This document shows, in pieces, positions 1-64,000 of a stretch of 64,000 nt of DNA. This DNA comes from Flavivirga abyssicola (lineage in GTDB: Bacteria > Bacteroidota > Bacteroidia > Flavobacteriales > Flavobacteriaceae). Under the pieces are notes generated by a model. It saw only the letters and a program-made list of their open reading frames with translations, was not told where the DNA came from and did not search any database. The first letter of the stretch is position 1. Each line of letters starts with the position of its first letter. A program made the translations under genes and the position numbers. The DNA is taken from the NCBI RefSeq assembly GCF_030540775.2, contig NZ_CP141266.1, positions 2,343,001-2,407,000 of the forward strand, in the 5' to 3' direction.

Positions 1-1
1 A

Positions 2-742
2 GGAGAAGGACAGCCATTTGTTATCCTTCATGGTTTTTTGGGAATGAGTGATAATTGGAAAACACTTGGTCGTCAATTTAGCGAACAGGGTTTTCAAGTT
101 CATTTAGTAGACCAACGTAATCACGGACGTAGTTTTTGGGATAATAATTTTAATTATGAAGTACTTGCTGAAGATTTAAAACAATATTGTGATTCTCATA
201 ATCTTACAGATATTATATTATTGGGACATTCTATGGGAGGTAAAACAGCTATGCTATTTGCGACACAGTATCCAGAAATAGTTTCGAAGCTAATTGTGGC
301 AGATATTTCTCCACGTTTTTATCCAGTTCATCACGATGCCATTTTAGAAGGGTTGGCTGCATTAGACTTTGATACTATTAAGAGTCGAGGAGAGGCAGAT
401 AAATTGTTAAGTGATTATGTGTCTGATTTTGGAGCACGTCAATTTTTACTAAAAAATCTATATTGGGTTGAAAAAGGCAAATTAGGACTACGAGTAAATC
501 TGGACGTTTTAAAAGAAGAAGTTGGGGAGGTAGGCGAAGCATTACCAAGTCATGCTAAATTTGAAAAAGAGACTTTGTTTTTACGTGGAGACAGATCGGA
601 ATATATTGGTGTAGAGGATGAAAGGATTATTTCGAATCATTTTACCAAAGTTAAAATTGCTACTATTTCTAATTCGGGGCACTGGTTGCATGCCGAAAAC
701 CCTAAAGACTTTTTTGAAGCCGTTGTGCAGTTTATTGGGTGA
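2..742 (+). CDS. alpha/beta-fold hydrolase (YbfF-like esterase), 5' end missing
   Basis: The reading frame is open from the first bases of the window, so the gene starts upstream; 246 residues are visible. Residues HGFLG at nt 29-43 form the usual oxyanion-hole segment. GHSMGG around nt 222-239 holds the nucleophile Ser. A late GHWLH segment (about nt 679-693) supplies the catalytic His, and an acid candidate lies in the LRGDRSEYI segment. The size and motif spacing match the small cytosolic esterase/hydrolase group that includes YbfF. The substrate cannot be read from the sequence. It is upstream of the holin-like gene on the same strand with a gap of 125 bp. Confidence 0.85.
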   Translation, partial: GEGQPFVILHGFLGMSDNWKTLGRQFSEQGFQVHLVDQRNHGRSFWDNNFNYEVLAEDLKQYCDSHNLTDIILLGHSMGGKTAMLFATQYPEIVSKLIVADISPRFYPVHHDAILEGLAALDFDTIKSRGEADKLLSDYVSDFGARQFLLKNLYWVEKGKLGLRVNLDVLKEEVGEVGEALPSHAKFEKETLFLRGDRSEYIGVEDERIISNHFTKVKIATISNSGHWLHAENPKDFFEAVVQFIG

Positions 743-776
743 TTTTTTTGTACATTTAGTTGGATTATAAAAAGCA

Positions 777-857
777 ATGAGAAGCATCATTAAAAAAATC
801 TCAACTGATATTGAAACATTTACTATGGGAATGACGTCTGATAAGTATAATAAATAA
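777..857 (+). CDS. possible 26-residue peptide
   Basis: A short frame starts with ATG and reads MRSIIKKISTD onward to TAA, filling the gap between the hydrolase and the holin-like gene. It is the only open frame of note in this gap. There is no recognisable domain and no clear ribosome binding site. It may be a chance frame or the remnant of a longer gene. Confidence 0.2.
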   Translation: MRSIIKKISTDIETFTMGMTSDKYNK

Positions 858-867
858 ATTTAAGCAG

Positions 868-1215
868 ATGAAACTCATAACAAAACTTCTCTTAAACGCT
901 ATAGCTGTATTTGTAATAGCACATTTTTTAAATGGGGTACATGTCGATGGTTATATAACAGCCATTATCGTAGCTGTTGTGTTGTCGGTGTTAAACCTGT
1001 TTGTCAAACCTGTTTTGGTGATTCTAACCTTACCAATAACCATAGTCACATTAGGTCTATTTTTATTAATAATTAATGCGTTAATTATTTTATTAGCGGA
1101 TAAATTAATAGGTGGTTTTTCTGTAAATAGTATTTGGATTGCTGTATTGTTTAGTATACTACTTTCTGTTTTGCAATCCATACTTCATTCACTTTTAAAA
1201 GACGATAAAAAATAG
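868..1215 (+). CDS. phage holin family IV membrane protein
   Basis: This 115-residue, very hydrophobic protein has about four predicted membrane segments (near residues 5-25, 30-50, 55-78 and 88-110) with short polar loops. It matches the general form of the 'Mycobacterial 4 TMS phage holin, superfamily IV' family (PF04020), which is a common chromosomal gene in Bacteroidetes. Despite the name there is no phage context here, and its role is unknown. It probably sits in the inner membrane. The gene is followed by an inverted repeat at 1245-1275 that may end its transcript. Confidence 0.8.
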   Translation: MKLITKLLLNAIAVFVIAHFLNGVHVDGYITAIIVAVVLSVLNLFVKPVLVILTLPITIVTLGLFLLIINALIILLADKLIGGFSVNSIWIAVLFSILLSVLQSILHSLLKDDKK

Positions 1216-1238
1216 CTTTGAATCAAGCGGTTAAAAAC

Positions 1239-1275
1239 TTTGCTGGGATGTAAAAATGTTATATTTTTGCATCCC
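1239..1275 (+). promoter_or_regulatory. Bacteroidetes-type promoter for tig inside an inverted repeat
   Basis: TTTG at 1239-1242 and TATTTTTG at 1262-1269 are 19 bp apart, which fits the Bacteroidetes sigma-A consensus (TTTG, then TAnnTTTG). The distance to the tig ATG is about 87 bp. The same stretch is an inverted repeat, with arms at 1245-1257 and 1263-1275 that differ by one base. On RNA this could also be the hairpin ending the holin-like transcript, since a T-rich run follows. Whether it is a terminator, an operator or both is not decided by the sequence. Confidence 0.5.
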
Positions 1276-1356
1276 AATTTTGGTTACATAAATTTTAGTT
1301 TTTCAAAAGAAGACTTTATTGTTAAATGCCTGATATGAGGCTTTATATAATTTAAA

Positions 1357-2685
1357 ATGAATATTACAAGAGAAAACGTTGATGCATTAAATGCTGTTGT
1401 GAAAGTAGATATCGCTAAAGAAGACTATAGCGATAAAGTTGAAAAAATATTAACAGACTATCGTAAAACAGCAAATATTCCTGGTTTTAGAAAAGGGCAT
1501 GTGCCAATGGGGATGGTTAAAAAACAATACGGAAAAGCTGTTTTGGTAGATGAGGTTAATAAGCTATTGCAAGATGCTTTAAACAAATACCTTACTGAAG
1601 AAAAGTTAGATGTATTAGGTCAGCCATTACCAAAACCACAAGACGATATTAACTGGGATGCTGATGAATTTTCTTTTGAATTTGAATTAGGTTTAGCGCC
1701 AGATTTTGAAGTTAAATTAAAAGGGAAAAAAGCAATTACACAATATAATATTGTTGCTGATGATAAAATGATAGATGAGCAAATTGAACGTATTCAAAAA
1801 CAATACGGAAAATTAGTTTCTCAAGATGTTGTTGTGAAAGACAGTGAAATTACTGGAGTTTATAAAAATGAAGAAAAAGAAATTGAAAATACGGTTACTT
1901 TAACTTTAGATAAATTTAAAGGAAAAGCAACTGAAAAACAATTTATAGGTGCTAAAGTAAATGATGTTATTACACTAAAAACTAAAGGTCTTTATGACGA
2001 TGAGCATGAATTAATGCATGCTTTAAAATTAGAACATGATGAAGTACATGGTTTAGATATTGAAGTGAATTTCACAATTACAGAGATTAATGAACGTGAG
2101 TTAGCAGATTTAGATCAAGAGTTGTTTGACAAACTTTTTGGAAAAGATACTGTGACCACTGTTACCGAATTAAAAGCGAAGATAAAGGAAGATGCTGAAA
2201 AGCAATTTGTGCAGCAAGCAGATCAGAAGCTTTTAAATGATGTTACAGAATATTTAGTTGAAAATACTAAGTTCGATTTACCTGCCGAGTTTTTAACAAA
2301 GTGGATGCAAACCGCTGGAGAAAAGGAAATGGATGAAGTACAGGCAAGGGAAGAGTACGAAAAATCAGAAAAGAGTTTACGCTACCAATTAATTGAAGGA
2401 AAACTTATTGCTGATCATGATGTTCAAGTAACTATGGATGACATCAAGAATCATGCAAGAGAAATGATTAAGGGGCAAATGGCTCAATTTGGTCAAATGA
2501 ATCCTTCAGATAAAGAATTAGATGATATCGCTGCGCGAGTATTATCAAATCAAGATGAAGCACGCAGAATTTCAGAGCAATTAATTAGCCAAAAATTATT
2601 AGCAGTTTACAAAGAAAAAGCTAATATTAAGGTTAAAGAATTAAGTTACGAAAAGTTTGTTAAAGAAGTTTACGGCGACAAATAA
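1357..2685 (+). CDS. tig: trigger factor (ribosome-associated chaperone)
   Basis: A 442-residue protein, the usual length for trigger factor. It binds the ribosome at the exit tunnel and shields nascent chains in the cytoplasm. The N-terminal domain carries the ribosome-docking signature GFRKGHVP (about residues 43-50). The middle domain (about 150-245) sits where the FKBP-like PPIase domain lies but looks divergent, as is common in Bacteroidetes. The rest is the long helical C-terminal chaperone domain. The gene precedes clpP and clpX in the same direction, the classic tig-clpP-clpX order. A strong hairpin follows it, so it may be transcribed separately from clpP. Confidence 0.97.
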   Translation: MNITRENVDALNAVVKVDIAKEDYSDKVEKILTDYRKTANIPGFRKGHVPMGMVKKQYGKAVLVDEVNKLLQDALNKYLTEEKLDVLGQPLPKPQDDINWDADEFSFEFELGLAPDFEVKLKGKKAITQYNIVADDKMIDEQIERIQKQYGKLVSQDVVVKDSEITGVYKNEEKEIENTVTLTLDKFKGKATEKQFIGAKVNDVITLKTKGLYDDEHELMHALKLEHDEVHGLDIEVNFTITEINERELADLDQELFDKLFGKDTVTTVTELKAKIKEDAEKQFVQQADQKLLNDVTEYLVENTKFDLPAEFLTKWMQTAGEKEMDEVQAREEYEKSEKSLRYQLIEGKLIADHDVQVTMDDIKNHAREMIKGQMAQFGQMNPSDKELDDIAARVLSNQDEARRISEQLISQKLLAVYKEKANIKVKELSYEKFVKEVYGDK

Positions 2686-2711
2686 GTAAAGAATAATTCC
2701 TTATATTTAAG

Positions 2712-2741
2712 CGCTTAAATCTATAGATTTAAGCGTTTTTT
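2712..2741 (+). terminator. intrinsic terminator after tig
   Basis: A perfect 24-bp palindrome (arms of 12 bp, starting CGCTTAAATCTA) is directly followed by a run of six T. It lies 26 bp after the tig stop codon and before clpP, suggesting that tig and clpPX are at least partly separate transcripts. Confidence 0.8.
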
Positions 2742-2827
2742 ATTCAAAAAAAAGAATTTTTTAGAAAAGATTTTTTGCCATTTAAATGTAAATCAGGCAA
2801 TTAATCGAATTAAATATTAAAAAAATT

Positions 2828-3502
2828 ATGGATTACGCAAAAGAATTTGAAAAATTCGCGATAAAGGATCAAGGAATTAGTAGTACATATTACAATAAAA
2901 TTATGAGTAGTATGTATCCAACTAACTTAACACCTAATATTATTGAGGAACGACAAATGAACATCGCTATTTTTGATGTGTTTTCTCGTTTAATGATGGA
3001 CCGCATTATTTTTATGGGGACGGCCATTAACGATCAGGTAGCAAATATTATACAAGCACAATTGCTGTTTTTAGAAAGTGTTGATGCTTCAAAAGATATT
3101 CAAATTTATATTAATTCCCCAGGAGGAAGTGTTTATGCAGGTTTAGGAATTTATGATACCATGCAGTTTATAAAACCAGATGTAGCTACTATTTGTACAG
3201 GTATGGCGGCATCTATGGGGGCTGTATTGTTATGTGCTGGTGAGAAAGGAAAACGTAGTGGGTTAACACACTCAAGAGTTATGATACACCAGCCATTGGG
3301 AGGTGCGCAAGGTCAGGCTAGTGACATTGAAATAACCGCTAGAGAGATCCTGATATTAAAAGAAGAACTTTATAAAATTATCAGTAAGCATTCAGGACAA
3401 GATTACGACAAAGTATATGAAGATAGTGATCGAGATTATTGGATGAAAGCCGATAAAGCCAAGGAATATGGTATGATTGATGAGATTTTATCTCGTAATT
3501 AA
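2828..3502 (+). CDS. clpP: ATP-dependent Clp protease proteolytic subunit ClpP
   Basis: A 224-residue serine peptidase that forms the tetradecameric chamber of the ClpXP protease in the cytoplasm. The catalytic Ser129 lies in the GMAASMGA motif and His154 in MIHQPLGG; the acid residue follows in the later part. The N-terminal extension of about 25 residues ahead of the conserved core is typical for Bacteroidetes ClpP. It is followed by clpX after 76 bp, on the same strand, which is the conserved arrangement for the protease and its unfoldase partner. Confidence 0.97.
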   Translation: MDYAKEFEKFAIKDQGISSTYYNKIMSSMYPTNLTPNIIEERQMNIAIFDVFSRLMMDRIIFMGTAINDQVANIIQAQLLFLESVDASKDIQIYINSPGGSVYAGLGIYDTMQFIKPDVATICTGMAASMGAVLLCAGEKGKRSGLTHSRVMIHQPLGGAQGQASDIEITAREILILKEELYKIISKHSGQDYDKVYEDSDRDYWMKADKAKEYGMIDEILSRN

Positions 3503-3578
3503 ATAAAAAATTTGTAATTTTAGTTAATTGTTATTGAGGGATTTATAGTGATTTACACAAAAAAACAGATATAGATTA

Positions 3579-4811
3579 ATGGCAAAAGAAGAATTAGAAT
3601 GTTCGTTTTGCGGTAGAAAAAAACCAGAAACGAATTTGTTAATAGCAGGCTTAGATGCTCATATATGTGATAGATGTATAGAGCAAGCGCATGGTATTGT
3701 GATCGAAGAATCTAAGCAAAGTGATAGTAGTGATTTATCTGCTGAGTTAAAACTCCGTAAACCCCAACAAATTAAGGAATTTCTTGATGAGTATATCATT
3801 GGGCAAGGCATGACTAAAAAAGTAATGTCTGTGGCTGTGTATAACCATTATAAGCGTTTATTACAACCACCTACTAAGGATGATATAGAAATTCAGAAGA
3901 GTAATATTATCATGGTAGGGCAAACGGGTACAGGAAAAACCCTAATGGCAAAAACAATTGCCAGAATGTTAAACGTACCGTTAGCTATTGTTGATGCGAC
4001 TGTTTTAACAGAGGCAGGTTATGTTGGAGAAGATGTCGAGAGTATTTTAACACGCTTATTACAAGCTGCAGATTATAATTTAGAAAAAGCAGAAAAAGGT
4101 ATTGTTTTTATTGACGAGATTGATAAAATTGCTCGTAAAAGTGATAATCCTTCTATTACACGCGATGTTTCTGGAGAAGGTGTACAACAAGCCTTGTTAA
4201 AACTTCTAGAAGGTACTGTTGTTAATGTACCACCAAAAGGTGGACGTAAGCATCCAGATCAAAAATTTATAGAAGTAAACACTGAAAATATTTTATTCAT
4301 TGCAGGCGGTGCTTTTGATGGTATTGAACGTGTTATATCTAAACGCTTGAATATGCAAGCTGTAGGTTACAGTGCATCTATGTCTGATGAGGTTGTGGAT
4401 CAAGATCATTTACTGCAATATATTATTCCAAAAGACTTAAAAGATTTTGGATTAATTCCAGAGATTATTGGTCGTTTGCCAGTACTTACCTATATGGATC
4501 CGCTAGATGCTAAAACTTTAAGAGCGATTTTAACAGAGCCTAAGAATGCCATAATCAAACAATACAAGAAATTGTTTGCTATGGACGAAATTGACTTCGC
4601 TATAACAGACGGCGCTTTAGATTTTATTGTGAATAAAGCTATTGAGTACAAATTAGGAGCAAGAGGATTACGTTCTCTTTGTGAAGAGATATTAACAGAT
4701 GCGATGTTTGAATTACCTAGTAGTAATGAGAAGAAATTAAACGTAACTAAGGTATATGCCGAAGATAAATTAACGAAAACAACTTTAAAGAAACTAAAGG
4801 CGGTTTCATAA
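3579..4811 (+). CDS. clpX: ATP-dependent Clp protease ATP-binding subunit ClpX
   Basis: A 410-residue AAA+ unfoldase that recognises substrates and feeds them into ClpP. The N-terminal zinc-binding domain has two CxxC pairs (CSFC near residue 8 and CDRC near 30). Walker A is GQTGTGKT at residues 114-121, Walker B is IVFIDEID, and the pore loop is GYVG. The RKH loop is present as GRKHPDQ. A GARGLRS sensor-2 segment lies near the C-terminus. The length is normal. It is downstream of clpP and followed by a strong terminator. Confidence 0.97.
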
Positions 4812-4840
4812 AAATAAAGTAAAAACAGCACTATAAAAAA

Positions 4841-4866
4841 ACCACGCTATATAGCGTGGTTTTTTA
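4841..4866 (+). terminator. intrinsic terminator after clpX
   Basis: The 20-bp perfect palindrome at 4841-4860 (arm ACCACGCTAT) is followed by a T-rich run, and is preceded by six A, so it could work in both directions. It lies 30 bp after the clpX stop codon. Confidence 0.85.
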
Positions 4867-5067
4867 TTTTTATGGATGTTAATTAATAAAAGACATTATG
4901 GATAAATTTTCACAGTGTTTCTAAAAACTTTTTAAAAGTATACTTAATTAGATCATGCACAAAGGTTTTTTTTGCCTTTTAGATGATTAGACGAAATACT
5001 CGTTTAAAAACTTTAGCTGTTGTATTTAATCGGGATTAAAAGCGCATTGAGAAAGCCTTCGCCTTCG

Positions 5068-6669
5068 TTATTCTAAAATTACAAACTCCACACGTCTATT
5101 AGCCTGTAGGTTTTCTTTGGTACAACTATTTTTACAATCAATTTTTGGTTTGGTTTCACCATAACCTTTAGATTGTAATCTGTTTTTACTAATACCATTA
5201 TTTATTAAATAAGTTACTGCAGATGCGGCACGCTTTTTAGATAGGCTTAAGTTATAAGAATCCCTACCTTTGTTATCGGTGTGCGCATTAATAACTAATT
5301 TCATTTTAGGATGTTCCTTTAGCACTTTAACAACTTTGTTTAAAGAAATAAAAGATTCTTCTTTAACGCCCCATTTATTAAAATCGAAATAGATGTTTTC
5401 CAAAACAATTCTCATCTCGTTTTCAACTTTTGCTATTACAGGTTCAGTAGTGAGTAACTCTAAATCTCTAGTGTAAGACGTATTGTAACCTCTCGTAGCT
5501 TCAAATTTAAAATCACCATCTTTAAACCCGTCCTTTTGTGTTGTAATGCTATATGATTCAAAAGGAGTCACATTAAAGTTATAAGTGGCATTAGCTTTAG
5601 TTAGTTGCCTTGAAATTTCATGACCTTCTTCATCTTTTAAAATAACTAAGGCATTAGGAAGTTTTATCTTGGTTTCTAAGTCTAATACTTTGCCCTTTAT
5701 GGTTTGAATTATTTCATCATTAGTTGCCGTATATATGTCAAAACCACCTTTTCCATTTGGTCTATTTGAAGACACATACCCCTTGTTTTTTGCAGCTAGG
5801 AAATAAGCAACCTCATCATACTTCGAATTAATGGTATTACCCATATTTCTAGGAGCTTTATAGCCGTTACTTAAAATTTTACTCGTAAAAAGATCATAAC
5901 CGCCCATATTGTTATGTCCTTTTGAAGAGAAGTATAAATATTTAGAATCTATAGAAAGAGATGGATATTTTTCATCTGAAGGTGTATTAATAGAGCCTCC
6001 TAAATTTTCAGGAGTACTTAAAGTGCCATCCGCATTTATATTTGAAACATATAGATCGTAACCACCAATAGATTCCGGCATATTTGATGAGAAGTATAAT
6101 TTATCTCCTTTAGGGCTCATAAAAGGGTTTTCTATTGAAACATTTGCTTTGTTAATGCTCAACAGTTCTTCATTAATCCAATTGCCATGTGAGTCTTCCT
6201 CTAAAACAGCTTTATATAGTTTATACTCCATAGAATTTTCTTTAGAACTTCTAGTATAGTATACTGTTTTTTGATCTGGAGAGAATGTTAATTGATCTTC
6301 GCTATCTCTTGTGTTTAGTATTCTAGAAAACAAAAGCGGTAGGCTTAATGCCCCATTTTTATCAATATTTAAGCAAAATAAATCTTTATATGCTTCATTG
6401 GTATTAGGGTCTATTTTTGCTATACCACCAAGTTTTTTAGAAGATACCATGATAAGTTTGTTTCTAAAAAAACCAGAACCAATTTCGGAATATTTAGTGT
6501 TAACACCGGCATCTAAAAGTTCAAACTCAAATCCGTTAGCATCAATGGAGTTTGATGATAAACGTGAATTGTTAAAAGAAAAATCATTTGATGCTATTAA
6601 ATTGGAAGGTCCTTGACTAAGTAAAATATTTGAAACAAGGAAAATGAAAAAACATAATTTAGTTTTCAT
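5068..6669 (-). CDS. OmpA family protein with PD40 repeats
   Basis: A 533-residue secreted protein with an N-terminal signal peptide (MKTKLCFFIF onward, cleavage near residue 19). Residues of about 130-320 hold at least three PD40/WD40-like beta-propeller repeats of the form YFSSxxxxxxGGYDLY. A carboxypeptidase-regulatory-like beta-sandwich follows near 330-395. The C-terminal 110 residues are an OmpA domain that binds peptidoglycan, including the FDFNKW start and the NRRVEFVI end. This architecture is very common in Flavobacteriia, where such proteins are anchored to the cell wall and outer membrane. No partner gene (for example a PorP/SprF-like protein) is adjacent, so its specific role is unknown. 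Confidence 0.9.
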   Translation of the reverse strand: MKTKLCFFIFLVSNILLSQGPSNLIASNDFSFNNSRLSSNSIDANGFEFELLDAGVNTKYSEIGSGFFRNKLIMVSSKKLGGIAKIDPNTNEAYKDLFCLNIDKNGALSLPLLFSRILNTRDSEDQLTFSPDQKTVYYTRSSKENSMEYKLYKAVLEEDSHGNWINEELLSINKANVSIENPFMSPKGDKLYFSSNMPESIGGYDLYVSNINADGTLSTPENLGGSINTPSDEKYPSLSIDSKYLYFSSKGHNNMGGYDLFTSKILSNGYKAPRNMGNTINSKYDEVAYFLAAKNKGYVSSNRPNGKGGFDIYTATNDEIIQTIKGKVLDLETKIKLPNALVILKDEEGHEISRQLTKANATYNFNVTPFESYSITTQKDGFKDGDFKFEATRGYNTSYTRDLELLTTEPVIAKVENEMRIVLENIYFDFNKWGVKEESFISLNKVVKVLKEHPKMKLVINAHTDNKGRDSYNLSLSKKRAASAVTYLINNGISKNRLQSKGYGETKPKIDCKNSCTKENLQANRRVEFVILE

Positions 6670-7044
6670 CTTTAGAGGGATTAGAGAGATTAAAATTAGT
6701 TGGGTGATAAATGTAATCCTGAACCTTATTTTTTGAAAATTTCTTAGATGAATAGCTATTTAATTCGTTTACCAATTACTTTATTGAAGGTTCTAGTCAA
6801 AAAAAGATTTAAATTTAAGATTATGCTTAAATGATTTTAAATGTTATGGGTTGTAACTATTTGTGATTGAATTTGTTATAAATGAAGTCGAAATATTCGA
6901 AATTCATATCTTTTAGAAAAGGGAAAAGCTAATCTGATTTTTTGTGTACTAATAAAACCTTCTTATTTTAAATGTTTAATCGAAAAGAATTCCCTGAGGC
7001 TTTGCCTCGGGGTTTCCGTTGAATTTGTCATTCCCGTGGCAACG
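6670..7044. other. gene-free A+T-rich stretch with one hairpin and half of an extragenic palindrome
   Basis: No coding frame is supported here. A hairpin at 6992-7012 (arm CCCTGAGGC, loop TTT) lies near the right side. At 7028-7044 a GTCATTCC palindrome half is cut by the left end of the insertion sequence that follows. The promoter for the minus-strand OmpA gene should lie in the part near 6670-6760, but I do not see a confident match. Confidence 0.5.
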
Positions 7045-8323
7045 CACTACTGTCCGGAATAATATATTATATTGTTTTATTTGTATTATTTTCACTGATC
7101 TTATTAAGATTAGTTAAACCAAAAGACTTAATTTTCATGTATTCTCAAACATATTTCGGAGAGCTGTTATCATTATTGCCAAAGCAAAAATTCAGGAGCA
7201 TAGTAGAGCGTAATAAAACGGATAAATATTCAAAAGGATTTAAGACATGGGATCATCTGGTGGCTATGATCTATGCCCAATTAAGCAAGGCCAATAGTTT
7301 ACGGGAACTAGAGACCACTTTTAACTCATTTTCTAACAAACATTATCATTTAGGGGTAAAAAGGATAAAGAGGTCTACCTTGGGAGAGGCCAATCAAAAA
7401 AGGGACTCAAGAGTTTTTGAAGAATTGGCCAATTATCTTATATCACAGGTCCATCATGATAGTACTAAAGATTTAAAAGCGCTTTTATATCTATTGGATT
7501 CCTCACCAATACCATTGAGCAACCACCGCCATAAATGGGTTGATGAAATGAATCACCGGACCAAAGGGCTTAAAATTCATTTGTTATATAGCCCATTGAC
7601 CAAAACATTATCCCAATTAAGTATTACCAACAGTGATATTAATGATATCAATAAAGGTCAAGAGCTAAAAATAGAACCCAATGCTGTTTACGTTTTTGAT
7701 AAAGGCTACACCGATTACAACTGGTGGTATAAAATACATCGGCACAATAGCATTTTTATAACCCGATTTAAAAAAAATGCGTCACTCAAAGTGGTAGATA
7801 CCTTTCCTGTAGATTCAAAACAGGAAAGTAGAATAATGGCAGATGAGATCGTTTTGTTTAAAAATAAAACGCCACGCAAAGGAAAAAAGAATGAGTATAG
7901 GGAACCGTTAAGAAGAATTACCGTTAAAAGAGAAGATAAAGATACCCCATTGATAATAGCAACTAATGATTTAGAAAAACCTGCAGAGCAGATAGCCGAT
8001 CTATACAAGAAAAGATGGGATATTGAATTGTTTTTCAAATGGATAAAGCAAAATTTAAAGATAAAACGGTTTATAGGCACATCTGAAAATGCAGTGAAAA
8101 TACAGATCTATACAGCCATCATTACCTATACTTTGGCATTGATCTTGAAGAAAATGAAATCAGCTAAAGAACCTCTTTATTTATTTGTTGAAAAGCTCTG
8201 TTCTTTAATGTTTGTGCCTGTCAAAAACACAATGGACTATCAAAATAGAATTAGAAAACAACAACAAAATAAAGTTAAATATCAATATGCTATTTTTGAA
8301 TAAATTTATTCCGGACAGTAGTG
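7045..8323 (+). mobile_element. IS4-type insertion sequence, 1,279 bp, intact
   Basis: Perfect 18-bp terminal inverted repeats, CACTACTGTCCGGAATAA at 7045-7062 and its complement at 8306-8323, bound a single transposase gene. The flanks are GTCATTCC at 7028-7035 and GGAATGAC at 8334-8341, so the element sits inside a GTCATTCC...GGAATGAC extragenic palindrome. No target-site duplication is seen: the 10 bases on the left and right do not match. This suggests that the element moved by recombination with another copy, or that the flanks changed after insertion. Confidence 0.9.
7137..8303 (+). CDS. IS4 family transposase (DUF4372 plus DDE domain)
   Basis: The 388-residue protein begins with a DUF4372-like N-terminal part (about residues 1-75) and continues with a DDE transposase core. 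The catalytic residues are likely Asp in LYLLDSSPIPL, Asp in YVFDKGYTDYN and Glu in the RWDIELFFKWIKQ signature. The frame is complete from ATG to TAA and ends three bases before the right inverted repeat. Nothing in the reading frame suggests decay, so the element may still be active. Confidence 0.93.
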   Translation: MYSQTYFGELLSLLPKQKFRSIVERNKTDKYSKGFKTWDHLVAMIYAQLSKANSLRELETTFNSFSNKHYHLGVKRIKRSTLGEANQKRDSRVFEELANYLISQVHHDSTKDLKALLYLLDSSPIPLSNHRHKWVDEMNHRTKGLKIHLLYSPLTKTLSQLSITNSDINDINKGQELKIEPNAVYVFDKGYTDYNWWYKIHRHNSIFITRFKKNASLKVVDTFPVDSKQESRIMADEIVLFKNKTPRKGKKNEYREPLRRITVKREDKDTPLIIATNDLEKPAEQIADLYKKRWDIELFFKWIKQNLKIKRFIGTSENAVKIQIYTAIITYTLALILKKMKSAKEPLYLFVEKLCSLMFVPVKNTMDYQNRIRKQQQNKVKYQYAIFE

Positions 8324-8347
8324 TGCCTTCGCAGGAATGACAAAATA

Positions 8348-9526
8348 TTACTTCCAATACCTAATATCCTCATTATGCATAGCATCTAAAGATAGCTGAA
8401 CAGCTTTAGCGGTGTTTGCACCTGTAAACACATTCGAGATGGGTTGTTTGTTTTCCAAAATAGCATCTCTAAAATCTATTAGAGCTTGTTTACTTGGATT
8501 TAAGTGGGATACTTCAATTGGATATCCTTTCCCTTGCTGATGACTATTCCTAGTAGCGCCAGAAACCCCGTCAACGTCTGCTATTTCTTTTTTATATCCT
8601 TTTTCGTAATAGATCCAGGCTTCGGTATCACCTAATAGAATAGTGCCCTTATCGCCATGTATTTTTATCTGATAATTACCCAAAGCATTACTAGTTAAAC
8701 AAGTGAATTTTGCTTTTACACCACTAGGATACTCAAATAATAAGTGAATATTATCAAAAGTTTCTCTACCATCTTTCCAATAATCAATACCACCAGCACC
8801 CATGATCTTTTTAGGGTTTTCGCCTAGAACCCAGTTTATGAAATCAATTTGATGAGAGCAAAGTTCTGCAACTAACCCCCCAGAATATTCTCTATACATC
8901 CGCCAATTTATGGCACGCTCTAAAGAAGGATTTGGTACAGGTCTTCTCCAGTTACCATTTCTATTCCATTGGCATTCAAAAGAAACTATTTGTCCTATCT
9001 CGCCATTTTTTAGTAGATCTACTATATGCTTGTAGAGTCTAGAGCTATGATATTGATGACCTGTTTGAAAAATTGTTTTTGAATTTGAAACTTTATTTAC
9101 AAGGTTGTCGATACCAGTTAATCCTTTTGCCATAGTTTTTTCGCAATAGATATGTTTACCAGCATCTAAAGCATCAAGAGCGATTGCTGAATGTGTACTA
9201 AATGGCGTTGCTATTAATACAGCATCGATATCTTTATTGGCTAATAGGTTTTTATAACTTTTATAAGCCTCAACTTTGTTTGAGGCTCTGGAAATACCTT
9301 GTTCTAATCGAAAAGGTATTATATCGCAGACAGCAGAAACATGGATGCCTTCAATTTTATTTATTACAGAGGTAAGTCCACTACCTCTGTCTCCTGTACC
9401 AATAACCCCTATATTAATAGTATTATTAGCTCCGAATTTTTTTGTAATAGCTCCTAAGGTAGCAGTTCCAGCAATAATTCCTGCTGAAGCGATACCGCTT
9501 TTTGTGATGAACTCTCGTCTTTTCAT
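8348..9526 (-). CDS. Tat-exported Gfo/Idh/MocA family oxidoreductase
   Basis: The NAD(P)-binding Rossmann motif GVIGTGDRG lies near residue 40, and EKTMAKG takes the place of the family's EKP motif. The rest is the alpha/beta substrate-binding domain, for a total of 392 residues. The N-terminus (KRREFITK, then a Gly/Ala-rich hydrophobic stretch) is a twin-arginine signal, so the enzyme probably acts in the periplasm. A TTG lies three codons upstream, but ATG at 9526 gives the proper Tat start. The enzyme probably oxidises or reduces a keto-sugar. It is in one minus-strand run with another family member and a double DUF1080 protein, which together fit cleavage of 3-keto-glycosides. The substrate is inferred only from this context. 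Confidence 0.87.
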   Translation of the reverse strand: MKRREFITKSGIASAGIIAGTATLGAITKKFGANNTINIGVIGTGDRGSGLTSVINKIEGIHVSAVCDIIPFRLEQGISRASNKVEAYKSYKNLLANKDIDAVLIATPFSTHSAIALDALDAGKHIYCEKTMAKGLTGIDNLVNKVSNSKTIFQTGHQYHSSRLYKHIVDLLKNGEIGQIVSFECQWNRNGNWRRPVPNPSLERAINWRMYREYSGGLVAELCSHQIDFINWVLGENPKKIMGAGGIDYWKDGRETFDNIHLLFEYPSGVKAKFTCLTSNALGNYQIKIHGDKGTILLGDTEAWIYYEKGYKKEIADVDGVSGATRNSHQQGKGYPIEVSHLNPSKQALIDFRDAILENKQPISNVFTGANTAKAVQLSLDAMHNEDIRYWK

Positions 9527-9569
9527 TAATGACAACGTTTAATATTGCTATGGCTATGGTAGGGTGAAT

Positions 9570-10919
9570 TTATACAGGCTTTATTTCCCAACCGGGTTCA
9601 TATGTTCTTGACCATAATTTCATGGCGTCGCGGTCGTAAATTCTACCCGTAGTTTCATCTACCTCAAAAGGTTTATTAATTCTGGAACTAATGTTGGCAT
9701 AATGTGTCAACATTTGACTAATAACGCCTTGTTCTATTGGTGAAGTTAATGAATCTTTTCCTCTTATAGTTTGGAAAAAATTAACAGCATGTCTTGTAGA
9801 AAGGCTTCCGCCACCGCCAAGCGCTACACCATCTTCATTCCCTTTTAAAGTGCGGTGTCGAATAACTTTACCTTTAAGGTCATATAATTTATAACCCATT
9901 CTATTTATAAATACCATGCCTTTAGAACCGTAAATTAAAGTGCCTCTATTTGCGCCATATTTGTCATATCCATTTCTACTTTGCCCGTCCCACTGAATGG
10001 TTTTATTATTAGTAAACCTAAATGTAGCAAGCATCGTATCGTACATCTCCCATCCATCATTTTTATGTTGAAATTTACCTGAGTGCACATCTACGTGTTC
10101 AGGATATTCAACATCTAAAGCCCAACGGGCAATATCTAATTCGTGAGTGGCATTATTACCGGTTTCTGCTGTTCCATAATCCCATCCATACCAATGCCAG
10201 TTATAGTTCCAGGTATCGTGCATATATGCTTTTCTAGGAGCAGGACCTTGAAAAAGGTCCCAATCTAACCCTTCAGGAGGAGCTGCTTTTACAGGAACAG
10301 GGACTTTGCCTCTGGAATTCGTATAAAATGCAATGGCTTTATAGACATCTCCAATAATGCCATTATGAATGTCTTTAATAATTTCAGTTGATTCTAAGGA
10401 GGACCGTTGCTGATTCCCCATTTGTATCAATTTATTATATTTTTTTTGATATGCAACAAGTAGCTCTCCTTCCCTTGGATTATGGCTACAGGGTTTTTCC
10501 AGATAGACATGCTTATTAGCCTGCATAGCCATACACGCACCAGGTGCATGCCAGTGATCTGGTGTTGCCATAAAAATCGCATCTACTTTTTTGTCATCTA
10601 AAATAACCCTAACATCATTTTCTAATTTTGGAGTATGATCAATCAATTTTGAAAAAGAGTTGGCCGCTTTTTCTCGTTGACTTTTCATAACATCACATAA
10701 ATACATGAGTTCAATATTATTCTTTTTGTCAGAAATTGCTTCAACAAAACCTCCTAATCGTCTTCCTAACCCTTGAACAGCAACATGGATTCTATCATTA
10801 GAACCTATAATTCGCGAGTAACTTTTTGCTGAGGCGCTTGTTATACTCCCTCCTGTTAGTGTTACACCAAGAGCACCTACAGATGCTTTTTTTATAAAAT
10901 CTCTTCTGTTTGAGCTCAT
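9570..10919 (-). CDS. Tat-exported Gfo/Idh/MocA family oxidoreductase, long form
   Basis: A 449-residue protein with a twin-arginine signal (NRRDFIKKAS, then a hydrophobic stretch to the SASAKS segment near residue 32). A dinucleotide-binding segment (VAVQGLGRR) follows near residue 48 and the EKPCSH motif near 140. The C-terminal part is the GFO/IDH/MocA beta-sheet domain typical of the larger Bacteroidetes members. It lies 43 bp upstream of the shorter paralogue and just downstream of the DUF1080 gene, so the three are probably co-transcribed. Likely a periplasmic sugar oxidoreductase with tightly held NAD(H); the exact reaction is not deducible. Confidence 0.87.
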   Translation of the reverse strand: MSSNRRDFIKKASVGALGVTLTGGSITSASAKSYSRIIGSNDRIHVAVQGLGRRLGGFVEAISDKKNNIELMYLCDVMKSQREKAANSFSKLIDHTPKLENDVRVILDDKKVDAIFMATPDHWHAPGACMAMQANKHVYLEKPCSHNPREGELLVAYQKKYNKLIQMGNQQRSSLESTEIIKDIHNGIIGDVYKAIAFYTNSRGKVPVPVKAAPPEGLDWDLFQGPAPRKAYMHDTWNYNWHWYGWDYGTAETGNNATHELDIARWALDVEYPEHVDVHSGKFQHKNDGWEMYDTMLATFRFTNNKTIQWDGQSRNGYDKYGANRGTLIYGSKGMVFINRMGYKLYDLKGKVIRHRTLKGNEDGVALGGGGSLSTRHAVNFFQTIRGKDSLTSPIEQGVISQMLTHYANISSRINKPFEVDETTGRIYDRDAMKLWSRTYEPGWEIKPV

Positions 10920-10930
10920 GCTTATGTATT

Positions 10931-12334
10931 TTAATTAAACTCTCTAACTTTTATACTTCTGTAATGTACTGTATCACCATGATCTTGGAGTAAGATATGG
11001 CCACTTGGCCACTGTCCAAATTTTGACCAGTTTTTGTATTTACTATATGCAATAAGTGCCCTGAACATTTGTGAAGATCTGTCGTATTCTACTACCTTTT
11101 CATTGTTTAGCCAATGTTCAACATGTGCACCCTTTACAACAATTCTTGCTTTATTCCAGGCACCAATGCCTTTAAATTGCTTACTTCTCCCTTTAGTAGA
11201 AAGGTTTTCGGCTGTAATTAAATCGTAAAGAGAACCAATGGTTCTATTTCCATTAACACCAGCTTTAGCATCAGGATGGTTTTTATCATCTAAGATTTGA
11301 AATTCGCATCCAATAGCAGAACCAGGGCCTTTATTCAGTTCAGCATCTACAAAATATTTAATACCACTATTGGCTCCTTTTGTGATTTTGAAATCCAGTT
11401 CTAATTCAAAACTACTAAAAACTTTTTCTGTAATAATGTCTCCTGGTCCGGTTGATTCTGCACCGTCAGTGGCTAAAACAGTTAGCTCACCATTTTGAAT
11501 GTCCCATCCAGATTGCGGAAAGTGATCCAGCTTAGCACCTCTCCATCCTTCAGATGTTTTTCCGTCCCAAAGCAAACGCCACCCATTATCTACTTCATTT
11601 TTTGTAAGCTTATTAATTAAAAAGCTCATTTCTTTTACTTCAGGATCCAATGCCCAACGTTCAGATTCTAAGTTGTTTGTTTTAATTCTAATATTCTTCC
11701 ATTTAATATGTTTGCCAGCATTTTTTTCATTGTAAATGGCATGAACTTGTAATGCTATGAACCCGGATGACGTTACATTATCAACCAAATTTGAGCATTG
11801 TATTCCATTTATCCATGTTCTAATAGTAGAGCCAATGGCTTCAACTCTGCAAGTATTCCACACACCATTTTTAAAAGCTTTACGCCCTTTTGGATTTAAA
11901 GATAAGGGGTACAACCAGCCTCTTCTTCCCTCATCGTATATGCCACCACTAAACGCACGCGCTGTTGGGTCTAATTCAAATTGATACCCATGAACTCTTC
12001 CATTGTTATATGACTTGGAACTATTGGTTCTAAATTGAACACCAGAATTAGTTGTGGGGTCTAATAGAACTTCAAATTCTAAAATAAAATCACCGTATTT
12101 CTTTTCAGTGCACAAAAAGCTATTTGGTGTTTTGGCTTTAGTAGTACCAATAATTTCATTGTTAACTACTTTGTAAGGAGCAGTTCCATTTAACTGCGTC
12201 CAACCTTTTAAATTCTTTCCATTAAAAAGAGATATCCATCCGTCTTGAGATGCTTGAGAATAAGCACTCATGCCTATAAGGCTCATTAAAAGAAAACTAG
12301 AAAAAAAAAGTAACGTTGATTGTATTGATTTCAT
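10931..12334 (-). CDS. double DUF1080 protein (3-keto-glycoside hydrolase/lyase type)
   Basis: From the ATG at 12334 the protein has 467 residues, with a Sec signal peptide (MKSIQSTLLFFSS onward, cleavage near residue 28 after a Ser-Gln-Ala segment). It has two DUF1080 (PF06439) concanavalin-like domains. The first starts with WISLFNGKNLKGW and the second with WRLLWDGKTSEGW; each ends with a WKNIRIK/YRSIKVRE-type strand. Family members act on keto-sugar glycosides ('3-keto-disaccharide hydrolase'). Two in-frame upstream starts exist, but they would put extra sequence ahead of the signal peptide. It is the first gene of the minus-strand trio with two Gfo/Idh/MocA enzymes. Confidence 0.88.
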   Translation of the reverse strand: MKSIQSTLLFFSSFLLMSLIGMSAYSQASQDGWISLFNGKNLKGWTQLNGTAPYKVVNNEIIGTTKAKTPNSFLCTEKKYGDFILEFEVLLDPTTNSGVQFRTNSSKSYNNGRVHGYQFELDPTARAFSGGIYDEGRRGWLYPLSLNPKGRKAFKNGVWNTCRVEAIGSTIRTWINGIQCSNLVDNVTSSGFIALQVHAIYNEKNAGKHIKWKNIRIKTNNLESERWALDPEVKEMSFLINKLTKNEVDNGWRLLWDGKTSEGWRGAKLDHFPQSGWDIQNGELTVLATDGAESTGPGDIITEKVFSSFELELDFKITKGANSGIKYFVDAELNKGPGSAIGCEFQILDDKNHPDAKAGVNGNRTIGSLYDLITAENLSTKGRSKQFKGIGAWNKARIVVKGAHVEHWLNNEKVVEYDRSSQMFRALIAYSKYKNWSKFGQWPSGHILLQDHGDTVHYRSIKVREFN

Positions 12335-12351
12335 GGATGTTTTTATCATTC

Positions 12352-12363
12352 GTGTACGTACAC
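12352..12363. promoter_or_regulatory. 12-bp perfect palindrome upstream of the DUF1080 operon
   Basis: GTGTACGTACAC lies 18-29 bp before the ATG of the double DUF1080 gene. Its position close to the start and its perfect dyad symmetry suggest a repressor operator, for example of a GntR- or LacI-like protein. This is inference only; no second copy was noticed in the window. Confidence 0.3.
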
Positions 12364-12581
12364 AAAAGTACAAATATTTATAACGAAAATCCAAATGTTA
12401 AGCTATATTAGAATCATTAAAATAATTGTTAGCCGAAAACGATTTCGTCGTAATCATTTTATTCCCATGTTATTATTTTGCTAAGAATACAGTATTTATT
12501 CAAAGAAACCTCTTTCATTTAAATTTTTTTATTGATATTAAGAATATATTAGCTTTAGTCACAATTAATAAATCCAAGCAT

Positions 12582-14174
12582 ATGAGTACTACTTTTTTAG
12601 AAATTCCAGAAGCTTATAAAATACAATCATTATTACATCAAAAAACCTATTTAGTTTCAGGAGAGCTAAAACAATGGAAAGGTGATACTGCAGAAGTGTA
12701 TTCAACTATTTCTTCTACAAAAGATTATAAACCTACGTTGTTGGGAACCATTCCTCAGCTTACCGAAAAAGAAGCTTTAGAAGCTTTAAATTCAGCATCA
12801 AAAGCTTATGATAAGGGTCAGGGGTTATGGCCAACTATGAAAGTAGTGGATAGAATTACTTGCATGGAAAAGTTTGTAGAGCAAATGAAAACCAAGCGAG
12901 AAGCCGTTGTAAAGCTATTAATGTGGGAAATAGGTAAAAACCTGCCTGACTCAGAAAAAGAATTCGATAGAACAATCGATTATATATACGATACGATTGA
13001 AGCGTATAAACAAATTGACAGGGACTCGGCTAAATTTGAAAAAAATGAAGGCGTGTATGCGCATATACGTAGAGGGCCACTAGGAGTTGTTCTGTGTTTA
13101 GGGCCTTATAATTATCCGTTAAATGAAACGTTTACATTACTTATTCCTGCGTTAATTATGGGGAATCCTGTCATTTTTAAACCAGCTAAATTAGGTGTAT
13201 TATTAATTTCGCCATTACTAGAAGCTTTTCAAAACAGTTTTCCAAAAGGTGTTGTAAATGTTATTTATGGCCGTGGTCGAGTACTGGCAACGCCTATAAT
13301 GCAATCGGGTAAAATTGATGTTTTAGCCTTAATTGGTAATAGTAAATCTGCAAATGCCATTCAAAACAATCATCCCAAAAAGAATAGGTTGCGTTTAGTA
13401 TTAGGTTTAGAAGCTAAAAACCCCGCAATCGTTTTACCAGATGCTGATTTGGATTTAGCTGTAAGCGAGTGTATAGCAGGAACTTTATCTTTTAATGGTC
13501 AACGCTGTACAGCTTTAAAGGTATTATACGTACATGAGTCTATTGTAGAAGAATTTAATAAACGATATTCAGCAAAAGTAGATGCGCTTAAATTTGGGAA
13601 TCCATGGGATTCTGGTGTTAAATTAACACCACTTCCAGAAGTAAATAAACCGCCATATATTAAAGAATTAATAAATGATGCTTTAGAGAAAGGGGCGACA
13701 ATATTGAATGATAAAGGTGGGGAAATCAGTGAGAATTTTATATTTCCAGCAGTCTTATATCCAGTAGATAAAAGTATGCGGATATATAATGAGGAGCAGT
13801 TTGGGCCACTGGTGCCTATTGTTCCATTTACAGACATTGAAGAACCATTGGATGATATGGCAGCTTCTAATTATGGGCAGCAAGTGAGTTTGTTTGGTAA
13901 AAATATAAATACGTTATCACCATTAATAGATACTTTGGTAAACTTAGTGTGTCGAGTTAATTTAAATAGCTCTTGTCAAAGGGGGCCAGATGTTTATCCT
14001 TTTACAGGACGGAAAGATTCTGCATTTAGTACTTTGAGTGTGCATGATGCCTTGCGTTCATTTTCAATAAGAACGTTTGTGGCATCAAAGGACAATGATT
14101 ATAATAATGCAATTTTAAAAGAATTATTGGAGAAGAAAACGTCTAATTTTATAAGTACAGACTATATTTTATAA
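12582..14174 (+). CDS. gapN: NADP-dependent glyceraldehyde-3-phosphate dehydrogenase-like aldehyde dehydrogenase
   Basis: This ALDH superfamily protein has 530 residues from the ATG at 12582. The catalytic Cys309 lies in [10 protein letters not shown] and the general base Glu277 in [11 protein letters not shown]. The segments PYNYPLNE and the C-terminal [14 protein letters not shown] are typical of the non-phosphorylating GAPDH (GAPN) branch. That enzyme oxidises glyceraldehyde 3-phosphate directly to 3-phosphoglycerate and makes NADPH. The frame stays open for 52 codons upstream, but this part lacks conservation features and contains poor starts. It is transcribed away from the DUF1080 operon and ends at a good terminator. 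The specific substrate is a family-level call. Confidence 0.8.
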
Positions 14175-14218
14175 TAAAAAAGGACTAACGTTAAACATAT
14201 CTTATTGTGTTTAAGAAT

Positions 14219-14262
14219 AAAAGCAGTGCATATTTTTTACTAAAAATATGTCTGCTTTTTTG
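14219..14262 (+). terminator. intrinsic terminator after the gapN-like gene
   Basis: A long hairpin (outer arm AAAGCAG paired with CTGCTTT, inner A+T stem with a small bulge) ends in six T. It lies about 45 bp after the stop codon. Confidence 0.75.
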
Positions 14263-14401
14263 TTTACATTCCTATATTTGGGTATTTTATAACCTAATTT
14301 GGAGTATTTTAATCCATCTTGGATAAGTCAATGGGCATATCTTTGATCATATGACTTAAATTATTAAAAGCAATAACAGTTTTAAAATTAAAAAGACGTA
14401 A

Positions 14402-14917
14402 ATGAAATTAACAAAGTATGTATTAGGAACCATTTTTTCTTGTTTCATGTTAATGGCGTGTGGAGGAAAAGAAGAAAAAAAGAAAGAAGGGTTTAGTTAT
14501 GAAAAAAAGGAAGAAACACCTGAAAAAGAGACAGAAACAACAGGTATTAATAACATAGTTATTTCTGGTAATGATTTAATGCAGTTTGATAAGACCGAAA
14601 TTAGAGTAAAAGCAGGAGAAAAAATAAAACTTACTTTAAGACATAAAGGAAAGTTAGATATTAATGTGATGGGGCATAATTTTGTACTTCTTAAAAAGGG
14701 AGTCGATCTTGCTGGTTTTGCTGTTAAAGCAGCTACGGCTAAAGACAATCAATACATTCCAAAAAAGACTAAAGATGTTATAGCTTATACTTCTTTAATC
14801 GGAGCTGGACAAACAACCTCTGTAGAGTTTATTGCGCCTGAGGCAGGTGTATATGATTATATATGTAGTTTCCCTGGGCATTATGGTATGATGAAAGGTA
14901 AATTTATAGTAGAGTAA
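14402..14917 (+). CDS. azurin-like blue copper lipoprotein
   Basis: A 171-residue protein with a lipoprotein signal (lipobox LMACG, Cys near residue 20), a Lys/Glu-rich linker to about residue 45, and an azurin/plastocyanin domain. The type-1 copper ligands are visible: His in MGHNF, then Cys, His and Met in the segment YICSFPGHYGMM. It probably carries single electrons in the periplasm, held to a membrane. The gene stands alone on the plus strand between carbohydrate genes. Since the GMC dehydrogenase nearby has no cytochrome c gene beside it, azurin is a candidate electron acceptor, although azurins also serve respiration generally. Confidence 0.92.
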   Translation: MKLTKYVLGTIFSCFMLMACGGKEEKKKEGFSYEKKEETPEKETETTGINNIVISGNDLMQFDKTEIRVKAGEKIKLTLRHKGKLDINVMGHNFVLLKKGVDLAGFAVKAATAKDNQYIPKKTKDVIAYTSLIGAGQTTSVEFIAPEAGVYDYICSFPGHYGMMKGKFIVE

Positions 14918-14980
14918 ATAGTCTTTTATCCTAAGTTTAGAGTTTAGATACAAAAAAATGGATTGCCAATTATTGAAATT

Positions 14981-15054
14981 GTCATTCCTGCTGAGGTAGT
15001 ATTTTATATGAAGCTGTAAGTTGCTTAGTGGATTCCTGCTTTCGCAGGAATGAC
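14981..15054. repeat. GTCATTCCTGC extragenic palindrome
   Basis: Outer arms GTCATTCCTGC (14981-14991) and GCAGGAATGAC (15044-15054) are perfect inverted copies around a 52-base middle with an inner GATTCCTGCTTTCGCAGGAA hairpin. It belongs to the same family as sequences at 22987, 33964 and both sides of the first insertion sequence. It lies between two convergent genes. Confidence 0.75.
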
Positions 15055-15137
15055 AAACATGGCTAAATTAATAGAGCATTACGAACTCTTTTCATTCTTC
15101 ATTTCATTAGATTTTTCAGCTAGTAATAAACAGGCTA

Positions 15138-15941
15138 TTATAATTCTAAAAGTTCAATATCTTTAAATTCCACAGGATGACTTTCACTTTGTAAAGAAAT
15201 ATACCCTTCTTTTAAAGGAGTGCCTTCTTTACTTTTCCAAAGGGTTTTATTGTAATCAACCGAACCTCCTATATGTGGTTTTGTATAGGTGAATACCACC
15301 TCGTCATTAATTAAGTGCTTGATGATAGAATCGTTTCTAACTTCAATTTCAAGTTTAACCCATTGATCGCCATGATATGTTTTTGAAGAAGACTCAAAAC
15401 AATGATCTGTAGCAATTTCATTATTTATAACAACATGAGTTCCTGGGGTACATAAATTACCAGTAGGGCGTTCGTCATTACCTAAACCTCCTAGAAGTTG
15501 TACTTCAATTGATACAGGAAAATTTTGGTCTAGTCCTATATTTTTAGGGTCTTCACAGTGTATCATGACTCCACTATTGGCTTCAGCCCATGGAGCGCCA
15601 TCGCTTAATTGTTTTCCTGTAAAGCGGTACTGTAGTCTTAATTTGTAGTTGGAAAATGGCTTGTTATAATAAATATGACCAAATAAAGAATTAAATGTAT
15701 CGTCATAGGCGTTGTAATTAACCTTAAGACAACCATTCTCAGCTATAAATGTGTTTTTGTAATTATCTCCAACTGGATGTCCTTTGATTTTGACTGTCCA
15801 ATCGTTTAAATCTTTACCGTTAAATAAAGAGATCCATTTTTCTGTTGTTTCAGTAGTTTCAACTTTGTTAGTATTTTCTTTACAACTAATTAAAAGTAAA
15901 ACAATTATAACATAAACTAAGCGTGAATAATTATTTCTCAT
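15138..15941 (-). CDS. DUF1080 lipoprotein (3-keto-glycoside hydrolase/lyase type)
   Basis: A 267-residue protein with a lipoprotein signal (LLLISC, Cys near residue 20). A single DUF1080 domain starts at about residue 36 with WISLFNGKDLNDW and ends with VEFKDIELLEL. The middle segment NSGVMIHCEDP matches the usual NSGV core. It is probably anchored on a membrane facing the periplasm or the cell surface. It is the last gene of the minus-strand run after the GMC dehydrogenase pair, which would supply its 3-keto substrate. The activity is inferred from family and context. Confidence 0.87.
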   Translation of the reverse strand: MRNNYSRLVYVIIVLLLISCKENTNKVETTETTEKWISLFNGKDLNDWTVKIKGHPVGDNYKNTFIAENGCLKVNYNAYDDTFNSLFGHIYYNKPFSNYKLRLQYRFTGKQLSDGAPWAEANSGVMIHCEDPKNIGLDQNFPVSIEVQLLGGLGNDERPTGNLCTPGTHVVINNEIATDHCFESSSKTYHGDQWVKLEIEVRNDSIIKHLINDEVVFTYTKPHIGGSVDYNKTLWKSKEGTPLKEGYISLQSESHPVEFKDIELLEL

Positions 15942-15956
15942 GTTTTTAATCTGTTT

Positions 15957-16574
15957 TCACAAAGACCAAGCGCGGCCTCCTGTGGCTTCATCAATTGAAA
16001 TACAGCTTTGATAGCTTCCGGGAATTGGATCGTAAACTAAAACCTCTTTACCCACTTTTTCAGAACTAAAATATCCAAACAAGGTATAGTATTTAACAGA
16101 TAATAGGAACTTATACAAACTGTAATTTTCTATGTGATCGTTTTTAACTTTTGCCAAAGGCAATTTCTGGTCTTTTAATATATTTTCTGTGTCTTCATCC
16201 GAAATATTAAAATAAGATGATAACGATTTTTCGAAATCATCTTTATTAAGATCCAAAACAGGCATGTTAAATTTTTGGGCAAAAATAGCAGCACCTTTTC
16301 TAAACAGTTCTTGATTTTCTTTTTTCTCAATGTCGTGATACATTAAATCTAAAAACTGAGGAATATTAACATCCAGTGCTCCAGGCGTATCCGAGGTTGG
16401 TAAGATAATATCTGCTAAATGTGTTACCATGTGTTTTTCTTCGGGAGATAAAAATAAAGGGGTCCACGATTCTACTTCAGCATGGCATGAAGCAAGCATA
16501 TTAAAAATGGTTGGAGTAGCTACTGCATAGCCTAAACTCATGGTTAAGTTTTTTAAAGCGGATCTTCTATTCAT
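15957..16574 (-). CDS. gluconate 2-dehydrogenase subunit 3 family protein (LacC-like small subunit)
   Basis: A 205-residue protein with a twin-arginine start (NRRSALKNLT) and a hydrophobic stretch, followed by the small-subunit domain PF13618 (segment MVTHLADIILPTSDTPGA). In known membrane-bound sugar dehydrogenases this subunit carries the Tat signal and takes the FAD subunit across the membrane with it. It begins 4 bp downstream of the GMC gene, which has no signal of its own, so the two very likely form one complex. The following DUF1080 gene starts 15 bp later. Confidence 0.88.
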   Translation of the reverse strand: MNRRSALKNLTMSLGYAVATPTIFNMLASCHAEVESWTPLFLSPEEKHMVTHLADIILPTSDTPGALDVNIPQFLDLMYHDIEKKENQELFRKGAAIFAQKFNMPVLDLNKDDFEKSLSSYFNISDEDTENILKDQKLPLAKVKNDHIENYSLYKFLLSVKYYTLFGYFSSEKVGKEVLVYDPIPGSYQSCISIDEATGGRAWSL

Positions 16575-16578
16575 AACT

Positions 16579-18303
16579 TTAACTTGTTTTGTTTTTTTTA
16601 AATTCAGCTGCTGCGTGATTAGCTGCTCTTGCTGTTAATGCCATATAAGTTAATGATGGATTTTGACAAGCAGACGATGTCATACAAGCGCCATCAGTAA
16701 CATAAACATTTGGCACAGCATGAACTTGATTATGTTTGTTTAAAACGGATGTTTTGGGGTCGTGACCCATTCTGGCTGTGCCCATTTCATGAATACAAGA
16801 ACCAGGGACAGCTTTTCCTAAAAAGCCTTGTACATTTTTGTAGCCTGCTGCTTTTAACATAGCAACCGCTTGATCTCTCATGTCTACTCGCATCTTCATT
16901 TCATTTTCTTTAAATTCCGCATCCATGTTTAATGTTGGCAATCCCCATTCATCTAAAATATCGTAATTTAAAGAGACTTTATTTTCATGGTAAGGCAAAC
17001 ATTCACCAAAGCCATACATGCCTATGCGCCATGGTCCGGGTTTTAAGAGTTCGTCTTTTAGTTTTTTTCCAAAACTTAATTCTGAGACCGCATATTCCCA
17101 ACCTGTTCTGCTGGCACCACCTTGGTAACCATAACCTCTAATAAATCCTTCCTGTTTTGTTTTGTCATCTAAGTTTCTAAACCTGGGAATGTAAAAGCCG
17201 CTGGGTTTTCTGCCTTTATAATATTTGTCTTCAAACCCCTCAATTTCAGCCGAAGCCCCTACTGCATAATGGTGATCCATAAGATTATGGCCCAGTTCAC
17301 CACTATCATTACCTAATCCGTTAGGGAATCTTTTAGATTTCGATTGCAATAAAATAGATGTTGATCCTAATGCTGATGCACAATTAAATATAATAGACGC
17401 CTTAAAAAATAGTTTTTCTTTGGTTTCAGCATCAATCACTTTTACACCAGAGGCTAAACCAGAAGCCTCATCATAGACAATTTCATAAGCAATAGAATTG
17501 GGACGTAAATGCATGTTTCCTGTTCGTTCTGCCGCTGGTAAAGTTGAAGAATTACTGCTAAAATAACCACCAAAAGGACAACCACGAATACATCTGTTTC
17601 TATATTGACAGTTAGATCTGCCTTCATGTGTAGCGTTTCCTGTTATGTGGGCAACTCTACCAGGAGTTAGTACTCTGCCATCTTCAAATTGCTCATCTAT
17701 ACTTTTTTGTAAATCTTTTTCAGCACAGTTTAATTCCATAGGATCGGAGAGCTTTCCATCTGGTAATTGGGAAAGTCCTAGGTTTTGACCAGAAACACCA
17801 ATAAACGTTTCTACTTTATCATACCATGGTGCTATATCCTTATAACGAATTGGCCAATCAACACCGTGTCCATCCTTTTTGTTGGCTTCAAAATCCATAT
17901 CACTCAACCTGTAACTATGTCTTCCCCACATTAAAGAACGACCTCCAACATGATAACCACGAAGCCATAAATATTCTTTCACTTCGTTATACGGATGTTT
18001 TAAATCATCCACAAACCAATGTTTAGTTGCTGGTTTTGTAAGTGACCCACTCCATAATCTGCTTTGAACTTTTTGGTTTTTTTGAGCTTCCTCGGTATCC
18101 TCTCCCCTGTATTTAAAATCCCAAGGATCCATATGCATGGTTGGATAATCTTCAATATGTTTTACATTACGACCTCTATCGAGAACCAAGGTTTTTAGTC
18201 CGTTTTCGCAAAGCTCTTTAGCTGCCCAACCTCCACTCATTCCAGTGCCTATAACTATAGCATCATAATGTGTGGGATAGTCTTGAATGGTATCTTCTAT
18301 CAT
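16579..18303 (-). CDS. FAD-dependent GMC oxidoreductase (LacA-like sugar 3-dehydrogenase candidate)
   Basis: From the ATG at 18303 the protein has 574 residues. The FAD-binding motif GTGMSGGWAAKEL lies near residue 20. A Cys-rich segment with RCIRGCP lies near the middle. The C-terminal GMC domain has the catalytic His in SCIHEMGTARMG and the paired Asn in CQNPSLTYM. This is the flavoprotein subunit form seen in gluconate/fructose dehydrogenases and in flavobacterial glucoside 3-dehydrogenase (LacA). It has no signal peptide and would be exported with the Tat-bearing small subunit. No cytochrome c subunit (LacB) is adjacent. Oxidation at C3 is inferred from the DUF1080 neighbours. Confidence 0.88.
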   Translation of the reverse strand: MIEDTIQDYPTHYDAIVIGTGMSGGWAAKELCENGLKTLVLDRGRNVKHIEDYPTMHMDPWDFKYRGEDTEEAQKNQKVQSRLWSGSLTKPATKHWFVDDLKHPYNEVKEYLWLRGYHVGGRSLMWGRHSYRLSDMDFEANKKDGHGVDWPIRYKDIAPWYDKVETFIGVSGQNLGLSQLPDGKLSDPMELNCAEKDLQKSIDEQFEDGRVLTPGRVAHITGNATHEGRSNCQYRNRCIRGCPFGGYFSSNSSTLPAAERTGNMHLRPNSIAYEIVYDEASGLASGVKVIDAETKEKLFFKASIIFNCASALGSTSILLQSKSKRFPNGLGNDSGELGHNLMDHHYAVGASAEIEGFEDKYYKGRKPSGFYIPRFRNLDDKTKQEGFIRGYGYQGGASRTGWEYAVSELSFGKKLKDELLKPGPWRIGMYGFGECLPYHENKVSLNYDILDEWGLPTLNMDAEFKENEMKMRVDMRDQAVAMLKAAGYKNVQGFLGKAVPGSCIHEMGTARMGHDPKTSVLNKHNQVHAVPNVYVTDGACMTSSACQNPSLTYMALTARAANHAAAEFKKNKTS

Positions 18304-18462
18304 TAGCACCTGGATATGATTTTTTGTTAGTGTTTTTTGTAATAACCTTAAAAGTTTATGATTTAATAATTATATCTATTAAAAATTCATAAAACTTTAG
18401 TTAAATTTTTATTTATTGGAAAATTAGTTAATTTGCATGATAATAATGTTCAAATTATTTCA

Positions 18463-19494
18463 ATGAAAGTAGGTATACAAGAAATACAACCCTATGAAGC
18501 TGACGGAATTGTTTATCATGCAGATACTTGTTTACCATTAATTGATGCCTTTGAACGTAAGAAACTAAAATTTAAAGCACTGGCGCGTCATACATATCCT
18601 GGAGATAGGTTGGATGAAAATACACTTGGGTTGAACAGTATTGGATACTGGGATGCTAATGAGCCCCAAGATTGGGGTTTAGACTGGCATAGGAATGAGG
18701 GGATTGAGTTTCATTTTTTAGAATCTGGATCTATGCCATATTCTCAGGAAAACAAGGAAGTTTTATTAGTTCCAAATCACTTAACGATTACGCGCCCTTG
18801 GGAGGTTCATAAAGTAGGAAATCCACATATTGGTATGGGGAAATTTTACTGGGTAATTATAGATTTGGGGGTTCGCAGGCCTCATCAAGATTGGGTTTGG
18901 CCAGATTGGATAACGTTAACAGCTTCAGATTTAACAAGGCTTACGACCATTTTAAGACAAAATGAAAAATCTATTTGGAAAACTGACAAGCGTTTTAGAG
19001 ATTGTTTTGCACGAATAAATAAAGCTGTAAATACCGATGTAAATGGTAGTAATGCTTCCAGAATACGATTGCTTGTGAATTACTTGCTAATTCTATTACT
19101 CGATTTGTTAAATACAGATGATATTGTTTTAAATGAATCACTTACAGATAGTTCTAGAAGTGTAAAATTCTTTTTAAATGAACTTGAGAAAAACCTTGCC
19201 GAGAACTGGACTATTGAATTGATGGCGCAATCTGCAGGCGTAGGCTTAACTCGGTTTACACATCATTGTAAACGATTAACAAACTTAACCCCTATGCGCT
19301 ATTTAACTATGAAGCGTTTGGAAATGTCTAAGAAACTGCTTCAAAATGATCCCAATATTGCGATCACTGAAATTGCTTATATGTGTGGGTTTACCACTAG
19401 CCAATATTTTGCCACGGTGTTTAAAAAACATGAAAAATGTTCACCTAATGAATATCGGTTAAAATACGTAGCTACTAACCTTCAATTGGCTTAG
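18463..19494 (+). CDS. AraC family transcriptional regulator
   Basis: A 343-residue DNA-binding protein, divergent from the GMC operon. The N-terminal half is a cupin-like sensor region (HRNEGIEFHFLESG, then a PWEVHKVG segment). The last 100 residues are the two helix-turn-helix AraC domain, ending with the typical IAYMCGFTTSQYFATVFKKHEKCSPNEYR. ATG at 18463 is preferred; an upstream TTG would add ten residues. It precedes the TIM barrel/MFS/oxidoreductase run and shares a 160-bp spacer with the GMC operon, so it probably controls one or both in response to a sugar. Confidence 0.9.
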   Translation: MKVGIQEIQPYEADGIVYHADTCLPLIDAFERKKLKFKALARHTYPGDRLDENTLGLNSIGYWDANEPQDWGLDWHRNEGIEFHFLESGSMPYSQENKEVLLVPNHLTITRPWEVHKVGNPHIGMGKFYWVIIDLGVRRPHQDWVWPDWITLTASDLTRLTTILRQNEKSIWKTDKRFRDCFARINKAVNTDVNGSNASRIRLLVNYLLILLLDLLNTDDIVLNESLTDSSRSVKFFLNELEKNLAENWTIELMAQSAGVGLTRFTHHCKRLTNLTPMRYLTMKRLEMSKKLLQNDPNIAITEIAYMCGFTTSQYFATVFKKHEKCSPNEYRLKYVATNLQLA

Positions 19495-19623
19495 TCCAGA
19501 TCAAAATAAAATACGGTAAGTTGTTTAAATTCTTTCACTGAATAAAAATACACAGTATTTTAAATTCAAATATATATTTTCACGTAATCATCTTAAGCAA
19601 GGATGCTTTACTAAAATACTATT

Positions 19624-20583
19624 ATGAAACGAAGAGATTTTGTTGCGAAAACAGTTTACGTAGGTGCTGCATTGTCTTTATTGGGTGTACATGGATGCAA
19701 GAACTCTGATAAAAAAGAAGAATCATCGAATGATGTTACGCCTAATAAACCGGCTTTGTTTTTTAAAATGTCTTTAGCACAGTGGTCTTTGCATCGTGCT
19801 TTGTTTGGGAATAAAATGGATCATCTTGATTTTGCTGCCAAGTCAAGAAGTTTTGGTTTAGAAGGATTAGAATATGTAAATGGCTTTTTTAAAGATAAAG
19901 CCAAAGATATGTCTTATTTAAAAGACATGAACTTGCGGGCTGATTCTGAAGGGCAACAAAATGTGTTGATTATGATTGATGGAGAGGGAGCGCTTGCCAA
20001 TCCAGAGGAAAAAGAACGGTTAAAAGCAATTGAGAATCATTATAAATGGGTTGAAGCGGCTCAATTCCTAGGTTGCCATGCCATTCGAGTTAATTTAGCT
20101 GGAGGTGTAGATAAAAATGAAGCTGTAAAGGCAAGTATAGACTCTTTACATAGGCTTTCTGAGTTTGCAAAAGGTTCGAATATTAGTGTTTTGGTTGAAA
20201 ATCATGGTGGGTTTTCATCGGATGGAAAGTGGATGACTGATGTGTTTTCTCAAATAGAAAATAAAAATTGTGGCACGTTGCCAGATTTTGGAAACTTCTG
20301 CATAGAAAAGAATAAAGATGGTATTTGTATAAACGAATATGATAAGTATCAAGGCATGAAAGAACTACTGCCTTTTGCTAAAGCAGTAAGTGCCAAGTCT
20401 TATAACTTTAATGAAAAAGGCGAAGATTCCGTTATAAATTATCTTAGAATGATGGAAATGGTTAAGGCATCTGGTTATACTGGGTTTGTTGGTATTGAAT
20501 ATGAAGGGGACATCCAGCCAGAAGAAAAAGGTATAGAACTAACCAGAGACTTGCTGATTCATGTTGGAAAACAGCTTTCTTGA
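19624..20583 (+). CDS. Tat/lipoprotein xylose-isomerase-like TIM barrel protein
   Basis: A 319-residue protein. Its N-terminus combines a twin-arginine motif (KRRDFVAK) with a lipobox ending in Cys near residue 25 (GVHGC), so it is probably a Tat-exported lipoprotein. The body is an AP-endonuclease-2/sugar-isomerase-like TIM barrel (WSLHRALFG, LVENHGGFSSD, GFVGIEYEGD). Relatives act as sugar isomerases, epimerases or keto-sugar lyases. An exported form fits work on an oxidised glycoside before uptake. It starts the plus-strand run AraC, TIM barrel, MFS, oxidoreductase. Confidence 0.85.
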   Translation: MKRRDFVAKTVYVGAALSLLGVHGCKNSDKKEESSNDVTPNKPALFFKMSLAQWSLHRALFGNKMDHLDFAAKSRSFGLEGLEYVNGFFKDKAKDMSYLKDMNLRADSEGQQNVLIMIDGEGALANPEEKERLKAIENHYKWVEAAQFLGCHAIRVNLAGGVDKNEAVKASIDSLHRLSEFAKGSNISVLVENHGGFSSDGKWMTDVFSQIENKNCGTLPDFGNFCIEKNKDGICINEYDKYQGMKELLPFAKAVSAKSYNFNEKGEDSVINYLRMMEMVKASGYTGFVGIEYEGDIQPEEKGIELTRDLLIHVGKQLS

Positions 20584-20616
20584 GAAACTAATTAAACTAA
20601 TTAAACTAAATATATA

Positions 20617-21792
20617 ATGGAAAATGTTAATAAAAACAGACTTTTTCTGGCCAGTTGCCTCGCATTAATTACAACAGCCATGACCTTTGCTATTCGTGCA
20701 CGTTTAGAGACTGTATTTGGTCCAGAGGGTGTCGGTCTTACCCTTGAACAAATAGGATATGCCTTTGCACCTGCTTTTTTTGGGTTTACTATAGCGATGA
20801 TCATTGGAGGGCCTTTAGTTGATTTACTTGGTATTAAAAAAATCACCTGGATGGCATTTATTACACATGCTATTGGCATCATTTTAACTATTATGGCAGA
20901 TTCCATGACATCCTTATTTATTGCAACATTGTTTGTTGGTATTGGTAATGGATTTGTTGAAGCGGCTTTAAATCCTTTAGTAGCATCCATGTATCCGGAT
21001 GAAAAAACTAAAATGCTGAACAGGTTTCATGTCTGGTTCCCGGGAGGTATCGTTATTGGAGCACTTTTAGGGTGGCTAACTATGGATGTTATGGGCTTGG
21101 GTTGGCAAGTTATGGTGGGAACTTTATTTATTCCATTAGTAATTTACGGGTTCTTGTTTGTAGGTCAAAAAATTCCAGTTACCGAGCGTGTGCAATTAGG
21201 CGTTAGTAATAAAAAAATGTTTGCCAGTGTTTTAAATCCTTTGTTCCTTTTTATGGTCGCTTGTATGTTTCTTACAGCAGCTTCAGAGCTGGGAACCACG
21301 CAACGTATTGAATCATTGTTAAAAGAATCTGTAGCACAACCGTTATTAGTATTAGCTTTTATAAATGGTATCATGGCTTTGGGTCGATTATTTGCCGGGA
21401 AAGTTGTTCATAAATTAAAACCATCAGGGATGTTATTGTATTCAGCGATATTCACCTTTATAGGGTTGTGGATGCTCACCGTAACAAGTGGTGGGATGAC
21501 TTTTGTTGCAGCTGCTGTTTTTGCCATAGGAATTACTTTTTTCTGGCCAACGATGCTAGGTTTTGTTGCAGAGTATTTGCCAGAGACAGGTGCTTTAGGG
21601 CTTTCTATTATGGGAGGAGCCGGGATGTTCTCTGTGTCGATAGTATTACCTATTATGGGAAGACTTATGGATGGAGAAGGTGGTATTACAGAAGCTTTAA
21701 GAACCATGTCTATTCTACCAGCAATTCTAATTGTAGCATTTTTAGGGTTAAATATTTATATGAAAAAAAGAAATAAAACAGCAGAAGTATAA
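20617..21792 (+). CDS. MFS sugar transporter
   Basis: A 391-residue integral membrane protein with about twelve hydrophobic segments and no signal peptide. The first loop region GGPLVDLLGIKK and the middle loop resemble the major facilitator pattern, with a family similar to fucose-permease/nucleoside-type members in Bacteroidetes. It lies 33 bp after the exported TIM barrel gene and 6 bp before a cytosolic Gfo/Idh/MocA gene, so it probably imports the product (for example a keto-hexose) made in the periplasm. The substrate is inferred. Confidence 0.87.
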   Translation: MENVNKNRLFLASCLALITTAMTFAIRARLETVFGPEGVGLTLEQIGYAFAPAFFGFTIAMIIGGPLVDLLGIKKITWMAFITHAIGIILTIMADSMTSLFIATLFVGIGNGFVEAALNPLVASMYPDEKTKMLNRFHVWFPGGIVIGALLGWLTMDVMGLGWQVMVGTLFIPLVIYGFLFVGQKIPVTERVQLGVSNKKMFASVLNPLFLFMVACMFLTAASELGTTQRIESLLKESVAQPLLVLAFINGIMALGRLFAGKVVHKLKPSGMLLYSAIFTFIGLWMLTVTSGGMTFVAAAVFAIGITFFWPTMLGFVAEYLPETGALGLSIMGGAGMFSVSIVLPIMGRLMDGEGGITEALRTMSILPAILIVAFLGLNIYMKKRNKTAEV

Positions 21793-21798
21793 TTAAAA

Positions 21799-22950
21799 AT
21801 GACAAGAAAATTAAGAATGGGAATGATTGGTGGTGGCACAGGATCATTCATTGGAGATGTACATAGAAAAGCAGCGTCTATTGATGGTATGATAGATTTA
21901 GTATGTGGTGCTTTTAGTAGCAGTGCAGAAAAATCAATCGCATCAGGAAAAGAGTTGTTCCTTCCCGAAAACAGATGTTATGGGAGTTATGAGGAAATGA
22001 TCTTAAAAGAAAAAGAACTCCCTGAAGGAGAACGTATGGATTTTGTGGCTATTGTAACGCCAAATCATATGCACTTTCCACCTGCAAAACTTGCTTTAGA
22101 AAATGGGTTTCATGTGGTTTGTGATAAACCAATGACCTTAACGTTAGATGAAGCGGTTGAATTAGAGAAGATAGTTGCTAAAAGTGGAAAGCTATTTGCG
22201 CTTACCCATAATTACACCGGGCATCCATTAGTAAAACAAGCAAAAGTTATGGTGACTAAAGGAGACTTAGGAAACATTAGAAAAGTACAAGTCCAATATT
22301 TGCAAGGTTGGTTGTCTACAGCAGTAGAGAAGACTGGGCAAAAACAAGCGTCATGGCGAGTAGATCCTAAGCGTTCTGGAATTGGTGGTGCTTTAGGGGA
22401 TATCGGTACACATGCCGAAAATCTGGTCGAATATATTACAGGTTTAAAAATTGATGAACTCGCTGCTGATCTAGGTCGATTTGGAGAAGGTCGAACTTTA
22501 GATGATGATGGTAATTTACTACTTCGTATGGAAAACGGAGCCAAAGGAACCATGTCGATTTCTCAAATTGCTTTAGGCGAAGAAAATAATTTAGCCATCA
22601 GGGTATATGGAGAAAAAGGAAGTATAGAATGGCATCAGGAAAATCCGAATCAATTAATTACACATTGGCTTGATAAACCTGTTAAAATATATACGCCAAA
22701 TGGAAACGACCTGTATCCAGAAGCATTAGATGTATCTAGAATTCCTGCCGGACATCCGGAAGGGTATTTAGAAGCTTTTGCCACTATTTATAAGAATTTT
22801 GCAACACATTTAATGGCTGTATTAAAAGGGGAAACTATCGAAAGACCTGATTACCCAACTGCAAAAGATGGTGTTCGGGGCATGAAGTTTATTTATGCAG
22901 CTGTAGAGAGCGATAAAAACAATTCAACTTGGACAAAATTCGAGAAGTAA
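21799..22950 (+). CDS. cytosolic Gfo/Idh/MocA family oxidoreductase
   Basis: A 383-residue protein without a signal. The N-terminal Rossmann motif is GMIGGGTGSFIGD. CDKPMTL is the EKP-like motif near residue 115, and the segment GGALGDIGTHAEN carries the family's catalytic-region Asp and His. It probably reduces an imported keto-sugar with NAD(P)H, or does the reverse. It starts 6 bp after the MFS stop, so it is in the same transcript. The run was likely continuous with the TIM barrel gene at 24375 before the second insertion sequence split it. Confidence 0.87.
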   Translation: MTRKLRMGMIGGGTGSFIGDVHRKAASIDGMIDLVCGAFSSSAEKSIASGKELFLPENRCYGSYEEMILKEKELPEGERMDFVAIVTPNHMHFPPAKLALENGFHVVCDKPMTLTLDEAVELEKIVAKSGKLFALTHNYTGHPLVKQAKVMVTKGDLGNIRKVQVQYLQGWLSTAVEKTGQKQASWRVDPKRSGIGGALGDIGTHAENLVEYITGLKIDELAADLGRFGEGRTLDDDGNLLLRMENGAKGTMSISQIALGEENNLAIRVYGEKGSIEWHQENPNQLITHWLDKPVKIYTPNGNDLYPEALDVSRIPAGHPEGYLEAFATIYKNFATHLMAVLKGETIERPDYPTAKDGVRGMKFIYAAVESDKNNSTWTKFEK

Positions 22951-22986
22951 TTCTTTGGCTTTTTTGTTGAAGTTTCCATTAAAATT

Positions 22987-23011
22987 GTCATTCCCGAGGC
23001 ATCGGGAATCC
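22987..23011. repeat. GTCATTCCCGAGGC extragenic palindrome
   Basis: The arm ATTCCCGA (22989-22996) and its partner TCGGGAAT (23002-23009) form a short stem with the small loop GGCA between. It is one of the GTCATTCC-type extragenic repeats and lies directly between the oxidoreductase stop and the second insertion sequence. Confidence 0.7.
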
Positions 23012-23056
23012 AAAAAAAGAAATATAAAAATAAGAGACCTGTCAGGTTTTTCAAAA

Positions 23057-24332
23057 CATAAGTGTTCGGAAGAGCAAAGTTCATTGACATATTTTCATAC
23101 ATTAGTTTATTAAATCAAGGTTACATGAGAAAAAAAGTTAGTGTTCACAGCTTATTAAAACTAATAGACAATGATTTTTTAACGTCTTTGGCCTTGGAGA
23201 CGGGTACAAACTATAAATCAAAAAAGTTACAAGGCGAAGTTGTTTTCAAATTATTGCTGATGTCCCTTTTAGACGATAAAAAGATCAGTTTGCGTCTCAT
23301 GGAGAAAACATTTTCCAACAACCTATTCAAGCTTTATTCTGGAATAGAAAAAGGTCAGACCATTAGGCACAGTAGCTTGTCAGAGCGTATTTCCGTTATA
23401 AACTCAGCGTATTTCGAAAGGATACATGCCCATGTTTATGAGCTTTCCGAACAATACTTTGATACAGAACAGGAGCCCTACAATATTCGCCAATTTGATT
23501 CAACAAGCCTGTCCCTTTCTGCCAAACTATTAAAAAAAGGGATGGTCAACGGGCTGAAGAACAAGAAAGGTGAGCATGGCAAGAAACAGATAAAATTCAC
23601 TGTTGGCCTGACCAACAACCTGCCGAGCAATATTCGTTTTTATAACGAACAGAAGCACTTAGCAGAAGACCTGACCTTACGTGAGGCGATTCTTAATGCC
23701 AATATCAAGGGTACAGAGGTAGTCGTTTTTGATAGAGGTTTAAAGAAAAGAACAACGTTTCAAGAATTCAACCAGTTGGACATCTTCTTTGTCACAAGAA
23801 TAAACCCGACAAAGAGTATAAAGGTCATTGAGCAAAATAGGTTGGGAAACAGTATTGAGACCGATACTCTAAATATCTTTAGTGATGAGAGGGTATACTT
23901 GTACCATCAGAACAAATCACTTTTAAAGAAACCCTTCAGGCTTATAAGGTCACATTCAAAGCAGACAAGGGAAGAGTTACTGTTCCTGACTAATATAGAA
24001 GATTTAAATGCGGATGATGTTACCGAGATTTATAAAAGACGTTGGGACATTGAAGTGTTCTTTAAGTTCATAAAGCAGCACTTGCATTTTAAGCATCTTG
24101 TCAACCAAAGTGAAAACGGAATCAAGGTCATGATGTATATGACCATGATTGTTGGGATACTTTTATTGCTTTACAAAAAACTAAACAATGTAAAGAGTTA
24201 TAAAATAGCTAAATACGAATTTACCGAGGAACTAAATATGGAAATAATAAGAGAAATAGTAGTGATTTGCGAGGGAGATCCACGCAAATCTGATATATTT
24301 GATACCTCTTAAAGCTCTTCCGAACACTTATG
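23057..24332 (+). mobile_element. IS4-type insertion sequence, 1,276 bp, intact, with 10-bp target duplication
   Basis: Perfect 19-bp inverted repeats: CATAAGTGTTCGGAAGAGC at 23057-23075 and its complement at 24314-24332. A direct repeat TTTTTCAAAA at 23047-23056 and 24333-24342 is the target-site duplication, so this copy arrived by simple transposition. It landed in the loop of an extragenic palindrome. It differs from the element at 7045-8323 in both ends and transposase. It interrupts the carbohydrate operon between the Gfo/Idh/MocA gene and the TIM barrel gene at 24375, and may cut expression of the downstream part. Confidence 0.93.
23125..24312 (+). CDS. IS4 family transposase
   Basis: From the ATG at 23125 the protein has 395 residues. 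A GTG at 23062 in the same frame lies inside the inverted repeat and is unlikely to be the start. The DDE residues are probably Asp in RQFDSTSLSL, Asp in VVFDRGLKKR and Glu in the signature RRWDIEVFFKFIKQ. The frame is complete and ends two bases before the right inverted repeat. Confidence 0.92.
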   Translation: MRKKVSVHSLLKLIDNDFLTSLALETGTNYKSKKLQGEVVFKLLLMSLLDDKKISLRLMEKTFSNNLFKLYSGIEKGQTIRHSSLSERISVINSAYFERIHAHVYELSEQYFDTEQEPYNIRQFDSTSLSLSAKLLKKGMVNGLKNKKGEHGKKQIKFTVGLTNNLPSNIRFYNEQKHLAEDLTLREAILNANIKGTEVVVFDRGLKKRTTFQEFNQLDIFFVTRINPTKSIKVIEQNRLGNSIETDTLNIFSDERVYLYHQNKSLLKKPFRLIRSHSKQTREELLFLTNIEDLNADDVTEIYKRRWDIEVFFKFIKQHLHFKHLVNQSENGIKVMMYMTMIVGILLLLYKKLNNVKSYKIAKYEFTEELNMEIIREIVVICEGDPRKSDIFDTS

Positions 24333-24374
24333 TTTTTCAAAACCTGACAGGTCTTAAGGACTAAGAGTAATATT

Positions 24375-25427
24375 ATGAAAACAATAAAAGGACCTGCCGT
24401 TTTTTTAGCACAATTTGCAGGAAGTGAAGCCCCGTTTAATTCTCTGGATGGGATGTGTAAATGGGCAGCAGATTTAGGATATAAAGGTATTCAAATTCCA
24501 ACTTGGGAATCGAGTTTGATTGATGTGGAAAAAGCAGCAGAAAGTCAGACGTATTGCGATGAATTAAAAGGCAAAGTGGCGTCTTATGGGTTAGAAATCA
24601 CAGAATTATCTACGCATTTACAAGGACAACTAGTCGCAGTAAATCCTGCTTATGACACGATGTTTGATGATTTTGCACCAGCAGAAGTTAGAAAAAACCC
24701 AAAAGCCAGAACGGAGTGGGCCATTGATTTTATGAAAAAATCGGGGACAGCAAGTGGAAGGCTAGGATTAAAAGCCCATGCGACTTTTTCGGGAGCATTA
24801 ATGTGGCATACCGTGTATCCATGGCCGCAACGTCCTAATGGATTGGTCGATATGGGATTCAAAGAATTGGCTAAAAGATGGTTGCCTATTTTAAATCATT
24901 TTGATGAGCATGGTGTTGATGTGTGTTACGAAATTCATCCGGGTGAAGATTTACATGATGGTATTTCGTATGAACGGTTTTTAGAAGCCACAGGGAATCA
25001 CAAACGCGCTAATATCTTATACGATCCAAGTCATTATGTATTGCAACAATTGGATTATTTAACTTTTATCGATTATTATCATGAGCGTATTAAGGCGTTT
25101 CATGTAAAAGATGCGGAATTTAACCCTACTGGGAAACAAGGGGTTTATGGTGGTTATGCCGATTGGAAAGATCGTGCAGGACGGTTTAGATCGCTTGGTG
25201 ACGGGCAAGTAGATTTTAAAGGCATATTTTCAAAACTGACTAAGTATGCATGTGATGTTTGGGCCGTTATGGAGTGGGAATGTTGTATAAAATCTTCTGA
25301 GCAAGGTGCGAGAGAAGGTGCGCCTTTTATTCAAGAACATATTATTGAAGCAGCAGAGCGTAGTTTTGATGATTTTGCTGGTGGTGAGGTTGACGAAGAA
25401 CAGTTGAAAAATATATTAGGACTGTGA
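24375..25427 (+). CDS. cytosolic sugar phosphate isomerase/epimerase (xylose-isomerase-like TIM barrel)
   Basis: A 350-residue protein with no signal peptide. Metal-ligand-like segments of the AP-endonuclease-2 family are visible: CYEIHPGEDLHDG, LYDPSHY, KAFHVKDAEF and VMEWECC. Such enzymes isomerise or epimerise sugars, or cleave keto-sugars, using a divalent metal. It lies just beyond the second insertion sequence and probably belonged to the MFS/oxidoreductase operon. The exact reaction is not deducible from sequence alone. Confidence 0.87.
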   Translation: MKTIKGPAVFLAQFAGSEAPFNSLDGMCKWAADLGYKGIQIPTWESSLIDVEKAAESQTYCDELKGKVASYGLEITELSTHLQGQLVAVNPAYDTMFDDFAPAEVRKNPKARTEWAIDFMKKSGTASGRLGLKAHATFSGALMWHTVYPWPQRPNGLVDMGFKELAKRWLPILNHFDEHGVDVCYEIHPGEDLHDGISYERFLEATGNHKRANILYDPSHYVLQQLDYLTFIDYYHERIKAFHVKDAEFNPTGKQGVYGGYADWKDRAGRFRSLGDGQVDFKGIFSKLTKYACDVWAVMEWECCIKSSEQGAREGAPFIQEHIIEAAERSFDDFAGGEVDEEQLKNILGL

Positions 25428-25512
25428 TCTGAATGATGATTTAATAAAAATAATAAGAAGTTTGATTCAAAAGATGCTAATTTCAGGTGTAAATCTAATA
25501 ATAGTATAGCGT

Positions 25513-25601
25513 GTCACCTTGAGCGCAGTCGAAAGGTCTTTAAAAACTACAAGGTTAAAATAGTACTTCCTGCGCTCAGCATAAACTAAAGTCGAAGTCT
25601 T
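25513..25601. repeat. GTCACCTTGAGCGCAGTCGAA extragenic repeat
   Basis: The left part, which begins GTCACCTTGAGCGCAG, pairs with a later TGCGCTCAGCATAAACTAAAG segment as a long imperfect inverted repeat between two genes. The same family occurs near 57334-57407. It is not coding. Confidence 0.6.
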
Positions 25602-25621
25602 AAACTTAAAACTTATAAATT

Positions 25622-26428
25622 TTGAATATAAAAAAAACAGTTTTAATTGCCCTGGCAGGAGTCTGTGTTATTGCATGTGTTGATAATAAGGAAAATAAAA
25701 CGCCAGTAGAAACAAAAGAGAACGTAGAAGTTCAAAAAGAGCCAACAGATCCTAAAGATACAGAGTTTTATGAGCCTGTACCGCCTACAGTAAACCCTAC
25801 AGGACAAGATGGCGTACCAAGCGATGCTATTGTATTATTCGATGGTAAAAGTTTGGACAATTGGGTACATACAAAAGATGGAAGTCCTGCGCAATGGATT
25901 TTGAATGATGATGGTTCTATGACGGTTAAAGATAAATCTGGAGATATTCAAACAAAACAAAAATTCGGTAGTATACAACTACATATAGAATGGCAATCTT
26001 CACCAGAAAAAAGAGCAAGCGGTCAAAACAGAAGTAACAGCGGTGTTTTTCTTCAAGAACGTTACGAAGTACAGGTTTTAGATAATAATGATAATGACAC
26101 TTATGTTAACGGACAGGTAGGAGCTATTTACAAGCAATCTATTCCTTTAGCAAAAGCTTCTGTGCCAACAGGCGAATGGAATACCTACGATATTATTTAT
26201 CATGCTCCAGAATTCAATCCTGAAGGAGAAAAAACAAAGTCAGCAACCATTACTGTGTTACACAATGGTATTTTAATTCAAGATCATTATGAAATAAAAG
26301 GGACTACACCATATATAGGTTGGCCTAAAAATAACCCACATGGTAAAGGCGCATTAAGGCTTCAGGATCATGGTGATAATAGTGGTGTGAGTTATCGAAA
26401 TATTTGGGTTAGGGAGTTGTTGGATTAA
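25622..26428 (+). CDS. DUF1080 lipoprotein (3-keto-glycoside hydrolase/lyase type)
   Basis: A 268-residue protein read from a TTG start at 25622; no ATG lies near enough to keep the signal peptide, so TTG is the likely true start. The signal ends at a lipobox with Cys near residue 19 (VCVIAC). A DUF1080 domain begins near residue 67 (IVLFDGKSLDNW), contains SNSGVFLQERYE and ends YRNIWVRELL. It is probably anchored on the outer membrane. It closes the plus-strand carbohydrate run and is the third DUF1080 gene of the locus. Confidence 0.87.
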   Translation: MNIKKTVLIALAGVCVIACVDNKENKTPVETKENVEVQKEPTDPKDTEFYEPVPPTVNPTGQDGVPSDAIVLFDGKSLDNWVHTKDGSPAQWILNDDGSMTVKDKSGDIQTKQKFGSIQLHIEWQSSPEKRASGQNRSNSGVFLQERYEVQVLDNNDNDTYVNGQVGAIYKQSIPLAKASVPTGEWNTYDIIYHAPEFNPEGEKTKSATITVLHNGILIQDHYEIKGTTPYIGWPKNNPHGKGALRLQDHGDNSGVSYRNIWVRELLD

Positions 26429-26543
26429 TTCTTTAGTGTTAGAAGGTATATTTAAGGTTGATTTTATTATCTGGTTAAAGGTTAAAATCCTGCAATTTCA
26501 TTGCAGTTACTTTAGTTTCTATAAACTTTTTTGAGTGCTGATT

Positions 26544-26622
26544 GTCATTTCGAACACAGAGAGAAATCTCATCACAAATTCCAAAATAATGAGATTCCTC
26601 TTCGTTCCTCATTCGGAATGAC
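26544..26622. repeat. GTCATTTCGAAC...GGAATGAC extragenic inverted repeat
   Basis: A long imperfect palindrome whose ends are GTCATTTCGAA and TTCGGAATGAC, with GAGAAATCTCAT in the left arm and ATGAGATTCCTC in the right. It is related to the elements at 32861-32942, 36008-36097 and 46399-46486. A 77-codon minus-strand frame across it is only a reading of the repeat. Confidence 0.65.
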
Positions 26623-26723
26623 AAACCTACTCTAAACAAAGAATGGAATTCTTTGTTTAAAACTATAGATTTCAAATCCATAGTGTTTTTAATTTCGAAA
26701 ATATTCATATAAAACTTTCATTT

Positions 26724-27309
26724 TCAAAACTGATTATATTTTGTAATTGATGACTTCTTTAAAACGTCTATTACAGGATTATCTATAATTTCAACTTCAA
26801 TTAAACCTTCGTTATTCAAATAATTGCTCGCACTAGAATACCTATAATAAGATGCTTTTTCTACAATTCCGGCTCGCACAGGGTTTAAATGGATATAGTC
26901 TAACTTAGACCACATAAACTTGTGCAAATATATTTCCTCTGCATGATTTCCATATTGCCAAAATTGATAGTTGGTATTTCTACTATGGGTTTTTGTGGCT
27001 TTTTTAAATCTTTCTAGCATCCATTCTCTTTACTTTCGGGTTCGTTTTTGATTTTTTCTAATATGCTTTTAGCTGTAAATTTTTTTAAATCTTTTATTAA
27101 ATCTGATAGTTTACCATCTTTAGATTGAATGATTAAATGTATATAACATAACCATACAAAAGCATGCCTTTATTTTCTATGCAGAAAACTAAACAATCAA
27201 TAACAATATCTTTATAAGACTTTCGAGTAAAGACATCTATCCAATCTACTACTGTTGCAGTAATAAAATGTATTTTTTTTTGATCTCGTATAATGTAACC
27301 TTCTTTCAA
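26724..27309 (-). pseudogene. broken REP-associated tyrosine transposase (RAYT, IS200-like Y1 family)
   Basis: On the minus strand the N-terminal part reads GYIIRDQKKIHFITATVVDW, then IDVFTRKSYKDIVIDC, a good match to Bacteroidetes RAYT proteins. The normal YVIMSNHxH metal-binding segment is damaged: after LLYGYVIY the frame breaks near 27140 and only IHLI remains in another frame, so the first His of the HUH motif is lost. A second frame break near 27020 leads into the intact C-terminal part (MLERFKKA, then LDYIHLNPVRAGIVEKASYYRYSSA). The gene is therefore dead. No clear ATG is left; a TTG lies at 27309. Confidence 0.85.
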
Positions 27310-27855
27310 ATTTTATACTCTTGGTTGATTGATGTTCCGCTAAGTCGGGAAACTTTGCGGAGCGGATCGAGACTGGTTTTATCACCCAAATTGATGAGGC
27401 GAATTACTTAAAAAAACAAAAGAACTGCCGCGCTATCGCATTGGCTATACTGCAAGGAACATATAAATATTTAAGCATACAATGAAAGAACTATTTACAG
27501 AGATACTTAGGAATTTAAAGGAAATAATTAACACAATAATGAGTGAACTATCATCAATAAAGCTTTGGTCAAGTCCTCGTAAAAAACCATATGCGACCAT
27601 AATGTATCCCACTTGCTCTTGGTGTTGGGAGTTTTCGAATCATATCTAAAAAAATTTGGTCAATTCAGCGTGGTTCAGTTTTTAGAAAACCCTCTCCTTT
27701 TACGGGTTTCCCACAGTAGATTTTTTAGCTTTTCGACAAACTGCACAAATTACCCATTTACAGTGGTAATACTCTCTAATCGTTAGTGTAGGTTTACGGC
27801 TATTATCAAAGTTATGTGGACAAGTAATTAAGTATAATTTTTTTTAAACAAAAAA
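27310..27855. other. gene-poor stretch before the HExxH lipoprotein gene
   Basis: No convincing gene. A plus-strand frame of 55 codons (27482-27649, MKELFTEILRN onward) starts with ATG and could be a small peptide or remnant. An open stretch at about 27333-27485 has no start codon and no recognisable domain. The promoter of the following lipoprotein gene should be near 27780-27855. Confidence 0.35.
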
Positions 27856-29508
27856 ATGAAAAGACTGAAATTCAGACCGATTGTAAAAATCGGGATTTTA
27901 CTTTTTGGCTTATCCACAGTATTATGGAATTGTCAAGAGGAACACACAAACCAATCCAATTCGGATTTAGAAAACAAAAACAAATCGTATGATCAGATTT
28001 CCCTGGATGAATTATTGAGCCAAACCGCTTCCTCAAAAAAGGATTTGAGCATTAAATCCAAAAAACAAATTAGGGCATCCAAAAAACAAAGGAATCAGCC
28101 CGTTTACAAAATCACCAATATTAATGGATTAAAGTATGTGGATGATGACCTCACAACCTATGTTTTTGGTATGGTCAAATATGGAGAATCTCCCAAATAC
28201 TACTATAACCTTGTCATTAGGCAACGCAATGGAATTATAAACAAATATATCTATAGGTATTCTAGAGACAATTCGGAAGCCGTTACCGTTTCCAAAATAA
28301 TAGATGGTTATACAAATGGTAAGGTAAGCTCAAAAACTGCTAGTCCGCCTATTTGTTTTACGCAACACTATTACAATATTATTCCTTGCCCGTGTGTTGG
28401 GCATGCAGACCCGCTTATTTGTCGATGTCCAATAAGACCGACATGGGAATATTCTCATTCTGTTACAAGATGCCGAGAAGACCCTTCAGATCCAGATATT
28501 GAAGAGCCAGACCCGAATGGTGGTGGGATAGATATTGGGGCAGGCGTAACATACAGCGAAATAGGCTGTATACGTAACGCGCAAGGATATACGGAATGTG
28601 CACCAGCCAACCCAAATAATGATCCTGCCGAACCCAATGAACCACTCCCAACTTTGGAACCAGATAGTGAAGACTACAGTATAACTACATCGCTAGATCT
28701 GACGAACCTGCAAAGAGACTGGCTTGATCAATTGAATAACACTGCTCGTAAATCGTTGATTGAAACATATCTCAACTCCTTAGCACTTGATTTTGTAGGT
28801 TTTAGCTATGCCAAGTCTTTTGCTATCCAAGTAATTAATTCGTGGATGATCAACCCGACTACTGTTGTGGATTTTGATGATAAGATAATCATTGAACTTA
28901 CAGGTAAGCCTTTATGTGTATATAATAATTTGGCAACGAAAAATGGCGACCTGTTTAAACAATCAATTGGAGCCTTTGTAGATGACCCCGATTATCATTT
29001 AAAATTCAAAGTTGGAAACTGTTCCACTACGAATGATGCATGTACGGATACCAGTAACCTTGATAGTACTGGAGAAATTACAATTACCATAGAAGATGTC
29101 AACCAAAGTGGTCTAGGAATTGCAGCTTTAATGTTACATGAGGGTATACATGCTGAAATACATAGATATGTGAGCAGATTTCAATCAGGCATTGATCCAA
29201 CTGACAGACCAAGATTATTTAAACTTTATGCATTTTATAAGGGTTGGGCTAATAGCACACAGGACGTTGACTACAATTGGAAAAATGATGCTCACCATCA
29301 ATATATGGTTGAAAATTACGTGAATAAAATTGCCAGCGCGGTTCGTGAGTTGGATAACAACAAATATCCGCTAAGTCATTATCTAGCTTATGGTTGGGAA
29401 GGACTAACAAAATATGGATATACAGCAAAAAGACTTACGGCATCTGAGAATTTAAACAATCTGAATTTGCGAGCTATCGCAGACGGAAATAGTCAAATTT
29501 GTAATTAA
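27856..29508 (+). CDS. lipoprotein with HExxH zinc-peptidase-like motif, function unknown
   Basis: A 550-residue protein with a lipoprotein signal (STVLWNC, Cys near residue 26). The N-terminal third has a domain with alternating strands (VYKITNINGLKYV, YYYNLVIRQRNG) shared by many flavobacterial lipoproteins. A Cys-rich patch follows near residues 170-205 (CPCVG, CRCP). An acidic proline-rich linker leads to the C-terminal part. There, MLHEGIHAEIHRYV contains an HExxH zinc motif, and a later HHQYMVENYV may give the third ligand. It looks like a surface-exposed putative metallopeptidase. It is followed after 3 bp by another lipoprotein gene, so the two are probably one unit. Confidence 0.65.
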   Translation: MKRLKFRPIVKIGILLFGLSTVLWNCQEEHTNQSNSDLENKNKSYDQISLDELLSQTASSKKDLSIKSKKQIRASKKQRNQPVYKITNINGLKYVDDDLTTYVFGMVKYGESPKYYYNLVIRQRNGIINKYIYRYSRDNSEAVTVSKIIDGYTNGKVSSKTASPPICFTQHYYNIIPCPCVGHADPLICRCPIRPTWEYSHSVTRCREDPSDPDIEEPDPNGGGIDIGAGVTYSEIGCIRNAQGYTECAPANPNNDPAEPNEPLPTLEPDSEDYSITTSLDLTNLQRDWLDQLNNTARKSLIETYLNSLALDFVGFSYAKSFAIQVINSWMINPTTVVDFDDKIIIELTGKPLCVYNNLATKNGDLFKQSIGAFVDDPDYHLKFKVGNCSTTNDACTDTSNLDSTGEITITIEDVNQSGLGIAALMLHEGIHAEIHRYVSRFQSGIDPTDRPRLFKLYAFYKGWANSTQDVDYNWKNDAHHQYMVENYVNKIASAVRELDNNKYPLSHYLAYGWEGLTKYGYTAKRLTASENLNNLNLRAIADGNSQICN

Positions 29509-29511
29509 ATT

Positions 29512-30093
29512 ATGAGAACTTATATAGTCCTAATTTTAGCTTTTTTATGTAGCCTAGGATGTAAAAAGAGGGCTGAAAGTGTTGATGTGGATATTAAGGA
29601 AATTATTGTTACAATGGTAGATAAAAAGTCATTCCCTTTACCTGTACCGCCATCGATAAACGACACAACGGCCGTTGTATCCAAAAGAGCAATAGATTCC
29701 CTATTACAGGTAAAACTCAAAGTTGCAATATATCCGATATTTTCTAAGATTTCAAAATCGCAGAATGAAAAGTTCTATTTAAGTGATGATGATGAACTTT
29801 TTGCTCTAGGAAAAAATGATTTTCACCTTCAAGATTTGAATGGTGTTCAAAGTAAAAAAGGACATCAAATTATTCTGGCAGATACCGTTCAACTTAAAAA
29901 ATCCAAAGATTATAAGAACTTTGATCTGTTATTTCGTTTTTCAAATTTTTCATTTAGTGAAGATAGACAAAAGGCAGTATTTGAACTTGGTATAAGTCGA
30001 AGCCATTTAGCTGGAAGCAGTGCCGTCTACGTTTTGAAAAAATCAGAAGGAGAATGGATAATTGAAGAATCCGTAGATAAAGAAATTTGGTAA
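29512..30093 (+). CDS. small lipoprotein, partner of the HExxH protein, function unknown
   Basis: A 193-residue protein with a lipoprotein signal (LAFLCSLGC, Cys near residue 17). The rest has no recognised domain; the C-terminal segment AVFELGISRSHLAGSS followed by a WIIEE strand is of a kind seen in uncharacterised flavobacterial lipoproteins. It starts 3 bp after the stop of the HExxH gene, so translation is probably coupled. A hairpin closes the unit. A role as inhibitor or chaperone of the upstream protein is possible but not shown by the sequence. Confidence 0.65.
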   Translation: MRTYIVLILAFLCSLGCKKRAESVDVDIKEIIVTMVDKKSFPLPVPPSINDTTAVVSKRAIDSLLQVKLKVAIYPIFSKISKSQNEKFYLSDDDELFALGKNDFHLQDLNGVQSKKGHQIILADTVQLKKSKDYKNFDLLFRFSNFSFSEDRQKAVFELGISRSHLAGSSAVYVLKKSEGEWIIEESVDKEIW

Positions 30094-30120
30094 ACGACTT
30101 TAAATTTTAGATAAAGAAAT

Positions 30121-30154
30121 GAGGTCATCTAGAAAGTAATTTCTAGACGACCTC
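30121..30154 (+). terminator. hairpin after the lipoprotein pair
   Basis: Arms at 30121-30135 and 30140-30154 (GAGGTC, one mismatch, then TCTAGAAA, loop GTAA) form a strong hairpin 27 bp after the stop codon. The following sequence is not T-rich, so it may stabilise the mRNA end or act as a boundary rather than as a standard terminator. Confidence 0.55.
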
Positions 30155-30190
30155 ACCCAAATAATAGAATATATAATGTTATATATATTC

Positions 30191-30345
30191 TTAAATATTT
30201 AGAGAGTTCTTCATTTTCTTAAAAGTAGTCATGGCAACATGGGTGTAAATCTCCATTGTTTTAAAAGAGCTGTGACCTAATAAAACTTGAATTTACCTTA
30301 AATCAACTCCATCTTCTAAAAAGTGAGTTTGCAGGTACATTATAA
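30191..30345 (-). pseudogene. C-terminal remnant of a tyrosine recombinase (integrase)
   Basis: On the minus strand the sequence reads THFLEDGVDLR, an in-frame stop (TAA at 30293-30295, where Tyr is usual), then IQVLLGHSSFKTMEIYTH and a short tail to a normal stop. LLGH and the EIYTH Tyr are the conserved end of XerC/D-like phage integrases. Everything upstream is missing. The remnant marks an old integration event in this accessory patch. Confidence 0.85.
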
Positions 30346-30824
30346 CAACTTAGAAAAAGGAGTTCGTACACATGGAATTTATGAATAGGCAAGTTTTTAA
30401 ATAATTTAAATATCATTGAATTATCTAAAATAAAAACATTAAAATATAGAGATATTAATAATTTTAATGAAAAAATGATTCATTTTTACAAATCGTATGA
30501 AATAAAGTTTTAGATTTGCGCTATGAGAAATTTAAAAAATAAAATACGTTGTTCTGTTCCCGGTTTGCCCGCGCGCAATCGCCGCCGCTGTATCTAATCT
30601 TCTAGTTAGCAAAACCAAAACGTAATTTTAATTTTTTTCATAGTGTCCAAAATATTTTTTATAGCATTTCAAAATCCAGTTAATTTCTTAATTAACACAC
30701 AAATTATGCGCCGTATTTTTCCTCGTCGCCCGTAAGGGTGTGCTTCAGTTTTTGAACTTAGGTGAGTCCAGTTCAGTAATCAAAAAAAGGTTAAAATTCA
30801 AATCAAAAAATAGATCCAAGATAA
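30346..30824. other. gene-free stretch before the arginine cluster
   Basis: I see no gene. A short patch near 30555-30600 is much richer in G+C than its surroundings (CCCGCGCGCAATCGCCGCCG), as is one near 30720-30740; both look like fragments of foreign or repeated DNA. The promoter of the arginine cluster should lie close to 30770-30824, but no confident consensus match stands out. Confidence 0.4.
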
Positions 30825-31442
30825 ATGGAGATTGTAATTGCCAATAAATCACATACTAAATACGCAGAAATTATTTGCGAAACCATTGCAGAATCAGCAA
30901 AGGTTAGAGGTACTGGTATTGCCAAACGTACGCCTGAATATATTTCGACAAAAATGGAAAACGGTAATGCCGTTATTGCTATAGATGGCGATGTATTTGC
31001 AGGGTTTTGTTATATAGAACTTTGGGGGCATGGAAAGTTTGTCGCTAATTCAGGTTTAATAGTACACCCTAATTATAGAGGTAAAGGGCTTGCCAAAAAA
31101 ATAAAACATAAAGTATTTGAGCATTCCAGAACCAAGTTCCCCGATGCCAAAGTATTCAGTATCACAACAGGTTTAGCCGTTATGAAATTGAATAGTGATT
31201 TAGGATACAAACCTGTGACATTTTCAGAGTTAACAGACGATCAAACATTTTGGGATGGCTGTCAAACCTGTCAGAATTACGATGTTTTAACACGAACCAA
31301 TCGAAAAATGTGTTTGTGTACAGGCATGTTATATGATGGAAAGACAAAAGAAAAAAAAGAATCAAAAAAAATAAAAGAAAAGGTTTTTAAAAGATTGAAA
31401 CATATTAAAGAAACCATGTTTTTAAAAAAAGATAAAAAATGA
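30825..31442 (+). CDS. GNAT family N-acyltransferase opening the arginine cluster (ArgA role)
   Basis: A 205-residue protein. The GNAT acyl-CoA-binding core is visible as VHPNYRGKGLAKKIK (the Q/RxxGxG/A signature). The C-terminal 40 residues are Lys-rich and unusual. It overlaps argG by four bases (ATGA), which implies coupled translation. In Bacteroidetes a GNAT protein in this place is thought to carry out the first acylation of glutamate that ArgA performs elsewhere. The acyl group might be succinyl rather than acetyl, given the residue seen in the carbamoyltransferase of this cluster. Confidence 0.82.
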   Translation: MEIVIANKSHTKYAEIICETIAESAKVRGTGIAKRTPEYISTKMENGNAVIAIDGDVFAGFCYIELWGHGKFVANSGLIVHPNYRGKGLAKKIKHKVFEHSRTKFPDAKVFSITTGLAVMKLNSDLGYKPVTFSELTDDQTFWDGCQTCQNYDVLTRTNRKMCLCTGMLYDGKTKEKKESKKIKEKVFKRLKHIKETMFLKKDKK

Positions 31443-32614
31443 AAAAATTAGTAATAGCATATAGTGGCGGATTAGATACATCGTATTGTGCAGTTAGTTT
31501 GTCTAAAGAATATGAAGTGCATGCTGTAAGCGTCAATACAGGTGGATTTACAAAAGAAGAAATTAGCCATATAGAAAGTAACGCTTATAAAATGGGCGTT
31601 GCAACTTATAAGAATATTGATGCCGTTGCTACATTTTATCAAAAAGTAGTGAAGTATTTAATTTATGGTAATGTTTTAAAGAACAATACCTACCCATTAT
31701 CTGTAAGCGCAGAACGAATTATTCAAGCTATCGAGATTGTAGAATATGCAAAAAGTATCGATGCAGGATATATTGCACACGGTAGTACAGGAGCAGGAAA
31801 CGATCAAGTAAGATTCGATATGATTTTTCAAACCCTGGCTCCGGAAATTGAAATCATCACACCTATTAGAGATCAGAAATTAACCAGACAAGAAGAAATA
31901 GATTATTTAAAATCTAATGGTATTGACATGTCTTGGGAGAAAGCGCAATACTCCATTAACAAAGGACTTTGGGGAACCAGTGTTGGAGGATCTGAAACCT
32001 TAGCTTCTGAAAAACCATTGCCAAGTGAAGCCTATCCGTCTCAATTAGAGAAAGAAGGCGAAGAAAAAGTAACCCTTACATTTAAAAATGGGGAGTTTGT
32101 CGCATTGAATGGTCAGGAAAACGCACCAGAAATTAATATTGAATTATTAAATGATATCGCTTCAGCATATGCCATAGGAAGAGACATTCATGTTGGTGAT
32201 ACGATTGTTGGAATAAAAGGACGTGTAGGTTTTGAAGCAGCAGCAGCATTAATTACTGTAAAAGCACACCATTTATTAGAAAAACATACCCTTACCAAAT
32301 GGCAATTGCAGCACAAAGAATATTTATCTAGTTTTTATGGGATGCATTTACACGAAGGACAGTATTTAGACCCAGTAATGAGAAACATTGAAGCCTTTTT
32401 ACAAAGTAGTCAAGAACAAGTAAGTGGCGATGTAACAGTGACCTTAAAACCATATCATTTTTCATTAGATGGTATTGTGTCGGAACATGATTTAATGAAT
32501 GCCAAATTCGGAAGCTATGGAGAAATCAATAAAGGATGGACCGCAGACGAAGCCAAAGGGTTCATTAAAATAATTGGAAATCAAAATAAGATATACCAAC
32601 AAGTAAATTCGTAA
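31439..32614 (+). CDS. argG: argininosuccinate synthase
   Basis: A 391-residue cytoplasmic ligase that joins citrulline and aspartate with ATP. The N-terminal P-loop-like AYSGGLDTSYC is the family signature. AHGSTGAGNDQVRF and the region GTSVGGSE agree with the substrate-binding parts. Length is normal for the Bacteroidetes form. It overlaps the GNAT gene by four bases and is followed by a 351-bp gap full of extragenic repeats before argC. Confidence 0.95.
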   Translation: MKKLVIAYSGGLDTSYCAVSLSKEYEVHAVSVNTGGFTKEEISHIESNAYKMGVATYKNIDAVATFYQKVVKYLIYGNVLKNNTYPLSVSAERIIQAIEIVEYAKSIDAGYIAHGSTGAGNDQVRFDMIFQTLAPEIEIITPIRDQKLTRQEEIDYLKSNGIDMSWEKAQYSINKGLWGTSVGGSETLASEKPLPSEAYPSQLEKEGEEKVTLTFKNGEFVALNGQENAPEINIELLNDIASAYAIGRDIHVGDTIVGIKGRVGFEAAAALITVKAHHLLEKHTLTKWQLQHKEYLSSFYGMHLHEGQYLDPVMRNIEAFLQSSQEQVSGDVTVTLKPYHFSLDGIVSEHDLMNAKFGSYGEINKGWTADEAKGFIKIIGNQNKIYQQVNS

Positions 32615-32621
32615 GTTATTG

Positions 32622-32654
32622 AGACCTGTCAGGTTTTTAAAACCTGACAGGTCT
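32622..32654. repeat. AGACCTGTCAGGT palindrome
   Basis: A 33-bp perfect palindrome (arm AGACCTGTCAGGTTTT; one central base). It begins 7 bp after the argG stop codon and is identical in sequence to 38135-38167 after proB. On RNA it would form a long hairpin. It may reduce read-through or protect the upstream mRNA. Confidence 0.85.
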
Positions 32655-32781
32655 AGAAAACAAGCAAGAAAACATAGAATTAGAATTCATTATAGGTTAA
32701 GCAGTACAGGTTATATGAAGGAATGAGTCATTTCTACATGACTTTATCAACAAGTAAACCCGTAGATAACAAACAGTTTTT

Positions 32782-32942
32782 GTCATTCCGCACTTGATGC
32801 GGAATCCACAAATAAAAACCAAATAGTTCTAAAATAGAAATATGAAATGTAAAGAAGTTAGTCATTTCGACTTTAGGAGAAATCACATAATTTAGGAATC
32901 ATCTTTATGAGATATCTCAATCGTACCTCATTTCGATATGAC
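32782..32942. repeat. two extragenic inverted repeats between argG and argC
   Basis: A GTCATTCCGCACTTGATGC-type hairpin lies at 32782-32808 (arm ATTCCGCA with TGCGGAAT). A longer element at 32861-32942 begins GTCATTTCGAC and ends TCGATATGAC. Together with the palindrome at 32622 they fill nearly the whole 351-bp gap. Nothing coding is visible. Confidence 0.65.
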
Positions 32943-32965
32943 TTTAGAACAAAAATTAGTATAAA

Positions 32966-33949
32966 ATGGAAAAAATAGAAGTTGGCATTATAGGAGGCGC
33001 TGGTTATACAGCAGGAGAGTTGGTAAGATTATTAGTATCGCATCCAAAAACGAATATTAATTTTGTGTTCAGCACATCCAATGCTGGTAATAAAATTAGT
33101 CATATCCATCAGGATTTGGTGGGGTCTTTAGATTTAAAATTTACAGATACTGTTAATCCAGATGTCGATGTGCTGTTTTTATGCTTAGGTCATGGTAACT
33201 CGGTAAAGTTTTTAGAAAACAATACATTTTCAGATAAGACAAAGATCATTGATTTAGGAAACGATTTTAGATTAGAAAAAGACAAGGTTTTTGATAATAA
33301 AGACTTCGTGTATGGCTTACCAGAATTACAAAAAGAAGCTATAAAATCTGCTAATTATATTGCCAATCCAGGTTGTTTTGCAACTGCCATTCAATTAGGG
33401 TTATTACCATTAGCTGAAAAGAATTTATTGAATGACGATGTGCATATTAATGCCGTAACCGGAGCAACGGGAGCCGGAACGTCATTGTCGGCAACAACCC
33501 ATTACACATGGAGAGATAATAACTTTTCGTATTATAAGCCGTTTACACATCAGCATTTAGGAGAAATTAATCAATCTGTAAAACAATTACAAAATGAGTT
33601 CTCTTCAGAGATCTTGTTCATGCCAAATAGAGGGAACTTTTCAAGGGGTATTTTTGCAACCCTTTACACGGATTTTGAAGGTACAGTTGAAGAAGCCATG
33701 TCTCTATATAAAGACTTTTATAAAGATGCCAAATTTACTTTTGTTTCAGATGCAACCATTCATTTGAAACAAGTGGTAAATACGAATAAATGTATCATAC
33801 ATTTACACAAACACAATAATAAATTGTTGATTACAAGTATAATCGATAACTTGTTAAAAGGTGCTTCCGGTCAAGCCATTCAAAACATGAATTTAATGTT
33901 TGGATTGGAAGAAACAACTGGGTTGCAGTTAAAAGCTACCTACTTTTAA
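32966..33949 (+). CDS. argC: N-acyl-gamma-glutamyl-phosphate reductase
   Basis: A 327-residue cytoplasmic NADPH-dependent reductase of arginine synthesis. The N-terminal nucleotide-binding motif is GGAGYTAGEL, and the catalytic Cys137 lies in NPGCFATA. HQHLGEI carries the conserved His region. The length is typical for the short ArgC class. It lies in the middle of the arginine cluster on the same strand, downstream of a repeat-filled gap. Confidence 0.95.
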   Translation: MEKIEVGIIGGAGYTAGELVRLLVSHPKTNINFVFSTSNAGNKISHIHQDLVGSLDLKFTDTVNPDVDVLFLCLGHGNSVKFLENNTFSDKTKIIDLGNDFRLEKDKVFDNKDFVYGLPELQKEAIKSANYIANPGCFATAIQLGLLPLAEKNLLNDDVHINAVTGATGAGTSLSATTHYTWRDNNFSYYKPFTHQHLGEINQSVKQLQNEFSSEILFMPNRGNFSRGIFATLYTDFEGTVEEAMSLYKDFYKDAKFTFVSDATIHLKQVVNTNKCIIHLHKHNNKLLITSIIDNLLKGASGQAIQNMNLMFGLEETTGLQLKATYF

Positions 33950-33963
33950 AAAATATTTTAATT

Positions 33964-34038
33964 GTCATTCCTGCGAAGGCAGGAATCCACTTGAAACTAA
34001 AAGAAACACGAATAAGATTCTCTCCTTCGAGAGAATGA
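33964..34038. repeat. GTCATTCCTGCGAAGGCAGG extragenic palindrome between argC and proC
   Basis: A GTCATTCCTGCGAAGGCAGG hairpin (arm ATTCCTGC with GCAGGAAT) is followed by a second hairpin, ATTCTCTCCTTCGAGAGAAT, whose last bases GAATGAT pair with the start of the first. It fills the 104-bp gap. Confidence 0.7.
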
Positions 34039-34053
34039 TAAAAAAGTATTCAA

Positions 34054-34848
34054 ATGAAAATAGCAATCATAGGAACAGGAAATTTAGGAAGTTCAATCGC
34101 TAAAGGGCTTATAAAAAATAAGTCATTTACGTCGTTGTATTTAAGTGATAAAAATACATCGGCAGTAATAGCTTTTAAAGACGAACCCTATGTTACCATT
34201 ACAAGTAACAATTCAGAAGCAGTTGAAAAATCAGATATTGTCCTTTTTGCATTGCAGCCAAGACATATAGAAAATGTATTGTCAGGTGTTGCACCACTTA
34301 TAAGGGCTGATCATGTTGTACTTTCAGTAGCAGCTGGTTTCGAGATTTCCAGAATAGAAAGTATTATTGGAAGTGATAAAAATATTATTCGTGTGATGCC
34401 GAATACAGCGATTTCAATTGGAAAATCCATGACCTGTCTTTCAGCGAACGATAAAGGTCAGGAACAAATTGAATTGGCAAAAGATATATTCAATCAGTTA
34501 GGAACGACCATGGTCATTCCAGAGGAACAGATCCAGGCAGCAACAGTTATTTGTGCTAGTGGGATTGCCTTTTGGATGCGCTTGGTACGTGCGACGACTC
34601 AAGGTGCTATCCAATTGGGATTTGAAGCACATGAAGCACATGATTTAGCAGTTCAAACATGTTTTGGATCAGCTAGTCTGTTAATTGAATCGGGTAGGCA
34701 CCCAGAGCAGGAAATTGATCGTGTAACAACACCTAGCGGATGTACTATTGAAGGTTTGAATGCTATGGAGCATCAAGGTTTAAGCTCTGCTTTAATACAA
34801 GGTATTGTATCATCATTTGAAAAAATTAACCAAATTAAAAAGAGTTAA
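34054..34848 (+). CDS. proC: pyrroline-5-carboxylate reductase
   Basis: A 264-residue enzyme that reduces pyrroline-5-carboxylate to proline with NAD(P)H. The Rossmann motif is IIGTGNLGSSIAKG at the N-terminus; RVMPNTAISIGKSM and the C-terminal VTTPSGCTIEGLNAME are ProC signatures. Two bases separate it from argD. Its place inside the arginine cluster together with proA and proB means that both glutamate-derived pathways are co-located here. Confidence 0.95.
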   Translation: MKIAIIGTGNLGSSIAKGLIKNKSFTSLYLSDKNTSAVIAFKDEPYVTITSNNSEAVEKSDIVLFALQPRHIENVLSGVAPLIRADHVVLSVAAGFEISRIESIIGSDKNIIRVMPNTAISIGKSMTCLSANDKGQEQIELAKDIFNQLGTTMVIPEEQIQAATVICASGIAFWMRLVRATTQGAIQLGFEAHEAHDLAVQTCFGSASLLIESGRHPEQEIDRVTTPSGCTIEGLNAMEHQGLSSALIQGIVSSFEKINQIKKS

Positions 34849-34850
34849 AA

Positions 34851-35996
34851 ATGCCACTATTTGACGTTTATCCATTATATAATGTGACTCCCGTTTCCGG
34901 GAAAGACATTCTCGTTTACGATAACGAAGGAACCGAATATTTAGATCTTTATGGAGGTCATGCTGTGATATCTATTGGTCATGCACACCCAAATTATGTA
35001 GAAGCAATTACCAATCAGGTTAATACTTTGGGGTTCTATTCCAATGCCATTCAAAATCCATTACAAAAACAACTGGCAGATAAACTTGAAGCCCTATCCG
35101 GGTGTCAAGATTACGAGTTGTTTTTATGTAACTCTGGAGCAGAAGCGAATGAAAATGCTTTGAAATTAGCGTCTTTTAAAACGGGTAAAAAGCGTGTTGT
35201 CGCGTTTAGCAATGGATTTCATGGAAGAACATCGGCAGCAGTAGCAGCAACCGACAACCAAAATATTATTGCACCAATAAATGCACAACAAGCCGTAACT
35301 ATTTTGCCTTTAAATGATGTTGAAGGCGTTAAAAAAGAATTAGAAAAAGGCGATGTTTGTGCTGTAATTGTTGAGTTTATTCAAGGTGTTGGAGGTTTAG
35401 ATCAAGGGACTAAAGCATTTTTCGAACAAGTAGATGTGCTTTGTAAAGCCAATAATACGATGTTTATAGCAGACGAAATTCAATGTGGCTATGGACGTTC
35501 AGGGAAATTCTTCGCATTTCAACATTACAACGTCACACCAGATATTATTTCTCTGGCAAAAGGTATGGGAAATGGTTTTCCAATAGGTGGGATTTTAATT
35601 CACCCGGATATCGAATCTAAACACGGGATGTTAGGAACAACCTTTGGCGGGAATCATTTGGCATGCGCCGCAGGTTTAGCCGTTTTAAATACAATTGAAG
35701 CAGAAAACCTTATTGAAAACACCAATAGTATTTCTGAGTATTTTATTGAAAAAGCGAAAGCCATTCCGCAAATAAAAAACGTAAAAGGAAGAGGGTTGAT
35801 GCTAGGTTTGGAATTCGATTTTGAAGTTGGGGACCTACGCAAAGCATTAATATATAACCATAAGATATTTACAGGTGGTGCATCTAACAAGAAATTGCTA
35901 AGAATATTGCCCCCATTAACCATTAAAAAAGAACACGTAGATCAATTTTTTGAAGCCTTGACTAAAGCGTTGGTAGAAACCGAAGCATCGGTATAA
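34851..35996 (+). CDS. argD: acylornithine aminotransferase (class III, PLP)
   Basis: A 381-residue PLP enzyme. The cofactor Lys237 lies in SLAKGMGNGFPIGG. FLCNSGAEANENALK and ADEIQCGYGRSG are the usual substrate and PLP motifs. It transfers an amino group between glutamate and the acylated semialdehyde made by ArgC. It starts 2 bp after proC. Family members are not always strict about the acyl group, so acetyl or succinyl substrates are both possible. Confidence 0.93.
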   Translation: MPLFDVYPLYNVTPVSGKDILVYDNEGTEYLDLYGGHAVISIGHAHPNYVEAITNQVNTLGFYSNAIQNPLQKQLADKLEALSGCQDYELFLCNSGAEANENALKLASFKTGKKRVVAFSNGFHGRTSAAVAATDNQNIIAPINAQQAVTILPLNDVEGVKKELEKGDVCAVIVEFIQGVGGLDQGTKAFFEQVDVLCKANNTMFIADEIQCGYGRSGKFFAFQHYNVTPDIISLAKGMGNGFPIGGILIHPDIESKHGMLGTTFGGNHLACAAGLAVLNTIEAENLIENTNSISEYFIEKAKAIPQIKNVKGRGLMLGLEFDFEVGDLRKALIYNHKIFTGGASNKKLLRILPPLTIKKEHVDQFFEALTKALVETEASV

Positions 35997-36007
35997 AAAG
36001 AATTAGT

Positions 36008-36097
36008 GATATGAGATGTCTCAATCGTGCCTCATATCGACATGACAGAGCCATATTAATCATAGTGAGTCATTTCGACTAAAAGGAGAAATCACAT
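36008..36097. repeat. GTCATTTCGAC extragenic repeat pair between argD and proA
   Basis: Two parts: 36008-36046 (GATATGAGATGTCTCAATCG, with a palindromic GAGATGTCTC core) and 36069-36097 (GTCATTTCGACTAAAAGGAG). The same two parts occur in reverse order at 32861-32942. They fill most of the 174-bp gap. Confidence 0.6.
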
Positions 36098-36170
36098 AAG
36101 TAGCTAACACATAGAGAGACTGATTACTGGGACTGTAAACTGAACACTGAAACAACTGAATACTAAAAAT

Positions 36171-37367
36171 ATGAATACCTTATTATCCATAGAAAAAAGA
36201 AACGCCGTACTACTTAAAATGGCAGTACTTTTAGAGCAAGAAAGAAACGCTATTATAACTATTAATAAAGCTGATTTAGAAGCTTATAATGGTGATGATA
36301 TTTCAATGTATGATAGACTGAAAGTGGATGATGCCAAGGTCGACGAAATGATTGCTTCGGTAACACATTTAGCATCTCAGGAAGACCCTGTTGGCGTAGA
36401 ACGTTTTAGTTTTAAACATGATAACGGGATGCAGGTTTATAACAAAACAGCATCGTTTGGAACGGTGTTGATTATTTATGAATCTAGACCAGATGTGACT
36501 GTTGAAGCAGCGGGTATCGCCTTTAAATCGGGTAATAAAATATTACTTAAAGGCGGTAAAGAATCATTAAAATCAAACTTGAAAATTGTTGAGTTATGGC
36601 ATCAAGCCTTAAAAGAAAATGAAGCCTCAACGGATTGGGTTGAGTATTTACAATTCAATAGAACAGAAACACAAGCCTTTTTAGAAAAACCAACCCAAAA
36701 AGTAGATTTAATTGTGCCTCGTGGTGGAGAACGCTTAATTGCGTTTGTAAAGCAACATGCCACATGCCCAGTGATAATTAGCGGCCGTGGTAATAACTTT
36801 GTGTATGTACATCCGGAAGCAGATCAGCAAATAGCATTAGACTTAATTGTGAATGGAAAAACAGCTAAAATATCAGCTTGTAATGCTATTGATAAGGTGA
36901 TTATAGATAAAGACTTGCCTAATAAAAAAGACTTTATAGAAAACCTTATTTCTAAATTAAAAACATTTAATGTTGAAATTTTAGGAGATAAAACCGTGTG
37001 TGAATTTGATGAGGTGAATACAATACCTTCCGATGATACATGGTTTGAAGAATTTTTAGATTATAAAATAGCGATTGGAGAAGTTACCTCAAATGAAGAG
37101 GCTATAGCCATGATAAATAAATATTCTGGCGGACATTCATCAGTCATTGTAACAACCAATGAAGCTGAAGCGAAATTATTTATGGAGAATGTAGATACCG
37201 CTGCCGTGTATCACAACGCATCCTCACGTTTTACAGATGGCGGACAATTAGGTTTAGGTGGCGAGTTAGCTATTAGCACTGATAAATTACACCAAAGAGG
37301 GCCTATAGGCTTACAACATTTGGTAACTAATAAATGGTATGTTCATGGCAATGGACAAACAAGATAA
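36171..37367 (+). CDS. proA: glutamate-5-semialdehyde dehydrogenase (gamma-glutamyl phosphate reductase)
   Basis: A 398-residue NADPH-dependent enzyme of proline synthesis. The segment IYESRPDVTVEAAGIAFKSG is the ProA signature, and the catalytic Cys is the one in KISACNAIDK. The C-terminal SSRFTDGGQLGLGGELAIST is typical. It comes two bases before the proB start, so ProA and ProB, which work as a pair on an unstable phosphate intermediate, should be made together. Confidence 0.95.
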   Translation: MNTLLSIEKRNAVLLKMAVLLEQERNAIITINKADLEAYNGDDISMYDRLKVDDAKVDEMIASVTHLASQEDPVGVERFSFKHDNGMQVYNKTASFGTVLIIYESRPDVTVEAAGIAFKSGNKILLKGGKESLKSNLKIVELWHQALKENEASTDWVEYLQFNRTETQAFLEKPTQKVDLIVPRGGERLIAFVKQHATCPVIISGRGNNFVYVHPEADQQIALDLIVNGKTAKISACNAIDKVIIDKDLPNKKDFIENLISKLKTFNVEILGDKTVCEFDEVNTIPSDDTWFEEFLDYKIAIGEVTSNEEAIAMINKYSGGHSSVIVTTNEAEAKLFMENVDTAAVYHNASSRFTDGGQLGLGGELAISTDKLHQRGPIGLQHLVTNKWYVHGNGQTR

Positions 37368-37369
37368 CC

Positions 37370-38131
37370 ATGAAGAAGAAAAGAATATTACTTAAAGTCG
37401 GGTCTAACACACTTACCAAAGAAACCAATAACATTTCAAGAGGTAAGATAGAGGATATGGCCAATCAAATGGCACAATTACAAGATACCTGTGAGTTTGT
37501 TATTGTAAGCTCTGGAGCTATCGCTGTGGCAAAACAATTTGTAAAGCTGGAAAGTAAGCAAAAAGACGTTTTTGTAAAACAAGCCCTGGCGTCTATTGGT
37601 CAGCCACATCTAATAAGAATTTATCAGGAGATTTTTAGAGAATACGGATTACTAACATCGCAATGTTTATTATCCTATTCAGATTTTGAAAAACAGGAAA
37701 GCAAAACCAATATCGTAAATACCATAAATGTACTCGTTAACAATAATTACATACCTATTATTAACGAAAACGATACGGTAGCTACCGATGAAATTAAATT
37801 TGGAGATAACGATAAATTAGGAGCACTTACCGCGTCGCTTTTAAATGCCGACTTGTTTATAATAGCAACCAATACCAACGGTATTTATACCAAAGAATCC
37901 ATAGAAAATGGAACCCCAAAAACCATAGAACTTGTTGAAGATTTTGATCAATTAAAGAATCAAGTCGTAAATTCTAAATCTACTCATGGTACAGGTGGCA
38001 TGCAATCTAAGATAGATGCCATTTCAGTAGCAAAACAATCAAACGTAGAAACATGGATAGTAAACGGATTAGAAGATAATTTTATAATTAATGCTTTTGA
38101 AAATAAAGTCCCGTTTACCAAAATAAGATAA
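37370..38131 (+). CDS. proB: glutamate 5-kinase
   Basis: A 253-residue kinase from the ATG at 37370; an upstream in-frame start would overlap proA and lacks support. The N-terminal LLKVGSNTLTKE and IVSSGAIAV are the amino-acid-kinase motifs. ENDTVATDEIKFGDND and GTGGMQSKIDA are further signatures. It is short because it lacks the C-terminal PUA domain present in the E. coli enzyme; this is common in Bacteroidetes. It phosphorylates glutamate in the first step to proline. Confidence 0.93.
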   Translation: MKKKRILLKVGSNTLTKETNNISRGKIEDMANQMAQLQDTCEFVIVSSGAIAVAKQFVKLESKQKDVFVKQALASIGQPHLIRIYQEIFREYGLLTSQCLLSYSDFEKQESKTNIVNTINVLVNNNYIPIINENDTVATDEIKFGDNDKLGALTASLLNADLFIIATNTNGIYTKESIENGTPKTIELVEDFDQLKNQVVNSKSTHGTGGMQSKIDAISVAKQSNVETWIVNGLEDNFIINAFENKVPFTKIR

Positions 38132-38134
38132 AAG

Positions 38135-38167
38135 AGACCTGTCAGGTTTTTAAAACCTGACAGGTCT
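38135..38167. repeat. AGACCTGTCAGGT palindrome
   Basis: A 33-bp perfect palindrome identical to 32622-32654. It begins three bases after the proB stop codon and ends 16 bp before the carbamoyltransferase ATG, so it fills the gap of 52 bp. Confidence 0.85.
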
Positions 38168-38183
38168 AAAAAACAGATTAAAA

Positions 38184-39125
38184 ATGAAACATTACACTTC
38201 CATACACGACATAGATGACATCAATTCATGGATTGCCGAGGCTAAAGCTTTAAAACAAGACCCTTTAAAACATACAGCGTTAGGGAAAGATAAAACCATA
38301 GGGTTATTATTTTTCAACTCTAGTTTACGTACCCGTTTAAGTACGCAAAAAGCCGCATTGAATTTAGGGATGAATCCGATTGTTATGAATGTGTCTGGCG
38401 ATGCCTGGGGTATCGAATTTGGAGATGGAACCGTTATGGATGGAAACACTGCAGAACACATCAAAGAAGCAGCAGCAGTTGTATCGCAGTATTGTGATAT
38501 TATTGCAGTAAGAGCATTTCCAACATTAACAGACAAAGCAAAAGATGAAAGCGAGCAGGTTTTAAAATCCTTTGTTAAATATGCGTCTGTACCTATTGTA
38601 AATATGGAAAGTGCCACAGGACACCCATTACAAGGATTAACAGATGCACTAACGATTTCAGAACATGCTAAAGTAGCAAAGCCAAAAGTCGTGTTAAGTT
38701 GGGCACCACATGTAAAAACCTTACCGCATGCAGTCGCGAATAGTTTTGTACAAGCCATGCAAAAAATGGATGTTGAGTTTGTAATTACCCATCCAGAAGG
38801 TTACGATTTAAATCCTGAAATTACAGGAGATACGCCCGTAATTTATAATCAGGAAGAAGCCTTTGCAAATGCCGATTTTGTATATACTAAAAACTGGAGT
38901 TCGTATTCAGATTATGGAAAAATTTTAAGCGAAGACCCTAATTGGATGATAACCAAAGAAAAATTAGGAAACGCTAAATTTATGCATTGTTTACCAGTAA
39001 GGCGAAATGTTGTAGTAGAAGATGCTGTTTTAGACAGTGATAGTTCATTGGTGATTCAACAAGCTAATAACAGAACCTATGCAGCGCAAGTAGTACTTAA
39101 AAAATTGTTGGAAGCTAATAAGTAA
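38184..39125 (+). CDS. argF': N-acylornithine carbamoyltransferase (acetyl- or succinyl-ornithine)
   Basis: A 313-residue transcarbamylase of the special type used in Bacteroidetes and Xanthomonas, which acts on acylated ornithine. The carbamoyl-phosphate motif is FNSSLRTRLSTQ (residues 44-55) and HCLPVRRN lies near the C-terminus. Position 90 in MDGNTAEH is Ala. From the literature as I recall it, Glu at this site favours acetylornithine and Pro (or small residues placed there by mutation) favours succinylornithine. This suggests use of N-succinylornithine. The gene lies between proB and argB. Confidence 0.92.
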   Translation: MKHYTSIHDIDDINSWIAEAKALKQDPLKHTALGKDKTIGLLFFNSSLRTRLSTQKAALNLGMNPIVMNVSGDAWGIEFGDGTVMDGNTAEHIKEAAAVVSQYCDIIAVRAFPTLTDKAKDESEQVLKSFVKYASVPIVNMESATGHPLQGLTDALTISEHAKVAKPKVVLSWAPHVKTLPHAVANSFVQAMQKMDVEFVITHPEGYDLNPEITGDTPVIYNQEEAFANADFVYTKNWSSYSDYGKILSEDPNWMITKEKLGNAKFMHCLPVRRNVVVEDAVLDSDSSLVIQQANNRTYAAQVVLKKLLEANK

Positions 39126-39134
39126 AAAGTTAAC

Positions 39135-39215
39135 GTCATTGCGAAAGAGGTGCGATTGAAGCAATCTTTAAATCATACACAGATTACTTCGTCGTTAAAT
39201 ACTCCTCGTAATGAC
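39135..39215. repeat. GTCATTGCGAAAGAGGTGCG extragenic repeat before argB
   Basis: The ends GTCATTGCGA and CTCGTAATGAC are imperfect inverted copies, with GAAGCAATCTTT in the left half and AGATTACTTCGTC in the right. The frame across this repeat is open into argB, but it does not look like protein-coding sequence. Confidence 0.65.
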
Positions 39216-39230
39216 AAATTAAACATAGGC

Positions 39231-40007
39231 ATGGAAAAACTATCCATAGTAAAAATAGGAGGCAATATCATTGAAGACGAAACGTCCTTAAAAGCCTTTT
39301 TAAAACTGTTTTCCAATTTAGAAGGAAAGAAAATCTTAGTACATGGTGGTGGCAAACGAGCTACATTAGTGGCGTCTAAATTAGGAATTGAATCTAAAAT
39401 GATAAACGGCAGACGTATTACCGATGCCGAAACTTTAGAAGTGATCACTATGGTTTATGGCGGTCTGGTAAACAAAAATATTGTTGCTAAACTTCAAGCT
39501 TTAAATACTAATGCCATTGGGTTAACAGGTGCCGATATTAATAGTATAGCATCAGATAAAAGACCAGTAAAAGAGATCGATTTTGGTTTTGTTGGCGATG
39601 TTAAACAAGTCGCTCACGAATCTATAGATAAACTCATTCAAGCCGATTTTACGCCTGTTTTTTGTGCCATTACGCACGATGGCAATGGGCAATTATTAAA
39701 TACAAATGCAGACACTATCACCTCTCAAGTAGCAGTAGGAATGAGTCATTTATACAAAACATCCATTTACTATTGCTTCGAATTAAACGGTGTTTTAGAA
39801 GATATCAATGATAAAAATTCGGTAGTAAAACATATCAACTCAAAGACATATAAGGAGTTACTGGAAAAAGGCATCATAGCCGATGGTATGCTACCAAAAT
39901 TAGAAAACTGTTTTGATGCATTAAATAATGGTGTAAATACAATTAATATGGGAAATACATCGATGTTAACCCAAGAAAATGATAATTTTACAACTATAAC
40001 TTTATAA
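39231..40007 (+). CDS. argB: acylglutamate kinase
   Basis: A 258-residue amino-acid kinase that phosphorylates N-acylglutamate. VKIGGNIIEDE and LVHGGGKRATLV are the two Gly-rich ATP-site motifs, and LLNTNADTITSQVA is the conserved middle segment. ATG at 39231 is chosen because the 27 upstream in-frame codons run across an extragenic repeat. One base separates it from argE. Confidence 0.94.
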   Translation: MEKLSIVKIGGNIIEDETSLKAFLKLFSNLEGKKILVHGGGKRATLVASKLGIESKMINGRRITDAETLEVITMVYGGLVNKNIVAKLQALNTNAIGLTGADINSIASDKRPVKEIDFGFVGDVKQVAHESIDKLIQADFTPVFCAITHDGNGQLLNTNADTITSQVAVGMSHLYKTSIYYCFELNGVLEDINDKNSVVKHINSKTYKELLEKGIIADGMLPKLENCFDALNNGVNTINMGNTSMLTQENDNFTTITL

Positions 40008-40008
40008 C

Positions 40009-41073
40009 ATGACGCAGCAGGAATTAACAAATGATGCCATATCGCTTTTAAAAAAGCTGATAGAAACACAGTCCTTTTCATCAGAAGAAGACCAAACGGC
40101 ATGGCATATAGAAGATTGGTTTAAGCGTTATGAAATCGATTATAAAAGGACACAAAATAATGTTTGGGCCATTAATAAGTATTTTGATGAAAGCAAACCA
40201 ACACTGTTACTAAACTCACACCACGATACTGTAAAGCCAAACAGTGCATATACCAAAGACCCTTTTAAAGCCATTGTAGAAGATGGTAAATTATATGGAT
40301 TAGGCAGTAATGATGCTGGCGGATGTTTAGTATCATTAATTGCTACATTTACTCATTTCTATAACCAAAAGGATTTAAAGTATAATCTGGTAATCGTCGC
40401 TTCCGCGGAAGAAGAGAGCAGTGGTCCAAACGGACTAAACAGTATGCTCTCTGTGATTCCAAAAGTAGATGTAGCCATAGTTGGAGAACCAACACTGATG
40501 AATTTAGCAGTAGCAGAAAAAGGCTTAGTTGTTTTTGATGCCGTAGTATCAGGAACACCAAGTCACGCAGCACACCCTAATGACGATAATGTACTTTACA
40601 ACGCCATTGACGTGTTGCAATGGTTTAAAGACTTTAAGTTTGAAAAAGGATCAGAAGCATTAGGAGATGTAAAATTAACAGTAACACAAATACATGCAGG
40701 AAAGCAACACAATGCCGTGCCAGCACATTTAGATTTAGTGATTGATGTTCGTGTAAACGATGCCTATAGCAATTCAGAAATAGCAGAAATATTGCAAGAA
40801 CAGTCGCCATGTACAAGTATTACACCTCGTAGTTTACGATTAAATTCATCAAGTATACCAGTAGATCATGATTTGGTTAAAGCAGGTCTTGCTATTGGTA
40901 GAACAACATATGGGTCACCAACATTATCAGATCAAGCAGTGCTATCATGTCCATCGTTAAAATTAGGACCAGGAGATAGCACACGATCACATTCAGCAGA
41001 TGAATTTATTTATGTAAACGAAATTGAAGAAGGCATACAAATTTATGTGCAATTGTTGGAGAAAGTATTATAA
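40009..41073 (+). CDS. argE: M20 family deacylase (acylornithine/acylcitrulline deacetylase type)
   Basis: A 354-residue di-zinc amidohydrolase. Metal ligands are visible in LNSHHDTVKPN (His), GSNDAGGCL (Asp), ASAEEESSGPNG (Glu) and IVGEPT. In this type of pathway it removes the acyl group from acylcitrulline, made by the special carbamoyltransferase, before ArgG acts. It starts 1 bp after argB. A 660-bp gap with a duplicated repeat follows. Confidence 0.92.
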   Translation: MTQQELTNDAISLLKKLIETQSFSSEEDQTAWHIEDWFKRYEIDYKRTQNNVWAINKYFDESKPTLLLNSHHDTVKPNSAYTKDPFKAIVEDGKLYGLGSNDAGGCLVSLIATFTHFYNQKDLKYNLVIVASAEEESSGPNGLNSMLSVIPKVDVAIVGEPTLMNLAVAEKGLVVFDAVVSGTPSHAAHPNDDNVLYNAIDVLQWFKDFKFEKGSEALGDVKLTVTQIHAGKQHNAVPAHLDLVIDVRVNDAYSNSEIAEILQEQSPCTSITPRSLRLNSSSIPVDHDLVKAGLAIGRTTYGSPTLSDQAVLSCPSLKLGPGDSTRSHSADEFIYVNEIEEGIQIYVQLLEKVL

Positions 41074-41082
41074 TAAGAATTA

Positions 41083-41362
41083 AGAACAAAGATTTAATTA
41101 TAGTTAAATAAATATTTACTCATAGTTAAATATAAAAGGAAATTAAGAATATAGAATCTAGAAAATAGACTTGATGATAGTTAAGTCTAAGTTTTAAAAG
41201 CGAAGCGGTCTATCATATGTTATGAATTTATGTTGAATGGTATAGCTGCTTAAATAAATAGAAACGTATTGTCACCCTGAGCATTACTGAAATGAAAATA
41301 TATTTTTATTGAAAGTAGCTTGTGAAACAAGCCGAAGGGTCTTAAGGAAAAAGAAAATATTA
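41083..41362. repeat. tandem repeat copy 1 between argE and argH
   Basis: This copy and the one at 41389-41681 share long blocks with small changes, for example TTAAGAATATAGAATCTAG, AGCGAAGCGGTCTATCATAT and GTCACCCTGAGCATTACTGA. The shift between copies is 306 bp at the left and 318 bp at the right, so an indel of 12 bp lies within. It contains no coding frame. Confidence 0.85.
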
Positions 41363-41388
41363 TAAAAAGAATATAGAATAAGGAATCA

Positions 41389-41681
41389 AGAACAAAGATT
41401 TAATCATAGTTAAATATTAATCTTGATTCTGATTTACAGTAATAACAAAAGGAATTAAGAATATAGAATCTAGAAAATAGACTTGATCATAGTTCGATTC
41501 AAGTCTTAATTCTAAAAGCGAAGCGGTCTATCATATGTTCTGAATCTATGTTGAATAGTATAGCTGCTTAAATAAATAGAAACGTATTGTCACCCTGAGC
41601 ATTACTGAAATGAAAATGTATTTTTATTGAAAGTAGCTTGTGAAACAAGTCGAAGGGTCTCAAGAATAATAGAAAATATTA
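41389..41681. repeat. tandem repeat copy 2 between argE and argH
   Basis: The second copy of the duplication starting at 41083. Inside each copy a GTCACCCTGAGCATTACTG element followed by AACAAGTCGAAGGGTCT is an extragenic repeat of its own. A GATTCCCGCCTTCGCGGAA hairpin (41696-41720) follows before argH. Confidence 0.85.
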
Positions 41682-41733
41682 GTTAAGATAAAAAAGATTC
41701 CCGCCTTCGCGGAAATGAAAAAAAGTATATAAG

Positions 41734-43008
41734 ATGAAACTCTGGGACAAAGGCATATCAATAGACAAAAAAATAGAACAATTCACAGTTGGGAACGATA
41801 GAGAAATCGATATTCATATTGCGAAGTATGATGTGATCGCATCCAAAGCACATGCTAAAATGCTTCAAAAAATTGGTATTATCACCGTTGAGGAATTGGT
41901 TGAATTGCTAGGAGGGTTAAAAGTTTTAGAAACTCAAATTGAAAACGGTACATTTGTAATTGATCCTCAGTTTGAAGATGTACACTCTAAAATAGAATTC
42001 GAACTCACAAAATCTTTAGGAGAAGTAGGCAAAAAAATCCATACAGCACGTTCTAGAAATGATCAGGTTTTAGTGGCTTTACACTTGTATTACAAAGAGA
42101 ATTTGAGTATCGTAAAAGAAAAAACAAAAACCTTCTTTACAACACTTCTTGAATTAGCTGAGACTCATAAAGGGAAAGTATTACCAGGATATACCCATTT
42201 ACAAGTAGCCATGCCATCATCATTCGGATTATGGTTTTCTGCCTATGCCGAGTTAATGATAGACGATGTATATTTACTAAATGCCGCTATACAAACAGTA
42301 GATCAGAACCCATTAGGTTCAGCTGCAGGTTACGGAAGTTCATTCCCTATCGATAGAGAATTAACTACCAAAGAAATGGACTTTTCTACCTTAAAATACA
42401 ATGTTGTAGCTGCTCAAATGAGCCGAGGAAAAAGTGAGCGTACCATAGCAGCCAGTTTAGGAAGTTTATGTAATACGATGTCTCGTTTCGCTATGGATAT
42501 TTGTTTGTATATGAGTCAGAATTTCGGGTTCATTTCCTTTCCAGATGAATTAACCACAGGGAGTAGTATCATGCCTCATAAAAAGAATCCAGATGTATTC
42601 GAATTGATTCGAGGGAAGTGTAATAAAATACAAGCCTTGCAAAGTGAAATGATTTTAATAACCAATAATTTACCAAGTGGCTACCATAGAGATTTTCAGT
42701 TATTAAAAGAAAACATTATTGCCGCTTTTGAAGAAGTAAAGGATATTCTGGATATTTTCAATTATTCGATCCAACAAATCATTGTAAAAGATGTAGATAT
42801 CAATAGCGATTTGTATAAATACCTCTTTACAGTAGACAATATAAATACTTTGGTAGTTGAAGGGCAAAGTTTCAGAGAAGCTTATCAGAAAATAGGCGGA
42901 CAGGTACAAGACGGCACTTATGTTCCAGATACCTCTAAGCATCATACACATGTTGGGAGCATTCATAATTTAAGTTTAGATAAAATTAGTGCTAAGTTTC
43001 CCCAATAA
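41734..43008 (+). CDS. argH: argininosuccinate lyase
   Basis: A 424-residue enzyme that splits argininosuccinate into arginine and fumarate, the last step of the pathway. The superfamily signature GSSIMPHKKNPD lies near residue 270. HTARSRNDQVLVALH and PGYTHLQVAMPSSFG carry further active-site parts. It is the last gene of the cluster and lies after a 660-bp gap with duplicated repeats, so it may have its own promoter. A hydrolase gene follows 33 bp later. Confidence 0.95.
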   Translation: MKLWDKGISIDKKIEQFTVGNDREIDIHIAKYDVIASKAHAKMLQKIGIITVEELVELLGGLKVLETQIENGTFVIDPQFEDVHSKIEFELTKSLGEVGKKIHTARSRNDQVLVALHLYYKENLSIVKEKTKTFFTTLLELAETHKGKVLPGYTHLQVAMPSSFGLWFSAYAELMIDDVYLLNAAIQTVDQNPLGSAAGYGSSFPIDRELTTKEMDFSTLKYNVVAAQMSRGKSERTIAASLGSLCNTMSRFAMDICLYMSQNFGFISFPDELTTGSSIMPHKKNPDVFELIRGKCNKIQALQSEMILITNNLPSGYHRDFQLLKENIIAAFEEVKDILDIFNYSIQQIIVKDVDINSDLYKYLFTVDNINTLVVEGQSFREAYQKIGGQVQDGTYVPDTSKHHTHVGSIHNLSLDKISAKFPQ

Positions 43009-43041
43009 ATAATGGATTAACTTGATTTAATTTTTAAAACA

Positions 43042-43971
43042 ATGCCTATAAAATCAACCTTTAAAATATATGTATTAACCTTTTGTTTATCTTTTACTAT
43101 GTATCACGGTTTTGCTCAATATAAGATGGTTAATTTATGGAATGGCGAGATTCCAAACAGTCAAGAAACTACCGAGCAAGAAACCGTAGAGAAAGATGAT
43201 ATTATCAAGGTATTCCAAGTAAAAAAACCAACTTTAGAAATTTATTTACCTACAAAAAGGAATGCTATTGATAAAGCAGTGATTATCTGTCCTGGAGGAG
43301 GCTATCGCTTTTTAGCTTACGATTGGGAAGGGTCAGATATTGCGAAATGGTTTAATTCTAAAGGTATTACAGCATTTGTATTAAAATATAGATTACCAGA
43401 ATCGAAGTCGTTAATCGTAGCACATGAAGCACCCTTACAAGATGCACAAAGAGCGGTGAGGTGGGTAAGGTTTCATGCAAAAGATTACAATATTAACCCC
43501 GAAAAGATTGGTGTAATCGGTTTTTCGGCAGGAGGACATTTAGCATCCACTTTAGGAACACAATATAATGCGCCAAACAAATTTAAAGAACAGCCCATCG
43601 ACATCATTTCTGCACGACCTAATTTTATGGCTTTAGTATATCCTGTAGTTACCATGAAAGATGATTACGCCCATAAAGGATCTCGCAATGCTTTATTAGG
43701 TAAAAACCCAAGCGATACTTTAATAACTCGATATTCCAATGAATTACAAGTTAGTGAAAACACTCCCCCAACATTTTTGGTGCACGCTACAGATGATGGC
43801 GCTGTACCTGTTGAAAACAGCTTAAATTTTTACAAAGCACTTAAAGATAAGGGGGTAAAATCCGAAATGCACATCTATCCGTATGGAGGTCATGGTTACT
43901 CCTTGGCTATTAACAAAGGGCATTTGCAAACATGGACTGACAGGTTATATGATTGGTTGCAGAGTTTATAA
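43042..43971 (+). CDS. secreted alpha/beta hydrolase (acetyl-xylan-esterase-like)
   Basis: A 309-residue protein with a Sec signal peptide ending near residue 27 (YHGFAQ). ICPGGGYRFLAYDWEG is the oxyanion part, and the nucleophile Ser is in IGFSAGGHLAST. The acid is in HATDDGAVPV and the His in YPYGGHGY. Relatives (BD-FAE-type esterases) remove acetyl or other acyl groups from plant or algal sugars in the periplasm. It follows argH in the same direction but is functionally unrelated to it. Confidence 0.87.
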   Translation: MPIKSTFKIYVLTFCLSFTMYHGFAQYKMVNLWNGEIPNSQETTEQETVEKDDIIKVFQVKKPTLEIYLPTKRNAIDKAVIICPGGGYRFLAYDWEGSDIAKWFNSKGITAFVLKYRLPESKSLIVAHEAPLQDAQRAVRWVRFHAKDYNINPEKIGVIGFSAGGHLASTLGTQYNAPNKFKEQPIDIISARPNFMALVYPVVTMKDDYAHKGSRNALLGKNPSDTLITRYSNELQVSENTPPTFLVHATDDGAVPVENSLNFYKALKDKGVKSEMHIYPYGGHGYSLAINKGHLQTWTDRLYDWLQSL

Positions 43972-44335
43972 CTCCAATAATTAAATCAGATTCTTCAATA
44001 CGTTTTCTAATATTGTATTCGCTTGAAAACTCGGTTACCTCAAAATCGCAATGCAAAATATTTGAAAACCAAAGATTTAGAGGATTTATAAAATTTAAAG
44101 AGTTAATCTCTGAATATTATTCGACACACTATAATGCAAAAGAGCATGCAGACAAATTATCTATTTCTTATAAATATTTGAATGATATATCTCGAAAAAT
44201 AAATACACATCTCTAGAAATAGCTTATAAAATGGGGTTTAAAGAACCTTTAAGCTTTATTCGGTTTTTCAAAAAATATACAGGTTCGACTCCAAACCAGT
44301 TTCAAAATAAAATAGAATTACCTGGCGCCGGTTAG
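43953..44335 (+). pseudogene. remnant of an AraC family regulator
   Basis: The first part (frame ending at 44216) reads RFRGFIKFKELISEYYSTHY and AKEHADKLSISYKYLNDISR, which is the start of an AraC helix-turn-helix domain. After the stop a different frame continues LEIAYKMGFKEPLSFIRFFK and KYTGSTPNQFQNKI, the end of the same domain. About 30 residues between the two helix-turn-helix units are missing and the frame is shifted. The sensor domain is almost gone too. The first 19 bases overlap the hydrolase gene and are not certain to belong. Confidence 0.75.
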
Positions 44336-44470
44336 AGATTGACTATTTTTTTGTTCATATGGATAATTCATAACCCGTTGTTCAACAATATTTTTGTACA
44401 GAATAAAAATAGTTCATAGATTATTACAGTAACAATTAAAATAAACGAACTATTCTAAATTTTTAGTATT

Positions 44471-44857
44471 ATGAAAAAAAATAAAATTATTTATTGGATT
44501 ACAACAGGTTTGTTCTGTTTATTGTTTTTTGCAGGAGCTATGATGTATATTTTTAATTATCCAAGAGCAGAAGCTTTCTATTTAAACCTAGGGTTTCCAA
44601 CTTGGCTCATTTATCCATTAGCTTTTTTAAAAATTGCAGGCGTTATTACGGTTTTAACAAAATGGTCTAAATTTTTTAAAGAGCTCGCATATGCAGGGTT
44701 CTTATTTGATGCTATTTTAGCTCTGGTTGCGCACGTAATGGTTCGTGATGGCGAGTATATGCCTGCTATTATAGCTTTAATCCTTATTATAACATCTTGG
44801 ATCTACGATCGTAAAGTATATACGCTATCTAGTAATAGTAACAAAAACAAAGAATGA
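44471..44857 (+). CDS. DoxX-like family membrane protein
   Basis: A 128-residue protein with four hydrophobic segments (about residues 7-27, 44-62, 70-90 and 98-115), fitting the DoxX-like family (PF13564). Such proteins sit in the inner membrane and some are linked to redox stress or small-molecule oxidation, but no firm function is known. The next gene overlaps it by four bases (ATGA), so the two are co-translated. Confidence 0.82.
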   Translation: MKKNKIIYWITTGLFCLLFFAGAMMYIFNYPRAEAFYLNLGFPTWLIYPLAFLKIAGVITVLTKWSKFFKELAYAGFLFDAILALVAHVMVRDGEYMPAIIALILIITSWIYDRKVYTLSSNSNKNKE

Positions 44858-45240
44858 AACAAGAAAATCGATCTGAAATAGGTTTAAAGCAAGCCATTGA
44901 AAGTTTAATTGAAGCAGGAACAAGTTTTGATACCGATAAGCTTGAGTTAATTTATCATAAGAATTTACAAGTGATTATGATAAACGTCGAAGGGCAAAAG
45001 ACGATATCCGATAAAGAATCTTTTAAGAATTTATTTGATACAAAACGAAAAAATGGTGATCCGCCATTAAACACTTGGGCCAAGTTTAATCACTTAGAGG
45101 TAAATGACAATTTTGGACATGTTATAGTCACCAGAAAGGTTAATTTAACAGGAGAAGAAAGCACAATTATTTTAAGTATAGACCTTGTTTGGGAAGCTAA
45201 TCGCTGGCAAGTGACTAGAGAAGTGATTTTTATGTCTTAG
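44854..45240 (+). CDS. NTF2-like (SnoaL/DUF4440 type) protein
   Basis: A 128-residue protein without a signal. The pattern, an N-terminal helix pair (IESLIEAGTSFDTDKLELIY) followed by a four-strand sheet ending with DLVWEANRWQVTREVIFMS, fits the NTF2-like cone fold used by small hydrolases and isomerases. The substrate cannot be inferred. It overlaps the DoxX-like gene by four bases. Confidence 0.78.
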   Translation: MKQENRSEIGLKQAIESLIEAGTSFDTDKLELIYHKNLQVIMINVEGQKTISDKESFKNLFDTKRKNGDPPLNTWAKFNHLEVNDNFGHVIVTRKVNLTGEESTIILSIDLVWEANRWQVTREVIFMS

Positions 45241-45375
45241 ATAAAAAGGTGTTAAATTCCTTAAATAAAATATAAAAGCATTAAATATTGACTAGATTTG
45301 AAACTGGTTTAACGAGAATCTTGTATAAGAAAATTTATGTCAGTTAGTGATTTTTGCAAAAAATCGTATCGAAAA

Positions 45376-45464
45376 CCTGTCTGCCGACAGGCAGGCAAAT
45401 AAATTTTCGACAAAAAAAGCTTCTCGATACATCCCGAAGCAAGTTCGGGACACTCGAAGTGACA
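45376..45464. repeat. two extragenic hairpins before the esterase gene
   Basis: CCTGTCTGCCGACAGGCAGG (45376-45395; arms CTGCC/GGCAG and CTGTC/GACAG possible) and a second element around 45423-45464 (CTTCTCGATACATCCCGAAG, then CAAGTTCGGGACACTCGAAG). They lie in a 279-bp gap that otherwise holds nothing I can name. Confidence 0.55.
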
Positions 45465-45519
45465 TCTTGAACTTTTAAACAAGATTCACATTGGTTTAAT
45501 AAATAAATCGGATTTAAAA

Positions 45520-46386
45520 ATGAAAAATCTACTAGTTGCTCTTGGGTTTTGTTTGATGTTTTCTTCGGTAAGTTTTACTCAAACAGGAAAAGTATTCGAT
45601 AAATTATCTCATACAAGTAAAATATTAAAAGGAGATCGAAACTTTGCTGTTTATTTACCACCAGATTATGAGACGTCACAAAGAGATTATCCAGTTTTAT
45701 ATTTATTGCACGGTGCCGGCGATGATCAGACAGGTTGGGTTCAGTTTGGAGAAGTATTGCATATTACAGATAAGGCAATAAAAGAAGGAAAGGCAACGCC
45801 TATGATTATTGTTATGCCAGATGCGTATACAAACAGAATGGGCTATTTTAATGATATGCGGGGCGATTGGAACTACGAAGATTATTTTTTTGAAGAGTTC
45901 ATGCCTTATGTAGAAAAGAATTATCGCATAAAAAGTGAAAAGCGTTATAGAGCCGTTGCCGGACTCTCTATGGGAGGTGGCGGCTCCTTTATGTATGCAT
46001 TACGCCATCCAGAATTATTTTCATCAGCTTGCCCGTTAAGTGCTTATGCTGGACCCAAATCTGTTGATGAGGTAAAAAACATGGCAAAGCGATATTATAA
46101 TTTCGAAGCTAGTGATGTCGAGGCTCAGAAATATTTATCAAACTATAGTGCATTATCACTCATAGAGACTATGACTAAAAAAGAGATTGAGTCTGTAAAA
46201 TGGTATATCGATTGTGGAGACGATGATTTCCTATACGAAGGAAACAGTTTGGTTCATATAGCACTTCGAAAAAAGAAAGTGCATCACGAGTTTAGGATTA
46301 GAAATGGAGGGCATACATGGACGTATTGGAGAGAATCACTTCCTGAGGTTTTAGAATTTGTATCCAATACATTTCATCAGAAATAA
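45520..46386 (+). CDS. secreted esterase (esterase D / PF00756 family)
   Basis: A 288-residue protein with a Sec signal peptide (cleavage near residue 20, SFTQTG). The body is an esterase D-type alpha/beta hydrolase: YLLHGAGDDQTGW is the oxyanion part, and the nucleophile Ser lies in AGLSMGGGGSFMYAL. GGHTWTYWRES near the end carries the catalytic His. Relatives are feruloyl/acetyl xylan esterases or similar carbohydrate esterases. It is a single gene with repeats on both sides. Confidence 0.87.
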   Translation: MKNLLVALGFCLMFSSVSFTQTGKVFDKLSHTSKILKGDRNFAVYLPPDYETSQRDYPVLYLLHGAGDDQTGWVQFGEVLHITDKAIKEGKATPMIIVMPDAYTNRMGYFNDMRGDWNYEDYFFEEFMPYVEKNYRIKSEKRYRAVAGLSMGGGGSFMYALRHPELFSSACPLSAYAGPKSVDEVKNMAKRYYNFEASDVEAQKYLSNYSALSLIETMTKKEIESVKWYIDCGDDDFLYEGNSLVHIALRKKKVHHEFRIRNGGHTWTYWRESLPEVLEFVSNTFHQK

Positions 46387-46398
46387 ATGAGTTTACTA

Positions 46399-46486
46399 GT
46401 CATGTCGACGATAGGAGACATCTCATTATTTTTTATTACAAACTGTAACAAACTTTATGCGATTTCTCACATTTGTTCGAAATGAC
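46399..46486. repeat. GTCATGTCGAC...GAAATGAC extragenic inverted repeat
   Basis: Left end GTCATGTCGACGATAGGAGA and right end TTCGAAATGAC are imperfect inverted copies. It is of the same family as 26544-26622 and 32861-32942, and lies between the convergent esterase and Fur-family genes. Confidence 0.6.
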
Positions 46487-46543
46487 TCAGGATATAAATT
46501 AACTACATACTTAATTTTTAATATGAGAATATAGTTTCGGAAA

Positions 46544-46924
46544 CTATGAGCAATCACTACAATAACCAGATATTAATCCATTAAAAGATTCTGAAGTATA
46601 TCCATTAGGCAAAGACACATCAATTTCGTTTTTAAGACATTCCACTTTTCCACATTTAAGACACTTGAAATGAAAATGGTTGTGCGTATGTTTCTTTTTT
46701 TCTTTATCACAATTTAAACAAAGGGCAAAATACTGCTTGCCATCATCACCAATAATTTTATGCACTATACCATCATCACTAAATCTGTTTAAAATGCGGT
46801 AAATAGTTGCTCTATCCATTTTTGAACTTAAATTAGCTTGCAACATGTCATGATTTAATGCTGAATTAGAGTCTTTTAAGACCTTCAAAATTTCTTCCTG
46901 TGATTGCGTTTTTCTTCTTTTCAT
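46544..46924 (-). CDS. Fur family transcriptional regulator (Zur/PerR-like)
   Basis: A 126-residue metal-dependent repressor. The N-terminal winged helix includes MDRATIYRILNRFSDDGIVHK. Metal ligands follow in KKHTHNHFHFKC (His-rich), and two CxxC pairs (CLKC and CSDC) form the structural zinc site. It is compact, lacking the extended N-terminus of classical Fur. It is divergently transcribed from a flavoprotein gene; a perfect inverted repeat at 46932-46954 directly before the start codon is the likely operator. The metal or signal cannot be fixed. Confidence 0.9.
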   Translation of the reverse strand: MKRRKTQSQEEILKVLKDSNSALNHDMLQANLSSKMDRATIYRILNRFSDDGIVHKIIGDDGKQYFALCLNCDKEKKKHTHNHFHFKCLKCGKVECLKNEIDVSLPNGYTSESFNGLISGYCSDCS

Positions 46925-46931
46925 AAATTAT

Positions 46932-46954
46932 TTAATGCGATTTTGTCGCATTAA
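46932..46954. promoter_or_regulatory. inverted repeat, likely Fur-family operator
   Basis: Arms TTAATGCGA (46932-46940) and TCGCATTAA (46946-46954) are perfect complements around the 5-base loop TTTTG. The site starts 8 bp upstream of the Fur-family start codon and lies in the spacer shared with the divergent flavoprotein gene, so it could control both. The form with two 9-bp half sites is usual for Fur-type repressors. Confidence 0.55.
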
Positions 46955-47040
46955 TATGATTTTTTAGTATTTTTACCAAAAAATTATTGTAGTAACTTTT
47001 TATAAGTCTCTACAAATTTAAAAGCTTAAAGATAGTAAAA

Positions 47041-47946
47041 ATGGCAAATAATAATTTTGATGTAATTATTGTTGGAGGTAGTTACTCAGGGCTTTCTGCT
47101 GCTATGGCGTTAGGTAGATCGTTGAGACAGGTTTTGGTTATAGATAGTGGAAAACCTTGTAATCGCCAAACGCCACATTCACATAATTTTTTAACCCAAG
47201 ATGGAGAAGCACCAAAAGATATTTCAATAAAAGCGAAAGAACAGGTTAAAAAATATGAATCTGTAAAATTTTATAATGGATTAGCAATTAGCGGTGTAAA
47301 GACGCAAAGAGGTTTTGAAATAAAAACAGAATCAGGAGATATATTTATGTCAAAGAAATTAATTTTTGCTACAGGGGTAAAAGATATCCTGCTAGATATA
47401 GATGGGTTCTCAGAAAGTTGGGGCATTTCTGTTATTCATTGTCCTTATTGTCATGGGTATGAAGTAAAACATGAAAAAACAGGTATATTAGGGAATGGAG
47501 AATATGGTTTTGAATTTTCTAAAATGATTAGTAATTGGACAAAAGATCTTACGCTTTTTACTAACGGGAAATCAACTTTAACAGAAGCGCAAACAACAAA
47601 ATTAAAAGCACATAATATAAAAATTATCGAAGAAGGCATTGATAGTTTAGAGCATACAGATGGACACGTTGAGCATGTGGTTTTTAAAAACAGTCATAAA
47701 ATACCAATAAAAGCTATTTATGCTAGAGCACCATTTGTTCAAAATACAGATATTCCAGAAGGATTAGGTTGTGAATTAACAGAAGAAGGATATATCTCAG
47801 TAGATCCTTTTCAAAGAACCAATGTTCAAGGCATATACGCATGTGGCGATAATACAACATTTAAGCGTTCTGTATCAAATGCAGTCGCTATGGGTAATAT
47901 AGCAGGTGCTATGATCAATAAAGAGATTATAGACGAAACATTTTAG
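47041..47946 (+). CDS. thioredoxin-reductase-like NAD(P)/FAD oxidoreductase
   Basis: A 301-residue flavoprotein. The FAD motif is IIVGGSYSGLSAAMALGR at the N-terminus. The redox-active Cys pair is present as HCPYCHGYE near residue 140, and a late YACGDNTTFKRSVSNAVAMG segment is the second FAD contact. The form resembles short thioredoxin-reductase-like proteins that often accompany stress regulators. It is divergent from the Fur-family gene and shares the inverted repeat in the spacer. The electron acceptor is unknown. Confidence 0.85.
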   Translation: MANNNFDVIIVGGSYSGLSAAMALGRSLRQVLVIDSGKPCNRQTPHSHNFLTQDGEAPKDISIKAKEQVKKYESVKFYNGLAISGVKTQRGFEIKTESGDIFMSKKLIFATGVKDILLDIDGFSESWGISVIHCPYCHGYEVKHEKTGILGNGEYGFEFSKMISNWTKDLTLFTNGKSTLTEAQTTKLKAHNIKIIEEGIDSLEHTDGHVEHVVFKNSHKIPIKAIYARAPFVQNTDIPEGLGCELTEEGYISVDPFQRTNVQGIYACGDNTTFKRSVSNAVAMGNIAGAMINKEIIDETF

Positions 47947-48000
47947 AAGAAGTAAGAAAGATGAAATTTAAGAAATACATGTACCATTTAAAGCATTAAA

Positions 48001-48025
48001 AAAGCACATCTAACAGATGTGCTTT
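48001..48025. terminator. bidirectional terminator between the flavoprotein gene and leuB
   Basis: A perfect hairpin with arms AAAGCACATCT and AGATGTGCTTT and loop AAC, with A-rich sequence on the left and T-rich sequence on the right. It lies between two convergent genes and can end both transcripts. Confidence 0.8.
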
Positions 48026-48069
48026 TCATGAATCCCAATAATTTTAATTTTGGTGACTAACTCAAATAA

Positions 48070-49188
48070 TTAAATGATTGTGGACTGTCCTAAATGTATG
48101 TTTGTAAAATTTAAATTGGTTTCTTCTGGGTTATTTATAAAATCTTCTATAAAATCACCAACTTTAGTGGTGGTTATATGATCGTATTTTGTATTTAAAT
48201 CGGGTGTTGTTATATGAAGCTTTAACGATTTATCAACACCCTCTCGAATTAAATCTGCTTCTTCATGTAATTCAAAATGATCCAATAACATAGCAGCCGA
48301 TAAAATAGAAGCAATAGGATTAGCTATGCCTTTATTAGCAGCTTTAGTATATGCACCATGTATAGGTTCGAACATAACATGTTTGTCGCCAAAAGATGCA
48401 GAAGCTAACAAACCTATAGAACCTACAATAACACTGGCTTCTTCAGATAAAATATCTCCAAACATGTTTTCGGTTAAAATAACATCAAACTGTCTTGGAT
48501 TAATAATAAGTTCCATGGCAGCATTATCTATATATAGACAATCTAATTTTACGTCGGGATACTTTGGAGCTAATTCTTGCACCACTTTTCGCCATAAACG
48601 AGAACTTGCCAAAACATTGGCTTTATCTACCAATGTTAATTTGTGTTTTCTGGATTGCGCTGCTTTAAATGCTAAATGAGCAATACGCTCTATTTCAAAA
48701 CGTGTATACTCGCAAATATCCGATGCAGTATTACCATCTTCACTTAGTTTTTTCTCTCCAAAATAGATGCCACTTGTAAGTTCGCGGTATATAAGAATAT
48801 TGGTATCCTTAATTTGCTTTTTCTTTAATGACGATTTGTTTAATAAATCTTCATAAGCTATAACAGGTCTTATATTAGTATATAAATCCAAAACTTTACG
48901 AAGCCCTAAAAGACCTTGCTCTGGTCGTATTTCTGCATTAGGATCCATATCATATTTAGTATCACCAATGGCACCAAATAAAATAGCATCTGCGTTTTCG
49001 CAAATGCTTATGGTTTCTTCTGGTAATGGATCTCCTGTTTTGTCTATTGCCGAAGCGCCTACTAATCCTGTTTCGAAAGTAAGTATATGGTTAAACTCCA
49101 TAGCAATAGCTTTCAAAACCTTGACGGCTTGTTCTATGACCTCTGGACCTATACCATCGCCTGGTAAAACGGCAATATTTAGTTTCAT
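48070..49188 (-). CDS. leuB: 3-isopropylmalate dehydrogenase
   Basis: A 372-residue NAD-dependent enzyme of leucine synthesis. The N-terminal LPGDGIGPEV is the family signature. YRELTSGIYFGEK carries the substrate-binding Arg/Tyr part, and LTENMFGDILSEEAS the metal-binding Asp part; EPIHGAYTKAANKGIANP is the NAD-binding motif. It is 73 bp downstream of leuA on the same strand. leuC and leuD, often next to these genes, are not in the window. Confidence 0.95.
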   Translation of the reverse strand: MKLNIAVLPGDGIGPEVIEQAVKVLKAIAMEFNHILTFETGLVGASAIDKTGDPLPEETISICENADAILFGAIGDTKYDMDPNAEIRPEQGLLGLRKVLDLYTNIRPVIAYEDLLNKSSLKKKQIKDTNILIYRELTSGIYFGEKKLSEDGNTASDICEYTRFEIERIAHLAFKAAQSRKHKLTLVDKANVLASSRLWRKVVQELAPKYPDVKLDCLYIDNAAMELIINPRQFDVILTENMFGDILSEEASVIVGSIGLLASASFGDKHVMFEPIHGAYTKAANKGIANPIASILSAAMLLDHFELHEEADLIREGVDKSLKLHITTPDLNTKYDHITTTKVGDFIEDFINNPEETNLNFTNIHLGQSTII

Positions 49189-49261
49189 TTCAATTATTTA
49201 CTTTTGTTCATTCCTGTCTTTCGACTGTCGCTCAAGATAAACTTTAGCGGGAACTCGCGTT

Positions 49262-50437
49262 CTAAGCAGAAGTAATTTCGTTATATACTTTGCTGTTTTC
49301 TATTATTTGATGGATATCACTATCATTAACTTCTTTCTTTTTGTCGGCAAAATTTAAGAAATTTACATAAATTTCATCCAACTGAAGTTTTGTTAATTCA
49401 TATCCAATATTTTTTGCTCTATATGCTAAAGCGGCTCTACCACTTCTAGCTGTTAATACAATAGCAGATTCTGTTACACCAACATCTTTAGGGTCTATAA
49501 TTTCGTAAGTTTCACGATTTTTAATAACACCATCTTGATGAATTCCAGAACTGTGTGCAAATGCATTAGCACCAACAATAGCCTTGTTTGGTTGTGTGTA
49601 AATACCCATGCTGTCTGAAACCAATTGACTAATACCGTAAAGCATCTCAGTTTGTATTCTAGTATCTAGATTTAAATAGGGGTGTTGCTTTAAAATCATG
49701 ACCACTTCCTCTAAAGCAGTATTTCCAGCACGTTCTCCAATACCATTAATAGTACATTCAATTTGTCTTGCACCGTTAATAACACCCTCAATAGAGTTAG
49801 CAGTCGCTAAACCTAAGTCGTTATGACAATGGCACGATAAAATAGCTTTATCAATACCTTTTACATGCTCTTTTAAGTATTTAATTTTAGCACCGTATTC
49901 ATGTGGTAAACAATATCCAGTAGTATCTGGAATGTTTAAAACAGTGGCGCCAGCTTTAATAACCGCTTCGCAAACACGTGCTAAATATTCATTATCGGTT
50001 CTACCAGCATCTTCAGCATAAAATTCTACGTCTTCAACAAAAGATTTAGCATAGCTAACCGCTTTAACAGCACGTTCTATGATATCCTCTTGAGAAGACT
50101 TAAATTTAAATTTTATATGAGAGTCTGAAGTTCCAATACCAGTATGAATTCTTGGTGTTTTAGCATATTTTAATGCCTCAGCAGCTACTTTTATATCATT
50201 TTCAACAGATCGTGTTAAACCACAAACCGTTGCGTTTTTTACAATTTTAGAAATAGCCTCAACCGATTTAAAATCGCCAGGGCTCGATACAGGAAAACCA
50301 GCTTCAATAATATCAACTCCTAAATTATCCAGCTGTTCTGCAATGATTAACTTCTGTTCAGTATTTAATTTGCAGCCAGGGACTTGCTCGCCATCGCGTA
50401 GCGTAGTATCAAAAATTTGGACGTTATTATTAGACAT
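49262..50437 (-). CDS. leuA: 2-isopropylmalate synthase, short form
   Basis: A 391-residue acyltransferase that joins acetyl-CoA and 2-oxoisovalerate, the first committed step to leucine. [12 protein letters not shown] is the HMGL-like catalytic signature with the metal Asp, and [15 protein letters not shown] holds the metal-binding His pair. GGHQDG-like [12 protein letters not shown] is present. The protein ends soon after the linker region, so it lacks the C-terminal LeuA_dimer regulatory domain found in forms of 500 residues or more. Feedback by leucine through that domain is therefore not expected. Confidence 0.92.
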
Positions 50438-50586
50438 TTTATTTAAATATATTTTCTTATTGTATTACGAATTTATATTTTGGTTTCCTAAAACCAGAAT
50501 TGAAGCTTTCGTTTTTACGATGTTTAACCTATGGATTGTTTAATTAAATAACTAATAATCAGCATTTTAGTGTTGTGTTTGCAACT

Positions 50587-52137
50587 ATGACAAGAGAGCA
50601 AAAAGATAATTTGTTTGTTTTAGTAAAGTCACTGTCTAAATCTGAAAAGAGACAGTTTAAACTTTATGTTGGACGTTTAGGGGTAAATGAAGATTCAAAA
50701 TTCTTGACACTTTTTAATATTCTTGATAAACTTTCCGTTTACGATGAAGCTACTATTCTTAAAAAAGGAATCGTAAAAAAACAGCAACTTTCTAATTTAA
50801 AGGCACATTTATACAAACAAATTTTAATTAGCTTAAGATTAAATCCATCTCATCAAAATGTTAGAATTCAGATACGGGAACAGTTAGATTTTGCGACTAT
50901 TTTATATCATAAAGGGCTTTACAAACAAAGTTTAAAAATATTAGATAAGGCAAAAGGTTTAGCGATAGCCAATGAAGAAAAAAACATTGCTTATGAAATT
51001 GTGGAGTTAGAAAAAATAATAGAATCTCAATATATAACCAGAAGTCTTAATAACAGAGCAGACGAATTATCTGTACAAGCAAAAGAACTGAGTCAGCAAA
51101 ATGTTATCGCTAGTAAATTGTCTAACTTATCACTTCAATTATACGGTTTGTTTTTAAAAACAGGCTACATAAAAAACGATAAAGAAAATCAGAGAGTCAC
51201 TAATTATTTTAATGATAGGTTACCAAAATATGACATTAATAAATTAGGTTTTAGAGAAAAACTTTGGCTATACAAAGCGTATTTATGGTATAGTTTTTTA
51301 ACCTCAGATTTTTTAGCGAGTTACAAGTATGCTTCCAAATGGGTAGATTTATTTTATGACAATAAAGATATGATTGTTTTGAATCCTGTCTTTTTTTTAA
51401 AGGGAAATCATTATTTACTAGAAGCATTATTTTATTTAAGGCAGTATGAGAAATTTAAGGAAACACTTCTCAATTTAGAAGCTGTTACAAAAGAAAAATG
51501 GTTTCCTGCGGATGATAATGTAGACGGATTAGCTTTCTTATATATTTATAACAATAAGTTTAATCTACATTTTATCGATGGTAGTTTTAAAGAAGGTTTA
51601 CCATTAATAGATGAAATACTAGAGCGTTTAAGAAATTATAAAGATCGCATTGATGAACACCACATTATGGTATTCTATTATAAAATTGCGAGTATGTATT
51701 TTGGGGCAGGAGAGAATAAAAAGTGCATATATTTTTTAGAAAAAATAATAAGTAATAAATCTTTGCAAATGCGTGAAGATTTATTGTGTTTTTCAAGAAT
51801 TTTAAATCTTGTAGCGCACTATGAAGCAGGTTTAGATTATAACCTTGATGTTTTAATAAGAAGTACTTATAAGTTTTTAATTAAAATGGAAGACTTATAT
51901 GAAGTACAAAAAGAATTTATTAAATTTTTGAGAGGTTTAGGTGATATTTATCCTAATGAAGTGAAAAGAGAATTTATCAAACTTCATAAAAAACTAAAAC
52001 AATATGAAGATGACCCTTACCAAAGCCGTGCTTTCTTATATTTGGATATTATTTCGTGGTTAGAATCTAAAATTCAAAACAGACCAATAGACCAGATTAT
52101 AGGAGATAAATTTCTTAAAAAACAAGCCGAAAAATAA
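50587..52137 (+). CDS. conserved flavobacterial protein with helical (TPR-like) repeats, function unknown
   Basis: A 516-residue protein without a signal peptide. It starts at the ATG at 50587, although a GTG four codons upstream is also in frame. The composition is rich in Lys, Leu and Tyr, and almost all helical, for example LYKQSLKILDKAKGLAIANEEK and later YFGAGENKKCIYFLEKIIS, with the spacing of TPR-like hairpins. I do not recognise a named family. It stands alone between the divergent leu genes and the SAM riboswitch. Confidence 0.7.
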   Translation: MTREQKDNLFVLVKSLSKSEKRQFKLYVGRLGVNEDSKFLTLFNILDKLSVYDEATILKKGIVKKQQLSNLKAHLYKQILISLRLNPSHQNVRIQIREQLDFATILYHKGLYKQSLKILDKAKGLAIANEEKNIAYEIVELEKIIESQYITRSLNNRADELSVQAKELSQQNVIASKLSNLSLQLYGLFLKTGYIKNDKENQRVTNYFNDRLPKYDINKLGFREKLWLYKAYLWYSFLTSDFLASYKYASKWVDLFYDNKDMIVLNPVFFLKGNHYLLEALFYLRQYEKFKETLLNLEAVTKEKWFPADDNVDGLAFLYIYNNKFNLHFIDGSFKEGLPLIDEILERLRNYKDRIDEHHIMVFYYKIASMYFGAGENKKCIYFLEKIISNKSLQMREDLLCFSRILNLVAHYEAGLDYNLDVLIRSTYKFLIKMEDLYEVQKEFIKFLRGLGDIYPNEVKREFIKLHKKLKQYEDDPYQSRAFLYLDIISWLESKIQNRPIDQIIGDKFLKKQAEK

Positions 52138-52224
52138 GTTTTTATAAAATTTTTCAAAAAAAATTAGGATATTAACTTTTTCTGAACGAATATTTGCATT
52201 CACAAAGTTCAATCACTTATTGAG

Positions 52225-52370
52225 ATGTTATCAAGAAAGGCGGAGGGATTAGACCCTATGAAGCCTTAGCAACCCTTTATACGTAAAGAAGGTGCTAAAT
52301 TCTACCCCGTCCCGAACCATATGCTGAATTTATTTCAGTATCGTTTCAGGATTATACGGATAGATAACCA
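52225..52370 (+). ncRNA. SAM-I riboswitch (S-box) upstream of metY
   Basis: The core is clear: GTTATCAAG at 52227-52235, GGAGGGA near 52242-52248, CCCTATGAAGCC and TAGCAACC near 52255-52276, and a 3' partner GATAAC at 52363-52368 that pairs with GTTATC to close the P1 stem. These are the S-box hallmarks. It binds S-adenosylmethionine and would lower expression of the methionine genes that follow. The start of the expression platform may be the small CGAAA/TTTCG hairpin at 52373-52386, followed by T-rich sequence. Confidence 0.9.
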
Positions 52371-52506
52371 AACGAAATTGCTTTCGGTAATTTTAAATTT
52401 TCTTTTTAACATTTTTCTATATAAGTACGCTATTCGTAGCATATTTGGCTTTTGGTTTAATCGTAAAGAATTTCTAAATGTTTTCATTTAGAGAACCTTT
52501 AAACAT

Positions 52507-52530
52507 GTCATTCCTTCATAAGCGGGAATC
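52507..52530. repeat. GTCATTCCTTCATAAGCGGG short extragenic repeat
   Basis: A weak member of the GTCATTCC family (GATTCCCGCTTATGAAGG on the other strand) between the SAM riboswitch and the metY start codon. It may influence the leader RNA because it lies between the sensor and the gene. Confidence 0.45.
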
Positions 52531-52552
52531 AATTAATTCAAAAATTAGAAAA

Positions 52553-53827
52553 ATGAGTACACAAAAATTAGCAACAAACGCATTACACGCAGGGCACGAT
52601 GTAACAACAAACGGAGGTGCAAGAGCCGTGCCTATTTATCAAACAACATCCTATGTTTTTAATAATTCAGATCATGCAGCAAATCTATTTTCATTACAAG
52701 AATTAGGATTTATATATACCAGACTTAATAATCCAACGAATCAAATTCTTCAGGAGCGTTTAGCAGCTGTAGAAGGAGGTATTGGAGCCGTAGTATTCGC
52801 TTCGGGAACTGCTGCTATTTCAACAGGGTTACTAACACTTTTAAAAGCCGGAGACCACATTGTAGCATCCAGTAGTTTATATGGAGGAACTTACAATTTA
52901 CTTAGTGTAACATTGCCTAGATTAGGAATTACTACAACCTTTGTAGATGCTTCTAACCCAGATAATTTTAAAGACGCCGTACAAGATAATACGAGAGCCT
53001 TTTTTGTAGAATCGTTAGGGAATCCGAAATTGGATGTTTTAGATTTAGAAGCTATTGCTGTACACTCTAAAGCAGCAGGAGTACCTTTTATTGTCGATAA
53101 TACAGTAGCAACACCGGCGTTATTGAATCCATTAAAGCATGGAGCAAATATTGTAATCCACTCACTTACTAAATATATTGGAGGCCAAGGAACGTCATTG
53201 GGAGGTGCTATTATTGATGGTGGTACTTTTGATTGGGCAAACGGAAAATTCCCTGAATTTACTGAGCCTTCAGCTGGATACCATGGTTTAGTTTATAATG
53301 AAGCTTTAGGAGCAGCGTCTTATACTTTTAAATTAATTTTAGAAGGATTAAGAGATTTTGGAGGTGCTTTAAGTCCAACAAATGCATTCAATATTATTCA
53401 AGGTTTAGAAACACTAACCGTAAGAATAAAGCAACATAGTAAAAATGCTTTAGAGCTTGCAAAATGGTTAGAACAACAAGAAGAAGTTGCTTGGGTAAAC
53501 TATCCAGGTTTAGAAAGCAGCAAATACAAAGCTTTAGCCGATAAATATCTATCTAAAGGACAAAGTGGTATTGTTACATTCGGAGCAAAAGGCGGGTATG
53601 ATGCCGCTAAAACCATAGCAGACAAAACAAAAATATTTTCATTATTGGCTAATATTGGAGATACAAAGTCGCTTATCATTCATCCAGCAAGTACAACACA
53701 TCAACAGTTAAATGAAGAAGCACAAGAATCTGCAGGTGTAACACAAGATCTTATCAGGTTATCTGTAGGGTTAGAAGACATTGAAGATTTAAAAGCCGAT
53801 TTAAAAGCTGTTTTCGCAACCTTGTAG
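52553..53827 (+). CDS. metY: O-acetylhomoserine aminocarboxypropyltransferase (sulfhydrylase)
   Basis: A 424-residue PLP enzyme of the Cys/Met metabolism family, from the ATG at 52553. The cofactor Lys207 lies in HSLTKYIGG. ALHAGHDVTTNGGARAVPIYQ at the N-terminus and GYHGLVY are typical of MetY. It makes homocysteine from O-acetylhomoserine and sulfide in the cytoplasm. It is the first gene after the SAM riboswitch, and the following fusion gene can supply its substrate. The longer frame upstream crosses an extragenic repeat and is rejected as start. Confidence 0.94.
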   Translation: MSTQKLATNALHAGHDVTTNGGARAVPIYQTTSYVFNNSDHAANLFSLQELGFIYTRLNNPTNQILQERLAAVEGGIGAVVFASGTAAISTGLLTLLKAGDHIVASSSLYGGTYNLLSVTLPRLGITTTFVDASNPDNFKDAVQDNTRAFFVESLGNPKLDVLDLEAIAVHSKAAGVPFIVDNTVATPALLNPLKHGANIVIHSLTKYIGGQGTSLGGAIIDGGTFDWANGKFPEFTEPSAGYHGLVYNEALGAASYTFKLILEGLRDFGGALSPTNAFNIIQGLETLTVRIKQHSKNALELAKWLEQQEEVAWVNYPGLESSKYKALADKYLSKGQSGIVTFGAKGGYDAAKTIADKTKIFSLLANIGDTKSLIIHPASTTHQQLNEEAQESAGVTQDLIRLSVGLEDIEDLKADLKAVFATL

Positions 53828-53861
53828 ATTTTAAAATTAGTCAAGAAAAGAACATATTTTT

Positions 53862-53876
53862 AGACCTGTCAGGTCT
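53862..53876. repeat. short AGACCTGTCAGGTCT palindrome
   Basis: A minimal 15-bp member of the AGACCTGTCAGGT family, with a single copy of the arm (AGACCTG/CAGGTCT), between metY and the fusion gene. Confidence 0.6.
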
Positions 53877-53899
53877 AAATTAAAATAAAGAAGTATTTT

Positions 53900-56800
53900 T
53901 TGGAAGATACATTATCACATATCATAATTAAAGATTTTACTACAGAAAGTAATATACTAAACACTGAAATAAAGTTGAGTTATCAGGTGTTTGGTAAAGC
54001 TTTAGGTACAGCACCTATCGTTTTGGTAAACCATGCCTTAACCGGTAATAGTAATGTTGCTGGAGAAGACGGTTGGTGGAAAGATTTGGTTGGTAATGAC
54101 AAAGTCATTGATACAAAATTATACACCGTTTTAGCATTTAACATTCCTGGAAATGGTTTTGATGGATTTATAATTGATAACTATAAAGATTTTGTTGCCA
54201 GAGATGTTGCAACATTATTTTTAATAGGACTTAAAGAATTAAATATTGAAAGGCTCTTCGCTATTGTAGGAGGCTCTTTGGGAGGCGGTATTGCCTGGGA
54301 AATGGCTGTGATTAAACCAGATGTTACAGAGCATTTAATACCTGTAGCAACCGATTGGAAATCGACAGATTGGTTAATTGCCAATTGCCAGATACAAGAA
54401 CAGTTTTTGTTAAATTCCAGAAACCCGGTACATGATGCTAGAATGCATGCCATGTTATGTTACCGTACTCCAGAATCATTCAAAGAACGTTTTCACCGTT
54501 CTAAAAATGAAGATTTAGAGATTTTTAATGTAGAAAGTTGGTTGCTACATCATGGTAAAAAATTGCAAGAACGTTTTCAACTGTCGGCTTATAAATTGAT
54601 GAATCAATTATTAAAAACGATTGATGTTACTAAAAATAGAGCAAACGATTTTAATACTGAATCAAGTCCAGCACAAGTTGTTTTAGAGCGTATCGATGCC
54701 AACATTCATATTGTAGGGGTAGATTCCGATTTGTTTTTTACAGCAGAAGAGAACAGGCAAACCCATAAACAATTAGCATTAACACATCCTAATGTTACTT
54801 ATAATGAAATACATTCGGTACATGGGCATGATGCTTTTTTGATGGAATATGAACAACTAGAAAAAATTATAGAAGGCATTTTTGTGCCAGATTCTAAAAA
54901 AAGAAAAATGAAAGTATTAAAGTTTGGAGGAAAATCTTTAGCAAATGGAGATGGCTTGAATAAAGTTATTTCTATTATTGAAAATAAGGTCAATAACGGT
55001 GAGCGGATTTCCGTTGTAGTTTCAGCAAGAGGAAATGCTACGGACGAATTGGAGAATATTTTAAATAAAGCTCTAAAAGGAGTAGCTTTTCAAGACGAAT
55101 TGGAAGCTTTTAAAACGTACCAAAAAGAACCGTTAAAAACCATAGATTTTTCTGAGCAGTTTTCAATTCTTGATAAACTTTTTGAAGGTGTTAGTTTGTT
55201 ACGTGATTGCAGTCAAAAAACAAAAGATGAAATTTTGGCTCAAGGCGAATTACTATCTATTAAATTGCTTTCAGAATTACTTAATCAACGTGGTATTAAA
55301 GCAAAAGCTACTGATTCCCGACAATTAATTAAAACGGATGATGCCTTTGGTAATGCACAACCTATTTCACAATTAACTAAAGATAATGTTCGCAACTATT
55401 TTAAGCAAAATAATGGAGACACCGTTAATATAGTCACAGGATTTATAGCATCTAATTCGAAAAATGAAACGACTACTTTAGGTCGAAACGGAAGCAATTA
55501 TACAGCCGCTTTATTAGCCAATTATTTGGATGCCGAAGAGTTGCAAAACTACACGCATGTAAATGGTATTTATACGGCAAATCCAGATTTGGTTGCCGAT
55601 GCGCAAAAAATTAGGGAATTGTCGTTTAGTGAAGCGAATGAGTTGGCTAATTTCGGAACAAATGTCTTACACGCTAAAACCATTATCCCTTTAGTAGAAA
55701 AGAATATTAATCTACGCATTTTAAATACGTTTAATTCGGATGACGAAGGCACTTTAATTACCGCAAAACCAAGTTCTAAAGAAGTAACATCGCTGTCCGT
55801 TTTAGACCATGTAGCGTTGTTAAATCTAGAAGGACGTGGCTTATTAGGTAAGATCGGGGTAGATGCCAGAATTTTTAAAGCCTTGAGTATTCACGATATT
55901 AGCGTGAGTATTATTTCTCAGGGATCATCAGAAAGAGGTATTGGATTAATTATAAATGCAGAACAAGCAACTCAGGCAGTTATTGCCCTAGAGCGTGAAT
56001 TTGAAAACGATTTTTACTCACAAGATGTCAATAAAATTGAAATTGTAGATGATGTATCTGTGATATCCATCATAGGGATTGAATTAAGTTCGTTTCATAA
56101 ACCATTTAATGCATTGATTAAAAACCAGATTACACCTTTACTGTTTAATAATACGGTAACAGGCAGAAATGTAAGTTTGGTGGTTAAAAAGAATCAATTG
56201 CATAAAGCCATGAACGTGATTCATGGTGAGGTTTTCGGAATTTCAAAAAAGATCAATATTGCCATTTTTGGACATGGGTTAGTAGGAGGTGCTTTAATTA
56301 ATCAGATTTTAAAATCCAAAGATGATATAGAAAAAAGAAAAGGTATTAACTTGAATGTATTCGCCATTGCTAATTCAAGAAAGCTCCTTTTAAGTAAAAA
56401 CGGAGTAGAAAATAATTGGCAGGAAGCTATAGAATCAACATCACAAGAAAGTTCCATTCAGGATATTATTGCTTTTGCAAAAGCGCATCATTTAGAGAAT
56501 TTAATAGCTGTAGATAATACAGCAAGTTCAAATTTTCACTCAAACTATATCCCGTTGGTTGAAGCTGGTTTCGATTTGGTATCATCAAATAAAATAGCGA
56601 ATACCATTTCACATGAGTTTTATACGAAACTGCGTTTGCAATTAGATGAGCATAATAAACAGTATTTGTATGAAACTACAGTTGGAGCAGGATTACCATT
56701 AATCGATACGATTAAATTATTGCATGAATCTGGAGAAAATATTACTAGAATACGAGGTGTTTTCTCAGGAACATTAAGTTATTTATTTAATAACTTTTCA

Positions 56801-57325
56801 GTTCAGGATAAACCGTTTAGTGTGATCGTTCAAGAAACTATCGACAAAGGTTTTACAGAGCCAGATCCAAGAGAAGACTTTTCTGGAAATGATGTTGCCA
56901 GAAAACTATTAATATTAGCTAGAGAGTTAGATTTGCAAAATGAATTTGAAGATGTGGCAGTTCAGAATTTAATTCCGGAAGCCTATCAGAACATTTCAGT
57001 TCAGGAATTTTTAAAACAGTTAGATGTTTTAGATGAAGCATTTCAAAAAATAAAAGATGAACAGAAAGAAGGGCATGTATTAAGATATGTGGGTGATTTA
57101 TTTGGCGATTTATCTCAAGATAAAGGGAATTTGGAAGTAAAATTAGTATCTATTCCAGAGGACAGTACACTGGGTCATGTAAAAGGATCTGATGCCATTT
57201 TTGAGATTTTTACAGAATCTTATGGCGAGCAACCCATTGTTATTCAAGGTGCAGGAGCAGGTGCAGAGGTTACAGCCAGAGGTGTTTTTGGGGATATTTT
57301 GAGGTTGTCTAAACATATAAATTAA
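53900..57325 (+). CDS. three-part fusion: MetX-like acyltransferase, aspartate kinase, homoserine dehydrogenase
   Basis: One uninterrupted frame of 1,141 residues, read from TTG at 53900 (no close ATG). Residues 1-330 are an alpha/beta hydrolase fold of the homoserine O-acetyltransferase type: Ser in VGGSLGGGIAWE, Asp in VDSDLFFTAEE and His in VHGHDAFL. Residues from 337 (MKVLKFGGKSLANG) to about 780 are aspartate kinase with ACT-like regulatory parts. From about 785 (IAIFGHGLVGG) it is homoserine dehydrogenase, with SSNKIAN, FSGTLSYLFN and DPREDFSGNDVARK. The protein thus covers aspartate to aspartyl phosphate, semialdehyde to homoserine, and acylation. The ATG at 54908 could also start kinase-dehydrogenase alone. 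Confidence 0.9.
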   Translation: MEDTLSHIIIKDFTTESNILNTEIKLSYQVFGKALGTAPIVLVNHALTGNSNVAGEDGWWKDLVGNDKVIDTKLYTVLAFNIPGNGFDGFIIDNYKDFVARDVATLFLIGLKELNIERLFAIVGGSLGGGIAWEMAVIKPDVTEHLIPVATDWKSTDWLIANCQIQEQFLLNSRNPVHDARMHAMLCYRTPESFKERFHRSKNEDLEIFNVESWLLHHGKKLQERFQLSAYKLMNQLLKTIDVTKNRANDFNTESSPAQVVLERIDANIHIVGVDSDLFFTAEENRQTHKQLALTHPNVTYNEIHSVHGHDAFLMEYEQLEKIIEGIFVPDSKKRKMKVLKFGGKSLANGDGLNKVISIIENKVNNGERISVVVSARGNATDELENILNKALKGVAFQDELEAFKTYQKEPLKTIDFSEQFSILDKLFEGVSLLRDCSQKTKDEILAQGELLSIKLLSELLNQRGIKAKATDSRQLIKTDDAFGNAQPISQLTKDNVRNYFKQNNGDTVNIVTGFIASNSKNETTTLGRNGSNYTAALLANYLDAEELQNYTHVNGIYTANPDLVADAQKIRELSFSEANELANFGTNVLHAKTIIPLVEKNINLRILNTFNSDDEGTLITAKPSSKEVTSLSVLDHVALLNLEGRGLLGKIGVDARIFKALSIHDISVSIISQGSSERGIGLIINAEQATQAVIALEREFENDFYSQDVNKIEIVDDVSVISIIGIELSSFHKPFNALIKNQITPLLFNNTVTGRNVSLVVKKNQLHKAMNVIHGEVFGISKKINIAIFGHGLVGGALINQILKSKDDIEKRKGINLNVFAIANSRKLLLSKNGVENNWQEAIESTSQESSIQDIIAFAKAHHLENLIAVDNTASSNFHSNYIPLVEAGFDLVSSNKIANTISHEFYTKLRLQLDEHNKQYLYETTVGAGLPLIDTIKLLHESGENITRIRGVFSGTLSYLFNNFSVQDKPFSVIVQETIDKGFTEPDPREDFSGNDVARKLLILARELDLQNEFEDVAVQNLIPEAYQNISVQEFLKQLDVLDEAFQKIKDEQKEGHVLRYVGDLFGDLSQDKGNLEVKLVSIPEDSTLGHVKGSDAIFEIFTESYGEQPIVIQGAGAGAEVTARGVFGDILRLSKHIN

Positions 57326-57333
57326 AAATAAAT

Positions 57334-57407
57334 GTCAGTCTGAGCGCAGTCGAAGACATTATTGAGCCTTTCGTTTTTTAAGCATTTCGACTGCGCTCAA
57401 TGTGACC
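57334..57407. repeat. GTCAGTCTGAGCGCAGTCGAA extragenic inverted repeat
   Basis: GAGCGCAGTCGAA on the left is the inverted copy of TTCGACTGCGCTC on the right, and the outer ends GTCA and TGAC also match. It is of the same family as 25513-25601 and occupies the gap before metZ. Confidence 0.7.
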
Positions 57408-57475
57408 AGATATTTTAATGACATTGAGCAGAAATCCAAGGGAATCTGACTTTAATAGTCAAACAAAAAAATAAA

Positions 57476-58648
57476 ATGAGCAAAGAAAAAAAACAGTTTG
57501 AAACAGAAGCCATTCGTACACAATTAGAACGTACCGAATTTTTAGAACATACAAGTCCGTTATATTTAACATCAAGTTTTGTATTTGAAGATGCCGAAGA
57601 TATGCGTGCATCTTTTACAGAAGAGAAAGAACGAAATATCTATAGTCGTTTTACAAACCCTAATACGACTGAGTTTGTAGAGAAGGTGTGCCGTATGGAA
57701 GGTGCAGAAGATGGTTATGCCTTTGCAACAGGAATGGCAGCGATATTTTCAACTTTTGCTGCATTACTGGATAGTGGCGATCATATTGTGTCTGCCCGAT
57801 CTGTTTTTGGGTCTACCCATACATTGTTTACAAAATATTTACCTAAGTGGAATATTGAAACGACCTATTTCGATATTAATAAACCAGAAACTATTGAAAG
57901 CTGTATTACACCAAAAACAAAGATTCTATATGCCGAGTCGCCTACAAATCCAGCGATCGATATTATTGATTTAGAATGGTTAGGTAACATCGCTAAAAAA
58001 CACAATCTGATTTTAATTATAGATAACTGTTTTGCGACTCCTTATATTCAGCAGCCAATAAAATATGGTGCGCATTTGGTAGTGCATTCTGCGACAAAGC
58101 TTATGGATGGTCAAGGACGTGTTTTAGGAGGCGTTACAGTAGGTGATGCAGATTTAGTTAGAGAGATTTATTTGTTTGCCAGAAACACTGGGCCTGCCTT
58201 GTCCCCATTTAATGCGTGGACTTTGTCTAAAAGCCTTGAAACGCTTGCTGTAAGAGTTGATAAACATTGTGAAAATGCTTTAAAAGTGGCTGAATTTTTA
58301 GAAAATCATCCAAAAGTGAATTGGGTGAAATATCCATTTTTAAAATCACATCCACAATACGAAGTCGCTAAAAAGCAAATGAAACTAGGTGGAAATATAG
58401 TTGCTTTTGAAGTTAAGGGAGGTATTGAAGCAGGGCGTAGTTTTTTAAATGCTATTAAATTATGTTCGCTATCTGCTAATCTAGGAGATACCAGAACTAT
58501 TGTAACACATCCAGCATCAACAACACACAGTAAATTGTCAGAGGCTGATAGGCTAGAGGTGAGTATTACCGATGGTCTGGTAAGAGTATCTGTTGGTTTA
58601 GAACATGTAGATGATATTATACAGGATTTGTCTCAGGCTTTAGGGTGA
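57476..58648 (+). CDS. metZ: trans-sulfuration enzyme (O-succinylhomoserine sulfhydrylase / cystathionine gamma-synthase type)
   Basis: A 390-residue PLP enzyme. The cofactor Lys208 is in HSATKLMDGQGRVLGG, and LTSSFVFEDAEDMRASF and YSRFTNPNTTEFVEKV are typical of the MetZ group. It would form homocysteine directly with sulfide, or cystathionine with cysteine, from acylated homoserine. It follows the fusion gene in the same direction, so two sulfur-transfer enzymes (metY and metZ) share this cluster. Which acyl group it prefers is not decided by sequence. Confidence 0.9.
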   Translation: MSKEKKQFETEAIRTQLERTEFLEHTSPLYLTSSFVFEDAEDMRASFTEEKERNIYSRFTNPNTTEFVEKVCRMEGAEDGYAFATGMAAIFSTFAALLDSGDHIVSARSVFGSTHTLFTKYLPKWNIETTYFDINKPETIESCITPKTKILYAESPTNPAIDIIDLEWLGNIAKKHNLILIIDNCFATPYIQQPIKYGAHLVVHSATKLMDGQGRVLGGVTVGDADLVREIYLFARNTGPALSPFNAWTLSKSLETLAVRVDKHCENALKVAEFLENHPKVNWVKYPFLKSHPQYEVAKKQMKLGGNIVAFEVKGGIEAGRSFLNAIKLCSLSANLGDTRTIVTHPASTTHSKLSEADRLEVSITDGLVRVSVGLEHVDDIIQDLSQALG

Positions 58649-59060
58649 TTTAACGTATTCTTGTTTAAGAGCTCTGCCTGCCCATCAGTAGCCACGGTTT
58701 ACCCTTATATAAATCGTTAAGAACAGACCATAGGGTAAGCCCCGACCCTTCGTAAGAATAAAGTACAAAAGCTTCGAAACCCAGGAGCATAGTATGGGAT
58801 GTAGCATTGGCGCGACGTCGAAGTTTTGTGCTTGGTTCTTCTTGAGCCTAAGCAAAAGAAGAAATTCCTATCGAAGGGGCGTCTTTTCTTTTGTTACTTT
58901 TCTTTGGACGAAGCAAAGAAAAGTAAAATTGAATCATATTAATGTAGGAACTCAGTAGTTGTTGATATAGGTTTTTTATACACCAGAAATAAGTTCAGAA
59001 CACCGGCTGATATGAATTTCTTATCCGAGTTTTCACGTTAGTTTAAATTTATTGAATAAA
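58649..59060. other. structured gene-free stretch after metZ
   Basis: No gene is supported. The stretch has several hairpins: 58836-58863 (TTCTTCTT/AAGAAGAA), a perfect 11-bp-arm hairpin at 58896-58924 (ACTTTTCTTTG/CAAAGAAAAGT, loop GACGAAG), and a distant TTTACCCT/AGGGTAA pair around 58698-58736. It is clearly less A+T-rich than the flanks. It may be a mobile or repeated non-coding element, or contain a structured RNA. Confidence 0.4.
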
Positions 59061-59061
59061 A

Positions 59062-59083
59062 AACCACAGCTAAAACTGTGGTT
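59062..59083 (-). terminator. terminator after the lipocalin-like lipoprotein gene
   Basis: Arms AACCACAG and CTGTGGTT with a CTAAAA loop. On the minus strand a run of six T follows, which fits the end of the lipoprotein gene that stops at 59142. Confidence 0.7.
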
Positions 59084-59141
59084 CTCTACTCTAGTTTATA
59101 AGGCCCAAGTTATAAACTCAGGACTTCTTTGTTAGAATTAG

Positions 59142-59663
59142 TTAGATAGCTACTTTATTATAAGTAAACGTGATATTACTATTAATACGATTACCGTTTA
59201 CATCAGTAACATTGAAATTATCCTCTATTAAGAATGAAGTACCATCCGTATTCATCTCAATATCAATTTCTCGCATGTTACAAAAACTCACCAAGGTCAA
59301 TAAGGTATTATTTGTTAATTTCCAGGTGCCAGTAGATGTTTGTTTGTTACTGCAATTTGATGCCGTTACTCCCTGTTCAAATGTGTAGCTTCTATCATTA
59401 TTGAAATTATAGAAGGCATCTTTTTCACATGCTTCGTATTGTTCAAATAAATTGGTGTTTGGGTTGTCTTCGCTATCGTCGGTTAAATCTATTTCCTTTT
59501 CAGAAACGATTTCAGCTAAAACCCACTTGTGAGCAAATGCAGTTTCATCATTACTCAGTTCTCCGGTTAAGTCTTGGGTGCAATTTGAATCGTCATCGCT
59601 ACAACCAACAATTAAAAGCGCAATTACAATCAAACTACTCATTAGGACATTCGTTTTTTTCAT
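59142..59663 (-). CDS. lipocalin-like lipoprotein
   Basis: A 173-residue protein with a lipoprotein signal (LLIVGC, Cys at residue 21), then an Asp-rich stretch. The body fits the lipocalin-like domain common in Bacteroidetes (PF13648): a start segment HKWVLAEIVS, a middle SYTFEQG and TSTGTWKLTNNTLLTL, and an end NITFTYNKV. Four Cys in the body may form disulfides. It is probably surface-exposed on a membrane. The ligand is unknown, and it is a single gene. Confidence 0.8.
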   Translation of the reverse strand: MKKTNVLMSSLIVIALLIVGCSDDDSNCTQDLTGELSNDETAFAHKWVLAEIVSEKEIDLTDDSEDNPNTNLFEQYEACEKDAFYNFNNDRSYTFEQGVTASNCSNKQTSTGTWKLTNNTLLTLVSFCNMREIDIEMNTDGTSFLIEDNFNVTDVNGNRINSNITFTYNKVAI

Positions 59664-60233
59664 ATTTAATAAACTTTAACGTTTAGTATTATAGATGCAA
59701 AACATTGAAAATAGTTGCGTGAAATTTTAGATTATTTTGAAATGATATTTTTACAATGTATCTAAAACATAAGTTGTTTTCTTATTTCTGAATGAAAACT
59801 ATCTTACCAGACTTTTTTTAATGACTATATGCTTTTGAAAATGTTTAATAACCATGTGTAATAACAAATTTTTGTTTGAGCCAAGTAATATATTTATCCA
59901 ATCTATTGTGATTTTATAATTTGTAGACGTACTATTTTTACAAAATATAAAAATTATATTTAGTAGGTCACGGATTATAAATCCGAATTATCAGGTTTCT
60001 TCTCTTTAATTTACGATAGCGGTACTAGTTGCAAACTAGTACCAGCGGGAGTATTCTTAAAATAGAGAACTCCCCCTATAACATGTTCTCCTAGGTTGCG
60101 CATGCGCAACCTTTTTAGGTCTAAATAATTGATAAACAGTATTTTAAGTTTTTTGAACCCTTGTTTTTGTTCTGTGCTGATTATCAAATGGTTACAAAAC
60201 AGCCTTTTTGCCGTTTTTTACGCTTTGTTTCAT
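59664..60233. other. gene-free stretch with two strong palindromes
   Basis: No gene is visible. Palindromes lie at 60021-60043 (arms GGTACTAGTT/AACTAGTACC, loop GCA) and 60093-60112 (AGGTTGCGCATGCGCAACCT, perfect). The CGATAGCGGTACTAGT-type sequence resembles sequence I associate with the edges of flavobacterial RHS or transposon regions, but this is from memory only. The left 350 bp are A+T-rich and without structure. Confidence 0.45.
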
Positions 60234-60237
60234 AAAA

Positions 60238-60269
60238 AAAACCACACTTTATTTCTAAAATGTGGTTTC
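60238..60269 (-). terminator. terminator after the candidate immunity gene
   Basis: The arms AAACCACA and TGTGGTTT with a long A+T loop form a hairpin. On the minus strand it ends in a run of T. It lies about 60 bp after the stop of the small lipoprotein gene and can end the RHS transcript. Confidence 0.65.
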
Positions 60270-60330
60270 TCTTGTTTTATTTCTTACTCTTATCTCCACT
60301 AGCTAGAAAAGCTAGCGGTGGTAGCCCATA

Positions 60331-60804
60331 CTAGGGAACAGCTGGGGCTTCCGCATATTCGACATCGCCACAAGTCACTGGCAAAATTGTAGTTTGAGGG
60401 ATTTCAGATAATACCTTAGCAGCTTCTAAATATAAATTATCAGATTTAAGAACTAGTTTTATATAATTATTTTCTACGTCCTTTTTAAAGCAGATATCAA
60501 AATAACCATTAAGATAATCTGAATTTGAATTAATTGAAATTTGAAAAGTATCTTCAAAATACTCCCAACGACCTATACGTTCTTTATTAGTTTTTAACTT
60601 TTTGTCTATTTTTGGAAGAATTATTTTTCCTGTTTCGCTGCTAAGTGACATCATATTTACAACCACGACTTTATCAAAAATATCTTCTTCATTAAATATA
60701 AAAGTATCAATAGCCCAATTTCCATCCAATAATGTTTCTGTTGATGGGTTGCAAGAAGATAAGGAACCAAATATTATCACAAAAAATATTCTTAAAATTT
60801 TCAT
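60331..60804 (-). CDS. small lipoprotein next to the RHS gene, candidate immunity protein
   Basis: From the ATG at 60804 the protein has 157 residues and a lipoprotein signal (FGSLSSC, Cys near residue 20). The body begins LLDGNWAIDTFIFNEEDIF and looks like a small beta-barrel of lipocalin-like form, but I do not recognise the family. In-frame starts further upstream lie inside the RHS gene and would hide the signal, so they are rejected. It starts 10 bp after the RHS stop, on the same strand. This position fits a protein that neutralises the toxin tip of the RHS protein, but a membrane lipoprotein could also help its export. Confidence 0.6.
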   Translation of the reverse strand: MKILRIFFVIIFGSLSSCNPSTETLLDGNWAIDTFIFNEEDIFDKVVVVNMMSLSSETGKIILPKIDKKLKTNKERIGRWEYFEDTFQISINSNSDYLNGYFDICFKKDVENNYIKLVLKSDNLYLEAAKVLSEIPQTTILPVTCGDVEYAEAPAVP

Positions 60805-60814
60805 ACAGTTTTTT

Positions 60815-63800
60815 TTAGTCAGTCGAGTTATAAAACTTATCCAGCTTATCTTGCTCCCTTTGCCAAATGCTTTGCCAAAAAGAATTATTTTCATCATCAC
60901 CATTGTTGTTATAGTTATTATAAATAGTAATCCCTAGGTTTTCTATTTTTTTATCTCCGCTGACACTTGTGCCAGACAAAATTACATTTAATAAATCGTT
61001 AAAGCTTTCAGAATTATGAAATTCTCTTGGGACTAAACCAGAATCATATGCATCTGAAAGGTCTCCCATAGCCAACTCTAGAAAACCTAAATGTTTTTTT
61101 ATTTGGTTTTTATCATAAAGTTTCATAAAAAACCCTATCGCATAACCTGTTAACTTTAATCCTTCTACCACTAGGATTCCTTTAGCCGCTCTGCCTTCTT
61201 TTGCTCCAACCAAAGGTCCATTTCCAATTGCTTTTGGGCTAAATCTTTTATCAGTTTGACCTGTGGATTGTGCAATTGGGAGAAGAATATTATGGGTTTG
61301 ATTAAGCTGACCCCTAATTAAATCAAGTTTAGTTGGTAAGTTTGTTGAGATTCTACCAATAGTTGTATTTATATTTTGATTTCCAATTGTTCCTGGTGCC
61401 CAAGTAGAAACATCCATGTTAGAAAGTCTAAACGGGATTGCCGTAGCCTCTGTCATATTATTCATTCTAAGCCCAACATCTCCATTAGGTTTAACAAAAA
61501 CTCTCGCTTTATTGGCATTAACATATTCTAATCCCTCAAGTTCAACACCATCTATAACTCTATTTTCACTAAAAGCATAAGTAGAATTGTACATAAACTT
61601 TTCAGAAAGTGGGTCTATATTAAAAAATCTCCCAATTGCTGGGTCAGCATTTCTCCATTTAAACGAATACCAATTCAAATTTAATTCGTCTTGATGCTCT
61701 TGCCCTTGAAACCTTCTTTTTAGTGCAATGTTACTAGAACTAGGGTTATTGTTATACCCTTTATGTTTGAGACCAAAGGGATAGTAGTTGTTCTCGGAGA
61801 GTATTTCAGAAGATATAACACTTCCGTTACCATCGGTATCACTATAACTCAATCTAACATTCCCTAAATGATCCTTGTATTGGTATACATAGCCATATTG
61901 TACAGAACCTGAAACAAGTTCAGTGCTCACGTACCCCTCAGGGTGGTTAAAGAATTTTAAAAGATCACCTGCACCTGAATTTTCATAGACATAATTACCT
62001 GCATACTTCGTTTTTGTCACAGAACTTCCTTCGGTGACTACTTTTTCAAGTTTTGCACCAGAGGCATCGTAAATATAAGAAATATTCCCACCGCCCAAAA
62101 CAACCTGGGCAGGTAAATTTAAGTGGTTGTATGTGATATTCGTTGAAATGCCCTTGTTGGCATCGGTGAGCATGTTGCCATTGGCATCGTAAGTATAATC
62201 ATCTACATTATCCAAAGCAGTATCTACAGCATCATCCTTAAACCCGTACTGGTCTATGGAAGCGGCATCTGCTACTTTCATCAGCTTATTTCCACTATCA
62301 TAACTGTACGTCAAATCGTCCATAAGACCAAAAACAGTCGCACTGGCATTTCTGTGACCGTCTCTTTTTAGGTGTATAATGTTCCCATTTTTATCATAAT
62401 CGACAAGCGAAAGGTCGTAATTGCCCGTATTATCAATTGCAGAGGTGACCCTATTGAGCGCATCGTATTGGTAATCGTACGTTTTTAGGCCATTGTCGGT
62501 ATTGGCCGTTTTCCATTGGGTAGAACTAATGTTTCCATTGTACAGTGCATTGCTTCCCTCATTATATCCAATTTTAAAGCCAAACAGATCATTACCTAAA
62601 GTTACGGGGTTATTGATCTGTTTTAGCCAGCCCCTTACATTATAGGTATAGTCTACCTCCTGCAACCTGTTCGTGTTCGATGCCCTGCCACCGACACCCT
62701 TGCTTACCAAAAGCCCAAGCTTGTCATAACTGTTATCCACGATGGTTTCCTGATCAAGATCATTAATAGTCTGTTTCTGTCTCAGCAGTCTTCCTTCGTG
62801 ATCATAAACAAATGCATCCTGGGTCGTAATGGCCGTTTGTCCGGTTTTTGTATGGGTCGTGGTCGATTTGTCGGCTTTACCAGCAAAGTCAAGCTTGCTG
62901 GAAACAACATCCGTTGTGGACAGATAATCGTTCTTGCTTGCTACATAAACGGGGCGCCCTTTTACATCATAACCCGTAAGGGTCGTAATCCAATCGTTAG
63001 TGGTCAAGACCCTTACCTTGGAGCCTGTTGCCAGACTCCTGGTCAACTGTTTGTTGGCATCGTTATAATTGATAACGGTCTGTCCGTCGGCTGTTGCAGG
63101 TAGACTCAATCCGTCCTTATCAAAGTTGTAGTCGTCATAATAGTTTACGGTGTGTAGAACGATACTTGTATTAGGGAAATTAGCATTGGTATAATAGGAG
63201 TTGTCATAACCAGTACCGGATGTTACCTTGCTCTCATATAACTTGGTATCTAAATTGTTTACAGTGTTAAAATGGGTTTGTACATCTGCCCGTGTAGTGT
63301 ATGTTGTATTGGTGTGCAATCCTGTATAGGTTACCCTGCCAAACACATCATATTTGGTAAACAGCCATTGGTTTTGAGCTTTTAAGTTGGCATCCTGGGT
63401 CATGACAGGTCTATCCAAATTATCGTATACAATATATTCCATGTCCTTACCGGGGATTTTCTTTTCTACCAGCCTATTTCTATGATCATACCTATATTGG
63501 TAGCAAAGCTCTAAAAATTCAAAAAGGGACACGCCATTAGATGTATCCACCTTAGGCGGGATGACAAAGGAAAGGTTGCCATGGTCATCGTACACATAAT
63601 AGGTATCATGGGATACATTGGTTTGGGATACGCCATCGACCATGGACGTTCCATAGGTACGCTTAAGGACAATACGTCCCTGCTTGTCCTTAAACTCTTC
63701 TGTGGTATGTGCTTTGGATGTGGTACCATCATGGTTCTCATCTTTGGTAACGGTCTTGTAAAGTTCTCCCACGGCGTAATAGGTTGTACCTCCGGTTAAA

Positions 63801-64000
63801 TTGGGTTTGTAGGTAATAAGACCGTTACTCCCTAAAGGGGTCAAGGACACTTCATATAATAGTACTTCATTGGCTTCATTGGCTGCATAAACGAATTCAA
63901 TGTCATGGTTACCGCCTAATTTCCAATCTTTACCGGGAGCCCCCTGTTGCAGGACCCTGTTTAGTGGGGAGGCCTCAAAGCCCTTTTGTGAATAGGCATT
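60815..64000 (-). CDS. RHS repeat protein with variable C-terminal tip (5' end outside the window)
   Basis: 1,061 residues are visible, and the frame runs open to the last base. The start (AYSQKGFEASPLNRVLQQ, then YAANEANEVLLYEV) is the DUF6443 domain of flavobacterial RHS proteins. Many YD-type repeats follow (YVYDDHGNLSFVIPP, YTYDANGNMLTD, YNHLNLPAQV). The RHS core ends with HLGNVRLSY, YYPFGLKHKGYNN, and GRFFNIDPLSEKF...YAFSENRVIDGVELEGLE. The last 240 residues are not RHS-like and change to a helical, Asn- and Lys-rich tip, as in polymorphic toxins. Base composition is richer in G+C than in most neighbours. I do not recognise the activity of the tip. Confidence 0.88.
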   Translation of the reverse strand, partial: NAYSQKGFEASPLNRVLQQGAPGKDWKLGGNHDIEFVYAANEANEVLLYEVSLTPLGSNGLITYKPNLTGGTTYYAVGELYKTVTKDENHDGTTSKAHTTEEFKDKQGRIVLKRTYGTSMVDGVSQTNVSHDTYYVYDDHGNLSFVIPPKVDTSNGVSLFEFLELCYQYRYDHRNRLVEKKIPGKDMEYIVYDNLDRPVMTQDANLKAQNQWLFTKYDVFGRVTYTGLHTNTTYTTRADVQTHFNTVNNLDTKLYESKVTSGTGYDNSYYTNANFPNTSIVLHTVNYYDDYNFDKDGLSLPATADGQTVINYNDANKQLTRSLATGSKVRVLTTNDWITTLTGYDVKGRPVYVASKNDYLSTTDVVSSKLDFAGKADKSTTTHTKTGQTAITTQDAFVYDHEGRLLRQKQTINDLDQETIVDNSYDKLGLLVSKGVGGRASNTNRLQEVDYTYNVRGWLKQINNPVTLGNDLFGFKIGYNEGSNALYNGNISSTQWKTANTDNGLKTYDYQYDALNRVTSAIDNTGNYDLSLVDYDKNGNIIHLKRDGHRNASATVFGLMDDLTYSYDSGNKLMKVADAASIDQYGFKDDAVDTALDNVDDYTYDANGNMLTDANKGISTNITYNHLNLPAQVVLGGGNISYIYDASGAKLEKVVTEGSSVTKTKYAGNYVYENSGAGDLLKFFNHPEGYVSTELVSGSVQYGYVYQYKDHLGNVRLSYSDTDGNGSVISSEILSENNYYPFGLKHKGYNNNPSSSNIALKRRFQGQEHQDELNLNWYSFKWRNADPAIGRFFNIDPLSEKFMYNSTYAFSENRVIDGVELEGLEYVNANKARVFVKPNGDVGLRMNNMTEATAIPFRLSNMDVSTWAPGTIGNQNINTTIGRISTNLPTKLDLIRGQLNQTHNILLPIAQSTGQTDKRFSPKAIGNGPLVGAKEGRAAKGILVVEGLKLTGYAIGFFMKLYDKNQIKKHLGFLELAMGDLSDAYDSGLVPREFHNSESFNDLLNVILSGTSVSGDKKIENLGITIYNNYNNNGDDENNSFWQSIWQREQDKLDKFYNSTD

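Follow-up and report, generated by a model that had tools for sequence, protein, structure and literature searches.

IS4-family insertion sequences in extragenic palindromes: an element of Flavivirga abyssicola and related groups

We analyzed a stretch of 64,000 nucleotides from Flavivirga abyssicola (NZ_CP141266.1, positions 2,343,001 to 2,407,000; hereinafter the window) and found that one of its IS4-family insertion sequences, here termed IS-A, interrupts the same extragenic palindrome at the center in every full-length copy found in the genome. It is very probable, from sequence comparisons with related elements, that a dyad-symmetric target is selected by the IS-A transposase and that the cuts are placed about the palindrome axis. 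The features of the IS-A locus, together with two intact palindromes of its target family in the window, are as follows:

23035..23046, unstranded: left arm of the target palindrome, AGACCTGTCAGG
23047..23056, unstranded: left target-site duplicate, TTTTTCAAAA, the whole palindrome center
23057..24332, plus strand: IS-A, IS4-family insertion sequence of 1276 bp with perfect 19-bp inverted ends, CATAAGTGTTCGGAAGAGC
23125..24312, plus strand: IS-A transposase gene (P0001), 395 aa from the ATG at 23125, with DDE_Tnp_1, NCBIfam transpos_IS4_1, a Tn5-like predicted fold and the YREK motif
24333..24342, unstranded: right target-site duplicate, TTTTTCAAAA
24343..24354, unstranded: right arm of the target palindrome, CCTGACAGGTCT
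32622..32654, unstranded: intact palindrome of the target family, 33 bp, 7 bp past the end of the upstream ORF
38135..38167, unstranded: intact palindrome of the target family, 33 bp, 3 bp past the end of the upstream ORF

The perfect 19-bp ends and the 10-bp direct repeat that a first-pass annotation of this DNA had assigned to the element are present, as are the two intact palindromes of 33 bp each that it had noted at 32622 and 38135. The open frame of P0001 starts further upstream, at a GTG at 23062, and spans 416 aa. Against the IS4 model NF033592 (transpos_IS4_1, profile cut-off 115) P0001 scores 149.9 bits and P0002 242.1 bits. The IS4 family has been defined by a DDE transposase with the signature Y-(2)-R-(3)-E-(6)-K, as described in the available text of PMC2266710, and the YREK residues Y303, R306, E310 and K317 are invariant in an alignment of 10 sequences. 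IS-A further agrees with this family in having one ORF without a frameshift and a duplicate of 9-10 bp, where about 10 bp is expected. Described subgroups of the family are IS231, ISH8, IS4Sa, IS4, ISPepr1, IS10 and IS50. A PDB sequence search returned nothing useful; the best structural match of its predicted fold (mean pLDDT 74.4) is the Tn5 transposase (E 3.7e-11, TM-score 0.44). We classify IS-A as a cut-and-paste DDE insertion sequence of the IS4 family with a predicted Tn5 fold.

The F. abyssicola genome (G000) is a single contig of 4,684,200 bp, and six full-length copies of IS-A were found in it among the 40 of 52 first-look candidates that were scored. Compared pairwise, these copies show at most 5 differences over 1276 positions, which implies a recent spread. 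All six are inserted in a target of the form AGACCTGTCAGG-center-CCTGACAGGTCT, with the center being identical on the left and right of each copy and reading TTTTTCAAAA and TTTTCAAAA in one and three cases, and TTTTGAAAA and TTTTAAAAA in one case each. One center is 10 bp long and the others are 9 bp; the middle bases of the six are C, C, G, C, C and A. As the center varies between copies and agrees within each copy, it represents the target duplicate rather than a part of the element. Thus, insertion exactly in the palindrome center, which had been claimed for the copy in the window, holds for 6 of 6 copies, all of which carry a matching 9- or 10-bp duplicate of their own, and is better founded than originally stated. 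The genome contains 14 known target sites (8 intact within 3 mismatches and 6 occupied), which make up about 0.01% of its length; with 6 of 6 copies in this fraction, the location of IS-A in the palindrome is not a matter of chance. A point against target selection is that the six sites all belong to a single repeat family and so do not count as independent palindromes. REPs are usually present in more than 100 copies, according to the available text of PMC2817692. With only 8 intact and 6 occupied sites in G000, the IS-A target is a low-copy palindrome family and not a classical REP. At some sites, seen with copies L002, L004 and L006, the AGACCTG palindrome lies within longer dispersed intergenic repeats, which are common to other loci of the genus.

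Of the 12 genomes of the genus, 9 carry the palindrome family; when at most 3 mismatches are allowed, G000 has 8 intact sites and other genomes have as many as 22. The flanks of the six copies were compared with 40 palindrome-centered stretches from four sister genomes and with palindrome loci of the genus, and orthologous empty sites were seen for 2 of the 6 copies, the remaining 4 being without such a match. The site of copy L003 has its orthologue in G1105 (L204; flank identity 87% and 86%) and that of copy L005 in L201 (flank identity 95% and 89%, the latter over 273 bp), with the right-side matches of both starting about 40 bp past the junction. Each contains one palindrome and no IS, and the palindrome of L204 shows two arm differences. 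That the arms AGACCTGTCAGG and CCTGACAGGTCT are identical in all six copies might suggest that they belong to a longer mobile unit that carries them. This is barely conceivable and was rejected, because the center differs among copies yet is the same on both sides of each, because palindromes without the IS exist, both at the two orthologous sites and in G248, which carries the palindrome family and in which IS-A was not found, and because relatives with nearly the same ends are flanked by quite different palindromes. The arms are better viewed as target sequence. The empty site L201 reads TTTTGAAAA where the occupied site of L005 reads TTTTCAAAA twice (middle G versus C), and this difference would reflect either a C/G change or an inverted center. 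In a REP/RAYT system the palindromes lie on either side of a REP-associated tyrosine transposase (RAYT); a single weak match to a RAYT neighbors the AGACCTG family, in L189. In the window, a 57-aa stretch encoded on the minus strand at 26814-26978 resembles a RAYT-like protein of G776 (38.6% identity); for this ORF Pfam gives a sub-threshold Ogg-HhH match alone.

The second IS4-family element of the window, IS-B, shows the following arrangement:

7027..7044, unstranded: left half of a GTCATTCC palindrome with the center CGTGGCAACG, flanking IS-B
7045..8323, plus strand: IS-B, IS4-family element of 1279 bp with ends CACTACTGTCCGGAATAA; transposase at 7137-8303 (DUF4372 and DDE_Tnp_1)
8324..8341, unstranded: right half of a GGAATGAC palindrome with a different center, TGCCTTCGCA, flanking IS-B

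All three full-length copies of IS-B in G000 lie in the GTCATTCC/GGATTCC palindrome family. The first-pass annotation had suggested that both IS4-type elements reside in extragenic palindromes, and this proved true of every full-length copy found (6 of 6 and 3 of 3); the converse, that most other copies of the two elements lie outside palindromes, is not the case. Its further claim that the IS-B copy in the window sits within a palindrome needs qualification: each flank is one half of a GTCATTCC/GGATTCC palindrome, yet left and right have different central 10-bp sequences, and the two halves thus probably derive from separate targets. A clean 10-bp duplicate is seen in L019, whereas the window copy (L018) and L020 (G000:1184180-1185458) carry each other's centers crosswise, with one base different. 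These two copies are in opposite orientation and 1.17 Mb apart, and a chromosomal inversion of this length has probably taken place between them. A short remnant of the IS-B right end (L022, G000:3136689) also lies in the GTCATTCC/GGATTCC family and apparently arose by deletion via the ATTCC common to the target arm and the IS end. At 22988-23011 of the window a GTCATTCC-type palindrome directly adjoins the target palindrome of IS-A and is untouched. Among plasmid-borne relatives of IS-B, 2 of 6 are in palindromes as judged by eye (L288 from Parabacteroides and the ISRm16-like L289 from S. meliloti pSymB), while L285 and L286 are not in palindromes and L284 and L287 are without a duplicate.

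When 397 genomes of the family were searched at the DNA level, the whole of IS-A turned up in its own genome alone; at the protein level, 395 genomes of the phylum yielded relatives in 5 genomes, including its own, and a plasmid search with P0001 recovered distant, partial relatives only. Relatives were drawn from the best 80 of 340 matches in named genomes, from searches of 395, 301 and 16 genomes and from 23 genomes taken singly. The nearest among the best 80 of 340 is a partial gene from an uncultured Flaviramulus (L041, 69% over 83 residues), whose site, AGACCTATCAGGTTTTAAAAA, belongs to the same target family as that of IS-A. IS ends and flanks were set for 37 sites, namely 19 in group A (6 of them from G000), 15 in group B and 3 of IS-B, with the ends of both full sites and half sites being chosen after inspection of the flanks, so that the choice was not blind. 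Group A elements have ends of the form CA....TGTTCGGAAGA or similar, and they target REP-like palindromes that take many different sequences. Group B elements, found in the family of a Mucilaginibacter genome, have ends of the form [CT]A....TGGTCGGAAGA, and their targets resemble bidirectional intrinsic terminators with an A-run, a stem and a T-run.

The position of the palindrome axis was assessed at sites with direct duplicates, which comprise 10 of 19 sites in group A, 12 of 15 in group B and 1 of 3 of IS-B. In group A the axis coincides with the center of the duplicate in 10 of 10 direct sites (with a tie in L104), and the duplicate measures 10 bp at the three even palindromes (L001, L023 and L030) and 9 bp at the seven odd ones. 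In group B the axes are off the duplicate center by up to 1.5 bp. The first-pass annotation had proposed comparing the rejoined flanks with random intergenic sites. In group A, whose direct sites include some from G000, 7.0 of the 8 positions next to the duplicate are paired on average, versus 2.25 at random intergenic positions (20,000 draws, same loci), 2.13 for random draws over all positions and 2.33 at 18 distant IS4 sites. The group B mean is 5.5 of 8 at the exact center and 7.42 of 8 within 1.5 bp (12 direct sites), the latter versus 3.92 for random intergenic positions and 4.0 for the distant IS4 elements; furthermore, 8 of the 12 direct sites have an A-run on one side and a T-run on the other, each of 5 or more. 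Half sites have complementary ends in the adjoining 9-10 bp in 15 of 17 cases, versus 4% of random positions; the IS end of L028 in this test is probably 2 bases off, and its corrected neighbor, ATTTGCAAT, was left uncounted. In Pedobacter rhizosphaerae (G789) the half sites of apparently one element show several different palindromes. Across the related groups, then, the palindrome is retained whereas its sequence changes. An apparent further direct case of 8 bp (L120) was noticed by eye and is uncounted.

We also scanned 54 distant IS4 loci, those giving a result being 23-36% identical over the matched part. An IS with a direct duplicate was recovered in 18 of these, and the other 36 gave no ends and are uninformative. 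The flanks of the 18 sites equal random on average, and a palindrome habit of the whole IS4 family was rejected on these grounds. The highest values are 6 of 8 pairs in L055 and 5 of 8 in L068, which means that single sites do not prove such a habit. In an unrooted tree of the 40 of 44 proteins that were long enough, with long branches flagged, a branch with support 97/97 separates 13 distant IS4 sequences and IS-B from groups A and B, and another (99/98) separates the other three distant sequences, which are on very long branches, with groups A and B lying between. Group B forms one clade (99/97), L039, which was assigned to group A, falls on the group B side, and the tree does not show groups A and B as one clade. 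The palindrome habit belongs to particular groups of IS4 elements.

None of the six occupied IS-A sites, when reconstructed as empty, falls inside an ORF of at least 90 aa, which agrees with the gene-sparing, extragenic placement proposed from the window. Among intact palindromes in the fetched stretches, 49 of 55 distinct copies are intergenic by the ORF criterion, 4 are in an ORF and 2 are at the edge of a stretch. Insertions into such mostly intergenic palindromes should be harmless, and one could conceive that insertion is random or merely intergenic and that selection leaves those copies that lie in palindromes behind genes. We hold this to be highly improbable: selection cannot explain why the junction falls precisely on the axis in all 10 direct group A cases, nor can it pick 14 short sites from all intergenic DNA, and other IS4 elements, mostly from Bacteroidota, are without such a pattern on average. 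Targeting by the transposase remains the preferred reading, and all the evidence on it is comparative.

In a sample of 464 kb of G000, consisting of the window and 20 stretches of 20 kb, we found 42 palindromes whose stem is perfect over 10 bp or more, of which 40 were inspected, and a separate pattern count gave two sites of the AGACCTG family, both in the window. Given 42 strong palindromes and two sites of its own family, IS-A does not take any strong hairpin, and the option of any hairpin as its target in G000 was rejected. Hence, the idea that hairpins are preferred targets survives in part: both elements are in palindromes in every full-length copy found, but hairpins as such are not the target, as each IS keeps to its own family. 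A related alternative is that the transposase recognizes an extruded hairpin or cruciform, or a single-stranded hairpin, rather than the palindromic duplex sequence. The use of palindromes of unrelated sequence by related groups, and even by the half sites within the one genome of P. rhizosphaerae, would fit recognition of such a structure, as would the tracking of palindrome parity by the duplicate length in group A and the folding of most reconstructed targets into the expected hairpin (that of IS-B L019 does not). However, the restriction of IS-A to one family in G000 despite the strong palindromes available, and the need for both target strands in making ordinary direct duplicates, speak for the duplex. 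Tn5 and IS10 have symmetric duplex targets and are not known to use hairpins. On balance, recognition of a hairpin appears somewhat unlikely, and we favor selection of a dyad-symmetric target.

Sites without a clean direct duplicate number 9 of 19 in group A and 3 of 15 in group B. In group A, L025, L026, L031, L034 and L039 have the same center inverted, and L029 nearly so; L027 has different centers in equal arms, L036 a direct duplicate with a 2-base difference, and L037 no palindrome at all. In group B, L159, L165 and L170 show mismatched centers with a terminator-like half to the left and to the right. Metagenome-derived assemblies are the source of all five cases with an exactly inverted center, so that an assembly error is possible in these. 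It seems likely that the inverted and mismatched duplicates (L025, L026, L031, L034 and L039; L165; L018 with L020) stem from loss between neighboring inverted repeats or from exchange between IS copies and not from another mode of transposition. Such a picture would result if the DNA between two REPs was lost once the IS had inserted, or if two IS copies within one inverted pair recombined. Consistent with this, some REPs in G776 and G784 form close inverted pairs, the right half of L026 bears, by eye, the head of an inverted REP, its two halves resembling the two members of such a pair, and L018 and L020, which point in opposite directions, carry reciprocal centers that differ by a single base; three imperfect duplicates of ISRm22 have likewise been attributed to recombination in the available text of PMC1525189. 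On the other hand, the genes flanking L026 are neighbors in G1103, G1101 and G1100, and the flanks of L165 are neighbors in G1113, where 47 bp that include a perfect 30-bp palindrome separate them; exchange between distant copies therefore does not explain these two. Moreover, the L026 locus is free of REPs in all three of the genomes related to G776, and the supposed pair is not seen there. The inverted duplicate was also considered as a new mechanism, to which REP pairs offer a simpler, though unproven, account. A fuller scenario of this kind would have an IS4 group that reads DNA symmetry or an extruded hairpin, cuts from the arms (9 or 10 bp by parity), joins its ends to two neighboring inverted hairpins in one step, and has split into REP-like and terminator branches. 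One-step joining would explain the inverted duplicates; as a whole the scenario strikes us as distinctly unlikely. Two loci deserve mention here. L278 (G1113:C31:257500-257850) is a perfect 30-bp palindrome at the place where, in the relative G1073, a terminator-like site contains a group B IS, and L282 (G776:C41:26000-27300) contains, at 452-1003, a RAYT-like ORF between inverted copies of the REP family of L026. The RAYT-like ORF of G776 scores 16.4 bits against PF01797 (Y1_Tnp), which is below the cut-off of 23.

In the direct group A cases, the sequences show that the two strand-transfer points are symmetric about the palindrome axis and that the duplicated 9-10 bp correspond to the loop and 3-4 inner stem pairs, with 9 bp if the palindrome is odd and 10 if it is even. 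They also show that one related group uses REP-like repeats and another hairpins resembling intrinsic terminators. Based on these observations we propose that each monomer of a transposase dimer may contact one arm, in which case the two arms, rather than a stagger of fixed length, would set the position of the cut; the target could be read as a symmetric duplex or as an extruded hairpin. The arm sequence would decide which palindrome family is usable for each element, with the preference drifting from branch to branch. The benefit to the element may be that palindromes just behind genes provide safe landing sites.

Many IS elements are thought to choose their targets loosely. The related Tn5-fold transposases studied here appear to share a sharp geometric rule, the palindrome axis, with the letters varying by group, and this rule makes the question of sequence versus DNA structure directly testable. 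Gene-sparing insertion into transcription terminators may serve insertion tools. Furthermore, palindrome families and IS copies can jointly seed large inversions, as IS-B seemingly did.

The analogy to insertion in REPs drawn in the first-pass annotation is apt in that 6 of 6 IS-A copies interrupt their repeated extragenic palindrome at one defined position, as do the type 1 REP-targeting IS delineated in PMC1525189. It is not new within the IS4 family: ISRm22 of Sinorhizobium meliloti is found in a REP palindrome in 9 of 9 chromosomal copies and 10 of 10 copies overall (PMC1525189). Like IS-A, ISRm22 is an IS4-family element with all copies in a palindrome and the insertion point on the symmetry axis, and like the IS-A groups it has some imperfect duplicates, which were put down to recombination (PMC1525189). 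Unlike those groups, it is, by its description, one element in one REP family with 6-bp duplicates, and the available text of PMC1525189 describes neither a 9/10-bp rule nor a terminator group. IS1397, ISKpn1, IS621, ISPsy8, ISPpu9/10, ISPa11 and other REP-targeting IS also enter extragenic palindromes, at a fixed point where this is described, and the duplicate is 3 bp in ISPsy8 and absent in ISPa11 (available text of PMC1525189), versus 9-10 bp in IS-A. Unlike IS-A, these elements belong to the IS3 or IS110 families and use other chemistry.

IS1272 of Staphylococcus aureus is a member of the IS1182 family. The available text of PMC5678879 describes three new insertions of it in stem-loops that differ in sequence, two of which lie immediately downstream of genes, with the inverted repeat being replaced and no duplicate formed. 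In IS-A, by contrast, the arms are kept and the center is duplicated, in 6 of 6 copies. The target symmetry is short in IS231A, IS10 and Tn5, whereas in IS-A it reaches as far as 12 bp beyond either end of the duplicate. These three elements resemble IS-A in DDE cut-and-paste transposition and a duplicate of about one helix turn (available text of PMC2266710), and palindromic Tn5 target sites have been stated (PMC1525189, likewise in its available text). A "spectacular apparent insertion specificity" in the target arms is ascribed to some IS4-subgroup elements in the available text of PMC2266710. Our literature search, which left subscription journals mostly uncovered and is thus weak evidence, found, among the papers listed, no report of a terminator-targeting IS4 group or of a parity-dependent duplicate length. 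Set against these known systems, the group-wide rule, the terminator targets and the axis-locked duplicates appear to be new.
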